Assembly: GCA_944325495.1 (NCBI GenBank)
Contig: CALVAD010000011.1
Coordinates: forward strand, 1-49,943
DNA: 49,943 bases
Direction: 5' to 3'
DNA from: an uncultured Bacteroidales bacterium
GTDB lineage: Bacteria > Bacteroidota > Bacteroidia > Bacteroidales > UBA932
Part shown: positions 1 to 49,943 of the stretch, piece by piece
Numbering within the stretch: position 1 is the first letter of the stretch
How the letters are laid out: each line of letters starts with the position of its first letter
Position numbers and translations under genes: made by a program
Notes under the pieces: generated by a model
Told to the model about the DNA's origin: nothing
The model's database searches: none
What the model saw: the letters and a program-made list of their open reading frames with translations, nothing else

Positions 1-794
1 GCCTCCCTCAGCGCCTGACGGAACGCTCCAGTGTCGCTGACAGATATGGCTGAACCGAGTTCCGGTCTCGTCCATGCTTTGACCTCCCCCCTGTTTGCCG
101 ACTTATAATGGACTGCGACTGTGTACCTCGTAGAAGGCTTGAGACCGTCAACCACGCATTCAGTCGCGCCGGCCTCGACAGGATAGGTCTTGTAGGCCTC
201 TTCAGAATCGTCCGGATTCGGGGAGACGCGGATCTCCGTGATTCCGTCAGTATCGTCGGCGGCGAGCGTCCAGCTGACGGTGATGGTATTCGAAGTGCGT
301 TCCACGAGGTTCAGCGCCTCGACAGGATCCATCACGGAATAGGTGTCGATAGGATAGGGGAACACCGCCCACTTGGACGGGCTCAGTTCCGGGTTCTGGG
401 CCCGGACACGGGCGTAATATGAGAACTCGCGCTCAAGCTCCACGGAAACGCTCGTGGAAGTGCCGCTCTCCGAAGGAGACACTTTCACTTCCTCGGGAAC
501 CATCTCCGCAAGCAGTTCCTCGGTGATATCCTCGAGAGCCGGGCGGGTCTGCTCGTCCGATTCGAACTGGTATATCTGGAGCAGGTATTCGGTTGCGGCG
601 TTTGAGTTTGTCCAGGTGAACGTGACCGTATTTCCGTCTACTGCACTCACGTTGGCGAATGCCTCGGAGGGAGTCAGCGCACTGGACAGCTCGAGATCCT
701 CGATGACGGGAGGGATCTGCTCCACGCAGCCCGCCAGTGACATCAGTCCGAGCGCGGAGAAAGCCGCCGAAAATATGGATGATATTCTTTTCAT
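1..794 (-). CDS. PUL surface lipoprotein with fibronectin-like modules (partial, 3' end off window)
   Basis: The open frame starts at 794 (MKRISSIF) and runs without a stop to the window edge, giving 264 visible residues. Residues 1-23 form a lipoprotein signal ending in the lipobox LAGC, so the protein is probably anchored in the outer membrane. Two beta-rich stretches (about 30-140 and 155-245) read like fibronectin type III modules, with motifs such as FTWTNSNAATEYLLQIYQF and KPSTRYTVAVHYKS. It starts 13 bp after the SusD stop, so it is the next gene of the locus. In comparable pectin loci this place is held by SusE/F-like or DUF4957/DUF5123 lipoproteins that bind or process glycan. The C-terminal part that would decide between these is missing, so a specific function cannot be given. 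Confidence 0.75.
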   Translation of the reverse strand, partial: MKRISSIFSAAFSALGLMSLAGCVEQIPPVIEDLELSSALTPSEAFANVSAVDGNTVTFTWTNSNAATEYLLQIYQFESDEQTRPALEDITEELLAEMVPEEVKVSPSESGTSTSVSVELEREFSYYARVRAQNPELSPSKWAVFPYPIDTYSVMDPVEALNLVERTSNTITVSWTLAADDTDGITEIRVSPNPDDSEEAYKTYPVEAGATECVVDGLKPSTRYTVAVHYKSANRGEVKAWTRPELGSAISVSDTGAFRQALRE

Positions 795-807
795 ACAAAA
801 TGCCATT

Positions 808-2754
808 TTAGGATACATAGCCATAGTCGTTTAAGAGTGAACCTTGTGAGTTGACGATGGTCGTGGCAGGAATCGGCCACCATTGCTGGAGGTCGGGGTC
901 CTGATCATAGAATCCGCCGCCCGCGCCTTTCTGGGCCTTGTCCACATTGTTGTCCGAACTGTAGAAGGTTCCGGAGGTCTTGCCTTCGTCGTTGGTCGTA
1001 AGATCGTACAGATACTTGGAAGACTCGCCTTCGGTGTTCACATACGGCTGCCATCCTTCTCCTGCAGGAGGAGTGGCGTCGTCCACATAGGCGTCGCCGG
1101 GACGCATGCCGTACATTTCGATGGTGGGTATGCCGTCAGCCGTACCGTGCCGGTACCAGATATAGGTTGAGAGCTGGCTGTAGTCGAATCCGGTCACGGG
1201 ACCGGTGCTGTGAGCGCGCATTTTCTGAAGCTCGTCGCTCGCGCCGTCCATGCTCTCCTGCAGGCAGTTCCATCTGATGAGGTCGGCCTTGCGCAGGAAC
1301 TCGCCCACGAATTCGAGCGCACGCTGCTTCTTGATCTCCTCGAAGATCTGCTCCTCTCCTGAAAGGGCGTCGACTATCTTGTCGGCCTCCGATTCATGCC
1401 CGGCATAGGCGCGCCGCAGCACGGTTCGCAGACAGGTCTTGGCATAGTCCTCGTTGCGGTTCAGTTCACCTTTGTCGCCGGAGCTGTTGGCAATCTCGGC
1501 GGCCATCAGGAGCACGTCGGCATAACGCATGTACACGGGCTTCACACCGTCGTCGTTGCCTCCTGTGTAGGGAGACGTGGTCATCCATTCGAAACGGTAC
1601 TTGCCGAAATACCAGTTGGCCATGCCGGCAGGATAAGGCAGGGTCCCCTGGCCTCTGTCCTCCCACTCGTAGTTCACGCAGCTCACGTCGCGGCGGGTGT
1701 CATCCGCTCCGTACCAGTAATACACATACGGCACGGGGCCGGCCTGGCCTCCACGGTTGCTGGCGGTCGGAGAGTAAGTGGTATATCCGTTGTTGCGGAT
1801 GGCGAAGGTGTAGTTCCAGCGCCCTCTGGTGCTGCTGAAGGGAATCACCCACATTATTTCCTTTCCTCCGGTCAGATCCATGTTGTTCACATCCTTCCAG
1901 AGCTGTTCGTAGTCGGATTCAAGCCTCAGGCCGGAATTGTCGATCACGTCCTTGAGGGCCTCGAGCGCCTTGGGATAAAGTGTCTGCTTGGTCAGTTCGG
2001 GATCGTCGGTCAGCCTTACGGAGCCGATATTGCCGGTCCCCACCATCCCCTTGTCGGGCCGCTGCGCATAGCCGGAGGCCATGAGCGCGATGCGGGCGTA
2101 TAGACCCTTCGCGAACGCGAGACCTATACGGTCCGTGCTGGGAGTATCGGCGTAGCTCATATAGTTGAACGATTCCTCAAGGTCGGCGAGCAGCTGCTTG
2201 TAGATCACGTCGCGGTCCGACTTGTTGAGATAGATGGTCTCGGGAGATACGGGCTCGAAGCGGGCGGGAACCTCGCCATAGGCCTTGAGCAGTTCGGTAT
2301 AGAGCACGGCCCTGAGGGTCAGGGCTTCGCCGAGAAGTGCGGCCATCTCGGAACGGTTCTCGGGAGAACCGTACCTGCGTATGCCGCGGATCGCGAGATT
2401 CACCCTCTCTATTCCGGAGAAGAGCTCGTTATAGGGACCGTCCGCCAGATTGAGCTGTCCGTTGGTAGGCAGCTGGTCGTAACGTACTATATCGGCCTTG
2501 TCATCCCGTGTGTTGGATATGTACCATTCGATGTCGGTATTATAACCGTACCAGGGCAGATAGCGCCCGCGGTGGGAGTTCGTGTGGGCGAACACCTCGT
2601 AGACGGAGAACAGCTGATACTCCGTAAGGGTGGGATCGGAGAACAGCGTGGACTCGTCACGGTTGGATTCGGAAACCGTGTTGAGGTCGCAGGAAGTCAT
2701 CGCGAGGCCCGCCAGCATCGCGGCACCAATCAATATTATTCTGATTGTCTTCAT
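808..2754 (-). CDS. susD-like: SusD/RagB-family nutrient-binding outer-membrane lipoprotein
   Basis: 648 residues. The lipoprotein signal ends at Cys22 (LAMTSC). The N-terminal half has the tetratricopeptide-like helices typical of SusD, including an ERVNLAIRGIRRYG segment and the ALTLRAVLYTELLKAYGEVPA segment. Near the C-terminus are the family features RYADVLLMAAEIAN and EEIKKQRALEFVGEFLRKADLIRWN. SusD proteins sit as lids on SusC barrels at the cell surface and capture oligosaccharides. The gene starts 18 bp after the SusC stop and is surely co-transcribed with it. The neighbouring lyases suggest pectic oligosaccharides as ligand, which is an inference. Length is slightly above the usual 500-620 residues. 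Confidence 0.96.
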   Translation of the reverse strand: MKTIRIILIGAAMLAGLAMTSCDLNTVSESNRDESTLFSDPTLTEYQLFSVYEVFAHTNSHRGRYLPWYGYNTDIEWYISNTRDDKADIVRYDQLPTNGQLNLADGPYNELFSGIERVNLAIRGIRRYGSPENRSEMAALLGEALTLRAVLYTELLKAYGEVPARFEPVSPETIYLNKSDRDVIYKQLLADLEESFNYMSYADTPSTDRIGLAFAKGLYARIALMASGYAQRPDKGMVGTGNIGSVRLTDDPELTKQTLYPKALEALKDVIDNSGLRLESDYEQLWKDVNNMDLTGGKEIMWVIPFSSTRGRWNYTFAIRNNGYTTYSPTASNRGGQAGPVPYVYYWYGADDTRRDVSCVNYEWEDRGQGTLPYPAGMANWYFGKYRFEWMTTSPYTGGNDDGVKPVYMRYADVLLMAAEIANSSGDKGELNRNEDYAKTCLRTVLRRAYAGHESEADKIVDALSGEEQIFEEIKKQRALEFVGEFLRKADLIRWNCLQESMDGASDELQKMRAHSTGPVTGFDYSQLSTYIWYRHGTADGIPTIEMYGMRPGDAYVDDATPPAGEGWQPYVNTEGESSKYLYDLTTNDEGKTSGTFYSSDNNVDKAQKGAGGGFYDQDPDLQQWWPIPATTIVNSQGSLLNDYGYVS

Positions 2755-2772
2755 ATCTCAGTCTTTTACAGA

Positions 2773-5700
2773 TTAGAAAGTAAGGTTAAGTCCTACTACG
2801 AAACCTATGCTCTTCGGATAGGCGGAATAGTCGACTCCCGGGGTAAGAGGGGTCTCTCTCTTCGTGTCCACTTCGGGGTCGTAACCTGAATAATTGGTAA
2901 GGCAGAAGAGGTTGGTTCCGGTCACATAGACGCGCAGACGCGAGATCTTCGCCTTCATGGTGAGGCTTGAGGGCAGAGTGTAGCCTATCGTGGCGGAGGT
3001 CAGACGCAGGAAGGAACCGTCCTCGACAGCCCAGTCGGAAAATACCGCGTTGCCCACGGCGGGAGACCAGAGCTCGGCGCCGGCATTGACCTCGCGGAGC
3101 TTGTCCACATCGGTGATGAGCTCGCCGGTGTTCCAGTCGATGTTGGTCCACCTCTGCTCGTCGGTCTTCATGAGGTTGCGGTTGTTGTACTTTCTGGAAG
3201 AAGTGAACTCTATCTTGTTGGCATTGTATATGTCGTTGCCGAACACATAGTTGAAGTTCGCCGAGAAGTCGAAGCCCCATGCGTAGCCGTTGAGGTTGAA
3301 ACCGCCGAAACCGAGAGGCTGGGCGTTGCCTATGATGGTCTTGTCGTCCATGGTGACCTTGCCGTCATCTGTCAGATCCTTGAGCTTCATCGCGCCGGGC
3401 CTCATATATTGCGAGCCTATGACAGCGGAGCAATCTACCACTCCCTCATTGAGGACCCAGCTGTTGCCGTTCCATGTGAAGTCGTCCGCGGAGTAGAAAC
3501 CGTCGGATACAAAGCCATAGAAATTTCCGAGGGGCTGCCCCTTCATGACTACGAAGTCGGTCAGGACCTCGGATGATGCCCAGCGGGTTTCGGTCTCTAT
3601 CCTGTCAAGATCGCCGAGGCTCGTCACAAGGTTCTTGTTGAGGCTGACATTGGCTCCGAGAGTGAGTCCGAAGTTCTCCGTCTCCACGAGCACGGCATTC
3701 AGCGAAACTTCAAGGCCCTTGTTCTGCACGGAACCCATATTGCGGTACTGGTACTCATAGCCCGAACCGGCCGTAGGGAACTGGATCAGCAGATCGTTCG
3801 TGGTGTTGTGGTAGAGCTCCACGGAACCGCTGAGCCTACCTTTCCACAATGACCAGTCAAGTCCGATGTTGTGGGACAGAGTGGTCTCCCAGGTCAGATC
3901 CTCGTTGGCCATGATCGTGTCGCCGCCGTCGGTCACCGTAGACCAGTAGGTGTCGCTCTGTGAAATCCAGGCCGTGTTGAACGAGGCGAAGTTGAGCCGC
4001 GTCATGCCTGAAGGGATGTTGTTATTGCCGGCGGTACCGAAGCTGTAACGCAGCTTGAGGTTGTCCAGCCAGCCGGAAGCGCCCTTCATCCAGGGTTCGT
4101 TGGAGATGGTCCATGAAACCGCCGCCGAAGGGAAATATCCCCACTGGTTGCCCTCGGTGAACTTGGACGAAGCGTCTGCGCGCATCGTGGCGGAAACTGA
4201 ATATCTGTCATCGAAGACATAGTTCACGCGGCCGAAGAAAGACAGCAGCTTGTCGTCGGGATCATAATAGTTGTTGGTCGATACGGGCGTGCCGGTGGAC
4301 ATCAGGCTCCAGGCCATGTCGGCGTCGAAGAAGTCGGGGAAGTTCTCGACCATAGCGGTCAGAGTGTTGCTCTTGCGCAGGATGTACTCGTGGCCGAGCA
4401 GCAGGTCGAGATGGTGGCGGTCGTCGGTGAACACGTCCTCGAAATTGTAGCTCAAGGTATTGGTGTTGCGCAGAGTGCGCCTGTAGAGGTCGCTGTACTG
4501 CGTCGCCGGCTTGTTCCTGTAGGTGGCGGACTGACCGACATAGTAGGTGGTGAGACCATAGAAACGGTTCTCCTCCTGGGTATAGTCGTCGAGTCCGGCC
4601 TCGAGGCGCAGGTCAAGATTGTCGATGATGTGCCATGTGACGGCCCCGTTCACCGTCCAGTTCCTGCGCGTGCGCAGCCTGTCGTTGTCGGCTACTGACT
4701 GAAGGGGCGGTGCGTTGTCCCCGTAATCCTCTTCGAGGTCCGAACCGGAAATCGCTCCTCCCGCAATGGGGATGGGGCTGTATTGCACGGAATGCTTCAG
4801 GCGTCCGTTGCCGGAGCTGGTGCCGGCGTCGCTCATCGAGTTGGTGCCGGAGCCCCTGATCTCAGTGCTGGAATACCTCGCGTTGACATCGAAGCTCAAC
4901 TGCTTGATGGGCTTGAAGTTGGCCTTGAAGTTGAGGTTATCTCTGGAGTAGTCCGAGCCGGTCATGATGGCCTTGTCGTCAAGATGGGCGTAGCTGAGGG
5001 TCCACCTGACCTTGTCGGTGCTTCCGGACACGGAGATGTTGTGGCTGAAGTTGGTGCCCGTGTTGCCGAACACCTGCTGAACCCAGTCGTTGCCGGCCAT
5101 GCCGCGGTAGAGCTCCATGTCGTCGTAGATGCCGAAGTAGGCTACATAATCCTCGTCGTACCTGCCTCGGATCATCGAGAGCTCGTACTGGTTGCGCACG
5201 AAGTCGTAGGGGCTGTTCACCTGAATCGCGTCGGCGTTGGCCATCTTCTTCATTCCCCAGTAGACATTGTAGCTCACGGAGATCTTGCCGCTCGTGCCGC
5301 TCTTGGTGGTCACGAGCACTACGCCGTTAGCGCCTCGGGAACCGTAGATCGCGGTCGAGAAGGCGTCCTTGAGCACGTCGATCGACTGGATGTCGGAGGC
5401 GGGGATGTCGGAGATGCTCTCAACCGGGAAGCCGTCCACTATATAGAGGGGGGAACTGTCCTGGGTGATGGAGCCGGAGCCGCGCACGCGGATCTTGATC
5501 TCGGCGTCGGGTTCACCTTCGGTGGTGGTCACCTGCACGCCGGCCATGCGTCCGGAGAGCGCTTCGCTCACGGAAGCCACAGGCACGGCGGTCAGAGTCT
5601 TGCTGTCGACCGAAGACACGGATCCAAGCAGATCCTTACGCTTCACGGTGGCATATCCGATCACGACGGTCTCGTCGAGAAAGTTCGTATCCTCCTCGAG

Positions 5701-5985
5701 GACGATGTCGATTACGGTGGAATTTCCTATCTCCACATGCTCGGTCCTGAGTCCGATGCAGGAGAAGACGAGGGTCTTTCCCTTTGCGTCGGGGACGGTC
5801 AGAGTGTAGCGGCCGTCAGCATCCGTGGAAACTCCGAGAGTGGTGCCTTCCACGAAAACGGAGACTCCCGGAAGAGTCGCGCCGTTCTCGTCATAGACCG
5901 TACCCCTGAGGTCCTGCGCGTTCACCGCCGCGGCGGCGAAAAGCCCGACCATCAGAAGACAAATCTTGCTAGTCAGATTATCCAT
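2773..5985 (-). CDS. susC-like: SusC/RagA-family TonB-linked outer-membrane transporter
   Basis: 1070 residues. A Sec signal peptide ends near AVNAQ (residue 24). It is followed by a carboxypeptidase-regulatory-like domain (about 25-105, DLRGTVYDENGATLPGVSV). The TonB-dependent plug comes next (about 110-230, with VVIGYATVKRKDLLGSV and the SusC signature DAFSTAIYGSRGANGVVLVT), then a long beta barrel ending in Phe. It imports glycan fragments across the outer membrane using TonB energy, paired with the SusD just downstream. A 162-bp gap with promoter-like and palindromic sequence separates it from the upstream lyase, so it may have its own regulated promoter. No long N-terminal extension with a STN domain is seen, so anti-sigma coupling is unlikely. 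Confidence 0.97.
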   Translation of the reverse strand: MDNLTSKICLLMVGLFAAAAVNAQDLRGTVYDENGATLPGVSVFVEGTTLGVSTDADGRYTLTVPDAKGKTLVFSCIGLRTEHVEIGNSTVIDIVLEEDTNFLDETVVIGYATVKRKDLLGSVSSVDSKTLTAVPVASVSEALSGRMAGVQVTTTEGEPDAEIKIRVRGSGSITQDSSPLYIVDGFPVESISDIPASDIQSIDVLKDAFSTAIYGSRGANGVVLVTTKSGTSGKISVSYNVYWGMKKMANADAIQVNSPYDFVRNQYELSMIRGRYDEDYVAYFGIYDDMELYRGMAGNDWVQQVFGNTGTNFSHNISVSGSTDKVRWTLSYAHLDDKAIMTGSDYSRDNLNFKANFKPIKQLSFDVNARYSSTEIRGSGTNSMSDAGTSSGNGRLKHSVQYSPIPIAGGAISGSDLEEDYGDNAPPLQSVADNDRLRTRRNWTVNGAVTWHIIDNLDLRLEAGLDDYTQEENRFYGLTTYYVGQSATYRNKPATQYSDLYRRTLRNTNTLSYNFEDVFTDDRHHLDLLLGHEYILRKSNTLTAMVENFPDFFDADMAWSLMSTGTPVSTNNYYDPDDKLLSFFGRVNYVFDDRYSVSATMRADASSKFTEGNQWGYFPSAAVSWTISNEPWMKGASGWLDNLKLRYSFGTAGNNNIPSGMTRLNFASFNTAWISQSDTYWSTVTDGGDTIMANEDLTWETTLSHNIGLDWSLWKGRLSGSVELYHNTTNDLLIQFPTAGSGYEYQYRNMGSVQNKGLEVSLNAVLVETENFGLTLGANVSLNKNLVTSLGDLDRIETETRWASSEVLTDFVVMKGQPLGNFYGFVSDGFYSADDFTWNGNSWVLNEGVVDCSAVIGSQYMRPGAMKLKDLTDDGKVTMDDKTIIGNAQPLGFGGFNLNGYAWGFDFSANFNYVFGNDIYNANKIEFTSSRKYNNRNLMKTDEQRWTNIDWNTGELITDVDKLREVNAGAELWSPAVGNAVFSDWAVEDGSFLRLTSATIGYTLPSSLTMKAKISRLRVYVTGTNLFCLTNYSGYDPEVDTKRETPLTPGVDYSAYPKSIGFVVGLNLTF

Positions 5986-6147
5986 AGAAAATTATTTTGG
6001 TTAATAGTTTATTGGTGTCAGTCCGTGGTTTTCCAGTTTCCAAATTTAGCACTTTATGGCTTTGCCCGCATGTGAAAAATCGTTGCAATACTTGTATTTT
6101 TTGTCACACAAGCGGGCAGGAAGCCACGAAAAGCCGGTTTAGCGGCA
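5986..6147 (-). promoter_or_regulatory. susC upstream control region
   Basis: On the minus strand a TAAATTTG box (6041-6048) matches the Bacteroidota -7 consensus TAnnTTTG and lies about 56 bp before the susC start. Upstream of it is a long imperfect inverted repeat: GCCCGCATGTGA at 6064-6075 and its near complement at 6104-6117, with an AT-rich interior. It could terminate the upstream lyase transcript, attenuate read-through, or bind the hybrid regulator. The sequence alone does not say which. Confidence 0.5.
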
Positions 6148-8082
6148 TCAGTCGAGGGCTGCATAGCTTCCGCCTTCAGTGCCGGAGGCCATCACGTCGC
6201 GCACGAGCCAGTGCAGGTACATCTCGAGGTTGGAGTAGCGGCCGTGCCTGTCGAGGGTCATCCCTGAGGCGTCCGAAGCGGAGTCGGGGTCGAGGCCGAA
6301 ACGCACCTCGAACCAGTCGGGCATGCCGTCGCCGTCGGAATCGGTCTTGTCGTTGGCCTCGTTCCCGGTGTCCGCCGAATATTCCGGCCAGCCGCCGACT
6401 ACTGACTGGGAATCGATCATGCCACCTTCGGAGTATGAGGCATCCACCTCTCCGGAATCGATCTTCCGCCTGCTTTCCGCAGTGGTTCCGTCCATATAGG
6501 TGGCAGTCCCATCCCGGGCCTCGGATGCTATTCTCGCATCGACTATGTCACGCACAAGAGACGCCCCAGCATATTCGAGAACCCGGTCGAACGCCATGTC
6601 GGCATCGTGCGTGGTGGCATAGCAGGTCTCGCTGTCATCGGCCAGAATGGGAAGAGGCGCAACGAGAATCACATGCTCCGGTTCGGGACTCCCCTGGTCA
6701 TGCCAGTAGACTCCGCCCGGGAACCTGTTCTCGTCTATGCCGCATGTATGCTTGTTGCCGGAAAGATAGAGCTCGGGATAGGCGTCGGCATATACCTTGC
6801 CGTCCTTTTCATAATACCAGTAGGCGTCCACATAATAGTTCCTCTCGTTCTGCGAGGCGGGGCCGGGCTTGTAGTAGTTCCCGACTATGTTGAAGTGTCC
6901 GTCCTCGCCTCCGTAGGTGGAATTGCTTCCCCAGTTGTAGATCACGTTGTTACGATAGTCCACATTTCCGCGGTGGGTCTCAAGATAGTCGCCGCCGTCG
7001 CCGGAATAGATCTGCGGATGATCTATGCGTGCGTTACGGCTGTCGTTGTGCGCCATCAGATTATGATGGAAGGAGGCGTTCCTGCCGCCCCAGATGCCGC
7101 CGTAGCCGTGGGCTCCCTTGCTGTGGCGCGAAACCCTCAGGGCCTCGGAAATCATGCACCACTGCATGGTGAAGTTCCTGTTCGCATAGAATGAGGCGTT
7201 TTCATCGGTCGCCCACGACATCGAGCAGTGGTCGATCACTATATTTTCGTGATAGCGTCCCCAGAACGCGTCCGAGCCGTCGCTCAAAGGACCCTGGTCT
7301 CCGAGACGGAAGCGCATGAAGCGGATTATCACATTGTCGGCGTCGAGGCGCACGGTATTGTCTCTCAAGCATATTCCGTCTCCCGGAGCGGTCTGTCCCG
7401 CTATCGTCAGGTTTCCGTTCCGGATTCGGAGCTCGCTCTTGAGCTGTATCGTTCCCGCCACGTCGAACACCACGATTCTCGGGCCGCTCTCGTTTATAGC
7501 CGCCCGGAGGCTTCCCTCGCCGCTGTCATTGAGATTGGTCACATGAATGACACGGCCGCCGCGGCCGCCGGTGGTGTACATTCCGCCGCCCTCGGCTCCG
7601 GGGAACGCAAGGGCCAGCCCGTGGGCGTCCTCGTCAGGGGATATCCTGAACTGTTCGTAGGCGCCATCGGGAATGTCGGGATCATCATCGGGATCGTCGG
7701 GTTCCGGGTCGGGATCAGGCGTGCTGCTGCCGGGAACGGCCTTGTACTCCTCCGAATACGAAGACGAAAGCTTGTCGTCCGATGCGACCGCGCGCACCTT
7801 GAACACATATTCGGTCCCTGTCTCCAGTCCGGAGAAAGTATGACTCGTGCCGGTAACCGAAGTCTGGGAGACATTGGAGCCGTCGTCGCTCCTGTCGAGC
7901 CTCAGAGCATATCTGACGGCGTCTTCCACCTCCGTCCATGAGAATGTCAGGCTCGTCCCGCTGCTCGCCGAAAGCCAGACCTCGGCCGGAGGCGCGAGAG
8001 GTGCCGGCTCCGGTTCGATGTTCTTGTCGCAGGCGCAGAACACGGCCAGAACCGCCGCGCCGCAGGTTATCAGTTTTTTCAT
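6148..8082 (-). CDS. PL1-family pectate lyase lipoprotein with N-terminal fibronectin III domain
   Basis: 644 residues. The signal region MKKLITCGAAVLAVFCAC ends in a lipobox, so the enzyme is probably surface or periplasmic and lipid-anchored. A fibronectin type III domain (about 32-118) is followed by an acidic Asp/Pro linker (about 120-140). A right-handed beta-helix domain (about 155-640) carries the Bacteroidota PL1 signatures FPGAEGGGMYTTGGRGG, TIAGQTAPGDGI, VIDHCSMSWATDENASF and HGYGGIWGGRNASFHHN. The family cleaves polygalacturonate by beta-elimination. The gene lies 66 bp downstream of the GH105-PL1 fusion, whose second domain is clearly homologous, so the two lyase modules probably arose by duplication. 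The exact pectic substrate is not evident from sequence. Confidence 0.9.
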   Translation of the reverse strand: MKKLITCGAAVLAVFCACDKNIEPEPAPLAPPAEVWLSASSGTSLTFSWTEVEDAVRYALRLDRSDDGSNVSQTSVTGTSHTFSGLETGTEYVFKVRAVASDDKLSSSYSEEYKAVPGSSTPDPDPEPDDPDDDPDIPDGAYEQFRISPDEDAHGLALAFPGAEGGGMYTTGGRGGRVIHVTNLNDSGEGSLRAAINESGPRIVVFDVAGTIQLKSELRIRNGNLTIAGQTAPGDGICLRDNTVRLDADNVIIRFMRFRLGDQGPLSDGSDAFWGRYHENIVIDHCSMSWATDENASFYANRNFTMQWCMISEALRVSRHSKGAHGYGGIWGGRNASFHHNLMAHNDSRNARIDHPQIYSGDGGDYLETHRGNVDYRNNVIYNWGSNSTYGGEDGHFNIVGNYYKPGPASQNERNYYVDAYWYYEKDGKVYADAYPELYLSGNKHTCGIDENRFPGGVYWHDQGSPEPEHVILVAPLPILADDSETCYATTHDADMAFDRVLEYAGASLVRDIVDARIASEARDGTATYMDGTTAESRRKIDSGEVDASYSEGGMIDSQSVVGGWPEYSADTGNEANDKTDSDGDGMPDWFEVRFGLDPDSASDASGMTLDRHGRYSNLEMYLHWLVRDVMASGTEGGSYAALD

Positions 8083-8148
8083 ATCCTTTTATATTGTTGT
8101 TTCGTTTCTGACGGTACGGGCATCCGTGAAGACGCCGCACAGCGCATC

Positions 8149-10584
8149 CTACTTGCCGGAGACATCCTTCTCCGAATCTATTATGCCGGGAATGCCGGTC
8201 ACGGAACCGCTGAAGGTCGCGGTGCCGGTCTCCACCTCGCGGACTATGCGGGCGTCGATCCCGTCGCGGCAGGCCGAAGCTCCGGCCGACTCCAGCACCT
8301 TGAAGTATTCCTCGCGGGCGTCGCCTGCAGGCACGGGCCAGCGGAAACCGTAGGGCTGCTCCGGAGAGACCGAGCGGTACTGTCCGGCATACTTCGCGAT
8401 GTTCTTCCCGTCCGGGTCCTTGCCGAGATAGTTCCCCTTCTCCACGGCGGTCACGTCATAGATGTTATCCTTGATATAATAGGAGCCGGGGATCATCGAA
8501 GTGCTCTCCGAAGTCGAGATTTCGATGTAGCGGCCATTGAGAGTCTTGGTGCCGGGCCCGGGCTTGAACACGTTGCCCACCACATTGAACCAGCCTTCCT
8601 CGCCGCCGTAGATGGCCTTCATGCCCCAGTTGTAGACCACATTGTTCACGAACTCCACGGTCCCCCTGCGGAAGAGCAGGTCGGAGCCGTCGTAGATCGA
8701 AGGATGGTCGAAACGGGGGTTGCGGCTGTTGTTGTGGGCTATCAGATTGTGGTGGAAGCTGACATTGCGTCCGCCCCAGATGCCGCCGTAGCCATGCTCG
8801 CCCTTGGCGTGGATGGAATGGTTGAGCGCCTCGGAGATTATGCACCACTGCACGGTCATGTTGGCGTTGGCGTAGAACGAGGCGTTCTCGTCGGTCGCCC
8901 AGCTTATTGAGCAGTGGTCGATGATAATGTTCTTGTTGTGCCGCGCCCCGAACGCGTCGTTCTCATCCTTGGCGGCCGAGCCCATGCGGCAGCGCAGGTA
9001 TCGGATTATGACCTCGTCGGTGCCGATATACAGCCCGTGGTCACGCAGGGTTATGCCCTCGCCCGGGGCTGTCTGCCCGAGGATGGTGACATACGGGCTC
9101 TCTATCTTGAGCGTGGACTTGAGGTGGATGTCGCCGCTGACCGCGAACTTGATGATTCTCGGCCCTTTGGCCCTGACGGCGTGACGGAAGGTGCCCTCCT
9201 CCCCGCTGTCCTCGAGAGAAGTGACCACATAGACCTTGCCTCCCCTGCCCCCGGCGGTATATTTCCCTCCGCCCTCGGCGCCCTCGAACGCGGGAATGCG
9301 CTCGAAATCGACGCAGACAGGCTGTCCGTCGGCGACATAGCTGCCGTCGAACACATAGTCCGTATTGTTCGCGGCCTCATATTCGAGCGACGCCCAGATG
9401 AACGGGCCGACGCCCTTGGGATCGTTGTCGACCACCGGCTCGCTCAGATAATATTCATAGGTTCCGCTGCGCTTCTGCTTTCCGCCGAGTCCGGCAACGG
9501 AGCAGCAGGAGTTCAGGGAAATGGTTCCGTCGGGATTCTCCTCTATGAAAGTGTCCACGAGGCTGCGGTAGAGTTCGCGCGACCGGTCCCTCCACGCGGA
9601 ATCCAGGTAGCCCATGCGCACACCTTTCAAGGCGGCGTAGGTGAACATCGCGGAGGCTGTGGCTTCCAGATAGTTTCCCTCGCGGCCGGGAGAGTCGAGC
9701 ACCTGATACCACATTCCGGTCTCAGGGTCGGCATAGCGGCTCACGGTCTCCATCAGATAGCGGAACTGCTCGACGAGCCCTTCGCGGTCAGGGTGCTTTT
9801 CGGGAATCCAGTCGAGAGCCTCCACGAGAGCCATCGCATACCAGCCGCAGGCGCGTCCCCAGGCATGTGCCGACCGGCCTGTCGCGGAATCCGCCCAGAA
9901 CATCGAGCGCGACTCGTCCCACGCATGGCGGAAAAGGCCGGTCGCCGGGTCGAAGGTGTGCTCCGCGGCCTTGCGGAACTGGGCAGCGATGTCGGCGTAA
10001 AGCGAATCCTCCTCGGCCTTCGAGCCGAATTCGTCGGTATACTGGGCATAGAAGGGCTGGGCCATATAGAGACCGTCAAGCCATACCTGGTGCGGGTAGA
10101 CCTGCTTGTGCCAGAATATGCCGTCCTCCGTGCGCGGCTGGGTGTCGAGCTGCGCGCGTATCTTCCTCAGCACGCGACGGTACTTCTGGTCGCGGAAGTC
10201 GTCGTAGAGACGGAAATATATCCTGGCAGGGCAGACATGGTCGAGGTTGTAGGCCTCCCTGCTGTACTTGTAGACATTGCCGTCGGCGTCGGCGATGCTG
10301 TCGGCCCACTCGCGGACATAGTCCACGGCGTAGCCGAGATCATAGCGCTCGGCGACATCGAGGAAGGAAAGGAGCTCGAGCCCCGTGGTGTAGTTCCACT
10401 TGAGCTGTCCTTTCCTGCCGTCCAGCCAGCTTGCGTCCGGATTGCGCAGCATCTCGGAAAGCATCATCCGGACGGAATAAGGTCCGGCATCCTTCACGAA
10501 CCCGTGAACTTCCCCCGCGTATCCCGGACAGGCCGAGAGCGCCACGACCGCCATCATGCATAGGAATCTGATTTTCATGGTCAT
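8149..10584 (-). CDS. Bifunctional GH105 unsaturated glycuronyl hydrolase - PL1 pectate lyase
   Basis: 811 residues with a signal peptide (about 1-23, ALSACPGYAGE). Residues about 30-405 form a GH105 (YteR-like) six-hairpin domain. The likely catalytic aspartates are Asp115 (YNLDHVCPAR) and Asp170 (VWLDGLYMAQP), and a further GH88/GH105-like motif is RSAHAWGRACGWYAMALVEA. Residues about 430-811 form a PL1 beta-helix lyase (FEGAEGGGKYTAGGRGG, TILGQTAPGEGI, HGYGGIWGGRNVSFHHN). The lyase makes oligosaccharides with an unsaturated terminal uronate and GH105 enzymes remove that sugar, so the two domains do successive steps. The gene begins 4 bp after the hybrid-regulator stop, implying co-transcription. 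The fusion is read continuously in one frame with no internal stop. Confidence 0.9.
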   Translation of the reverse strand: MTMKIRFLCMMAVVALSACPGYAGEVHGFVKDAGPYSVRMMLSEMLRNPDASWLDGRKGQLKWNYTTGLELLSFLDVAERYDLGYAVDYVREWADSIADADGNVYKYSREAYNLDHVCPARIYFRLYDDFRDQKYRRVLRKIRAQLDTQPRTEDGIFWHKQVYPHQVWLDGLYMAQPFYAQYTDEFGSKAEEDSLYADIAAQFRKAAEHTFDPATGLFRHAWDESRSMFWADSATGRSAHAWGRACGWYAMALVEALDWIPEKHPDREGLVEQFRYLMETVSRYADPETGMWYQVLDSPGREGNYLEATASAMFTYAALKGVRMGYLDSAWRDRSRELYRSLVDTFIEENPDGTISLNSCCSVAGLGGKQKRSGTYEYYLSEPVVDNDPKGVGPFIWASLEYEAANNTDYVFDGSYVADGQPVCVDFERIPAFEGAEGGGKYTAGGRGGKVYVVTSLEDSGEEGTFRHAVRAKGPRIIKFAVSGDIHLKSTLKIESPYVTILGQTAPGEGITLRDHGLYIGTDEVIIRYLRCRMGSAAKDENDAFGARHNKNIIIDHCSISWATDENASFYANANMTVQWCIISEALNHSIHAKGEHGYGGIWGGRNVSFHHNLIAHNNSRNPRFDHPSIYDGSDLLFRRGTVEFVNNVVYNWGMKAIYGGEEGWFNVVGNVFKPGPGTKTLNGRYIEISTSESTSMIPGSYYIKDNIYDVTAVEKGNYLGKDPDGKNIAKYAGQYRSVSPEQPYGFRWPVPAGDAREEYFKVLESAGASACRDGIDARIVREVETGTATFSGSVTGIPGIIDSEKDVSGK

Positions 10585-10588
10585 GCTA

Positions 10589-13500
10589 TCAATTCGACTG
10601 TTTCTTGTATTTCTTCATGTAGTCGGCCGGTGAAATGCCGAAATGCTTCTTGAACGAGCGGCTGAAGTAGGCCGGATCCGAAAAGCCGACCTTGTAGGAG
10701 GTCTCCGACACCGAGAACTGGCCGCTCTTCAGATAGAAAGTCGCCTTCTCGAGGCGGAAGTCCTGGATTATCTCGACCGGGGACTTCTGGGTCAGTCCCT
10801 TGAGCTTGTTGTACATCGAGGTGCGGCTCATTCCTAGCCAGGTGGCAAGATTCTCCACGGTCACCGAGGGGTCCGCCACATTCGCTTCGAGCCAGTCCAT
10901 GACCTTCTTGATGAGCTCCTCGTCCCTGTCGGTTATCACTATCTCGTCGGGACTGATGCTCACGAGAGCCGCCCTGGCCCCGCCTTCCTGCGACGAGGCT
11001 GTGATCTTCGATATCAGGGTCTGGCGGCGCTGCAGGAGATTCTCCATCTTGGCCGAGAGGAGTTCCATCGAGAAAGGTTTCGCGATGTAGCCGTCGGCCC
11101 CGTACTTCATGGCCTGGAGATGGGTGTCGCTCTCATGCTTGGCCGTTATCATTATTATGGGGATGTGGCTCGTGCTGAAATCGCTCCTGATCCTGTTGAT
11201 GAACTCTATACCGTCCATCACGGGCATCATGAGGTCGGTTATGACCATGTCGGGCATCCAGCCCGACGCGATTATCTCCAGCGCCTCCTTGCCGTTGAAG
11301 GCGTCGCGGACTTCATATCTGTCGATCAGACTGTTGTAGATATACACGCACAACTCGGTGTTGTCCTCGACCACGAGCACCTTCAGCGCGCCCTCGGGAT
11401 AGGTCGGGCGCAGCTTGTATCTGCCGGAGCATGAAGGCTGGCCCGCAGCTATAATGCCCTCGTCGACGAACTCGGCCGCGCCCTCCTTGAAATGGTCGCG
11501 GCCCATGGGCAGCAGCACGTCGAATTCGGAGCCCTTCCCCACCTGGCTCTCCACCGTGATGGAGCCGCCGTGCATCTCGACTATCTCCTTGCAGAAGGAC
11601 AGTCCGATTCCGCTGCTCGGCATGCCCTTGGCGCTGGCGTCGGCAGCCTGGATGAAAGGCTCGAATATGGCCGATCGCTTGTCCCGCGGTATGCCCACGC
11701 CGTTGTCCTTCACGCTGATGCGCACGGAGGACTCGCCTTCCTTCCACGATATGCCCAGCTCTATGCATCCCCCGTCGGCCGTGTACTTGAACGCGTTCGA
11801 CAGCAGATTGTAGACAAGAGCTTCCAGGCGGCCCTCGTCGCCCCATATCAGCAGCGAATCCATGGCGTAGCTGAGACGCAGCTCCATCTTCCTTTCCGCC
11901 GCCATGTCCTTGAAGTCGTCGTAGACCGACTTCAGCAGCTTGACAATGTCCACCTGGCGCACCTGGAGCCGCATCTTCCCGCTGTCTATGCGCCTGAGGT
12001 CAAGCAGCTGGTCTACCAGGGTCATCATCCTGCGCACGTTGCGGTAGACCATGTTGACGCTGTAGGAGACCTTCCCGCTGTCCGGAGTCTGCTTCCTTAT
12101 CTCCTCCACTCCCCCGAGTATCAGGGTCAGAGGCGTCCGGAGCTCGTGCGATATGTTGGTGAAGAAACGGGCCTTGAGGTCATTGAGATTCTGCTCCAGG
12201 GCCACGTCGTTCTTGAGCTTCACGGAAGTGATGAGGACCTTGAACAGGATGAGCAGCACGAGCGAGGTCAGCAGGGCGTAGACTATCTTCGCCGGGACGC
12301 TGGCCCAGAAAACAGGCTTGACCCTCAGCCTGAGGGAGACGGTCTCGGAGTCCGGACTGCCGTCCAGGGTCGAGGCGCGGACTATGAATTCGTAGTTGCC
12401 GTGCGGGATGCGGGAATATGTGACGCTTCCCGTCTCGGACGCTATCCAGTTCTTGTCGTAGCCGGCAAGCATGTACTCGAAGCGTATCTTGTTCTGTATC
12501 CTGAAATTGAGGGATGCGAAGTCTATGCGGAAGAACGAATACCCGCTCGGAATCACGAAACGGCCGCCGTCAGGATGCACTCTGTCGCCGTCGATTCTGA
12601 ATCCCGTGAATGTCAGGCGCTTGGGAGAAGTCGAGTAGGAAAAGTCGGCAGGGTCGAGCCGGTAGAGGTTGTTGAGCGTCCCGAAGACTATGTCGCCGTC
12701 CCTGAGCCTGGTGCAGGTGGCCTCGCTGAAGGTCGTGGAGACGATTCCGTCGTACTTGGAATAGTTGGTCACGGAGCGGTCGTCGCGGCGGAGCCTCGAG
12801 ATTCCCGTCTCGGTGGCGAGCCAGATGTCTCCGGCGGAGTCCGCGACCGCGGAAAGGACTATGTTGCTCGACAGCCCGTCGGCGGCGCTGACTATGTCGT
12901 AGCGGGGTATGTCGTCCTCGAAATGTATCCTGTTTATGCCTCCGCCGAAAGTGCAGAGCCAGGTGTCCCCTGCGGCATCGGCGAAGATATAGATTATGTC
13001 GTTGTTGCCCAGCGAGTGTATGTCGCCCGGAATCTTCTGGACGAAATGGAACTTGGTGAGCTCGGGCGTATCGCCGGGATAGAACCATATCAGTCCGGCG
13101 ATGGTGGCCACCAGCATGCGTCCGTCGGGCATGCAGTAGACATAGCGCACCCTGTCGCCGTTCTCGAGAGGATAATCCGGGAAATCGTCATACACCGTGC
13201 GGAAGCTTCGCGAATCGGGGGATTCGAGCATAGACAGCCCGCCTCCCCAGGTCCCGAACCACATCCTTCCGTCCTTGTCCTGGGTGATTGAGTATATGTT
13301 GTCGGAGCTCAGCGAGTTCCTGTCGCCGTCTCTGTGGCGGAAATGCGTGGCGGTATAGCGCCCGTCCACTCCGGACGGTTCCAGGCGGACGGCCCCGTCG
13401 CCCTTCGAGCCAAGCCAGATGTTGCCCCGGTCGTCCTCGAAAATGCTGTAGACTATGCCGAAGGACTCGCAGCCCGGCACCCGGTAGCAGCTGCTCATGT

Positions 13501-14905
13501 CCGGGGAATAGCGGTACAGCTCGCGGCTTTTCGCGGCTACCCAGACATGGTCGTGGCTGTCGCGCAGCACTGCGCGGATCTCCGAGGCGGCGAAGGGTTC
13601 GTCGGAGCGGGTGGGAGGGACGACGGTCTCGACCCTCGGGGTTATGAAGGTCACCCTCTCCAGACCTCGCTGGACGGTCGAGAACCACAGCACGCCGGAC
13701 TCGTCGAGCTCGTAGCATGCGACTCCGTTCATGAAGCGGCTGCCCGGCATGTCCTTGACATTGTACAGGGGGATTATCGAATCGTGCTCGCGGTCGTACC
13801 AGCCGAAGCCGTAGTTGTTCATCTTTATCCACATGCGCCCGTCATGGTTGACCACGCGCGCCAGGGTGTCCACATAGTAGCCCATGACATTGCGCGGATG
13901 CTCGTAGTGGCGGAACCCGCGGCCCGCGTCGTCGTATGACCATATCCCCGTGCGGTCCGTTGCTATCCACAGCAGGCCCTCCGGGTCGGGGAAAAGATAT
14001 CTCACCCTGCCCATGTCCTCGCGGTGATAGTCCAGCGCCAGGGAGTCCGTGTCGAGCCTTGCGACCGCGCCGCTGTCGAAGCCGATGTAGAGAGTCTTGC
14101 GCTCGCTGCCCGTCAGGCTTATGGTGGTGGCCCTCAGACCGTCGTCGAAGGACAGGCTCTGCTGCCGCCCGCTCTTCTTGTCGACGACCAGCACCGAACG
14201 CTCGAGCAGAAAATACAGCCGGTCGCCGAAGGTCTCGAAGCCGACGACCTCGGACTCCCTCGAAAGCAGGTCGGGCTCCCCGTCGCGGAAGGCCGTGATG
14301 CCGACTTCCGAAACAGCATAGACCACTCCGTCCCCGTCCTCGAAGACGGCGCTCACCTGCCTGCCTATCTTGGGACTGTTGAACCAGTCGCGCATCTGCA
14401 GGTCAGGGGTCACGCGGAACAGACCTATCTTCGGCATCGACACCCAGGTGTTGCCGTCGGCGGCGCAGTGGAAGGTCGTGACCTTCTGGTTGCGGTAGCC
14501 CGAACCGGCGATGCCGTCCGGAATCCCGACGAACTCTTCGGTGGACGTGTCGAAGCGGTACAGGCGGTAGTCGTAGGTCGTAAGCCAAAGATAGCCGAGA
14601 TTATCCTCATCTATTGAGAGTATCCTGTTGTGGGTGAGGTTCGCATAGTCGCCGGGGAGCACGGTGTAGTTGACGAAGGAGCTGCCGTCGAACCTGCTCA
14701 GCCCGTACCAGGTCGCAAGCCAGATGTAGCCGTTCCTGTCCTGATGTATGTCGGCGATGGAATTGTGCGGAAGTCCGTCGTCGGAGGAATAGTGCTCGAA
14801 TATGCAGTCGAGCGCGACGGGCGCGGAAGGTACGGAGGACGCCGGCGCCGCAATCAGCAGCAGCGTCAGCACGCTGGCAAGTATCTTTCCCGGTGTACGA
14901 ATCAT
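10589..14905 (-). CDS. Hybrid two-component system sensor/regulator (HTCS) of the pectin locus
   Basis: 1438 residues holding sensor and response regulator in one chain. A signal/anchor (1-24) is followed by two periplasmic beta-propellers of repeated units (for example NGYIWLATWYGLSRFDG), a Y_Y_Y domain, and a membrane helix (VYALLTSLVLLILFKVLI, about 850). The HisKA domain has phospho-acceptor His920 (ISHELRTPLT). The ATPase domain has DNGVGIP and GIGLSFCKEIVEMHGG. The receiver domain has phospho-acceptor Asp1224 (VITDLMMPVMDG), and a C-terminal AraC helix-turn-helix binds DNA. Such proteins bind a released oligosaccharide in the periplasm and activate their own utilization locus. The gene leads the minus-strand run and its stop is 4 bp from the GH105-PL1 start, so it may be part of the operon it controls. 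Confidence 0.96.
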   Translation of the reverse strand: MIRTPGKILASVLTLLLIAAPASSVPSAPVALDCIFEHYSSDDGLPHNSIADIHQDRNGYIWLATWYGLSRFDGSSFVNYTVLPGDYANLTHNRILSIDEDNLGYLWLTTYDYRLYRFDTSTEEFVGIPDGIAGSGYRNQKVTTFHCAADGNTWVSMPKIGLFRVTPDLQMRDWFNSPKIGRQVSAVFEDGDGVVYAVSEVGITAFRDGEPDLLSRESEVVGFETFGDRLYFLLERSVLVVDKKSGRQQSLSFDDGLRATTISLTGSERKTLYIGFDSGAVARLDTDSLALDYHREDMGRVRYLFPDPEGLLWIATDRTGIWSYDDAGRGFRHYEHPRNVMGYYVDTLARVVNHDGRMWIKMNNYGFGWYDREHDSIIPLYNVKDMPGSRFMNGVACYELDESGVLWFSTVQRGLERVTFITPRVETVVPPTRSDEPFAASEIRAVLRDSHDHVWVAAKSRELYRYSPDMSSCYRVPGCESFGIVYSIFEDDRGNIWLGSKGDGAVRLEPSGVDGRYTATHFRHRDGDRNSLSSDNIYSITQDKDGRMWFGTWGGGLSMLESPDSRSFRTVYDDFPDYPLENGDRVRYVYCMPDGRMLVATIAGLIWFYPGDTPELTKFHFVQKIPGDIHSLGNNDIIYIFADAAGDTWLCTFGGGINRIHFEDDIPRYDIVSAADGLSSNIVLSAVADSAGDIWLATETGISRLRRDDRSVTNYSKYDGIVSTTFSEATCTRLRDGDIVFGTLNNLYRLDPADFSYSTSPKRLTFTGFRIDGDRVHPDGGRFVIPSGYSFFRIDFASLNFRIQNKIRFEYMLAGYDKNWIASETGSVTYSRIPHGNYEFIVRASTLDGSPDSETVSLRLRVKPVFWASVPAKIVYALLTSLVLLILFKVLITSVKLKNDVALEQNLNDLKARFFTNISHELRTPLTLILGGVEEIRKQTPDSGKVSYSVNMVYRNVRRMMTLVDQLLDLRRIDSGKMRLQVRQVDIVKLLKSVYDDFKDMAAERKMELRLSYAMDSLLIWGDEGRLEALVYNLLSNAFKYTADGGCIELGISWKEGESSVRISVKDNGVGIPRDKRSAIFEPFIQAADASAKGMPSSGIGLSFCKEIVEMHGGSITVESQVGKGSEFDVLLPMGRDHFKEGAAEFVDEGIIAAGQPSCSGRYKLRPTYPEGALKVLVVEDNTELCVYIYNSLIDRYEVRDAFNGKEALEIIASGWMPDMVITDLMMPVMDGIEFINRIRSDFSTSHIPIIMITAKHESDTHLQAMKYGADGYIAKPFSMELLSAKMENLLQRRQTLISKITASSQEGGARAALVSISPDEIVITDRDEELIKKVMDWLEANVADPSVTVENLATWLGMSRTSMYNKLKGLTQKSPVEIIQDFRLEKATFYLKSGQFSVSETSYKVGFSDPAYFSRSFKKHFGISPADYMKKYKKQSN

Positions 14906-14924
14906 GTGGTCATCTAAAATCTCT

Positions 14925-14932
14925 CTAAATTA
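14925..14932 (-). promoter_or_regulatory. Candidate -7 element of the HTCS gene
   Basis: TAATTTAG on the minus strand matches TAnnTTTG in seven of eight positions and lies 19 bp before the HTCS start codon. The same 9-mer TAATTTAGA also occurs upstream of hsp20 and upstream of dnaA. Assignment rests on position and resemblance only. Confidence 0.35.
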
Positions 14933-15042
14933 CAAAAAAATCGGAAGCCGGAGCCGGCCTGCCGCCGGTCAGCTTGGACTAATCGTCCTAATTCCTGCAC
15001 TTATCGTCAAAACGCCGCGGCGGGCGGATGATTTATAATTGC

Positions 15043-15050
15043 TATCTTTG
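15043..15050 (+). promoter_or_regulatory. -7 promoter element of the MATE gene
   Basis: TATCTTTG is an exact match to TAnnTTTG. Only eight bases separate it from the ATG at 15059, so the transcript would be almost leaderless. Confidence 0.6.
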
Positions 15051-15058
15051 CCCGGTTT

Positions 15059-16405
15059 ATGGCAGGATACACTTATTCCGGCATCGCCGGGAGGCTCGGG
15101 AAGCTCGCCGGGCCGATAATGATAGGACAGATAGGCGTGGTGCTCGTCTCGTTCGCGGACACCTTCATGATAGGACATTACGGGGTGCAGGACCTCGCGG
15201 CGGCTTCGTTCGTCAACAATCTGACCATGATACTCGTACTCGCGGGGCTGGGCTTCTCGCTCGGGCTCACCCCGCTGATAAGCGACGCCGAGAGCAGAGG
15301 CGACCGGCGCGGCGTGGGGGCATGCCTGCGCGAAGGCCTGAAGGCCAACGCCCTGCTCGCCGCCGTCGTGGCCGCGGTTCTGGTCCTGCTGTATTTCAAT
15401 CTCGGGCGCATGGGTCAGCCGGAGGAGCTGCTTCCGCTGATACGGCCGTATTTCATCGTGGTCTCCGCGTCCATACTGACGACCTTCTTCTTCAACGCCT
15501 TCAAGCAGTTCACCGACGGGACCATGCGCCCCGCGGTCTCGATGGTCATAATAATCACGAGCAACGTGCTCAACATCGCCGGGAACTATGTGCTGATCTA
15601 CGGCAAATGCGGATTCCCGGAACTCGGGCTGCTCGGAGCGGGCATCAGCACCCTGGCGGCCAGGATATTCACCGTGGCGGCAATGGCCGGATACTTCTTC
15701 CTGGGGCGCAGGAACGGGGAGTACCGCACGGGCTTCCGCTCCGGATGCGCCGGACAAGGCACGCTCGGCGGCATCATACGCCTCGGGGCCCCGATATCCG
15801 GGCAGATGGCCATGGAGACCGCGGCTTTCTCGGTCATAGTGATAATGGTAGGATGGCTCGGGACCACCGCCCTCGCGGCGCATCAGGTCATGACCACCAT
15901 CTCCCAGATATGCTATATGATGTACATCGCCGTGGGCAGTGCGGCGGCCATACTGATAAGCAGCATGAAGGGCCAGGGGCTGGTGAAGGAAATCGGGATG
16001 ACGGCGAGGACCGCCTATGCGATGACCCTTGGGCTCACCCTCGTATGCTCATGCATAGTTCTTACGGCCATAAGGCCTCTGACGGCCCTCTTCACGGATT
16101 CTCCGGAAGTCGCGGGCCTGGCTGTCACCCTGCTGCTGCCGTTCATACTCTACCAGTTCGGAGACGGAATGCAGATATGCTTCTCCAACTGCCTGCGCGG
16201 CATACAGAAGGTCAGACCCATACTGCCCATCGCCTTCGTGTCGTACATTCTCGTATCGATACCTGCGAGCTGGCTGCTTGGAATAAAGCTGGATTTTGGA
16301 CTGCAGGGAATATGGTTCGGCTATCCCGTCTCACTGACGCTCGCGGGGCTGCTCTATCTGGGCATGTTCCGCCGCTACCGCAGAACCGACATGAAGAAGC
16401 CGTAG
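15059..16405 (+). CDS. MATE-family multidrug/cation efflux transporter
   Basis: 448 residues with about twelve hydrophobic helices arranged in two homologous halves. The first half starts GRLGKLAGPIMIGQIGVVLVSFADTFMIGHYG and the second IIRLGAPISGQMAMETAAFSVIVIM. These are the paired MatE domain openings of the NorM/DinF type. MATE proteins export organic cations or drugs across the inner membrane in exchange for sodium or protons. The substrate cannot be read from sequence. It is a single-gene unit facing away from the HTCS gene, and its stop lies only 4 bp from the convergent cdsA stop, leaving no room for a terminator. Isoleucine is mostly encoded by ATA, as in the surrounding housekeeping genes. 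Confidence 0.95.
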   Translation: MAGYTYSGIAGRLGKLAGPIMIGQIGVVLVSFADTFMIGHYGVQDLAAASFVNNLTMILVLAGLGFSLGLTPLISDAESRGDRRGVGACLREGLKANALLAAVVAAVLVLLYFNLGRMGQPEELLPLIRPYFIVVSASILTTFFFNAFKQFTDGTMRPAVSMVIIITSNVLNIAGNYVLIYGKCGFPELGLLGAGISTLAARIFTVAAMAGYFFLGRRNGEYRTGFRSGCAGQGTLGGIIRLGAPISGQMAMETAAFSVIVIMVGWLGTTALAAHQVMTTISQICYMMYIAVGSAAAILISSMKGQGLVKEIGMTARTAYAMTLGLTLVCSCIVLTAIRPLTALFTDSPEVAGLAVTLLLPFILYQFGDGMQICFSNCLRGIQKVRPILPIAFVSYILVSIPASWLLGIKLDFGLQGIWFGYPVSLTLAGLLYLGMFRRYRRTDMKKP

Positions 16406-16409
16406 ACGG

Positions 16410-17240
16410 TTACAGCAGGCCGAAAGCCGCAAGATACGCACACGCCATGGGAATCGCGAGCAGGCTGCTGTCGAAGCGGTCGAGCATGCCTCCGTGGCCC
16501 GGAATCATGTTGCCGGAATCCTTGACATTATGGTGACGCTTCCACAGCGACTCGAAAAGGTCGCCGCAGACTCCCCCGACGCTCACGATCAGACCGACCG
16601 CAAGGCTGTGCCATACGCTGAAACCGAACCAGCCGAGACGGTTGAGCACGAATGCCGCCGCAAGACTCAGCAGCACGCCGCCTCCGAAACCCCACCACGA
16701 CTTGTGCGGGGATATCCCCGGAGCCAGTCTGGCGGCGCCGGGACGCTGGCCGAGCAGCGAGCCCACGCAATATGCGCCCACGTCGGACACCCAGATGAGG
16801 ATGAACAGCGAAAGCAGCAGCCAGCCGTCGAACACGGCGCCGTCCATCACTATGAAAGGTGAAAGCGAGACGGGCAACGCGATATAGAGCAGACCGCCGT
16901 ACACGACCTCCACATCGGGGAAATTGTCCTTGTCGCCTAAAAGCACCGCCGCGACGGGAATCAGCAGCAGAAAGCCCAGAGGTATCAGCAGCAGCGCTTC
17001 GCTCATTCCCCAGAAACGGATGCAGGCCGTTGCAATGAAGGCCGCGGCGCCGGCCAGGATGCCGAGGCGGGAGCCCGACCTGAAGCGGCCGCCGAGAGAT
17101 ATGTCGTAATACTCCCTGAGGCAGAAATACAGAATGAAGAGGAACAGGCATCCGAAGATCAGCCTGTCCCATATTATCCCGAACACCATCACCGCAAGGA
17201 AGACGATGCCCACCAGCGTGCGCTTGACCAGATTATTCAT
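16410..17240 (-). CDS. cdsA: Phosphatidate cytidylyltransferase
   Basis: 276 residues when started at the ATG at 17240 (MNNLVKRTLVGIVF). The frame is open further upstream to 17366, but that extra part is a basic low-complexity shadow inside ftsH, so the internal start is preferred. The chosen start overlaps the ftsH stop by 8 bp, which implies coupled translation. The protein has about eight membrane helices, with the C-terminal family signature around GHGGMLDRFDSSLLAIP and a SPHKSWWGFGGG segment before it. It makes CDP-diacylglycerol from phosphatidate and CTP at the inner membrane, the branch point for phospholipid synthesis. The pairing ftsH-cdsA is common in Bacteroidota. Confidence 0.93.
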   Translation of the reverse strand: MNNLVKRTLVGIVFLAVMVFGIIWDRLIFGCLFLFILYFCLREYYDISLGGRFRSGSRLGILAGAAAFIATACIRFWGMSEALLLIPLGFLLLIPVAAVLLGDKDNFPDVEVVYGGLLYIALPVSLSPFIVMDGAVFDGWLLLSLFILIWVSDVGAYCVGSLLGQRPGAARLAPGISPHKSWWGFGGGVLLSLAAAFVLNRLGWFGFSVWHSLAVGLIVSVGGVCGDLFESLWKRHHNVKDSGNMIPGHGGMLDRFDSSLLAIPMACAYLAAFGLL

Positions 17241-19323
17241 CGCCGGAATCTTTCTTTCCCGCCGGAGCCGACCCGCCGTCAGCGGTCTGCGCTTCCGTAT
17301 CCGCCGTCGAGTCGGAGACGAACCGAGGGGCGTCGGAGGCGCCGGCGTCGGTTCCGCCTTCCTCACCGCCGTCGCCCTTGAGCCTCTCCTCGCCGTGCTT
17401 GCCGGCCTTGGGGCCGAAGATGGCCTCGATGTCGTCGGACATTATGACCTCCTTCTCTATGAGCATCTCGGCGAGCCTGACCACACCGGACCAGTTGGCC
17501 TCGAGCAGCTTCCTGGTGCGCGCGGTCACCTCGTCCACTATGGACTTGGCCTCCTCGTCTATGAGCTGGGCCGTCTTCTCGCTATACGGCTTTGTGAGAT
17601 CGTAGCCTCCCTGGGCGTTGTAGTATGACAGGTTGCCCACCTTGTCGCTCATGCCGTAGTAGGTCACCATGGCATACGCGATCTTGGTCATGCGCTCGAA
17701 GTCGTTGAGGGCCCCGGTGCAGGGCACGCCTTCGTTGACTATCTCCTCGGCGATGCGGCCGCCCACAAGGCAGCACATCTCGTCGAGCAGGTCGGTCTTC
17801 GACATCATCACCTTCTCGTCCGGCAGGCTCCAGGTGAGTCCGAGGGCCTGTCCGCGCGGGATTATCGACACCTTGAGCACGGGGTCGCAGCCCGGAAGCA
17901 GCCAGCCCGCCACGGCATGGCCGGCCTCGTGGTAGGCCGTAAGCCTCTTCTCGTCGGGCGACATTATGGTCTTCTTCCTCTCTATGCCGCCGACAACCCT
18001 GTCGACCGCGTCGGCGAAGTCCTTGTTGCTTATGGAGTCCTCACCCTTGCGGGCCGCTCCCAGGGCCGCCTCGTTGCAGATGTTGGCTATGTCGGCGCCG
18101 GAGAATCCGGGAGTGTGCTTGGCTATGGCCTCCACGTCGAAGTCCTTCGAGAGCTTGAGATTCCTGGTGTGCACGAGGAAAATCTCCTTGCGCTCGTTGA
18201 GGTCGGGAAGGGTCACATGTATCTGTCTGTCGAACCGTCCGGCACGCATCAGCGCCTTGTCGAGAATGTCGGCGCGGTTGGTCGCAGCCAGCACGATGAC
18301 GCCGCTGTTGGAGCCGAAGCCGTCCATCTCGGTGAGCAACTGGTTCAAGGTATTCTCCCGCTCGTCGTTGGACGAGAAGCCGACATTCTTGCCCCTCGCG
18401 CGCCCGACGGCGTCGATTTCATCTATGAACACTATGCAGGGGGCCTTCTCCTTCGCCTGGGCGAAGAGGTCGCGCACACGGCTCGCTCCCACGCCTACGA
18501 ACATTTCGACGAAATCGGAGCCGCTGATGCTGAAGAACGGCACGTTGGCCTCCCCGGCCACGGCCTTGGCCAGCAGGGTCTTTCCGGTTCCCGGAGGGCC
18601 CACGAGCAGGGCGCCCTTGGGAATCTTCCCGCCCAATGCGGTGTACTTTCCGGGATTCCTGAGGAAATCCACGATCTCCATGACCTCCTCCTTGGCGCCG
18701 TACATTCCGGCCACGTCCTTGAAGGTCACGTTGACCTTGTCCTTGTCGGCGAGCTTGCCTGTGGACTTGCCGACATTGAAGGGGTTCATGCCTCCGCCGC
18801 CGCTCCCGCCGCTTCCGCCGCCCATCTGGCGCGTCATGCCGCGGAACAGCCACGCGTACACCAGCAGGAGAAGCAGGAAGGGAAGCACCCATTCAAGGAT
18901 GCCGCTCCACATCCGCGTCTCGTTGTCGATGTATATCCTGACCTGGGCGTCGGACGGAAGCTCGGCGTTCACCTTGGCGAACTCCTCCTCGGGATAGAAC
19001 TGCGGAGAGGTGAAGAAATAGAACTGCGGCGACTTGGAAGGCACCTTGCCGCTGACGAAGAGATCGGCATATTTGGCCATGCTCTCGGGCTTTATCGATA
19101 TGTTGCCCTTGTAGTCGTTGCGGACGAAATGTATCTCCTTGACATCGCCGTCGCGCATCATCTGCTGCACCTGGGTCCACTCCACCTTCTGGGGAGGGAC
19201 GCCGCTGTTGCTGAACAGCATCCAGCCTATGGCGCCCAGCAGCAATATGTATAGTATCCAGGAGAGGTTTATTCTGACTATTCTCACTTTCTGAGGTTTC
19301 CTGTCGTTTGGTTTCTGGGCCAT
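17233..19323 (-). CDS. ftsH: ATP-dependent zinc metalloprotease FtsH
   Basis: 696 residues. Two membrane helices (about 19-37 and 142-160) flank a periplasmic domain (FtsH_ext type, with SPQFYFFTSPQF). A Gly/Ser-rich linker (168-178) follows. The AAA domain has Walker A GPPGTGKT at 242-249, IVFIDEIDAVGR as Walker B, and the second region of homology ATNRADILDKALMRAGRFDR. The M41 peptidase has its zinc site HEAGH at 465-469. The C-terminal tail is acidic and low in complexity. FtsH degrades misassembled membrane proteins and regulatory proteins. It is the first gene of a two-gene unit with cdsA and is transcribed divergently from birA. Confidence 0.98.
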   Translation of the reverse strand: MAQKPNDRKPQKVRIVRINLSWILYILLLGAIGWMLFSNSGVPPQKVEWTQVQQMMRDGDVKEIHFVRNDYKGNISIKPESMAKYADLFVSGKVPSKSPQFYFFTSPQFYPEEEFAKVNAELPSDAQVRIYIDNETRMWSGILEWVLPFLLLLLVYAWLFRGMTRQMGGGSGGSGGGGMNPFNVGKSTGKLADKDKVNVTFKDVAGMYGAKEEVMEIVDFLRNPGKYTALGGKIPKGALLVGPPGTGKTLLAKAVAGEANVPFFSISGSDFVEMFVGVGASRVRDLFAQAKEKAPCIVFIDEIDAVGRARGKNVGFSSNDERENTLNQLLTEMDGFGSNSGVIVLAATNRADILDKALMRAGRFDRQIHVTLPDLNERKEIFLVHTRNLKLSKDFDVEAIAKHTPGFSGADIANICNEAALGAARKGEDSISNKDFADAVDRVVGGIERKKTIMSPDEKRLTAYHEAGHAVAGWLLPGCDPVLKVSIIPRGQALGLTWSLPDEKVMMSKTDLLDEMCCLVGGRIAEEIVNEGVPCTGALNDFERMTKIAYAMVTYYGMSDKVGNLSYYNAQGGYDLTKPYSEKTAQLIDEEAKSIVDEVTARTRKLLEANWSGVVRLAEMLIEKEVIMSDDIEAIFGPKAGKHGEERLKGDGGEEGGTDAGASDAPRFVSDSTADTEAQTADGGSAPAGKKDSGDE

Positions 19324-19328
19324 CGTTT

Positions 19329-19351
19329 ATAAATTTGCGGCTTCAAATATA
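19329..19351. promoter_or_regulatory. Overlapping divergent promoters of ftsH and birA
   Basis: Plus strand: TAAATTTG at 19329-19336, 22 bp before the birA ATG. Minus strand: TATATTTG at 19344-19351, about 20 bp before the ftsH ATG. Both are exact TAnnTTTG matches inside the 35-bp space between the genes, so the two transcripts must share promoter DNA. Confidence 0.6.
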
Positions 19352-19358
19352 CGCAAAA

Positions 19359-19991
19359 ATGAAACCACTTCAAGCGGAGACCGGGATTATATGGGTGGAG
19401 AGCAGCAAATCCACCAACAGCGAACTCAGGCGGAGGATTGACAGCCTTGACAATCTGTCAGTCATAGCCGCCGCCGAACAGACCGCGGGCCGCGGGCAGG
19501 GCGACCACAGCTGGTTCTCGTCCCCGCGCACCAACCTGACCTTCAGCATGCTGCTCCGCTTCGGCCCAGGCTTCCCGGTAACGCTCGGGGCATCCGAAGC
19601 CGTGACCGTGACTCACATCGCGGCGCTCGCGGTCAGGGACTACCTGCTGACTAAAGGAATAGACAGCCGGATCAAATGGCCCAACGACATCTGGGTCGGC
19701 GACAGGAAGATATGCGGCATGCTCATAGAGAACTCAAGCTGCGCCGGCAGGCTCGTGAGCAGCATAACGGGAATCGGACTGAATGTCAACGAAAGTTCAT
19801 GGCCTGCGGAGCTGCCCAATCCGGTGTCCATGAAGGAACTCCTCGGAAAGAGCTACGTTCTCACCGACGAGCTCGTGGAGCTTGTCCGCCGCCTGCGCGC
19901 AAGATACTCGCAGGCGGCCTCCGGCGAAGGCCGCCTCGCGCTGGACGAGGAATTCGGGAAATATGTGTTCAGGCTTCCCTCAAGGCCCTGA
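19359..19991 (+). CDS. birA: Biotin--[acetyl-CoA-carboxylase] ligase, lacking the C-terminal domain
   Basis: 210 residues from the ATG at 19359 (MKPLQAETGIIWVESSKSTN); the upstream extension in frame is not plausible coding. The catalytic core is intact: SSKSTNSELRRR, AAEQTAGRGQGDHSW (biotinyl-AMP loop), LTFSMLLRF, IKWPNDIWVGDRKICGMLIE and SITGIGLNVN. No N-terminal helix-turn-helix is present, so it would be an enzyme and not a repressor. After about residue 195 the usual SH3-like C-terminal domain of some 45-50 residues is absent. The chain ends in GKYVFRLPSRP, overlapping the convergent rpe gene by 23 bp. It attaches biotin to carboxyl-carrier proteins. Whether the short form is fully active cannot be told from the sequence. 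Confidence 0.88.
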   Translation: MKPLQAETGIIWVESSKSTNSELRRRIDSLDNLSVIAAAEQTAGRGQGDHSWFSSPRTNLTFSMLLRFGPGFPVTLGASEAVTVTHIAALAVRDYLLTKGIDSRIKWPNDIWVGDRKICGMLIENSSCAGRLVSSITGIGLNVNESSWPAELPNPVSMKELLGKSYVLTDELVELVRRLRARYSQAASGEGRLALDEEFGKYVFRLPSRP

Positions 19992-20619
19992 TGGCCGCTG
20001 CCGGATCGGCGGCGCCGTAGACTGAACTTCCGGCCACCGCGAGACTCACGCCGGCGTCGCGCACCGAACGCACGTTGGAAAGGTTTATGCCTCCGTCTAT
20101 TTCGATTATGGCGGAATTACCCCTTCTGGCGATCTCGTCGCGCAGGGCGGACACCCGCGCGAGAGACTCGGGGATGAACTTCTGCCCGCCGAAGCCTGCG
20201 AACACCGACATGATCAGAAAATAGTCCGCCTTGCCGATATAGGGGAACAGCCTCTCCACGGGCACGTCCGGATTGATCACCAGTCCGGCCTGCATACCCA
20301 GGGAGCGTATCCGCGCAAGGAAGTCCGCGCTCCCGTCGCCGGCCGCCTCCAGATGGAACGAACACATCGCCGCACCCTCCGAGGCGATCTTCTCGAACCA
20401 TCTCTCGGGGTGGACCACCATCAGATGAACATCCATCGGAGCCTCGGCTATCTTCGCCACATGGTCTATCACGGAGAAGCCGAAGGATATGTTGGGCACG
20501 AAGGTGCCGTCCATCACGTCAAGGTGAATAACGTCGCCGCACTCGTTGACGAGCCTTATGTCCTTCTCCAGATGGAGAAAGTCCGCGGCGAGAATCGAAG
20601 GTGCTATCCTGAAACTCAT
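19969..20619 (-). CDS. rpe: Ribulose-phosphate 3-epimerase
   Basis: 216 residues, a normal length for the family. Key signatures are IAPSILAADFLHLEKDI at the N-terminus, VIHLDVMDGTFVPNISFG with metal-binding His and Asp, DVHLMVVHPE, LIMSVFAGFGGQKFIPESL, and IEIDGGIN for the second catalytic Asp. It interconverts ribulose-5-phosphate and xylulose-5-phosphate in the pentose phosphate pathway. It lies 24 bp downstream of the dnaA stop on the same strand and is probably co-transcribed with dnaA. Its 3' end overlaps the 3' end of birA on the other strand. Confidence 0.97.
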   Translation of the reverse strand: MSFRIAPSILAADFLHLEKDIRLVNECGDVIHLDVMDGTFVPNISFGFSVIDHVAKIAEAPMDVHLMVVHPERWFEKIASEGAAMCSFHLEAAGDGSADFLARIRSLGMQAGLVINPDVPVERLFPYIGKADYFLIMSVFAGFGGQKFIPESLARVSALRDEIARRGNSAIIEIDGGINLSNVRSVRDAGVSLAVAGSSVYGAADPAAAIRALREA

Positions 20620-20643
20620 ATCGCTGGTGTATTTCGCTTGCAG

Positions 20644-22074
20644 CTACTGTCCTCCGGAGGGGACGAGCATGTTCTCTATGTCGTTCACGTACTTCCTGAA
20701 GACCTTGTCGGTCGACATCAGGTCCGCGACCGTCGCGCACGAATGGAGCACGGTAGCATGGTCCTTGCCTCCTATCTCCGAGCCTATCGATGCAAGGGAG
20801 CAGTTGGATATCAGGCTGCGGCAGAGATACATGGCGATCTGGCGGGCCTGGACGATCTGGCGCCTGCGCGACTTGGACACCAGCTCCTCCCTCGTGATGT
20901 TGAAGTATTCGCACACCGACTGCTGGACCTTCTCCATGCTTACGTCCGTCTTCTCCTCGCCCACGAGATTCCCGGTTATGGAGGCGGCGAGCTCCATCAT
21001 AGGACGGTCGCGCTCCACCGAGGCATGGGCGATCAGCGACACCAGCGTGCCTTCGAGCTCGCGGAAATTCTTCCTGACACGGCCGGCTATGAACTCCAGC
21101 ACCTCGTCCGGTATGACCACGCCCTCCCTCTCCGCGCGGGAGCGCAGCATCGCGAGCCTCGTGGCATAGTCGGGCTGCGAGAGCTGGACGGAGAGCCCCC
21201 ACTTGAAGCGCGACAGCAGCCGCTCCTCGAAGTTCTTGAGATCCACGGGAGCGCGGTCGGAAGTGAATATCAGCTGCTTGTGATTCTGGTGGAGGTGGTT
21301 GAACACATTGAAGAACGCGTTCTGGCAGCCCTGGCCGAGCAGCGCCTGTATGTCGTCCACTATGAGCACGTCTATGCGCATGTAGTAGGCGAGGAAGTCG
21401 GTGAGCTTGTTGAGCACGTGCACGGCGTCCATGTACTGGGTCTTGAACTCGTTGCCGGTCACATAGAGCACCACGAGGTCGGGGAACCTCTCCTTCACGG
21501 CGATTCCTATCGCCTGGGCGAGATGGGTCTTGCCGAGTCCCGATCCGCCGAAGATGAACAGGGGGTTGAACGGGGTGTTGCCCGGCGACATCGAGATGTT
21601 CTCTCCCGCTGTGATGCCCATCTTGTTGCATTCGCCGACCACGAGGTTGGCGAAACTGTAGACGGGGTTCAGCCGGGGATTTATCTTCACCTTGTGCGGC
21701 AGCCCCGGATACACGAAGGGGCTGGGCCTGTCGGACGGCGCGGTCGTCACCGTCACCGCAGGGTTCTCCGGCGTGGGCACCTGCTGCCCGGGTATGCGCA
21801 TCGCAGGCTGGTTGCTGACAGTCCTGAAGATATAGACCAGCTTCGCCTCAGGCCCGATGACCCTCTGGAGGGTGCGGCGGAGCACGTCGAGGAAAGCCGA
21901 CTCTATATATTCACGGAACCAGTCGGAAGGGACCTCCACGGTGAGCCTGGAATCCGAGAAGGCCACCGCCTTGATCGGCTCGAACCAGGTCTCATACTGA
22001 GCCGGCTCGACAATCTGGCGTATGATCTTCAGGCATTCGGCCCAGATCTCGATATGTCTGTCCCTGCTGTCCAT
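20644..22074 (-). CDS. dnaA: Chromosomal replication initiator protein DnaA
   Basis: 476 residues from the ATG at 22074 (MDSRDRHIEIWAECLKIIRQ); the frame continues 11 codons upstream, but this start fits the family. Domain I spans about 1-90. It is followed by a Pro/Thr-rich linker. The AAA domain has Walker A GGSGLGKTH near residue 176 and Walker B VLIVDDIQALLG. The C-terminal domain IV has the DnaA-box-binding helix GGKDHATVLHSC. The protein melts oriC and loads the replisome. Upstream lies a 270-bp AT-rich space without recognisable DnaA boxes (TTATCCACA type), so this is not clearly the origin. Rpe follows in the same direction. Confidence 0.97.
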   Translation of the reverse strand: MDSRDRHIEIWAECLKIIRQIVEPAQYETWFEPIKAVAFSDSRLTVEVPSDWFREYIESAFLDVLRRTLQRVIGPEAKLVYIFRTVSNQPAMRIPGQQVPTPENPAVTVTTAPSDRPSPFVYPGLPHKVKINPRLNPVYSFANLVVGECNKMGITAGENISMSPGNTPFNPLFIFGGSGLGKTHLAQAIGIAVKERFPDLVVLYVTGNEFKTQYMDAVHVLNKLTDFLAYYMRIDVLIVDDIQALLGQGCQNAFFNVFNHLHQNHKQLIFTSDRAPVDLKNFEERLLSRFKWGLSVQLSQPDYATRLAMLRSRAEREGVVIPDEVLEFIAGRVRKNFRELEGTLVSLIAHASVERDRPMMELAASITGNLVGEEKTDVSMEKVQQSVCEYFNITREELVSKSRRRQIVQARQIAMYLCRSLISNCSLASIGSEIGGKDHATVLHSCATVADLMSTDKVFRKYVNDIENMLVPSGGQ

Positions 22075-22344
22075 TGCTATTGGCGAAAAAAGCGACCGGG
22101 CGAGCACCCGAATCGCAATGCAAAAGTGAGGAAAAAAAAGTTAAAAAAACTTCCGCCCGCTATTGGATATTATTTTTTTTCATTCTAACTAATAGATTGC
22201 AATTCGGGAAATCGGATGAATCGTAATCTATTACCATTCAGCGAATTATAATGTTACAATTTTGCTAAATGCTTGAAAGGCAGCGGATATTTATTTATAA
22301 TGATTCTAAATTAGAACCATATGCCCAGCCCTCTGCGGCGCGGG
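22075..22344. other. AT-rich spacer between dnaA and amiC with palindromes
   Basis: This 270-bp gap is far richer in A and T than its surroundings. It contains oligo-A and oligo-T runs near 22128-22180. A 9-bp inverted repeat lies at TAATAGATT 22190-22198 and AATCTATTA 22225-22233. A 13-bp palindrome, TTCTAAATTAGAA, lies at 22304-22316. No consensus DnaA box and no plausible small gene were found. It probably holds the dnaA promoter and regulatory sites; an origin role is possible but unsupported. Confidence 0.5.
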
Positions 22345-23424
22345 TCAGCGGGCCCTCACGACGCTGTCGCCGCGAATCTCGACAAGGAAGGCGTCCGGGT
22401 ACCTCTTCCGGATTCTCTGGAGGTCCGACGCGGCCTCGTCGCGCGAGCCGGACACGGCTATGAAATATTTGTAGAGTTCCCCGCTGCGCATCATCTTCGG
22501 AGCATAGCCCATGAAGATCGACGGATCGTCCTGCGGGCGGCTGCTGACCAGTATCTGCACGGCATAGAGAGTGCCGTCGCTTTCCGCAGCGCCGGGCTCC
22601 GGCGTCCCGGCCGCCGCTCCCGAACCTAAATGCATGCTTTCGTCATAGAAGGCCTTGTAGTCGCGGAAAGCCTCGAAGAGACGCTCGGCGAGGTCGTCGC
22701 GGCAGGACTTCCTGCGGAGCTGGGCGAGATCGGCCGAATTGGAGATGAAGCCGAGCTCCACGAGCACGGCCGGCATGGAAGTCTTCCAGAGAACATAGAA
22801 GGGGTCCTGCGACACTCCCCTGTCCACCTTTATCGGACCGCCTTCGAGCTTGGACTGCACCTCCTCGGCGAATCTCAGGCTCTGCTCGCGGTGAGAGTTC
22901 TGCATGAGCATCATGAAGATGTACGACTCGGGATCGGAGGGGTCGAAGCCCTGGTACTTGGTGCTGTAGTCCTCCTCGAGCATTATCACGGAGTTCTCCC
23001 TCATGCACACGTCCATGTTGCTGGCGAACAGGTCGCGGTTCTTGTTCGACGACTGTCCGAGCACATGGACCGAGTAGCCCGAAGGCGAGGTCCTGTCGTT
23101 GGCGTTGATATGCACGGAGATGAAGAGGTCGGCATGGGCGTCGTTGGCGATCTCCGCCCGGTCGTTGAGGGTCACATATTCGTCAGTGGAGCGGGTCATG
23201 ACCACGTTCACGTCGGGGCAGGCCTCCCTTATCCGTCCGGCCAGCGTCGTGGCTATGTCGAGCGTCAGATTCTTCTCGTAGGTCCTGCTGTCCTTGCTGA
23301 CGCAGCCTGCATCCTTTCCGCCGTGGCCTGCATCTATGACTACGGTCTTGAGGCCTACGTTCCTGCCGGCCGCCATTGACAGGCAGCAGAACAGGACCGT
23401 GAAGATGCAGATTGTGCGTTTCAA
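22345..23424 (-). CDS. amiC-like: N-acetylmuramoyl-L-alanine amidase (Amidase_3) with C-terminal SPOR-like domain
   Basis: 359 residues with a signal peptide (about 1-20, FCCLSMAAGRN). The Amidase_3 zinc domain (about 26-240) has VVIDAGHGGKDAGC (first zinc His), a RTYEKNLTLDIA segment with zinc Glu, HADLFISVHINAND (second zinc His), and VLVELGFISN with catalytic Glu. Residues about 280-359 (LYAVQILVSSRPQ onward) resemble a SPOR-like peptidoglycan-binding domain. It removes stem peptides from peptidoglycan in the periplasm, typically during cell separation. It is divergent from lptD with a 51-bp shared promoter region, a pairing also seen in other Bacteroidales. Confidence 0.93.
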   Translation of the reverse strand: MKRTICIFTVLFCCLSMAAGRNVGLKTVVIDAGHGGKDAGCVSKDSRTYEKNLTLDIATTLAGRIREACPDVNVVMTRSTDEYVTLNDRAEIANDAHADLFISVHINANDRTSPSGYSVHVLGQSSNKNRDLFASNMDVCMRENSVIMLEEDYSTKYQGFDPSDPESYIFMMLMQNSHREQSLRFAEEVQSKLEGGPIKVDRGVSQDPFYVLWKTSMPAVLVELGFISNSADLAQLRRKSCRDDLAERLFEAFRDYKAFYDESMHLGSGAAAGTPEPGAAESDGTLYAVQILVSSRPQDDPSIFMGYAPKMMRSGELYKYFIAVSGSRDEAASDLQRIRKRYPDAFLVEIRGDSVVRAR

Positions 23425-23434
23425 AAATTAGTGC

Positions 23435-23460
23435 TACTTTTGTAGGATTGTGCAAATATA
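23435..23460. promoter_or_regulatory. Divergent promoters of amiC and lptD
   Basis: Plus strand TACTTTTG at 23435-23442 lies 33 bp before the lptD start. Minus strand TATATTTG at 23453-23460 lies 28 bp before the amiC ATG. Both match TAnnTTTG exactly and face apart within the same 51-bp gap. Confidence 0.55.
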
Positions 23461-23475
23461 CGAAATATATCGCTT

Positions 23476-26208
23476 TTGAGAAAGCTCGGATATATATTTT
23501 CCCTATTGCTCGCGCTTGCGGCCCTGCTGCCTGAAGCCGAGGCCCAGAACAGACGCGCCCAGCGGCGCGGCGAAGGTCCGGTCTATGGCATGAGGGTGGA
23601 AAAGAAGGTCACGCCGCCAGACTCCGCCACGCTCGCGCTCAGGGACTCGCTGCATGCGGCGGATTCCGTCCACCGCGCGGACTCGGTTGCCATGCTCGGA
23701 AAGAGCTCTCTCGAGCGTCCGGCGTTCTCTGCCGCGAAGGATTCCATAAAGCAGGATTTCAGCAACGGCAGGAAACTCATCTATTATTATGGCGACGTCA
23801 GCGTCAAATACCAGGACATGGAGCTGGCCGCGGCCTATATGGAATATGACATGAACACCGGGACCGTCTTCGCCAAGGGCGTCTACGACTCCACGGCGGG
23901 AGAGTGGACGGGCAGGCCGGTCATGACCCAGGGGGGCAAGACCTACAACATGGAGGAGGTGCGCTACAACTTCAATTCGCGCAAGGCCAGGATCACCAAC
24001 ATGATCACCACCGAGGACGACGGCATACTCCACGGGCAGAACATAAAGATGATGGACGACCAGTCCATCAACATCACGAAGGGCAAATACACGGTCTGCG
24101 ACGCCGACCACCCGCACTACTATCTCGCTCTGACCAGCGCGAAGGTCATAAGGAACCCCTCGCAGAAGACCATCTTCGGCCCCGCGTACATGGTAATCGA
24201 GGACGTGCAGATCCCCTTCCTCGGACTCCCCTTCGGCTTCATACCCAAAAGGCCCGACAGGGCGACCGGAATGCTCATGCCGACTTTCGGCGAGGAGCAG
24301 GCCCGCGGATTCTTCATGCGCGACGCCGGCATGTACTTCGTGTTCGGCGACTATCTCGACCTGTCCGTGACAGGAGACTACTACACCCTCGGTTCGTGGG
24401 CGATAGACGTGAACTCGCGCTACCGCGTGAACTACAAGTTCAACGGCTCGCTCTCGCTCAGCTATTCCAACGACCAGACGGGCGAGAAAGGCACGCCCGA
24501 ATTCTTCCAGACCCGCAACTTCAGCGTCAGGTGGACGCATTCGCAGGACTCCAAGGCCCACCCGGGACAGAACTTCAGCGCCTCGGTGAACTTCTCCAGC
24601 CCCTCGAACAACCGCTACAACGCCTCCAACGTCAATGAAGCCCTGCAGAACCAGACGCAGTCATCGATCTCGTTCTCCAAGAACTGGAACGGCAAGTTCA
24701 ACCTGAGCATCAACGCCATGCACAGCCAGAACTCCCGCGACTCCTCATACGTGTTCACGCTGCCGAACATAACCTTCTCCATGAGCACCATCTACCCCTT
24801 CAAGCAGAAGAACAGGGTAGGCAAGGAGAAGTTCTACGAGAAGATATCGTTCGGATACAACACGACGCTGCAGAACAAGATAAACTTCAAGGCCTCCGAT
24901 TTCGGCAAGCCCGGCCTGCTGGACAAGATGCAGAACGGAATGACCCACAACTTCAGCATCGGCCTTCCGAACTTCCAGCTTTTCAAGTACATCAACATCG
25001 CCCCTGGCGTCTCATACTCGCAGAACTGGTTCTTCCGCAAGCAGGAGCAGACCTACAACCCCGAGACCGGCGAGATAGAGGATCTTCCCAGCTCGATGTT
25101 CAACACCTTCGGCATCACGCAGAACTATTCGTTCAGCGCCTCCATGAGCACCCGGCTCTACGGAACTTTCAACTTCGGCAAGCACCGCAAGCTCCAGGCC
25201 ATCAGGCATGTGATATCGCCGTCGATGTCCTTCTCGTTCAGCCCGGAGAAGGGCACCTACGCCAACGGATACCGCACCATCGAATATACGGACAAGGCAG
25301 GCAACGACCAGGTCTACCAGTATAACATCTATTCCGGACAGCTCTACCAGCCGCCCGGAAAGGGGCGTTCGGCGACGGCTTCGCTGAGCATAGGCAACAA
25401 TCTCGAAGCCAAGGTGCGCGACTATGCCGACACTACCGGCACGGGCACCAAGAAGGTCAAGCTCATAGACCAGTTGAGCATCAACACCAACTACAATTTC
25501 CTCGCGGACTCGCTCAACATGGGGACCATCTCGATGACCATGTCCACGAGGCTCTTCGACAAGATCACGCTCACGGCCAGCGCGGGCTTCGACCCCTATG
25601 CGATAGGCGAAAGCAACCGCAGGGTCAACAGGTTCGCCGTCACTCAGGGCCAGGGGCTCGCCAGGCTCACCAGCTTCTCGGCCTCGGCCTCCTATTCCCT
25701 GTCGGGCGAAGGCACGATCAAGGGCAACGACGGAAGCGGCTCCGGAGGGAGCGGGGCGTCGGGCAACACCAATTATTACCAGAGGAACTTCTACCACCCC
25801 GTCACGGGCGACTACATACCCGGAGGCTGGCTGTACTACACCAATCCCAACGCGCCCTGGTCCATAAACTTCAACGCGCTGTTCAGCCTTTCGCGCAGCT
25901 ACACCTACGACACGGAGCAGCAGAAGCTCAATTCCACCGACCGGATAACCGCCACGCTCAACGCGGCCGGCAACATCAGGCTCACGCCGAAAATGGCCAT
26001 AAACATCTCCTCGGGCTTCGACTTCGTCGCCAAGAAGCTGACCACCACGCAGATCAGCGCGACCTACGACCTGCACTGCTTCAACATAGCCGTCTCATGG
26101 GTGCCTCTCGGCAACTGGAAGTCCTACAGTTTCAGGATTTCCGCGAACGCCGCCGCTCTCGCCGACCTGCTCAGGTTCAAGAAAAGCGACAGCTATTGGG
26201 ACAATTGA
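23476..26208 (+). CDS. lptD-like: LPS-assembly protein LptD-like outer-membrane barrel
   Basis: 910 residues. No ATG gives a complete signal peptide; the TTG at 23476 does (MRKLGYIFSLLLALAALLPEAEAQ), so a TTG start is chosen. An OstA/LptA-like beta-jellyroll domain (about 80-230, with YGDVSVKYQDMELAAAYMEYD) is followed by a large beta barrel with many alternating aromatic strands. A Gly/Ser-rich loop lies at about residues 755-765. LptD forms the outer-membrane gate that places lipopolysaccharide in the outer leaflet. The fold assignment is based on this organisation and on the usual neighbour amidase. The protein is longer than proteobacterial LptD, as is usual in this phylum. Confidence 0.88.
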   Translation: MRKLGYIFSLLLALAALLPEAEAQNRRAQRRGEGPVYGMRVEKKVTPPDSATLALRDSLHAADSVHRADSVAMLGKSSLERPAFSAAKDSIKQDFSNGRKLIYYYGDVSVKYQDMELAAAYMEYDMNTGTVFAKGVYDSTAGEWTGRPVMTQGGKTYNMEEVRYNFNSRKARITNMITTEDDGILHGQNIKMMDDQSINITKGKYTVCDADHPHYYLALTSAKVIRNPSQKTIFGPAYMVIEDVQIPFLGLPFGFIPKRPDRATGMLMPTFGEEQARGFFMRDAGMYFVFGDYLDLSVTGDYYTLGSWAIDVNSRYRVNYKFNGSLSLSYSNDQTGEKGTPEFFQTRNFSVRWTHSQDSKAHPGQNFSASVNFSSPSNNRYNASNVNEALQNQTQSSISFSKNWNGKFNLSINAMHSQNSRDSSYVFTLPNITFSMSTIYPFKQKNRVGKEKFYEKISFGYNTTLQNKINFKASDFGKPGLLDKMQNGMTHNFSIGLPNFQLFKYINIAPGVSYSQNWFFRKQEQTYNPETGEIEDLPSSMFNTFGITQNYSFSASMSTRLYGTFNFGKHRKLQAIRHVISPSMSFSFSPEKGTYANGYRTIEYTDKAGNDQVYQYNIYSGQLYQPPGKGRSATASLSIGNNLEAKVRDYADTTGTGTKKVKLIDQLSINTNYNFLADSLNMGTISMTMSTRLFDKITLTASAGFDPYAIGESNRRVNRFAVTQGQGLARLTSFSASASYSLSGEGTIKGNDGSGSGGSGASGNTNYYQRNFYHPVTGDYIPGGWLYYTNPNAPWSINFNALFSLSRSYTYDTEQQKLNSTDRITATLNAAGNIRLTPKMAINISSGFDFVAKKLTTTQISATYDLHCFNIAVSWVPLGNWKSYSFRISANAAALADLLRFKKSDSYWDN

Positions 26209-26219
26209 AAAAGTTTTGC

Positions 26220-26227
26220 TATCTTTG
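26220..26227 (+). promoter_or_regulatory. -7 promoter element of rho
   Basis: TATCTTTG is an exact TAnnTTTG match starting 11 bp after the lptD stop codon. It would give a leader of roughly 55-60 bases before the rho ATG at 26291, long enough for leader-based control. Confidence 0.55.
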
Positions 26228-26290
26228 CATAGTCATTTCCGGCCGCTCCAGTCATTTTTCATTTCGGCCGTTCACAAATAATTCATATTT

Positions 26291-28159
26291 ATGCCACATC
26301 GACTTTTCGAGCTGAACACGATGACGAGAGAACAGCTTGAGACAATTGCAAACGAACACAATGTCAAGGGTGTGAAAAAACTTGACAACGAGAACCTCGC
26401 ATACGCCATACTCGACGCCGAAGCGAAGGAGGAATCCGTGAAGATCGCCCCCGAGAAGCCCAAGGCACGCAGAGGCCGCCCGCCCAAGCAGAAGCCGGAG
26501 GAGCCCGCCCAGGCGGAGGCGGCTCCGGCCGGAGGGGACGGCGGTGAGAATACCGAAACCTCCAAGAGAAAGCCCAGAAAGAAAGCCGGCGAAAAAACGG
26601 AAGAGGCCGCACAGGGCGCCGCAGCACCTAAAAGAAGGGGCAGAAAACCCGCCGCGGCGAAACAGGCGGCAGCAGGCGAAAACGCCACCGCGGCGGCTGG
26701 CGAAGCCGTGACGGCCGGAGGCGAAGCCCCGAAGACGGAAGACACGCAGCAGCCCGTGCAGAAGAAGGCCGCGGCGAGAGGCAGGAAAAAGGCCGGCTCC
26801 TCCGAGCCTGCCGCAGCTCCGGCGGCTGCCGTGTCCGAATCTCCGGAAAGCGCCGAAGGCGCAGCGGCGGAAAGCCAGACGGAGAGGGAGAACAGACCCC
26901 GCCACCAGCAGCAGGAGGGCGAAAGGTTCCAGAAGCAGAAATACCAGCAGCACGGCTACTACAACAACCAGAACCAGTTCCGGCAGCAGAATTTCCAGCA
27001 GCCGAGAGTCAGGCCCGTATATTTCGAGGACACGGTGGAGGCCACCGGAGTGCTCGAGATAATGCCCGACGGCTACGGCTTCCTCCGTTCGTCCGACTAC
27101 AATTACCTCAACTCCCCGGACGACATCTATGTCTCCCAGCAGCAGATCAAGTACAACGCCCTCAAGAGCGGCGACACCGTCACAGGAGAAATCCGGCCTC
27201 CGCGCGAGGGGGACAAGTACTTCCCTCTCGTGAACATAAAGTCCGTGAACGGGCGCACGACCGAATACATCAGGGACCGCGTGCCCTTCGACTTCCTTAC
27301 CCCGCTCTTCCCGGACAAGAAGTTCAACCTGCTGGGCAACGGCCACATGAGTGACGTCAGCTGCCGCATCGTGGACATGTTCTCGCCCATAGGAAAGGGC
27401 CAGCGAATGCTCATAGTTTCTCCGCCCAAGGCAGGTAAGACGCTGCTGCTCAAGAGCATCGCCAACGCGATAGCCGACAACCACCCCGAAGTCTACGAAA
27501 TCGTGCTGCTCGTCGACGAGCGCCCCGAGGAAGTCACAGACATGCAGCGCTCCGTCAAGGCGGAGGTCGTCGCCTCCACTTTCGACGAGCCTGCTGAGAA
27601 GCATGTCAAGGTCGCCAACATGGTCATCGAGAAGGCCAGGAGGCTCGTGGAGTGCGGACATGACGTGGTCATCCTGCTCGATTCAATCACGAGGCTCGCA
27701 AGAGCATACAACACCGTGCAGCCGGCATCAGGCAAGGTGCTGACCGGAGGCGTGGACGCCAACGCCCTTCAGAAGCCCAAGCGCTTCTTCGGAGCGGCCC
27801 GCAACATCGAGGGAGGCGGCTCGCTGACGATTCTCGCCACGGCGCTTACCGAGACGGGCTCCAAGATGGACGACGTGATCTTCGAGGAGTTCAAGGGCAC
27901 GGGCAACAGTGAAATCCAGCTGGACCGCACGCTGGCCAACCGCAGGATCTTCCCGGCTGTCAACATACTGCTTTCGGGCACCCGCCGCGATGACCTGCTC
28001 TACACGAAAGACCAGAGCCAGCGCATCTGGATTCTCAGGAAGCTGCTCGCCGAGATGAACCCCACCGAAGCGATGAACTTCATGCTGCAGCGCATGGACG
28101 AGTTCAAGACGAACCAGGACCTGCTCGACAACATGTCGAAAATATCGCTGCGCGACTAG
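26291..28159 (+). CDS. rho: Transcription termination factor Rho with long disordered insert
   Basis: 622 residues against about 420 in Escherichia coli. A Rho_N helical domain (about 1-45, [21 protein letters not shown]) is followed by about 190 residues of Lys/Arg/Ala/Glu/Pro-rich, then Gln/Asn/Tyr-rich, low-complexity sequence. The RNA-binding cold-shock-like domain (about 248-320) has [20 protein letters not shown]. The ATPase core has Walker A PPKAGKT at 378-384, [13 protein letters not shown] and [15 protein letters not shown]. Rho is a hexameric RNA helicase that ends transcription. Related Bacteroides Rho proteins carry a comparable disordered insert reported to drive phase separation, so a similar role here is a reasonable inference. 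It converges on upp across the hairpin array. Confidence 0.97.
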
Positions 28160-28169
28160 TTTTTATCCA

Positions 28170-28238
28170 GATACGGAATACCTGCGGCCCCGGGCGAGAA
28201 TCAAGGAAAAACCTCCGGGGCCGCAGGTATTTCGTATC
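28170..28238. repeat. 24-bp-arm hairpin directly after rho
   Basis: Left arm 28170-28193 and right arm 28215-28238 are complementary over 24 bp with one mismatch, around a 21-base loop. The loop region read on the minus strand contains AGGTTTTTCC, close to the AGGCTTTTCC of the array that follows. It begins 10 bp after the rho stop and could act as a terminator, although no clear T-run follows the plus-strand stem. Confidence 0.8.
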
Positions 28239-28359
28239 TATTGGATATAAGCTGCAGCAGACCAAGGCGGCCGCCGAAGAAAAGCTTCAGCCGGCGCAGG
28301 TCTTCGTTTTCTGCCAGTTGTCCGGGGCAGGCCGGCTGGATATTGTCCGCCAACGACCG

Positions 28360-28658
28360 AGCGCAGACAGCCGCCTCAACGGAGGCGATAATTTGGGAAA
28401 AGCCTCCGCCGAGGCGGCCGTCTGCGCTCTGAACTGGCCGAGACGGTTGTCAATGAGGAGGCTTTTCCCGAGTTATTGCCTCCACGATGACAGCCATCTG
28501 CATTCCAAACGGGCCGGGGCTGCCGTCAATGAGGAGGCTTTTCCAAAATTGTTGCCTCCACGATGACAGCCATCTGCGCTCCGAACGAGCCGGGACTGCC
28601 GTCAATGAGGAGGCTTTTCCCAAGTTATTGCCTCCTCATTGACGGCAGTCCCGGCTCG
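28360..28658. repeat. Array of four 76-bp hairpin units between rho and upp
   Basis: Four 27-bp cores GGAGGC-15 bases-GCCTCC start at 28381, 28457, 28533 and 28609, exactly 76 bp apart, separated by 49-bp related tails. Cores 2-4 have loops starting TTTTCC; core 1 has the loop in reverse complement. The first and last units extend into long hairpins. At 28360-28386/28402-28428 the arms are 27 bp with three mismatches, and at 28586-28614/28630-28658 they are 29 bp and perfect. Middle units form weaker stems with interruptions. The 28239-28359 stretch before it holds no gene that I can support. Function is unknown; a mobile palindrome family or a bidirectional terminator are the main options. 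Confidence 0.9.
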
Positions 28659-28674
28659 GAAAAAGCCGAAAATA

Positions 28675-29304
28675 CTATTTAGTTCCGAAGATGCGGTCCC
28701 CCGCATCGCCGAGACCGGGCACTATATAGGCGTCCTTGTTCAGATGATCGTCCACCGCAGCCACATAGATGTCCACGTCAGGATGCTCCTTCTGCACTTT
28801 CGCGATGCCCTCCGGCGCAGCCACGAGACACATGAGCCTGATGTTCGTACAGCCGTGCTCCTTGAGCATGGCGAGAGCGTCGCAGGAGCTGCCGCCGGTC
28901 GCCAGCATCGGATCGGTGATTATGACCATACGGCCGCTGATGTCCTCGGGGAGCTTGCAGTAATAGACCACCGGGGCATGCGTCTCCTCGTCCCGGTACA
29001 GTCCGATATGGCCTATCTTCGCCACGGGAACGAGGCTCATCAGCCCTTCGACCATGCCCAGCCCGGCCCTCAGTATGGGCACCACGGCGAGCTTGCGGCC
29101 GGACACCTTCTTCGCCTTCATGCTGCATATCGGCGTCTGTATGTCCACGTCCTCGAGAGGGATGTCCCGCGTGACTTCGTAGCCCATGAGAAGGGATATT
29201 TCCTTGAGGAGTTCCCTGAAATCCTTGGAACCCGTGTCCTTGTCGCGCATGATCGTCAGCTTGTGCTGGATCATGGGATGGTCGATAATGTGCACCTGAC
29301 TCAT
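28675..29304 (-). CDS. upp: Uracil phosphoribosyltransferase
   Basis: 209 residues from the ATG at 29304 ([20 protein letters not shown]); the frame is open 31 codons further upstream, but that part overlaps the AT-rich promoter space. Family signatures are [28 protein letters not shown], and the PRPP-binding loop [16 protein letters not shown], ending near [15 protein letters not shown]. It makes UMP from uracil and PRPP in pyrimidine salvage. It is divergent from a TGS-type nucleoside kinase that probably phosphorylates uridine, so the two salvage routes share an intergenic region. Its 3' end faces the hairpin array and rho. Confidence 0.97.
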
Positions 29305-29343
29305 AATGGTAATAATTTTAGTAAAGGTAATATAAATTTTCCG

Positions 29344-29351
29344 TATTTTTG
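29344..29351 (+). promoter_or_regulatory. -7 promoter element of the nucleoside kinase gene
   Basis: TATTTTTG matches TAnnTTTG and lies 20 bp before the ATG at 29372, inside the 67-bp AT-rich gap shared with the divergent upp. Confidence 0.5.
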
Positions 29352-29371
29352 CGCAGCAATCTCCATAGTCA

Positions 29372-31039
29372 ATGTTACGGATATACTGCAGGAACACGGG
29401 CAGCTACAAGGAATTCACCGAGGGCACCACCTTGCTCGAAATGCTTCCCTCCTTCGACTTCGACAGACCCTGCGACATACTCGCGGCGAAGGTGAACAAC
29501 GTCACCGAGGGGCTGATGTTCAAAGTCTTCAACAACAAGGACATAGAATTCATGGACTACCGCAGCTACAGCGGACGCAACGTCTACTGCCGCTCGCTCT
29601 GCTTCCTGCTCTGCAAGGCCGCCGACGACCTCTTCCCGGGCTGTCGCGTGAGCCTGCGCCGGCCGATATCCAAAGGCTATTTCTGCAGCATCGACAAGCC
29701 TGACGGCAGCCCCCTGCGGGAAGATGACATAACCGCCATAGGCGGCAGGATGCAGCAGCTCGTGCAACTCGATCTGCCGTTCCGGCGCCATGAGGTCCAG
29801 GTCTCCGAGGCCGCCGGAATGTTCCGCAGCCGCGGAGAGGACGACAAGGTCAAGCTCATGGAGACCTGCGGGGACATATACATCAAATACTATACTCTCG
29901 GGGACACTCCGGACTATTACTGCGATCCGCTCGTGCCGAGTTCCGGCTACCTGAAGATATGGAGCCTGACTCCGTATGGCAGCGGCATGATACTGAGGGT
30001 TCCCGACAGGCACCACCCTGAACGGCTGGCCCCGTTCCACGAACAGCCCAAGACCTTCGAGGTCTTCGCCGAGGCCATCAGGTGGAACCGCATCATGAAC
30101 CTCGACACCGTAGGCGACGTGAACCACGCCTGCCTGGAAGGCAAGGCCTCCGACCTCATACTGGTCGCCGAAGCCCTTCAGGAAAAGAAGATCGTGCAGA
30201 TCGCCGAGGAGATAGACAAGCGCAGCCGGGAGGAGAACCCTGTCAGGATGGTGCTGATCACGGGGCCGTCCAGCAGCGGCAAGAGCACTTTCTGCAAGAG
30301 GCTGAGCGTCCAGCTCAAGGCCTGCGGACTGCATCCGGTGTCCTTCTCCACCGACGACTATTTCGTAAACAGGCTGGACACCCCCAAGCTTCCTGACGGG
30401 AGCTACGACTTCGACAATTTCGACACCGTGGACCACGAATATCTCCAGGACGACGTGCTGAAGCTCCTCGCCGGAGAGGAGGTGGAGGTGCCGGAATATA
30501 ATTTCGTGACCGGAATGCGGGAATTCAACGGCAAGAAGCTCAGACTCGGCGAGGGGTCCCTGCTGCTGGTCGAGGGCATACACGCGCTGAACCCCATGCT
30601 GACCGACAAGGTTCCGGAATCCTGCAAGTTCAGGATTTTCATAAACACCATCACCAGCATCTCGCTGGATGACCACAACTGCATACCGACGAGCGACAAC
30701 AGGCTGCTGAGGCGCATTGTCAGGGACTTCAAGCTCGGATCCTATACCGCGAGGCAGACGATAGCCAACTGGCCGAACGTGCGCCGCGCCGAAGTCAGAT
30801 GGATATATCCTTTCCAGGAGGACGCCGACGTGCTGTTCAATTCAGCCTACCTGGTGGAATTCGCGGTGCTGCGCAATCATGCCGAGCGCATACTCGCGAC
30901 CGTGCCCAAGAACTGTCCGGAGTATAGCGAAGCCCATCGCCTGATGCACTTCCTGCACTATTTCATCCCCGTATCGGACAAGGAGATTCCGCCCACTTCC
31001 CTGCTCCGCGGCTTCATCGGAGGCAGCAGCTTCGAATAG
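29372..31039 (+). CDS. Nucleoside (uridine-type) kinase with N-terminal TGS/ThrRS-like domains
   Basis: 555 residues. The N-terminal part (about 1-60) reads as a TGS-like domain and about 60-260 as the threonyl-tRNA-synthetase-like second domain seen in this family. The C-terminal part (about 280-500) is a PRK/uridine-kinase P-loop domain. Walker A is GPSSSGKST at 298-306, followed by [12 protein letters not shown] and [12 protein letters not shown]. The protein type is common in Bacteroidota and Firmicutes, annotated as nucleoside kinase, and differs from the short Udk. It would use ATP to make UMP or CMP from nucleosides. Placement opposite upp supports a pyrimidine-salvage role. The substrate is inferred from family and context only. 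Confidence 0.9.
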
Positions 31040-31077
31040 ACGGACCTGCCGGACCTGCAATCGGAACTCGAAAGATC

Positions 31078-31085
31078 TAACTTTG
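31078..31085 (+). promoter_or_regulatory. -7 promoter element of the C_GCAxxG_C_C gene
   Basis: TAACTTTG matches TAnnTTTG and ends 7 bases before the ATG at 31093, implying a leader of only a few bases. Confidence 0.55.
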
Positions 31086-31092
31086 GATTCGT

Positions 31093-31623
31093 ATGGATTT
31101 CAAGATACAACTGCCCGCGGAATTTTCCCCGGAAGAAAGGGCTGAACGGGCCCGCAACAATTTTCTGAACGGCTACAACTGCTGCCAGGCGGTGCTTCTG
31201 GCGTTCGCCGACCTGCTTGACGGACATGCGTCTCCTGAACTGCTCGCGGTGATCGGCTCCGGCTTCGGCGGCGGCATGGCCCGTCTGCGCGAAGTCTGCG
31301 GCAGCTTCAGCGGCGCCGTGGCCATGGCCGGGTTCATGTCCCCTGCGGACGACCCGTCCATAAAGACCGCCAGGACCGCCAATTACGCCCTCGTCCAGAA
31401 GATGGCCGCCGAATTCAAGGAGCTCAACGGAGGAAGCATAGTCTGCGGCGAACTGCTGGGTATCAGAAAGCGTGCTGAAACTGAGAGCCCCGAACCTTCC
31501 GACCGCACCCCCGAATATTACAACAAGCGCCCCTGCCCGCAGATAATCTACAATTCAGCGCTGGTCGTCGCCAGGAACCTGCTGGAACTCGCCGGGACGC
31601 GGAGCGGAGACTCCGAGGCCTGA
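31093..31623 (+). CDS. C_GCAxxG_C_C family (putative redox) protein
   Basis: 176 residues. The family cysteine pattern is present: GYNCCQAVLLAFAD, then GSGFGGGMARLREVCGSFSGA, later VCGELLG, and RPCPQIIYNSA near the C-terminus. No signal peptide or membrane helix is visible, so it should be cytosolic. The family resembles split-Soret cytochrome modules without the haem motif, and members are thought to bind metal or a redox centre. No biochemical role is established that I can assign with confidence. It is a short single-gene unit with its own promoter, 53 bp after the nucleoside kinase, and converges on a metallophosphoesterase 21 bp away. Confidence 0.85.
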   Translation: MDFKIQLPAEFSPEERAERARNNFLNGYNCCQAVLLAFADLLDGHASPELLAVIGSGFGGGMARLREVCGSFSGAVAMAGFMSPADDPSIKTARTANYALVQKMAAEFKELNGGSIVCGELLGIRKRAETESPEPSDRTPEYYNKRPCPQIIYNSALVVARNLLELAGTRSGDSEA

Positions 31624-31644
31624 TCTCAGATCCGGTGTACGCCA

Positions 31645-32622
31645 TCAGTTCTTCCGCCTCAGGCAGATGACGCTTATCTCGCCCGGCACTCCGATTCGTA
31701 CCGGGAACATCGTCTCTCCGAGACCGTCGTTCACATAGAGATACTGCAGTCCGGACGCAGTCTCCTCGCGGTACAGACCGCTGTTTTCCCTGAACATGAG
31801 CCTGCTCGGCTCCCATCCGAGCAACTTCAGCTGCGCGTTGTGCGTATGACCCGACAAAGTGAGGCCTATGTCCGTGGCTCCGAGCACGCCGGAGCGCCAT
31901 AATGTCGGATCGTGCGACAGAAGTATCTTGAAATCGGCGTCGGCTCCGCCCATGGCCTTTGCGAGATTGCCACGCGAGGCGAACTGGCGCATCGAGGAGA
32001 TATTCTGCACCCCTATCAGGGATATTTCGTCCCCGCCACGCTCAAGCGTCACATTCCGGTCGTCCAGAAGCGTCCATCCGAGCCGTGCCTCCCATTCACG
32101 GACTTCCCGGACGGCCTCAAGCTGTTCCGCAGCCGAACTCCAGCGGTTGTAGGGGCAGTAATCGTGGTTGCCCATGACGGAATATACCGGAGCCTCGATA
32201 TGTCCAAGTATTTCAGCAAGCGGGGCAATCTCATCGGGATGCGAGGTCACAAGGTCACCGGTGAACACCACTATGTCCGGATTCCGCGCGTTTATTTTCT
32301 CGACCACCCTGCCGAGAGAGTTCGGCCTGCCGCGGAACGAGCGCAGATGCAAATCGGAGATCTGCACTATCCGGTAGCCGTCGAACGTCTCCGGAAGCGC
32401 CGGCGAGACTATCTCGGCCTCCTTGACAACAAATCTCTCTCGCCCGACTATCCAGCCGTAAAGCACGCAGAGAGGAGGCAGCAGAAGGAGCCAGACAGCT
32501 CTGCGGAAAAACAGAGCGAAAGAAGCACCGAAGATACAGGCGATCCCCGCTGTCAGCAGCAGAAAGACCAATATGACAATACAAGAAAGCAGAAGTGCGA
32601 CAAGAACGAATATAATCTCCAT
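31645..32622 (-). CDS. Membrane-anchored calcineurin-type metallophosphoesterase
   Basis: 325 residues. The N-terminus has two or three hydrophobic helices (about 1-65), then a phosphoesterase domain with the complete metal-ligand set: VQISDLHLRSF, VVFTGDLVT, GNHDYC, ILLSHDP and LSGHTHNAQLK. This is the YkuE-like arrangement of an inner-membrane phosphoesterase. Related proteins act on UDP-diacylglucosamine-type lipids or unknown phosphodiesters, and the substrate here is not evident. It stands alone: the next gene upstream, an AraC regulator, ends 51 bp before its start, and a C_GCAxxG_C_C gene converges on its 3' end. Confidence 0.93.
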   Translation of the reverse strand: MEIIFVLVALLLSCIVILVFLLLTAGIACIFGASFALFFRRAVWLLLLPPLCVLYGWIVGRERFVVKEAEIVSPALPETFDGYRIVQISDLHLRSFRGRPNSLGRVVEKINARNPDIVVFTGDLVTSHPDEIAPLAEILGHIEAPVYSVMGNHDYCPYNRWSSAAEQLEAVREVREWEARLGWTLLDDRNVTLERGGDEISLIGVQNISSMRQFASRGNLAKAMGGADADFKILLSHDPTLWRSGVLGATDIGLTLSGHTHNAQLKLLGWEPSRLMFRENSGLYREETASGLQYLYVNDGLGETMFPVRIGVPGEISVICLRRKN

Positions 32623-32673
32623 AGACTTGATTTTCTGAGAAACCGATTATAGTGCGGGAGGCATATCCTCCCG

Positions 32674-33510
32674 TCAGTCCGTCATTTTCGGTACTAATGA
32701 TTCCCTGTAGGCCTTCGGCGACATGCCCAGATGCTTGGTCACGTATCGGCTGAAATAAGAGAGCGTCGTGAAGTTCATTTCCTCCGCTATCTGCACGATG
32801 GAAAGGTCGGGATTGTTGAGATATTCCTTTATCATCGGGACGGTGTAGCGGTCGATGTAATAAGTGACGCTCTTGCCCGTCTGCCGCTTTACGGTATTGG
32901 AGAGGTACTTGACGGTCACGTTCAGCTGTTCGGCATAATAAGCGACTTCCCGGTATTTCTTGCTGCGTCCGCTTTCCAGCAACGCCATCAGTTCCTTCAC
33001 GACATACATGCTCCTGTCAGTGGCGTATATCGGAGTACGGTTCCTGGCATGGAAATAAAACAGGTCGTAAATCAAAGGGAGAGCCAGCCCGCCTATCAGC
33101 TCGCGGTAAAACAGATGGCCGGTATCGGCAATGCGGTCGCGGATATGGCGTATGTCACGCACCAATGTCTCCGCATCCTCTTCCGACAAGGGGATGATAG
33201 GGTTGTCGTACAGGCTGATGCCCCCTCCTATACCGTAATTGTTCGCCGGAAGCTGGTTGGAGAGGAAATCGTGCGGGGCGGCCAGGATTTCCGCTTCCAG
33301 ATCTTCGCTCTGGCCGACCACATGCACTTGCTGGGGCGCATTGATGACCACAGCGTCATGCTTCTTCACGTGAAAAGGACGGCCGTCGTAAGTAAAGAAT
33401 CCTTCACCTTGCAGGCACACCATGTGGACGCACCAGCCTTTCAGCTTCGCCGAACCTATCAGTTGGAACTGTGTGGAATATACTATTTTCAGTTCTTTGT
33501 CCTTTGTCAT
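32674..33510 (-). CDS. AraC-family transcriptional regulator
   Basis: 278 residues. An N-terminal cupin-like sensing domain (about 15-150, with GEGFFTYDGRPFHVKKHDA) precedes a linker and a C-terminal double helix-turn-helix (about 175-270). Motifs there are VKYLSNTVKRQTGKSVTYYI and VQIAEEMNFTTLSYFSRYV, ending in the family sequence HLGMSPKAYRES. It is divergent from the flavodoxin/aldo-keto reductase pair with a 112-bp intergenic region containing two direct repeats, and probably controls them. A TAATTTTG -7 element sits only 4 bp before its ATG. The inducer is unknown; homologous arrangements are associated with redox or toxic-aldehyde responses, which is an inference. Confidence 0.93.
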   Translation of the reverse strand: MTKDKELKIVYSTQFQLIGSAKLKGWCVHMVCLQGEGFFTYDGRPFHVKKHDAVVINAPQQVHVVGQSEDLEAEILAAPHDFLSNQLPANNYGIGGGISLYDNPIIPLSEEDAETLVRDIRHIRDRIADTGHLFYRELIGGLALPLIYDLFYFHARNRTPIYATDRSMYVVKELMALLESGRSKKYREVAYYAEQLNVTVKYLSNTVKRQTGKSVTYYIDRYTVPMIKEYLNNPDLSIVQIAEEMNFTTLSYFSRYVTKHLGMSPKAYRESLVPKMTD

Positions 33511-33514
33511 GCCG

Positions 33515-33618
33515 CAAAATTAGGGCATTGTCCGCAGAGCTCAAAACGATTTGTGCTTTTGGTGAAACATTAGGCGCCTTTTGTGAAACATAGAGAGTGT
33601 AAAAGCGGCGTAACTTTG
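33515..33618. promoter_or_regulatory. Divergent control region with AraC-type direct repeats
   Basis: Minus strand TAATTTTG at 33515-33522 serves the AraC gene. Plus strand TAACTTTG at 33611-33618 serves the flavodoxin. Between them the element TTTTGnTGAAACAT occurs at 33557-33570 and, one base shorter, at 33579-33591. The shared TGAAACAT parts are 21 bp apart, two helical turns. This spacing and position just upstream of the flavodoxin promoter fit tandem binding of an AraC-family activator. Confidence 0.6.
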
Positions 33619-33622
33619 CACC

Positions 33623-34135
33623 ATGGCAAGAAACGGAAGGACATTGATTGTGTATTTCTCCTACACGGCAGACAATACCAGACGCATTGCCGAGCGCGTA
33701 CACGTCTCGGTTGGAGGCGACATCGCAAGGTTGGAACCTGTGACCCCGTATGAGGGCAGTTACGACGAGGTGGTACGCCAAGGCCAGGAGGAAGTGGAGC
33801 GCGCCTACGAACCTGCGCTGAAACCCCTCGGGCTGAATGTGAAGGACTATGACCGCATCATAGTGGGCAGCCCCACGTGGTGGTACAAAATGGCACCGGT
33901 GGTATTGACTTTCCTGTCGGAGAACGATTTTACGGGAAAGACCGTCGTTCCGTTCATGACCAACGCCGGATGGCCCGGCACGGTGCTGAAGGACATGACC
34001 GCCGTTGCCGAAAAGAACGGCGCCAAGGTAGAGCACGGACATGAGTTCCGCTTCAGTTCCGACTCCAGGCGTTTCGACCGCATGGTTACGTCGGAAAAGG
34101 AACTGGAACAGTGGATCAGTACATTGAAACAATAA
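33623..34135 (+). CDS. Flavodoxin family protein
   Basis: 170 residues. The FMN phosphate-binding loop is at the N-terminus (TLIVYFSYTADNTRRIAERV, about 8-27), followed by the isoalloxazine-contact segment IIVGSPTWWYKMAPVV and the later VPFMTNAGWPGTVL loop. This is the Bacteroides-type Flavodoxin_4 class, which carries electrons or acts as an NAD(P)H-quinone-like reductase in the cytosol. It is followed after 18 bp by an aldo/keto reductase and is divergent from an AraC regulator, forming a compact regulated redox cassette. Its -7 element ends 4 bases before the ATG, so the mRNA should be leaderless. Confidence 0.92.
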   Translation: MARNGRTLIVYFSYTADNTRRIAERVHVSVGGDIARLEPVTPYEGSYDEVVRQGQEEVERAYEPALKPLGLNVKDYDRIIVGSPTWWYKMAPVVLTFLSENDFTGKTVVPFMTNAGWPGTVLKDMTAVAEKNGAKVEHGHEFRFSSDSRRFDRMVTSEKELEQWISTLKQ

Positions 34136-34153
34136 TATCAATAACGAATCATT

Positions 34154-34996
34154 ATGCAGACAGTAAAATTATCGAACGGCGTGGAAATGCCGGTTTTAGG
34201 TTATGGTGTATATCAGGTGACTCCCGAAGAGTGTGAACGCTGCGTGTCGGATGCCCTGAGCGTGGGCTACCGGATGATAGACACGGCGCAGGCATACTAC
34301 AACGAAGAGGGAGTGGGCCATGCGGTGAAGAAAAGCGGCATCCCGCGCGAGGAACTGTTTCTTGTGACAAAGGTGTGGATATCCAACGCCGGGTATGAGA
34401 AGGCAAAGGCTTCTATCGACGAATCCCTCCGCAAACTGCAGACCGACTACATCGACCTGCTGCTCATCCACCAGCCCTTCAACGACTACTACGGAACCTA
34501 CCGTGCCATGGAGGAAGCATACAAGGCAGGCAAGCTCCGCGCTATCGGAGTGTCGAACTTCTATCCCGACCGTTTTATTGACCTCGCCGAGTTCTGCGAC
34601 ATCAAGCCGATGGTGAACCAGGTGGAAACCCATGTGTTCAACCAGCAGCGCCAGCCGCAGGAAATCATGCAGGAGTACGGCACGCAGATCATGTCGTGGG
34701 GACCTTTCGCCGAAGGGCGCAACGACTTCTTCACCAATCCCGTACTGAAATCCATCGGCGAGAAATACGGCAAGTCCGTGGCACAGACCGCCCTGCGCTT
34801 CCTCATCCAGCGCGGCGTGGTAGTCATCCCGAAGTCCACGCACAAGGAGCGCATGGAGCAGAACCTCGATGTGTTCGACTTCTCACTTTCTACGGAAGAT
34901 ATGGAGGCCATCGGCAAGCTGGACAAGGGAGAAAGCCTGTTCTTCTCGCACTATTCCCCCGACACGGTGAGGTTCCTGACGAGTTTGGGGAAGTAA
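34154..34996 (+). CDS. Aldo/keto reductase
   Basis: 280 residues forming a TIM barrel with the AKR signatures [18 protein letters not shown] (catalytic Asp and Tyr), [16 protein letters not shown] (catalytic Lys), [27 protein letters not shown] and [15 protein letters not shown] for NADPH binding. It reduces aldehydes or ketones with NADPH; the natural substrate is unknown. It forms an operon with the preceding flavodoxin. Codon use differs from the neighbours: 12 of 13 Arg codons are CGN and only 2 of 15 Ile codons are ATA, whereas nearby housekeeping genes use AGG and ATA heavily. This suggests acquisition by transfer. Confidence 0.95.
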
Positions 34997-35348
34997 GCCA
35001 TTGTGAACGAAGCCAGGACCTTGCTTCATCACGACAAATGAGGAACGCATATACGACCAGATTGCAGACAGAGGCCGCAAGGTTGCTCCTGGCACGAAAT
35101 GGCCATTCCCGTTGCGGCGGGTCTGCAATTCATAGATGTCCCCAGGTTGGTGTTCTTGAGACGGCTCGGGAACAATGAGTCCCGAATAATCGGCCATGCA
35201 GCGACCTTTATGGCCTATTTCTCAAAACTCACCGCTTCCAAGCCTTTCCGCCTGCCGCTGCCGGAATCCTCAAGCAGCCGGCCGGGTCCATTGCCGCCAA
35301 CGATATTCGCGATTATCACCAGCCCGGAGCGAAACCGGAGCGATATGC
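34997..35348. other. Intergenic stretch without a supportable gene
   Basis: This is the 352-bp space between the convergent aldo/keto reductase and dtd genes. Short open frames exist on both strands but none shows a family signature, a promoter or a convincing start. On the minus strand, directly after dtd, the frame reading LVIIANIVGGNGPG is open for about 50 codons without a start. It may be a decayed gene remnant. No strong terminator hairpin was noticed. Confidence 0.5.
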
Positions 35349-35801
35349 CTATTCGCGCAGGCGGGAATCTACTATGATCGTAACCGGACCGTCATTGACA
35401 AGCGCCACCTGCATGTCGGCGCCGAAGACCCCCTTTCTGACTTCCGCACCGGCCTCTTCCGAAAGCATGCGGCAAAAGGCTTCATAGAGCGGCACCGCGA
35501 TTTCATGCCCGGCGGCCCGGATGTACGACGGACGGTTTCCTTTGCGTGTGGAGGCGGTGAGAGTGAACTGGGAGACCGCGAGAATCTCGCCGCCGGCATC
35601 GACTACGCTGCGGTTCATGACGCCTGCTTCATCATCGAATATTCGCAGCCGCGCGGCCTTGGAAGCAAGCCACGCCGCATCTTCGGCGGTGTCGCCGTTC
35701 TCCACGCCGACAAGGATCATCAGACCCTTTCCTATCTCTGAAATCGTTGCGCCTTCCACGCTCACCGAGGCGCGGAGGGTTCTCTGTATCACCAGTCTCA
35801 T
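35349..35801 (-). CDS. dtd: D-aminoacyl-tRNA deacylase
   Basis: 150 residues, the usual length. Family signatures are [17 protein letters not shown] at the N-terminus, [13 protein letters not shown], the active-site [17 protein letters not shown] segment, and the GPVTIIVDS ending that contains the Gly-cisPro-type motif (NDGPVT). It hydrolyses D-amino acids from tRNA, and also Gly from mischarged tRNA-Ala, protecting translation. It is a single gene on the minus strand with an unremarkable 266-bp upstream region (35802-36067), in which I see no further gene. Confidence 0.96.
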
Positions 35802-36067
35802 CGCTTCAGAATTTCTATGTATCTATACGGCGGCATGTCCGTCCGCCTCTTTAACATTCAGGTTGTAATGCGTTCGCACCCGACCGTCAGCCGGCCGGTT
35901 TGCATGGCTGTCAATGCGCCCCGTGAGCTTAAATGAAAGCCCCGCCATTCTTAATGGTGCCGGCGACAACAGGGAAAACCGCCTACAGGTGCGCAGACGG
36001 AGCATATGCAGTTCCTGTCCGGTGCCAGGAGACTGACATAAACGATATGGGAAGGGAACCCGCTCCC

Positions 36068-36634
36068 CTACTTCAACACCTTCCCGTCCATGAACGCGTT
36101 GCCGATTCTCGCGCCGATGGCGAGATAGGCGTTGTTCACGGGATCGAAGACCACGAAACCGGCCTTGGAGGGATCTATCTTCCCGCTGTCGTCAAGCACG
36201 GAGTCCGAGGCCGAGACATTGACGATGCGCGCTGTCATATAGCAGCTCTCAGGGTCGTAGGAAAGCAGTTCGCACTCCAGAGCGACCGGAAGCTCCTCTA
36301 TGAGAGGAGCGTTCACGAATTCCGACTTCACGGCATGGAAACCGGCCCTGTCGAACTTGTCGGGCACGCTGTTGCCCGAGACGATGCCGACATAGTCGCA
36401 TGCGGTCAGATACTCCGCCGTGGCGAAGCTCACGGTGAAGGCCCTGGACGCAAGTATGTTCTTCGTTGTCCTGTGCTCCTTGCCCAGGCAGATGCCTATG
36501 GTGTTGTCGGTATTTATTCCGCCCCATGCCGCATTCATCGCGTTGGGCTTTCCCTCGCCGTCATATGCTGCTACTATGAGCACCGGCTCGGGATACATCC
36601 AGCTTTTGCTTCCGAAATTCTTTCTCATGGTCAT
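36068..36634 (-). CDS. Flavin reductase family protein (FMN-binding)
   Basis: 188 residues of the flavin-reductase-like split-barrel fold: KSWMYPEPVLIVAAYDGEGKPNAMN at the start (described here by its ends only), then GGINTDNTIGICLGKEHRTT, FTVSFATAEYL and FDRAGFHAVKSE. Members bind FMN and reduce flavin or small substrates with NAD(P)H; some supply reduced flavin to monooxygenases. It starts 12 bp after the RND-outer-membrane-factor fusion, so it is probably the last gene of the efflux operon. That would put a flavin-dependent reduction step alongside export. The substrate is unknown. Confidence 0.9.
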   Translation of the reverse strand: MTMRKNFGSKSWMYPEPVLIVAAYDGEGKPNAMNAAWGGINTDNTIGICLGKEHRTTKNILASRAFTVSFATAEYLTACDYVGIVSGNSVPDKFDRAGFHAVKSEFVNAPLIEELPVALECELLSYDPESCYMTARIVNVSASDSVLDDSGKIDPSKAGFVVFDPVNNAYLAIGARIGNAFMDGKVLK

Positions 36635-36646
36635 ATAATTTTTAAA

Positions 36647-39600
36647 TTATCTCCAACCCCCTCCCAAGGCCTTGTAGAGCGACACCAGGGCGAGATATTC
36701 GTCCCTGACGGCCGACAGATGGGAGACCTGGGCGTCGAAATAGCGTCTCTGGGCGTCGAGCACGTCCAGATAGCTGATGGCTCCGTTGATATACTGAAGG
36801 TTCGCAAGCCTGTAGTATTTCGCTGACGCATTCAGAAGATCCGTCTGATAATTGGTGTTCTCGATGGCCGAATTATAGGTCACACGGGCGTCATAGACAT
36901 CCTTGAAGGCTGACATCACCGTCTTCTCGTATTCCGCGCGGCTGCGCTCGTAGGCTTCCACCGCCGCCTTGAAATTCGCCCTGTTCCTTCCGAAATTGAA
37001 GATCGGAGAAGCCAGGCTTCCGAGAGCATAGTAGAAAGGCGACTGGAAAAGGCCGGTGAACGCGTCGTTCTCAAGTCCGCCTATAAGATTGATCGTGAAG
37101 GTCGGAAACCTCTCGGCGCCCGCCACTCCCACGGCGGCTTCCGCGGCCCTGAGATTCATTTCCGCCTCACGCACGTCCGGGCGTCTGGTGAGCAGCTGTG
37201 ACGGCACGCCCGCGGCTATCTCGTCCCTGTAGCCGAGCTGCAGGAGCGAAGAGCCGCGCCTCTCCATCTTCCTGGGATACGAGCCAGTAAGGAAGGCGAG
37301 CTCGCTTTCCTTGACCGCTATCTGGCGCTCAAGGTCAGGAACCAGCGACGACGCGGTCGCAAGCTCCACTATGGCCTGCTGATAGGGTATCTCGTTGGTA
37401 AGTCCGCTCTGGAACCTCAGCTCGGCCTTGGCCACTCCTTCCTCCCTCGTCTTCACCGTGGCCCTGACGACAGCAAGCTCCTCATCCAGCGACACGAGTT
37501 CGAAATAGCAGCGCGCGACTTCGGAGATCAGCGTCATCCGGACGCTCCTCTGGGCCTCGACGCTCGCAAGATACTCCGACATGGCCTCCCGGGACCCCCA
37601 GCGCAGGCGGCCCCAAAGGTCCACCTCCCAGTTCATTTCGGCCTTCAGCCCGATCGCAGGGTCGTCCGAAGCCCCGGCTCCGCCATAATTGTTGAGTTCG
37701 TTGTCGGCGCTGGCGGTCGCGGATATCGAGGGAAAGATTCTGGAGTTCTCGACCCGGTAGCGATATTGCAGCTCCTGGACGCGCCGCGCCGCAATCTCCA
37801 TGTCCTTGTTGTATTCCAGGGCGTGACTGACCAGATTGCACAGAATGGTGTCTCCGTATATCTCGGTCCATTCCAGATCCGCGATGGTCAGGGAATCCAG
37901 CGTCTGTCCGGAACCATAGCTGGCGGGAAGCCCGAGTTCAGGCTGCGTCACATACTTCGACGGCGAGCAGGAGCTCGTCCCGAAGGCAAGGCCCGCAACG
38001 AGCAGGACGGCCATCACGCCGCCGGCCGCAGGGCCCTTGGGGCCGCGGAGCTTGCGGTTCTTCAGTTTATTGTGCATCATTTCCTTGAGTCTGTAGACCC
38101 ACACGAAGAAGAAAGGCACGAACAATATGCCTATTGTCACCGCCACGATCATGCCCATGAACACGCCGGTGCCTATGTTCTGCCGGCTCGCGGCTCCCGG
38201 ACCGGAGGCCATCACGAGAGGCAGCATGCCGAGAATGAAGGCGAGCGAGGTCATCATGATGGGCCTGAACCTGAGCTTCGCGGCATCGGCGGCCGCCTGG
38301 ACGGGGTCCTCGCCGTTCTCGACGTTCTCCTTGGCGAACTCCACTATCAGAATCGCATTCTTGGCCACCAGACCGACCAGCATGACCAGTCCGATCTGGA
38401 AATATATGTTGCTGTCGTAGCCGAAGACAAGCACTCCGAAATACGCGCCCGCAATCGCTATGGGCAGTGACATCAGCACCGCGACGGGCACGCTCCAGCT
38501 CTCGTAGAGAGCCGCAAGGAACAGGAACACGAACAGCACGCAGAGAGCGAGCACGGTGCCTGTCTTCCCTCCCTCGGTCTTCTCCTGATACGACAGTCCG
38601 CTCCATTCAACGTCCACATTGGACGGAAGATGCTCGTCGACTATCCGCTCCAGGGCGTCCATGGCCTGTCCGGAGCTGTAGCCCTGGGCGACCTCGGCAT
38701 TGATGTTCGCCGAATAGAACATGTTGAACCTCTTCACCGTGCCCGGACCCGTAGTATATGAGGTCGTTCCCAGGGCCGTCACGGGGACCATCGTGCCGGA
38801 AGAGCTCTTGACGAAGAACAGGTTCAGGTTGTCCTTGTGCGCGCGGTAGGGTCCTTCAGCCTGCAGGTACACCCTGTAGATACGGTTGTACATGTTGAAG
38901 TCGTTCACATAGACCGAACCGGTGAAGGCCTTGAGCGTCGAGAATATGTCGGCTATGGGCACTCCGAGCAACTGGGCCTTGTCGCGGTCGACATCGAAAT
39001 ACAGCTGCGGGATGTCCTTCTGCATCGCACTTGAGACGCTGGCAAGCTCCTTCGTCCTCGAAGCATAGTACACGAGAGTGTCGGCCGCGGCCTGAAGCTG
39101 CTCGTAAGTGCAGTCGCCGCGGGCTTCGAGAGCCATCTCTATGCCGCCGGAAGAGCCCAGGCCGGGAATCACGGCGGGCGTGCTCGTGTAGACCTTGCTC
39201 TCCGGATAGAGCGAGAGCGTGTCGGAAATCATCTGCATCATCTTCGAGATGTTCCTCACCTTTCTCTCGTCCCAGGGCTTCAGCATCACGGTGAACTGGG
39301 CGTTGGCCTGGCTCGTTCCGATTCGCGGCGAAGATCCGACCACGCTGAGCACGTTCTCGATGTCCGGCTGGCGCATGAAGAATTCCATAGCGCGGTCAGC
39401 TACCGCCCTGGTCCTCTCCAGCGTCGACCCTACGGGCAGCTCAAGCTCGACGGTGAAATACCCCTGATCCTCCTTCGGAAGGAAGCTCTGCGGGATGAGC
39501 CTGGCCATCACGAAGATGCCCACGCACACGATACCGAAAGCCGCGAACATGCGTCTGGAATGCTTCATGCTGGTGCGCACCATGCGGGCATAGAAGCTGT

Positions 39601-41161
39601 TGCCCGTCTCGTACCATGCGCTTATCTTCCTGAAAATGAAATTCTTCTTCTTGCCGTCATCCGGCCGCAGGAAGGTCGCGCACATCACAGGGCTCAGGGT
39701 GAGAGCCACCACCGTCGAGATTATCACGGACACGGCGATGGTCACGCTGAACTGACGGAAGAGTTCGCCTGTGATTCCGGAAAGGAAGCTCACGGGGACG
39801 AACACGGCGCAGAGCACCAGCGACATCGCCACGAGGGCGCCGCCTATGCCGCTCATGGCCTTCTTGGTGGCCTCCTTCGGCGGCAGATGCTCCTGCTCCA
39901 TTATACGGTCGACATTCTCGACCACCACTATGGCGTCGTCGACCACTATTCCGATCGCAAGCACGAGTCCGAGCAGGGTCATGGTGTTCAGCGAGAAGCC
40001 GAACAGCAGCATGACGCCGAAGGTGCCCACGAGCGATATCGGCACGGCTATCGCCGGAACCAATGTGGCCCTCCAGCTCTGCAGGGAGAGGAACACCACG
40101 AGAATCACGAGGATCAGCGCCTCGAAAAGCGTCTTGTATACCTCGTGGATGGACTCGGAGATATAGTCGGTCATGTCGAACGGAATGTCGTAGGTGATGC
40201 CGTCAGGGAAGCTCTCGCTTATCTCCGCCATGGCCGTCTTGACGTTTTCCGCCACCTCCATGGCATTGGCGCCGGGAAGCATCAGCACATTGATGACTGC
40301 GGCGTTCTCGCCGTCTATCCCGCTCTCGGTATTGTATGACTGGGCTTCCAGCGACACCCTCGCGACATCCCTCATCCTCAGGATGGTGCCGTCGTCGCTG
40401 GCGCGGACTATTATGTTCTCGAACTCGCTCTCGTTCGAAAGCCTGCCGGTCGCCGTGATGGGGGTCGTGACATCCACGTTCTCGATGGGCTGCTGGCCGA
40501 GGACGCCGGCGGCGGACTCGCGGTTCTGGTCGCGGATCGCGCTCTGCAGGTCACCGACGGTCAGCCCCATGCTCGCCAGCTTGTCCGGCTGCACCCATAT
40601 CTGCATCGCATAATAGCGGCCGCCGACGCTGGACACCCGTCCCACCCCTGGCACGCGCCGGATCATGTCGACCACGTTCAGAGTCGCATAGTTGCTCAGG
40701 TAGACTTCGTCGAACTTGGGGTCAGACGACTGCAGGGTGATGGTAAGCAGTCTGTTGGGAGCCTGTTTCTCGATGGATATTCCGTTCTGCACCACCTCCG
40801 CCGGCAGCCTCGACTCGGCCTCCTTGACCCTGTTCTGGATCTCCACGGCGGCAAGGTCGGGGTCGGTGGAGCTGTCGAAGGTCACCGTGACCGTACACGA
40901 ACCCGTATTGGTGTTGGAGGACTCCATATAGAGCATACCCGGAGTTCCGTTGAGCTCCTGCTCGATCGGAGTCGCCACGGCCTGCGAGACGGCGAGAGCG
41001 CTGGCTCCGGGATACGAAGCAGAAATCCTCACCTGCGGAGGAACGACATCCGGATACTGGTCGATCGGCAGCATCGTCAGGCCTATGAGGCCCACGATAA
41101 CTATCAGCACCGATATGACTGTCGAGAATACCGGTCTGTCTATGAAGAAATCCGATTTCAT
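36647..41161 (-). CDS. RND (HAE-1) efflux pump fused to outer-membrane factor lipoprotein
   Basis: 1504 residues in one frame. Residues 1-1049 are a full AcrB-like pump (MKSDFFIDRPVFSTVISVLIV described by its start, proton-relay TM4 GLVLAIGIVVDDAIVVVENV). Residues 1050-1504 are a TolC/NodT-type outer-membrane factor beginning MAVLLVAGLAFGTSSC, an intact lipoprotein signal with Cys at 1065. Typical factor motifs follow (LLTRRPDVREAEMNLRAAEA, YLDVLDAQRRYFDAQ). Usually the two are separate genes. Here the internal signal could act as a thirteenth membrane helix and be cut by signal peptidase II to release the factor. The start overlaps the membrane fusion protein stop by 4 bp. Together they form a complete tripartite exporter of toxic or hydrophobic compounds. 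Confidence 0.92.
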   Translation of the reverse strand: MKSDFFIDRPVFSTVISVLIVIVGLIGLTMLPIDQYPDVVPPQVRISASYPGASALAVSQAVATPIEQELNGTPGMLYMESSNTNTGSCTVTVTFDSSTDPDLAAVEIQNRVKEAESRLPAEVVQNGISIEKQAPNRLLTITLQSSDPKFDEVYLSNYATLNVVDMIRRVPGVGRVSSVGGRYYAMQIWVQPDKLASMGLTVGDLQSAIRDQNRESAAGVLGQQPIENVDVTTPITATGRLSNESEFENIIVRASDDGTILRMRDVARVSLEAQSYNTESGIDGENAAVINVLMLPGANAMEVAENVKTAMAEISESFPDGITYDIPFDMTDYISESIHEVYKTLFEALILVILVVFLSLQSWRATLVPAIAVPISLVGTFGVMLLFGFSLNTMTLLGLVLAIGIVVDDAIVVVENVDRIMEQEHLPPKEATKKAMSGIGGALVAMSLVLCAVFVPVSFLSGITGELFRQFSVTIAVSVIISTVVALTLSPVMCATFLRPDDGKKKNFIFRKISAWYETGNSFYARMVRTSMKHSRRMFAAFGIVCVGIFVMARLIPQSFLPKEDQGYFTVELELPVGSTLERTRAVADRAMEFFMRQPDIENVLSVVGSSPRIGTSQANAQFTVMLKPWDERKVRNISKMMQMISDTLSLYPESKVYTSTPAVIPGLGSSGGIEMALEARGDCTYEQLQAAADTLVYYASRTKELASVSSAMQKDIPQLYFDVDRDKAQLLGVPIADIFSTLKAFTGSVYVNDFNMYNRIYRVYLQAEGPYRAHKDNLNLFFVKSSSGTMVPVTALGTTSYTTGPGTVKRFNMFYSANINAEVAQGYSSGQAMDALERIVDEHLPSNVDVEWSGLSYQEKTEGGKTGTVLALCVLFVFLFLAALYESWSVPVAVLMSLPIAIAGAYFGVLVFGYDSNIYFQIGLVMLVGLVAKNAILIVEFAKENVENGEDPVQAAADAAKLRFRPIMMTSLAFILGMLPLVMASGPGAASRQNIGTGVFMGMIVAVTIGILFVPFFFVWVYRLKEMMHNKLKNRKLRGPKGPAAGGVMAVLLVAGLAFGTSSCSPSKYVTQPELGLPASYGSGQTLDSLTIADLEWTEIYGDTILCNLVSHALEYNKDMEIAARRVQELQYRYRVENSRIFPSISATASADNELNNYGGAGASDDPAIGLKAEMNWEVDLWGRLRWGSREAMSEYLASVEAQRSVRMTLISEVARCYFELVSLDEELAVVRATVKTREEGVAKAELRFQSGLTNEIPYQQAIVELATASSLVPDLERQIAVKESELAFLTGSYPRKMERRGSSLLQLGYRDEIAAGVPSQLLTRRPDVREAEMNLRAAEAAVGVAGAERFPTFTINLIGGLENDAFTGLFQSPFYYALGSLASPIFNFGRNRANFKAAVEAYERSRAEYEKTVMSAFKDVYDARVTYNSAIENTNYQTDLLNASAKYYRLANLQYINGAISYLDVLDAQRRYFDAQVSHLSAVRDEYLALVSLYKALGGGWR

Positions 41162-42339
41162 ACCTTGCGAGCCTTCATTCCGTGAATCAGCTTATGATAG
41201 CCCTCGACGACTATCTCCTCTCCTGCGAGCAGCCCCCTCTCGACTATCGTGTTGTTGCCGTTCTCCGGCCCGATTTCGATGAAACGCTTCTCCACGGTGC
41301 CGTTGGGACGCAGCACGAATATGTAGGAGCCTGTCTTCTCGGTCGAGATGGCCTTGGTGGGCACCACGACGGTGTTCTCCCTGACATCGAGCAGCACCGT
41401 CACGCTGGTGAACTGTCCGGGCAGCAGCTCGTGGTCGGGATTCGGCATCCTGGCCCTCACGGAGAAGGTTCCGGACTTGGAATCGACCTGAGGGTCGGCG
41501 AAATCCACCAGTCCACTGTAGGGATAGACCGACTTGTCCGCCAGCGTGATCCTCACATAGGGGGCCCAGGTCCGGGAAGTGTCGGTCTGACCGAAATTGA
41601 CGTTCCTGGCCTTGCTCTTCTGGTAGTCGAGGTCGGTCATCTTGAACTCCACGAACACCGTGTCGCTCTTGACGATAGTGGCGAGCAGCGACTGGCCTCC
41701 GGGACCGACGAGCGTGCCTATGTCGACATAGCGCTCGCTGATGTATCCGCTTATGGGCGAACGCACCACGGTATATCCGAGGGCGAGCTGGCTCTGCGCG
41801 AGATCCGCCTCGCTCATCTGCACCTCGGCCTTCGCGGTCTCATAGTTGGCCACGGCGTTGTCGAGATCGAGCTGGCTGGCGGCCTGCTGCTCGTACAGCG
41901 GCTCTATCCTCCTGAGGGCGCGCTCGGCCTGCTGGGCGAGCGCCTTGTTCTTCTCAAGCTGGGCCTTGTCCTTGTCGACCGTCGCCTGGTACTGCCTCGG
42001 GTCTATGATGAACAGCCTCTGGTTCTTCTCGACATAGGAGCCCTCCTCGAAGAGCATGCTTTCGAGATAGCCTTCCACGCGGGCGCGCACCTCGACGAAC
42101 TGCTGCGCCCTGATGGTGCCGGGATACTCGCCGTACACCTCGACATCCTGGGTCTGCACGGTCTGGGTCTGCACCACGGGTATGTTCTCCGGCTCCGGCT
42201 TCCTGCCGGCCAGAACTATTATCGTCACCACCGCCGCCGCGACGGCCAGCAGCACGACAGGCAGAATCCACGCCTTACGGCCGATCCTCCGCGTGCCATC
42301 CTCTACGGATTTCCGAAATTGTCCGAATTTTCCTTTCAT
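41158..42339 (-). CDS. RND efflux membrane fusion (periplasmic adaptor) protein
   Basis: 393 residues. A single N-terminal membrane anchor (about 24-46, WILPVVLLAVAAAVVTIIVL) is followed by a lipoyl half-motif (VEVRARVEGYLESMLFEEGS), an alpha-helical hairpin (about 115-185), the second lipoyl half (YTVVRSPISGYISERYV), and beta-barrel and membrane-proximal domains ending near GMKARKV. It bridges inner-membrane RND pump and outer-membrane factor. The gene overlaps the pump gene by ATGA and follows the NAD-dependent epimerase gene by 5 bp, so all are translated from one message. An uncleaved anchor instead of a lipobox is seen. Confidence 0.95.
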   Translation of the reverse strand: MKGKFGQFRKSVEDGTRRIGRKAWILPVVLLAVAAAVVTIIVLAGRKPEPENIPVVQTQTVQTQDVEVYGEYPGTIRAQQFVEVRARVEGYLESMLFEEGSYVEKNQRLFIIDPRQYQATVDKDKAQLEKNKALAQQAERALRRIEPLYEQQAASQLDLDNAVANYETAKAEVQMSEADLAQSQLALGYTVVRSPISGYISERYVDIGTLVGPGGQSLLATIVKSDTVFVEFKMTDLDYQKSKARNVNFGQTDTSRTWAPYVRITLADKSVYPYSGLVDFADPQVDSKSGTFSVRARMPNPDHELLPGQFTSVTVLLDVRENTVVVPTKAISTEKTGSYIFVLRPNGTVEKRFIEIGPENGNNTIVERGLLAGEEIVVEGYHKLIHGMKARKV

Positions 42340-42344
42340 AATCG

Positions 42345-43289
42345 TCAGGAGTTATGTCCGTCACCGAAAAGGCTGCCGGGCCGGAAACCGAAATCCCTGA
42401 ATGCCTTGTCGGTATCATAGTAATTCTTTATCATCAGTATCTTCATGTTGACCGAGCCGAACTCGACCTTCATGCCGCAGCGCGCGAGCAGGTCTCCGAG
42501 CGCGCCGGCAGCCTTCAGCAGAAAGTCCGGAAGCCTCAGGAAGCACCTGCGGCGGCCTTGATGGGCCGCTATCGCGCGGAAGAGCTCCTCGTATGTGTAG
42601 TTCTCCCCGCAGATCAGATATTTCTCTCCGTTCCGCCCTCCTTCCATGGCCATGACCATCCCGCGGGCGGCCTCGGCGACATCTATCACGTTCTTCCCGC
42701 CGGAGGGGCAGACGAGCACCGGCGACTTCTTCACCATGGAGAACACCCGGTTGGAGCCCTTCCCGCTGCCGTACTTCCCTATCATGAAAGTGGGGTTGAC
42801 CACCACGATGTCCATCCTGTCCGCAAGCGGCAGCAGGGCGTCCTCGGCCTCCTTCTTGCTCCGCGCATAGAAGGACTCGGAGAAGGGATATCTCATCGGC
42901 TGGCTCTCGTCGCTGCCGAAGCCTATGGTGTTCGCGGTGCTGACATATACGAAACGCTCCACTCCGCTCCCGGCGGCGATTTCCGCCAGCCGCCTGGATG
43001 CTTCCGCGTTCACTTTCCTGTACTGTTCGTAGTCGGGGCATGACTGGGAGGTCATGGCGGCCACGTGGATCACGCGCCCGCATCCGGACACCAGGGGCCC
43101 CATCGCCGAAGCGTCCTTGAAATCCGCCTCGACTATCTTGAGCCTGCCGGAGCGTTCTCCCGGGTAACTCTTCCCGCGGCGCAATGTCCCCACCACCGCG
43201 TAACCTTCATGCAGCAGTCTCTCTATTATGTTGGCGGCCAGCATCCCGTTGGCGCCCGTCACCAGCACTGTATTCTTCCTGTCTTCCAT
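42345..43289 (-). CDS. NAD-dependent epimerase/dehydratase (extended SDR)
   Basis: 314 residues. The N-terminal Rossmann motif TGANGMLAANI (about 11-21) and the active-site Tyr-Lys pair in FYARSKKEAED identify an extended short-chain dehydrogenase. The best general match by eye is the dihydroflavonol-reductase/3-beta-hydroxysteroid-type subgroup (VIHVAAMTSQSC, RFVYVSTANTIGFG, VVVNPTFMIGKYGSG). Substrate cannot be deduced. It lies 1 bp after the SDR gene and 5 bp before the membrane fusion protein gene, in one apparent operon with an efflux pump, suggesting that it modifies a compound that is then exported or detoxified; this is an inference. Confidence 0.9.
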   Translation of the reverse strand: MEDRKNTVLVTGANGMLAANIIERLLHEGYAVVGTLRRGKSYPGERSGRLKIVEADFKDASAMGPLVSGCGRVIHVAAMTSQSCPDYEQYRKVNAEASRRLAEIAAGSGVERFVYVSTANTIGFGSDESQPMRYPFSESFYARSKKEAEDALLPLADRMDIVVVNPTFMIGKYGSGKGSNRVFSMVKKSPVLVCPSGGKNVIDVAEAARGMVMAMEGGRNGEKYLICGENYTYEELFRAIAAHQGRRRCFLRLPDFLLKAAGALGDLLARCGMKVEFGSVNMKILMIKNYYDTDKAFRDFGFRPGSLFGDGHNS

Positions 43290-43290
43290 G

Positions 43291-44076
43291 TCAAGCTCCT
43301 ATTTCGTTCCTGAGCACGGACCGGCTCATCAGTTTCGACTTCAGCGGCTCCGGCACAAGCTTCAGCAGTCCGTACGACAATCTGTTCATGCCGCCGGGCA
43401 CGATTATCCTTTTCCCGCCGAGCATGCCTTCGATGCAGGCCCTGGCCGCCTCGGCCGGCGAAACGGAGAGCATGCGTCCGAGCAGTCCCTGACGCGCAAT
43501 CCGCTCCCGTATCTCCTGCTTCGTGGGCATGGGGCCGAGCAGGGCCAGACTTACGGAAATCCCGAAGCGCCCCAGTTCCTCGCGCATCCCGAGCGAAAAA
43601 TGCTTGACATAAGCCTTCGACGCCGGATACACGGTCTTGTAGCCCGTCGGAATCAGAGCGGCCAGCGACGATATGTTCAGTATGCGTGACGGGACGTTCC
43701 TGCGCAGGTTCGGCAGCAGTCCGCGGGTAAGCAGCGTGGTCGCCAGCACATTGAGCTTCATGATCGTGTCGATGTATGCGAGCGGCACCTCGTCGAACTT
43801 GCGGCTCCCGCCGGTGCCGGCGTTGTTGACCAGAACCGAAAGCTCGTATTTCGAATTCACCTCGGAGACGAAGTCCGTCAGCTGCCCCCTGTCGGTGAGA
43901 TCCAGCTCGAAGCATTCGCTTCTGGTTCCGCAGTCCCTGCATCTCCCGCAGACATCGGCCAGATTCTCTCCGGGAAGCGCCGCAAGGACCGTATTCATCC
44001 CTCTGGAAGCCAGCTGCAACGCAAGCTCCCTTCCCAATCCCTGGCTGGCGCCCGTTATCAATGCATATCCGTCCAT
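43291..44076 (-). CDS. Short-chain dehydrogenase/reductase (classical SDR)
   Basis: 261 residues from the ATG at 44076 (MDGYALITGASQGLG). A longer open frame exists upstream, but it reads through the terminator hairpin and carries no domain. The nucleotide-binding motif TGASQGLG (8-15), VLVNNAGTGG, catalytic Ser in ILNISSLAAL and catalytic YPASK are all present. The C-terminus (LSYGLLKLVPEPLKSKLMSR) is membrane-associated in flavour, as in related lipid-acting SDRs. It oxidises or reduces an unknown alcohol/ketone with NAD(P)H. It appears to be the first gene of a five-gene unit with an epimerase, an adaptor, the RND-factor fusion and a flavin reductase. Confidence 0.92.
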   Translation of the reverse strand: MDGYALITGASQGLGRELALQLASRGMNTVLAALPGENLADVCGRCRDCGTRSECFELDLTDRGQLTDFVSEVNSKYELSVLVNNAGTGGSRKFDEVPLAYIDTIMKLNVLATTLLTRGLLPNLRRNVPSRILNISSLAALIPTGYKTVYPASKAYVKHFSLGMREELGRFGISVSLALLGPMPTKQEIRERIARQGLLGRMLSVSPAEAARACIEGMLGGKRIIVPGGMNRLSYGLLKLVPEPLKSKLMSRSVLRNEIGA

Positions 44077-44094
44077 GTACTTCTTTTTTATAAA

Positions 44095-44171
44095 GCAGCC
44101 CGGCGTTCCTGAGAACGATCGGGCTGCCGGCAATACATATAACTAACCTCTTACGGCGGAACCACCGCCGT
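44095..44171 (-). terminator. Two stem-loops after the MBL-fold gene
   Basis: Reading on the minus strand after the stop at 44179, a 7-bp stem ACGGCGG/CCGCCGT (44153-44171) comes first. A longer interrupted stem follows, with outer arms GCAGCCCG/CGGGCTGC at 44095-44127, inner arms CGTTC/GAACG, and TTTATA immediately after. The second fits an intrinsic terminator that separates the MBL gene from the SDR-efflux operon. Confidence 0.55.
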
Positions 44172-44178
44172 CTCTTGC

Positions 44179-45075
44179 TCAGTCAGCCGGCTCTGCGGCG
44201 AAATCGATGTAACCCGGCGCCGGCAGATGCATCCCGGCCATCACCAGCCCGTTCGTCCGCACGCAGTCAAGGACTTTCGCGCGGGTCGCGGCCGCCACGG
44301 CACCGTCCATGTCGAAGTTCGCGTTGATCTCAGGATGCTCCAGCTGCAGGGCCGCGCCGTGCATGAGATCTCCGACTATCATCAGTCCCGCCTGCCCGAG
44401 ATAATAGACCGTATGTCCCGGAGTATGTCCGGGAGCATGGTAAGGAACGACTCCTCCGGGAAGGACGACATCGCTGCCGGCAAGCAGCTCCTGCCGCGGG
44501 TCGACCATGTGCAGCCTGTCCCTGTATGCGTCCATGGTCCTGACGACCTGGGACTTCCTGTCGGCGGGCATCGCCATCCACGCGTCATATTCGGCCTTGG
44601 GCACATAAACCTGCGCATTCGTGAATACGGCGCTGTCCCCCTCCATCATGCCGCCGATATGGTCGCCGTGGAAATGGGTGATGTAGATATAGTCGATGTC
44701 GGCCGGCGCGAGACCGAGCGAGTCCAGCCTGTCGGTCAGGTGTCCCTCCGGACCGCCGTTGCCCGTATCGAAAAGTATGTCGCCGTCCGCCGTGCGGGCG
44801 AGAAAAGCACCCGTCGACGAAGGAATACCGTCCTGCACGCCAAGGCTGTCAATCAGAGCCTCCGGCGCATCGGGAAACAGGCTTGCAGGCATGAGCCTCC
44901 CGCCTTCATTGTCCTTGAGCCAGTAGACTTCCAGGCCCTCGGCGGCCTTCACGAGCACCGGTGCTTCGCCGTCGGCGGCAGGAGCGGCGTTTCCGCCTTT
45001 CCCGTCTCCGCACGCGGCAAGCGCGAGCGCAAGCGCCGTCATTGTCATGAGTCTCTTCATATCCTTGATGTTCAT
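44179..45075 (-). CDS. MBL-fold metallohydrolase lipoprotein
   Basis: 298 residues. A lipoprotein signal ends at Cys22 (LALALAACGDG). The metallo-beta-lactamase fold follows, with the zinc motif ITHFHGDHIGG, the later ligands YHAPGHTPGHTV and IVGDLMHGAAL, and a final conserved His in MAGMHLPAPG. This resembles the lactonase/hydrolase group rather than classical beta-lactamases; the substrate is unknown. The ATG at 45075 overlaps the preceding sulfhydrylase gene by ATGA, supporting coupled translation, although MKRLMTM at 45060 also gives a good signal peptide. Because of the lipobox it should act in the periplasm or outer membrane. Confidence 0.9.
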   Translation of the reverse strand: MNIKDMKRLMTMTALALALAACGDGKGGNAAPAADGEAPVLVKAAEGLEVYWLKDNEGGRLMPASLFPDAPEALIDSLGVQDGIPSSTGAFLARTADGDILFDTGNGGPEGHLTDRLDSLGLAPADIDYIYITHFHGDHIGGMMEGDSAVFTNAQVYVPKAEYDAWMAMPADRKSQVVRTMDAYRDRLHMVDPRQELLAGSDVVLPGGVVPYHAPGHTPGHTVYYLGQAGLMIVGDLMHGAALQLEHPEINANFDMDGAVAAATRAKVLDCVRTNGLVMAGMHLPAPGYIDFAAEPAD

Positions 45076-46364
45076 ATTGTCCTGTCAAGCGCCTGACGTA
45101 TGTCGGCGAGAATGTCGTCTATGTCCTCGATTCCGACCGAAAGTCTGATGAGGTCCGGAGCTATGCCGGCCTCGCGCAGCTGCTCGTCGCTGAGCTGGCG
45201 GTGGGTGTGGCTGGCCGGGTGCAGCACGCATGAGCGTATGTCGGCCACATGCGTCGCGATAGCTATGAACTTCAGCGAATCCATGAACTTTATCGCCGTC
45301 TCCCTGTCGCCCTTAAGGCCGAAGGCCAGGACTCCGCAGGAACCGTCCGGAAGGTATTTGCGCCCGAGTTCATGGCACGGGTCGTCCTCGAGGCCGCAAT
45401 AGCGGACCCACGCGACACGCGGATCGTCATGCAGGAACCGGGCCACCTTCATGGCGTTCGCGCAATGGCGTTCGACGCGCAGGTGCAAGGTCTCGAGTCC
45501 GAGGTTCAGCAGGAAGGAGTTCATCGGGGAAGGCACGGAGCCGAGATCCCTCATAAGCTGCGACACCATCTTGGTGACATAGGCCTTCTTTCCGAAAGCG
45601 TCGGCATATACCAGTCCGTGGTATGAGGCGTCGGGAGTGGTCAGGCCGGGGAATCTGGCGGCATTGGCCTTCCAGTCGAAGTTCCCGCTGTCCACTACCG
45701 CCCCTCCGACCTGGGTCGCATGTCCGTCCATGTATTTCGTGGTCGAGTGAGTGACTATGTCGGCTCCCCATTCGAACGGCCGGCAGTTGACCGGAGTCGC
45801 GAAAGTATTGTCTACGATCAGGGGGATGCCGTTGCGGTGGGCGATGCGGGCGAATCTCTCGATGTCGAACACTACGCAGCCCGGGTTGCTGATGGTCTCT
45901 CCGAAAATCGCCTTGGTGTTCGGCCGCACCGCGGCCTGTATCTCCTCGTCCGACGCGTTCTCGTCCACGAACGTGCACTCTATGCCGAGCTTGCGCAGAG
46001 TCACGGAGAAGAGATTGTAGGTGCCTCCGTAAATCTCGGCGGAAGCGATGAAGTGGTCGCCGGCGCCGCAGATGTTGAGTATCGCGAACATGTTCGCCGC
46101 CTGTCCGGAGGAGGTCAGCACGGCTCCGACTCCGCCTTCAAGTTCGGCTATCTTGGCCGCGACGCAGTCGCTGGTCGGATTCTGGAGACGCGTATAGAAA
46201 TATCCCTCCTTCTTGAGGTCGAAGAGCATGGCCATCTCCTCGCTCGTGTCGTATTTGAACGTGGTGCTCTGGATTATGGGCACCACCCTGGGTCCGCCGT
46301 TCTGAGGCTTCCATCCCCCCTGGACGCATATCGTAGCTGTCTTATGTCCGCCTGTCTCTTTCAT
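45072..46364 (-). CDS. metY: O-acetylhomoserine sulfhydrylase (Cys/Met metabolism PLP enzyme)
   Basis: 430 residues from the ATG at 46364 (MKETGGHKTATICVQGG). The upstream open frame covers the promoter region and is not plausible. PLP-enzyme signatures are PIIQSTTFKYDT, SSGQAANMFAILNI, FGETISNPGC, VDNTFATPVNCRPFEWGADI, and HSTTKYMDGHATQVGG with the PLP lysine. SVGIEDIDDILADI is the usual C-terminus. Length fits metY, which makes homocysteine (or methionine) from O-acetylhomoserine and sulfide or methanethiol. An inverted repeat lies directly before the start codon. No SAM riboswitch was recognised upstream. The MBL lipoprotein follows with a 4-bp overlap. Confidence 0.94.
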   Translation of the reverse strand: MKETGGHKTATICVQGGWKPQNGGPRVVPIIQSTTFKYDTSEEMAMLFDLKKEGYFYTRLQNPTSDCVAAKIAELEGGVGAVLTSSGQAANMFAILNICGAGDHFIASAEIYGGTYNLFSVTLRKLGIECTFVDENASDEEIQAAVRPNTKAIFGETISNPGCVVFDIERFARIAHRNGIPLIVDNTFATPVNCRPFEWGADIVTHSTTKYMDGHATQVGGAVVDSGNFDWKANAARFPGLTTPDASYHGLVYADAFGKKAYVTKMVSQLMRDLGSVPSPMNSFLLNLGLETLHLRVERHCANAMKVARFLHDDPRVAWVRYCGLEDDPCHELGRKYLPDGSCGVLAFGLKGDRETAIKFMDSLKFIAIATHVADIRSCVLHPASHTHRQLSDEQLREAGIAPDLIRLSVGIEDIDDILADIRQALDRTI

Positions 46365-46523
46365 CGCAGAAAATTCCAATTCTGCGAATTTAATGATAAT
46401 CCTGCATTCTGCAATCGTCCGGAGCCAGTAATGATGAATTTTTTTGCCGGATGCACGCATGAGCCTGAGCCAATTGCATTTATGCGATATTTTGATTAAG
46501 TTTGCTGATGTTGCTTAACTTTT
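46365..46523. promoter_or_regulatory. Divergent control region between metY and the small orphan gene
   Basis: Immediately before the metY ATG is the inverted repeat CGCAGAA-8 bases-TTCTGCG (46365-46386). A near -7 element TAAATTCG on the minus strand (46385-46392) adjoins it, so a bound protein could block transcription. On the plus strand TAACTTTT (46516-46523) resembles TAnnTTTG and touches the small orphan gene start. Confidence 0.4.
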
Positions 46524-46853
46524 ATGGCTATGGAAGAATCTACTCTCTATCTTTGGTGTCTGAACGAGACGAGGGACACCGTCCTCGGACACAAGACCCG
46601 CTTCCCTGCGAAGTCCACCCCCTTAAGCGAGCTCACTCCCGGAATGGAACTGGGCGAACTGTTCGAAAATGAATATATCCATGACTCACTCGGCCCCCTC
46701 AAAGTCGAAGAAGCCGGCAAGGATTCCGTGACCATAAGCTACCGCGACGAACGTTTCACCCTCCGCCGGGGAGAACGCTACACCACAGCCATGCACAGAA
46801 CCGGGAACTCCTACATGTCGGAATATATCGGCATAGAGGCCGAGCTCTGCTGA
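46524..46853 (+). CDS. Small conserved-looking protein of unknown function
   Basis: 109 residues (MAMEESTLYLW...), with no signal peptide, membrane helix or family motif that I recognise. The composition is normal for a folded cytosolic protein, with alternating hydrophobic strands (TLYLWCLNE, SVTISYRDERFTLRRGERY), suggesting a small beta-rich domain. A second ATG at 46530 (MEESTL) is an equally good start and fits the promoter-like TAACTTTT ending at 46523 better. The gene is flanked by a good hairpin terminator (46871-46905) and is divergent from metY. The frame uses the same AT/GC pattern as the neighbours, so I think it is real, but the function is unknown. Confidence 0.7.
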   Translation: MAMEESTLYLWCLNETRDTVLGHKTRFPAKSTPLSELTPGMELGELFENEYIHDSLGPLKVEEAGKDSVTISYRDERFTLRRGERYTTAMHRTGNSYMSEYIGIEAELC

Positions 46854-46870
46854 CTCCGGACAAGCCGGAA

Positions 46871-46905
46871 TTTTCCCGCCGCGATGATATGCCGTAGCGG
46901 GAAAA
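46871..46905 (+). terminator. Hairpin terminator after the small orphan gene
   Basis: A perfect 9-bp stem TTTTCCCGC/GCGGGAAAA encloses a 17-base loop, 17 bp after the stop codon at 46853. The A-rich right arm and flanking T-rich left arm allow action on both strands. Confidence 0.5.
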
Positions 46906-46909
46906 ATCC

Positions 46910-46957
46910 TATCTTTGTCCTTCATGCCGGAATGCCCGCACGCAGGCGTTCCGGTAT
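46910..46957 (+). promoter_or_regulatory. cobW promoter and 5' leader hairpin
   Basis: TATCTTTG (46910-46917) is an exact -7 match. The predicted transcript begins near 46922 and its first bases form a hairpin: ATGCCGGAATGCC (46924-46936) pairs with 46945-46957, 13 pairs including two G-T wobbles, around an 8-base loop. The ATG follows at 46976. The hairpin at the very 5' end could protect the mRNA or serve as a regulatory switch. Confidence 0.5.
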
Positions 46958-46975
46958 CGTTAAAACTGCAATGAA

Positions 46976-48142
46976 ATGGAAAATTCCAAGCAATTTGTCC
47001 CGGTCCTGCTGCTGACCGGTTATCTCGGCAGCGGAAAGACCACCCTGCTGAACCGCATACTGTCGAACAGGAAGGGAATAAAGTTCGCCGTCATCGTCAA
47101 CGACCTCGGAGAAGTCAATGTCGACGCGGCGCTGATAGAGAAGGGCGGCGTTGTCGGGCAGAAGGACGACAGTCTGGTGGCCCTCCAGAACGGATGCATC
47201 TGCTGCACTCTCAAGATGGACCTCGTGCAGCAGCTCGACGAACTCACCAGGGACGGAAAGTTCGACTACATAGTGATCGAGGCGAGCGGCATCTGCGAGC
47301 CGGCGCCCATCGCGCAGACCATCTGCTCGATTCCAAGCCTCGGTCCTGAATATCACAGCAGGGGCCCCGTCGCCCGGATGGACTGCATAGCGACCGTGGT
47401 GGACGCACTGCGCATGCAGAGCGAGTTCAACTGCGGCGACGCGCTGCCGCTCCGCAATTTCGACGAAGACGACATAGAGAACCTGCTGATCCAGCAGATA
47501 GAGTTCTGCAATATCGTAATACTCAACAAGGTGGCGGAAGTCGGCAAGTCGGACCTCGGCCGGATGAAGCAGATAATCCGGAACCTCCAGCCCAAGGCGG
47601 AGATCATAGAATGCAATTTCTGCGATTTCGACCTCGGCAAGATTCTCGACACCGGCATGTTCGATTTCGACCAGGTGGCCACTTCGGCGGCATGGATAAA
47701 TGAAATCGAGGGAGACGGTCACCACCACGAGCACGAACTCCACGACGAGGAGGAGGGAGAGGCGGAGGAATACGGCATCAGCACCTTTGTCTACTACCGC
47801 CGCGACCCCCTCGACATCAACCGCTTCGACAACTATGTGGCCAAACACTGGCCGAAGAGCGTCATTCGGGCCAAGGGCATCTGCTATTTCGACGATGAGC
47901 CCGACAAATGCTATCTCTTCGAGCAGGCGGGGCTGCAGAAGTCGATCAAGGACGCCGGACTATGGTTCGCGACCATGCCCGACGACGAACTTGCGGACAT
48001 GATGCGGCGCGATCCCAAGCTCGCGGAGGACTGGGATCCGGAATACGGTGACCGCATGATCAAGATCGTGTTCATCGGGCAGCACATGGACAAGGAGGGC
48101 ATTGCCGCCGATCTCGACAACTGCCTGAAGCCCATAGGCTGA
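46976..48142 (+). CDS. CobW/G3E-family metal-handling GTPase
   Basis: 388 residues. Walker A GYLGSGKTT lies at 15-23. The metal-binding CICC motif (Cys74, Cys76, Cys77) is followed by VIEASGICEPAPIAQTI. Switch and base-recognition regions include ILNKVAEV. A His/Glu-rich stretch (about 247-266, GDGHHHEHELHDEEEG) precedes the C-terminal CobW domain (WPKSVIRAKGICYF). Family members are GTP-dependent metallochaperones for zinc or cobalamin-cobalt insertion. The CxCC motif and His-rich loop favour zinc. A Fur-family regulator lies 1.2 kb away, but no direct link is shown. It has its own promoter with a leader hairpin and ends near a conserved-loop palindrome. Confidence 0.92.
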   Translation: MENSKQFVPVLLLTGYLGSGKTTLLNRILSNRKGIKFAVIVNDLGEVNVDAALIEKGGVVGQKDDSLVALQNGCICCTLKMDLVQQLDELTRDGKFDYIVIEASGICEPAPIAQTICSIPSLGPEYHSRGPVARMDCIATVVDALRMQSEFNCGDALPLRNFDEDDIENLLIQQIEFCNIVILNKVAEVGKSDLGRMKQIIRNLQPKAEIIECNFCDFDLGKILDTGMFDFDQVATSAAWINEIEGDGHHHEHELHDEEEGEAEEYGISTFVYYRRDPLDINRFDNYVAKHWPKSVIRAKGICYFDDEPDKCYLFEQAGLQKSIKDAGLWFATMPDDELADMMRRDPKLAEDWDPEYGDRMIKIVFIGQHMDKEGIAADLDNCLKPIG

Positions 48143-48163
48143 TTCCCGAAAACGCCCATGCAA

Positions 48164-48225
48164 CGAGGCGGACGCTCCCGGCAGGCTTTTCCATAATCCA
48201 TTGCCTGCCGGGAGCGTCCGTCTTG
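48164..48225. repeat. Isolated palindrome of the TTTTCC-loop family between cobW and mgsA
   Basis: Arms 48169-48186 and 48203-48220 are perfectly complementary over 18 bp, extendable to 23 with two G-T pairs (48164-48225). The 16-base loop starts TTTTCC and ends ATT, and is framed by AGGC and GCCT, as in the cores of the 28 kb array. It lies between two convergent genes and could also serve as a bidirectional terminator. Confidence 0.85.
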
Positions 48226-48252
48226 CCGCATTCACGGAACCTTCCGCGAACG

Positions 48253-48708
48253 CTACAGCTTCCTGTTCTTGTAGGAATCTATGCACGAAGGGATTATGCG
48301 TTCATACTCGGAGCTGTGGAACAGCGGCGAGGATATGATGAAGTCCGCGGTGCTCCTGTTCGTGGCGAAAGGAATGTTGTAGAGCGAGGCCAGGCGCGTG
48401 AGACCGAGCACATCGTTATGATGGCCCTGCATGATCAGATTGTCGCAGAAGAAGACCAGCATGTCGATGTCGCCTTCGGCAATCATTGCGCCTATCTCGA
48501 AGTCGCCTCCGAGCGGGCCGCTGAGCTTGCAGACCACCTCGGGAGTCTCCTCTCCGAGAGCCTCCTGAAGCGTCTCCCTGACGAGACGGCCTGTCGTGCC
48601 GGTACAGAAAAGCCGGCATCCCTTGAGAACGCCGGCATTGAACTTGACCCAGCTAAGCAATTCAGCCTTGCGGGAGTCGTGGGCAACCAGAGCGATATTG
48701 TTTATCAT
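48253..48708 (-). CDS. mgsA: Methylglyoxal synthase
   Basis: 151 residues, the family length. Signatures are IALVAHDSRKAELLSWV at the N-terminus, FCTGTTGRLV, and SGPLGGDFEIGAMIAEGDID containing the catalytic Asp and substrate-binding residues. LIMQGHHNDVLGLTRLASLYNIPFATN follows in the usual place (described by its ends). It converts dihydroxyacetone phosphate to methylglyoxal with release of phosphate, a bypass used under phosphate limitation. It follows hsp20 on the same strand by 48 bp. A 15-bp palindrome CGGAAAATTTTTCCG (48710-48724) lies right before its start codon. Confidence 0.96.
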   Translation of the reverse strand: MINNIALVAHDSRKAELLSWVKFNAGVLKGCRLFCTGTTGRLVRETLQEALGEETPEVVCKLSGPLGGDFEIGAMIAEGDIDMLVFFCDNLIMQGHHNDVLGLTRLASLYNIPFATNRSTADFIISSPLFHSSEYERIIPSCIDSYKNRKL

Positions 48709-48756
48709 ACGGAAAATTTTTCCGAAAGATAATCATAATCGCGGTTCCGACAACTA

Positions 48757-49185
48757 TTATTTCACTTCGATGAGCTTGTGGGCATCCTGCTGAACCTTCA
48801 CGATCTTGGGGATGTTGACGGTGAGCACGCCGTTCTCCACCTTGGCCTCGATGTGCTCGCGGTCCGCGTCGTCAGGCAAGGTCATGATCTGCTGGTACTG
48901 CGAATATGAGAACTCCCTGCGCAGATAATGGCCGTGCTTCTTCTCGCCGTTCTCCTGCTGCTTCTTCTCCATGTTGATGGAGAGGTTGCCGTCGGCGTCG
49001 AGGCTGACCTTGAAGTCTTCCTTGGTCAGGCCGGGAGCCGCAAGCTCGAGCTCATACTTGTCGTCGTGTTCTAATACATTGATCGCGGGGGCCGTTGCAT
49101 TCGTCCTGCCCATCCAGTTGGTGTCAAAGAAATCGTTGAAAATGTCAGGAAGCCAGGTTTCTGAATTTCTTCTTGCGATAGCCAT
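48757..49185 (-). CDS. Small heat-shock protein (Hsp20/IbpA family)
   Basis: 142 residues. A short N-terminal region (MAIARRNSETWLPDIFNDFF) is followed by the alpha-crystallin domain. Its strands are recognisable by YELELAAPGLTKEDFKVSLD, the REFSYSQYQQIMTLP turn, and AKVENGVLTVNIPKI with the conserved GVL. The C-terminal tail has IPKIVKV-like anchoring. It is an ATP-independent holdase that binds unfolding proteins and forms oligomers. A good AGGAGAT ribosome site lies shortly before the ATG, unusual for this phylum. The 125-bp upstream part contains a symmetric inverted repeat and a leader hairpin that may govern heat or stress induction. Confidence 0.95.
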   Translation of the reverse strand: MAIARRNSETWLPDIFNDFFDTNWMGRTNATAPAINVLEHDDKYELELAAPGLTKEDFKVSLDADGNLSINMEKKQQENGEKKHGHYLRREFSYSQYQQIMTLPDDADREHIEAKVENGVLTVNIPKIVKVQQDAHKLIEVK

Positions 49186-49310
49186 AATTCAAATCTCCTA
49201 TTTTTAAGTTTTACTTTCATTTTCCGTCCCTTGCGGGACGTCTTAAGAAGAATCAAGTCCTATGCCAATTGGAATTATTCTAAATTAGGAGACATTTTGG
49301 CATAAAAAGG
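49186..49310 (-). promoter_or_regulatory. hsp20 control region with symmetric operator and leader hairpin
   Basis: On the minus strand TAATTTAGA (49279-49287) resembles a -7 element. It sits at the exact centre of an inverted repeat, TATGCCAA at 49261-49268 and TTGGCATA at 49297-49304, like an operator straddling a promoter. In the predicted leader, CGTCCC/GGGACG (49225-49240) forms a tight 4-base-loop hairpin, and an AGGAGAT ribosome site precedes the ATG. Confidence 0.5.
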
Positions 49311-49341
49311 GACTATCTGTCAGTTTCCGTGTCAGATAGTC
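49311..49341 (-). terminator. Intrinsic terminator of the Fur-family gene
   Basis: GACTATCTG (49311-49319) and CAGATAGTC (49333-49341) form a perfect 9-bp stem; on the minus strand the stem is followed by CCTTTTTATG, a good T-run, 41 bp after the stop of the regulator gene. Confidence 0.75.
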
Positions 49342-49382
49342 GCATGCAGGGCACTTGGCCGCAGCGGATGCAGCCTCCCGGT

Positions 49383-49802
49383 TCAGACTTCCTTCCCCGA
49401 GCAGTCGGGGCAGACGCCCTTGACCATGAAATTGACCGAGTCTATACCGAAGCCCCGGGGAAGGTCTATCTCCGGTATGCGGATGTCCTTCAGGCAGAAG
49501 GTCGTGTGACAGACCTCGCAGTAGAAATGGACGTGCATGTCGTCGAGGGTGCATTCCTGAGCGCCTCCGCAGACCTCGTATTTCATCATTCCGCTGCCGT
49601 CCTCTATCTCGTGCGCGATATGGGTCCTGATGAAAAGCGAAAGCACCCTGAATATGCTGGACCTGTCGACGGTGCCGAGAATCGAGTCCAGTTCGGCCAG
49701 CGACACCGGATGCCCTGCATCCAGCATGGCACGCAGGACAAGTATCCTGTTCGGGGTCGGCTTCACGCCTTTTCTCTCAAGTATTGAATCGCAGGAATCC
49801 AT
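49383..49802 (-). CDS. Fur-family transcriptional regulator
   Basis: 139 residues. The N-terminal winged helix (about 8-75, KPTPNRILVLRAMLDAGHPV, then DRSSIFRVLSLFIRTHIAHE) is followed by the metal-binding dimerisation domain (HVHFYCEVCHTTFCLKDI and KGVCPDCSGKEV with two CxxC pairs for structural zinc). It could be Fur, Zur or PerR; the sequence does not settle which. The gene begins 26 bp from the probable left end of an IS3-family element, which may have disturbed its promoter. No TAnnTTTG box is visible in the remaining 26 bp. Confidence 0.93.
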   Translation of the reverse strand: MDSCDSILERKGVKPTPNRILVLRAMLDAGHPVSLAELDSILGTVDRSSIFRVLSLFIRTHIAHEIEDGSGMMKYEVCGGAQECTLDDMHVHFYCEVCHTTFCLKDIRIPEIDLPRGFGIDSVNFMVKGVCPDCSGKEV

Positions 49803-49827
49803 ACAGCTGTTCCGTATCTTGACTTTA

Positions 49828-49943
49828 TGTCTAGTCCTAAAATAGCGTTACAACAAAAAGAGCAAAGAAATGGATAAGACAGGAAGAGAGTACATTAAGC
49901 GAACGCAAAAGGACTACAGCATGTCCTTTAAATTGGCGGTTGT
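49828..49943 (+). mobile_element. IS3-family insertion sequence, left end (partial)
   Basis: Base composition shifts towards A and T here and a transposase reading frame begins at 49870. The terminal repeat probably starts at TGTCTAGTCCTAAAATAG (49828), matching the TG start expected of IS3-family ends. The right end and the second open frame lie outside the window, so boundaries are provisional. Confidence 0.6.
49870..49943 (+). CDS. IS3-family transposase OrfA (partial, 5' end only)
   Basis: Twenty-four complete codons are visible, reading MDKTGREYIKRTQKDYSMSF followed by KLAVV. The IKRTQKDYS-FKL pattern is the start of the helix-turn-helix OrfA of Bacteroidota IS3-type elements, which binds the element ends and is normally fused to OrfB by frameshifting. 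The rest is cut off by the window edge, so completeness cannot be judged. Confidence 0.75.
   Translation, partial: MDKTGREYIKRTQKDYSMSFKLAV

Follow-up and report, generated by a model that had tools for sequence, protein, structure and literature searches.

A dispersed extragenic palindrome with a conserved loop start in Candidatus Cryptobacteroides and its tandem array between rho and upp

The rho–upp intergenic region

The window, i.e., the whole stretch of DNA analysed here (49,943 nucleotides, contig CALVAD010000011.1), belongs to a genome of the genus Candidatus Cryptobacteroides, which is assembled into 61 contigs with a total of 2.02 Mb and is 89% complete. In the window, the convergent genes rho and upp enclose a gap of 515 bp that is occupied by a series of hairpins. 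These features, and a sixth copy found alone between two other convergent genes, are as follows.

26291..28159, plus strand: rho, the left neighbour (TIGR00767, 622.7 bits); the codon-usage gene caller starts it at 26372
28169..28239, minus strand: unit 0, immediately after the rho stop codon; core degenerate, 25-nt arms, 96% complementary
28359..28429, minus strand: unit 1, loop TTTTCCCAAATTATC; 28-nt arms, 89% complementary; model score 81.6 bits
28435..28505, plus strand: unit 2, loop TTTTCCCGAGTTATT; imperfect arms
28511..28581, plus strand: unit 3, loop TTTTCCAAAATTGTT; imperfect arms
28586..28658, plus strand: unit 4, loop TTTTCCCAAGTTATT; perfect 29-bp arms; model score 80.6 bits
28675..29397, minus strand: upp, the right neighbour, convergent with rho (TIGR01091, 300.5 bits); the true start may lie further in, and the gene caller ends the gene at 29295
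48159..48230, plus strand: the sixth copy, with arms unlike those of the array

The cores GGAGGC-15-GCCTCC were re-derived at exact 76-bp steps (28381, 28457, 28533, and 28609), each with a 15-nt loop. The sequence-only reading had described a four-unit array; the four cores stand, but a fifth, degenerate unit right behind rho (unit 0) had been missed. Unit 0 is matched by R2, the broader of the two models described below, on the minus strand at 28178–28230 with 28 bits, and an orthologous hairpin with an intact core is present in Candidatus Cryptobacteroides merdipullorum. The last unit is indeed a perfect hairpin (28586–28614 paired with 28630–28658), whereas unit 1, previously given as a 27-bp-arm hairpin, is imperfect. 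The loop type that all units were said to share is TTTTCCC in units 2–4, but in unit 1 it is reversed, lying on the minus strand.

The strand from 28340 to 28680 folds as RNA with a z value of −13.6, and none of 100 shuffles folds as well. Taken alone, units 1 and 4 form strong hairpins (z values of the DNA fold, −7.8 and −14.0), but units 2 and 3 are weak (−2.7 and −0.6). A 93-nt stretch is present three times at 76-bp steps, with 77–80% identity to the first copy. Local slippage is ruled out as the whole explanation of the array, since copies occur genome-wide, as described in the next section.

Copy number and placement in the source genome

The exact core occurs 32 times in the source genome, as against 4 occurrences of a reversed control pattern. 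We built the covariance model R1 from 27 of the 32 cores, leaving out three whose loops are unrelated, one whose arms are weak, and one unit of a tandem pair. R1 gives at least 99 rows at E ≤ 0.01, corresponding to at least 84 places after both strands are merged; these counts are lower bounds, as 150 of the 897 candidates were scored. The suggestion of a dispersed palindromic repeat, palindromic and extragenic, is thus borne out.

None of the 84 places lies inside a gene as called by a codon-usage gene caller written for this analysis. Forty-eight lie in convergent, 21 in tandem, and 6 in divergent gaps, and 9 are at edges. Counted per gap, in the stretches fetched around the elements plus the window, 38 of 62 element-bearing gaps are convergent, compared with 17 of 169 element-free gaps. 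Many hairpins stand within 30 nt of a stop codon. Relative to tandem genes, the loop is in the sense orientation in 12 cases and antisense in 9.

Conservation of the apex and pairing of the outer arms

Each element has a conserved apex and two outer arms. The apex comprises a loop, in which TTTTCCC is followed by an AT-rich half, and about 4–13 bp of inner stem beneath it; the outer arms in many copies share little or no sequence, yet pair with each other. The information content (bits) at loop positions 1–7 and along the arm, counted from the loop, is as follows.

Source genome, unique-arm set (39 of 49 elements placed): loop 1–7, 1.51; arm 1–4, 1.57; arm 5–13, 0.63; arm 14–26, 0.24, pairing 92%
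Congener G130 (22 of 23 placed): loop 1–7, 1.60; arm 1–4, 0.81; arm 5–13, 0.78; arm 14–26, 0.04, pairing 94%
Congeners G023, G073, and G072 together (18 of 19 placed): loop 1–7, 1.84; arm 1–4, 1.08; arm 5–13, 0.75; arm 14–26, 0.10, pairing 95%

The loop had been proposed to be better conserved than the stems. This holds for its 5′ half (TTTTCCC) compared with the outer stem, both in the source genome and in the congeners, but the 3′ half varies, and in the source genome the four loop-adjacent pairs equal the loop (1.57 versus 1.51 bits). The conservation falls off gradually along the arm in the source genome and more sharply in the other sets; in G130 the step from arm position 13 to 14 takes it from 0.78 to 0.06 bits, with pairing of 91–100% up to position 24. 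As judged from this conservation, the loop probably behaves like a recognised sequence, as the sequence-only reading suggested.

The arms covary. In the source genome, both partners vary in 22 of 28 pairs, a number reached by 9 of 500 shuffles, though the six inner pairs were fixed by the initial search pattern, which left only the outer 22 free to vary. The covariation score is 0.653, which none of 500 shuffles reaches, compared with 0.185 for shuffled arms and at most 0.180 for slid partners. In a genus-wide set, both partners vary in 19 of 20 pairs (3 of 500 shuffles; score, 0 of 500), and 96.8% of the cells pair in an alignment of 25 copies, a percentage that leans upward because the copies were found as hairpins.

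Shuffled outer arms reach a score of at most 13. In 49 of the 84 copies, no comparison of the outer arms with another copy exceeds 12; the other 35 reach at least 13, and tandem copies and subfamilies with shared arms are among them. A set of 24 arms, 22 taken from the 49 copies unlike any other, was searched against the whole source genome; the rows beyond their own hairpins were an array neighbour, rows spanning arm joins (E = 0.006 and 0.29), and further rows with E ≥ 1, one of which is an 18-nt match to the element at C12:6877. Likeness among outer arms is at chance level for 23 elements of G130 (mean 7.3, null 7.6) and above chance for 11 elements of G023 (7.6, null 6.5).

Distribution across the genus

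Going by the ORF that precedes rho, the named records nearest to the source are Candidatus Cryptobacteroides merdipullorum and Candidatus Cryptobacteroides avistercoris, in which R1 gives 50 and 2 rows, respectively, with both strands counted. R1 matches at least 16 of 400 genus genomes, the source included (12 candidates scored in each). R2, with 37 candidates scored per genome, matches at least 23 of 151, i.e., the source and 22 of 150 others, and the matched hairpins share the loop start TTTTCCC. Further copies and loop conservation in relatives, whose absence was to indicate a slippage product, are therefore both found. R2 rows are most numerous in G130 (32), G023 (16), G073 (13), and G072 (9), where the commonest loops are TTTTCCC(C)A(A/T)GTTTTAT on other inner stems. 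The copy number is patchy across the genus, from none found to at least 84. R1 at E ≤ 1e-4 finds nothing in 16 genomes drawn from other families within the order; the R2 search was confined to the genus.

In the other species, 5 of 42 elements lie inside called genes, and the loop relative to tandem genes is sense in 7 and antisense in 10 cases. Two contig ends of G073 (L291, G073:C42; L293, G073:C205) form fold-backs that run through the hairpin, with 128- and 168-bp arms. These are probably assembly artefacts and were left out of the context counts given here and of the conservation counts. Viral carriage was also considered and rejected: one exact pattern occurs in no viral contig, and a looser pattern occurs in two, without long arms by eye.

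Turnover and loop inversion between sister genomes

The rho–upp gap of 515 bp should be compared with that in the relatives, as the sequence-only reading had advised. In avistercoris it is 3 bp. Nine congener loci, this one among them, have upp behind rho. In six of the others the distance to the upp match is 21–76 bp, and in the remaining two the genes are separated by some 550 bp of different sequence; an ordinary A/T-tract hairpin is found in four of the nine (L084, L085, L088, and L139). In merdipullorum (L100/L165), hairpins are present, namely the unit behind rho and, at a contig end, a unit resembling unit 4.

Similar differences are seen elsewhere. The gap holding the sixth copy is 110 bp here and 24 bp, without the copy, in avistercoris. 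Other gaps are 98 bp here versus −3 and −1 in the sisters (L071), 265 versus 2 and 22 (L065), 308 versus 10 (L011), and, at L021, 255 versus 12 and 107 and 236 versus 125 and 61. In none of these gaps does the hairpin account for all of the extra DNA; the surplus ranges from about 26 bp (L071) to several hundred bp. The sisters also have several gaps that are longer than the corresponding source gaps (660 versus 101, 574 versus 469, and 1280 versus 709), so that loss in the sisters is possible.

Of 16 orthologous hairpin pairs compared between the source and merdipullorum, 5 have the loop in opposite orientations. Thirteen pairs were counted first, and the three added ones keep the loop orientation; one of the five inverted pairs is an array unit, whose orthology is less sure. 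Given MAG-like assemblies and the fold-back ends of G073, some of the flips could be assembly errors. In six ortholog pairs, chosen by judgement from the 13 as alignable without gaps, both sides have changed in 7 of 163 arm pairs, compared with 0.9 expected. These both-side changes and loop inversions, together with the many unique outer arms, are what would be expected of self-templated palindromes, in which template switching at the replication fork would make and repair the arms and the apex would only favour fold-back, with neither a dedicated factor nor selection on the arms. That explanation seems quite improbable to us, as it leaves unexplained both the loop kept across the genus and the range of copy numbers, and outer arms generally have no match to the compact sites of the sisters.

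Fixed ends and target-site duplications, as in MITE- or transposon-type elements, were looked for at the element borders. No base exceeds 43% in any of 24 flank columns, and neither a target-site duplication nor a clean border was recognised by eye at the compared sister gaps. An inverted duplication of the target is unsupported overall, with the outer arms in 30 element/sister comparisons giving a mean of 7.3 against a null of 6.8. Two L045 units (shared hairpins), L057, and one L074 unit score above every null value, and L071 against avistercoris (2 of 28 as high) and L021 against merdipullorum (3 of 26 as high) are near the top. Cut-and-paste movement was likewise rejected: among 21 sister hairpins with a TTTTCCC-type loop (20 from merdipullorum and 1 from avistercoris, not all that exist), any arm match to the source is orthologous, belongs to a shared-arm subfamily, or is no better than chance. 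A search of the 24 arms in the sisters was too insensitive to carry weight, missing the known orthologs C37:8144, C38:3423, and C11:28587.

Comparison with terminators and structured RNA

At least six T residues in the next 10 nt, as expected of a T-tract terminator, follow 6 of 168 hairpin ends (3.6%; random background, 1.4%); T-rich ends are thus few, yet above background. A strand-specific structured RNA, one of the candidates put forward earlier, disagrees with a loop whose orientation is unbiased relative to tandem genes and inverted in sister pairs. T-tract terminators and strand-specific RNA are both unlikely identities for the hairpins. Rfam at the gathering score has no match in the window, and in eight element-bearing loci it gives one RNase P and one tRNA match only.

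A related explanation is that the hairpins are selected at 3′ ends, where they would protect mRNA or separate convergent genes, replacing ordinary terminators, with a protein reading the loop. The strong convergent bias, the proximity to stop codons, the compensated arm changes, and the ordinary hairpins at rho–upp in congeners are consistent with this. The scarcity of T-tracts, the unbiased and flipping loop, the lack of an R2 match in 128 of the 151 genus genomes, and the presence of several units in one gap (five at rho–upp) are hard to reconcile with it, and we regard it as rather unlikely.

Relation to RAYT transposases

A RAYT-type transposase had been suggested as the mover. PF01797 (Y1_Tnp) has no match at E ≤ 0.001 in merdipullorum, avistercoris, or the source assembly, although the last is 89% complete and may lack the gene for that reason; no enzyme moving the hairpins was found. 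Of the 16 genomes tested, 12 have a match to the domain; among them are all 6 of the element-bearing congeners and 6 of the 8 congeners without an R2 match. The sole match in element-rich G130 is weak and apparently broken over two frames. None of 30 Y1 loci (2.2–3.3 kb, from 11 congeners) holds a TTTTCCC-loop hairpin by R2 at E ≤ 0.01. GTAG or GTGG heads are not enriched within 12 nt of the hairpin feet (10 of 168, 6.0%; background, 5.7% per 12-mer). The palindromic, extragenic, multi-copy nature of the elements and their clustering in both orientations, as in BIMEs, would fit REP elements moved by a RAYT since lost from, or unassembled in, the source genome. With no domain match in the three closest genomes and the heads and Y1 loci as above, this reading is disfavoured and we consider it very improbable.

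Several congener Y1 loci carry other short palindromes. In five (L309, L315, L316, L317, and L328), a similar palindrome stands on either side of the Y1_Tnp match, and these are likely RAYT/REP units of their own.

Proposed explanation and known systems

We hold, with moderate confidence, that the rho–upp array is a locally multiplied form of a dispersed extragenic palindrome of about 70 bp, whose loop is read as DNA and which is spread by a trans-acting factor. The apex would be recognised in either orientation, as a cruciform or a single-stranded hairpin, by a putative factor that lets the element spread. Copies may survive mainly at gene ends, where they would do least harm, and arm-to-arm exchange would keep the arms matched and occasionally flip the loop. 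At rho–upp, elements may have entered a gap such as the 3-bp one of avistercoris, followed by tandem duplication. Against spread, recently gained copies should resemble their source copy, but 49 of 84 resemble none; selection on structure, and not mobility, may also be what keeps the outer arms paired.

A more specific version is new mobile DNA in which a core of about 42 bp (the 13-bp inner stem with the TTTTCCC loop) is inserted by a loop-reading, non-RAYT enzyme, and the outer arms are built anew at each site as an inverted copy of non-element DNA. The conservation drop after arm position 13 in G130, with pairing retained, is the trace expected from such building. The direct test, comparing outer arms with sister sites, was unsupportive, though those sites had gained other DNA too. 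We judge this version unlikely.

Integron attC sites carry conserved boxes at the stem foot and a variable apex, and work as folded single strands. The Cryptobacteroides hairpins resemble them in having variable stems and a conserved structure, but conserve the apex and vary the stem foot.

The closest known systems include REP/BIME elements, with which REPINs (PMC3116915) are grouped. As described in the accessible part of PMC2817692, REPs are short, multi-copy extragenic palindromes with clusters in both orientations and lineage-specific expansion, features shared by the present family; they carry a GTAG-type head, and RAYT genes are reported there to be always flanked by two REPs. Compared with that description, the Cryptobacteroides hairpins keep the loop, differ in many arms, and have neither a head nor an adjoining Y1 gene. 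Repetitive hairpin-forming elements of sponge mitochondria, as far as the excerpted text of PMC2800124 goes, likewise invade and lengthen intergenic DNA and are scattered among related taxa; their stems are conserved and their loops differ, the opposite of the present case. Small inversions of chloroplast loops, with inverted repeats of 11–24 bp around 5–50 bp (PMC2939885, partial text), resemble the loop inversion between related genomes, but concern individual sites and not one dispersed family with a shared loop.

The dispersed palindrome family, with its unusual conservation pattern, is real, and it is undescribed in the literature searched. By title and the start of the abstract, searches on Cryptobacteroides palindromes gave no description of a TTTTCCC-loop family, and those on Bacteroidales extragenic or intergenic repeats gave no such family, with subscription papers largely outside the search; searches on Bacteroidetes REP/RAYT gave nothing. 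The genus Cryptobacteroides is not named in the accessible parts of RepRanger (PMC12306157) and PMC2267715. Descriptions of the REP and sponge elements compared here rest on conserved stems; a constant loop among many differing arms points to another mode of recognition or copying. The family also provides natural examples of inverted loops and of correction between arms, and it helps account for some convergent gaps in these gut bacteria that measure a few bases in one species but several hundred in a sister species.

Other intergenic hairpins and repeats

A second hairpin type has variable arms and a long structured loop, approximately AGGC-TTGCC..CCGCGGCAGTGAGCGG..GGAGCGCAGCGGAA-CCT. It accounts for 4 of the 84 places (C1:149679, C5:65816, C31:4232, and C31:12903) and is also present in L024, L011, L074, and L008; six such loci scanned have no Rfam match. 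Somewhat similar long loops occur in L101, L113, L149, and L191. Further intergenic repeats, about 60–450 bp long, recur among many of the long gaps, and some of them contain shared-arm hairpins with similar flanks (L005, L008, L009, L022, L025, L026, L056, L066, L069, and L077). Other tandem hairpins are found in L077 (C18:24345, 24511, and 24677), with a period of 166 bp, and in L010 (C5:54777 and 54855), with a period of 78 bp.
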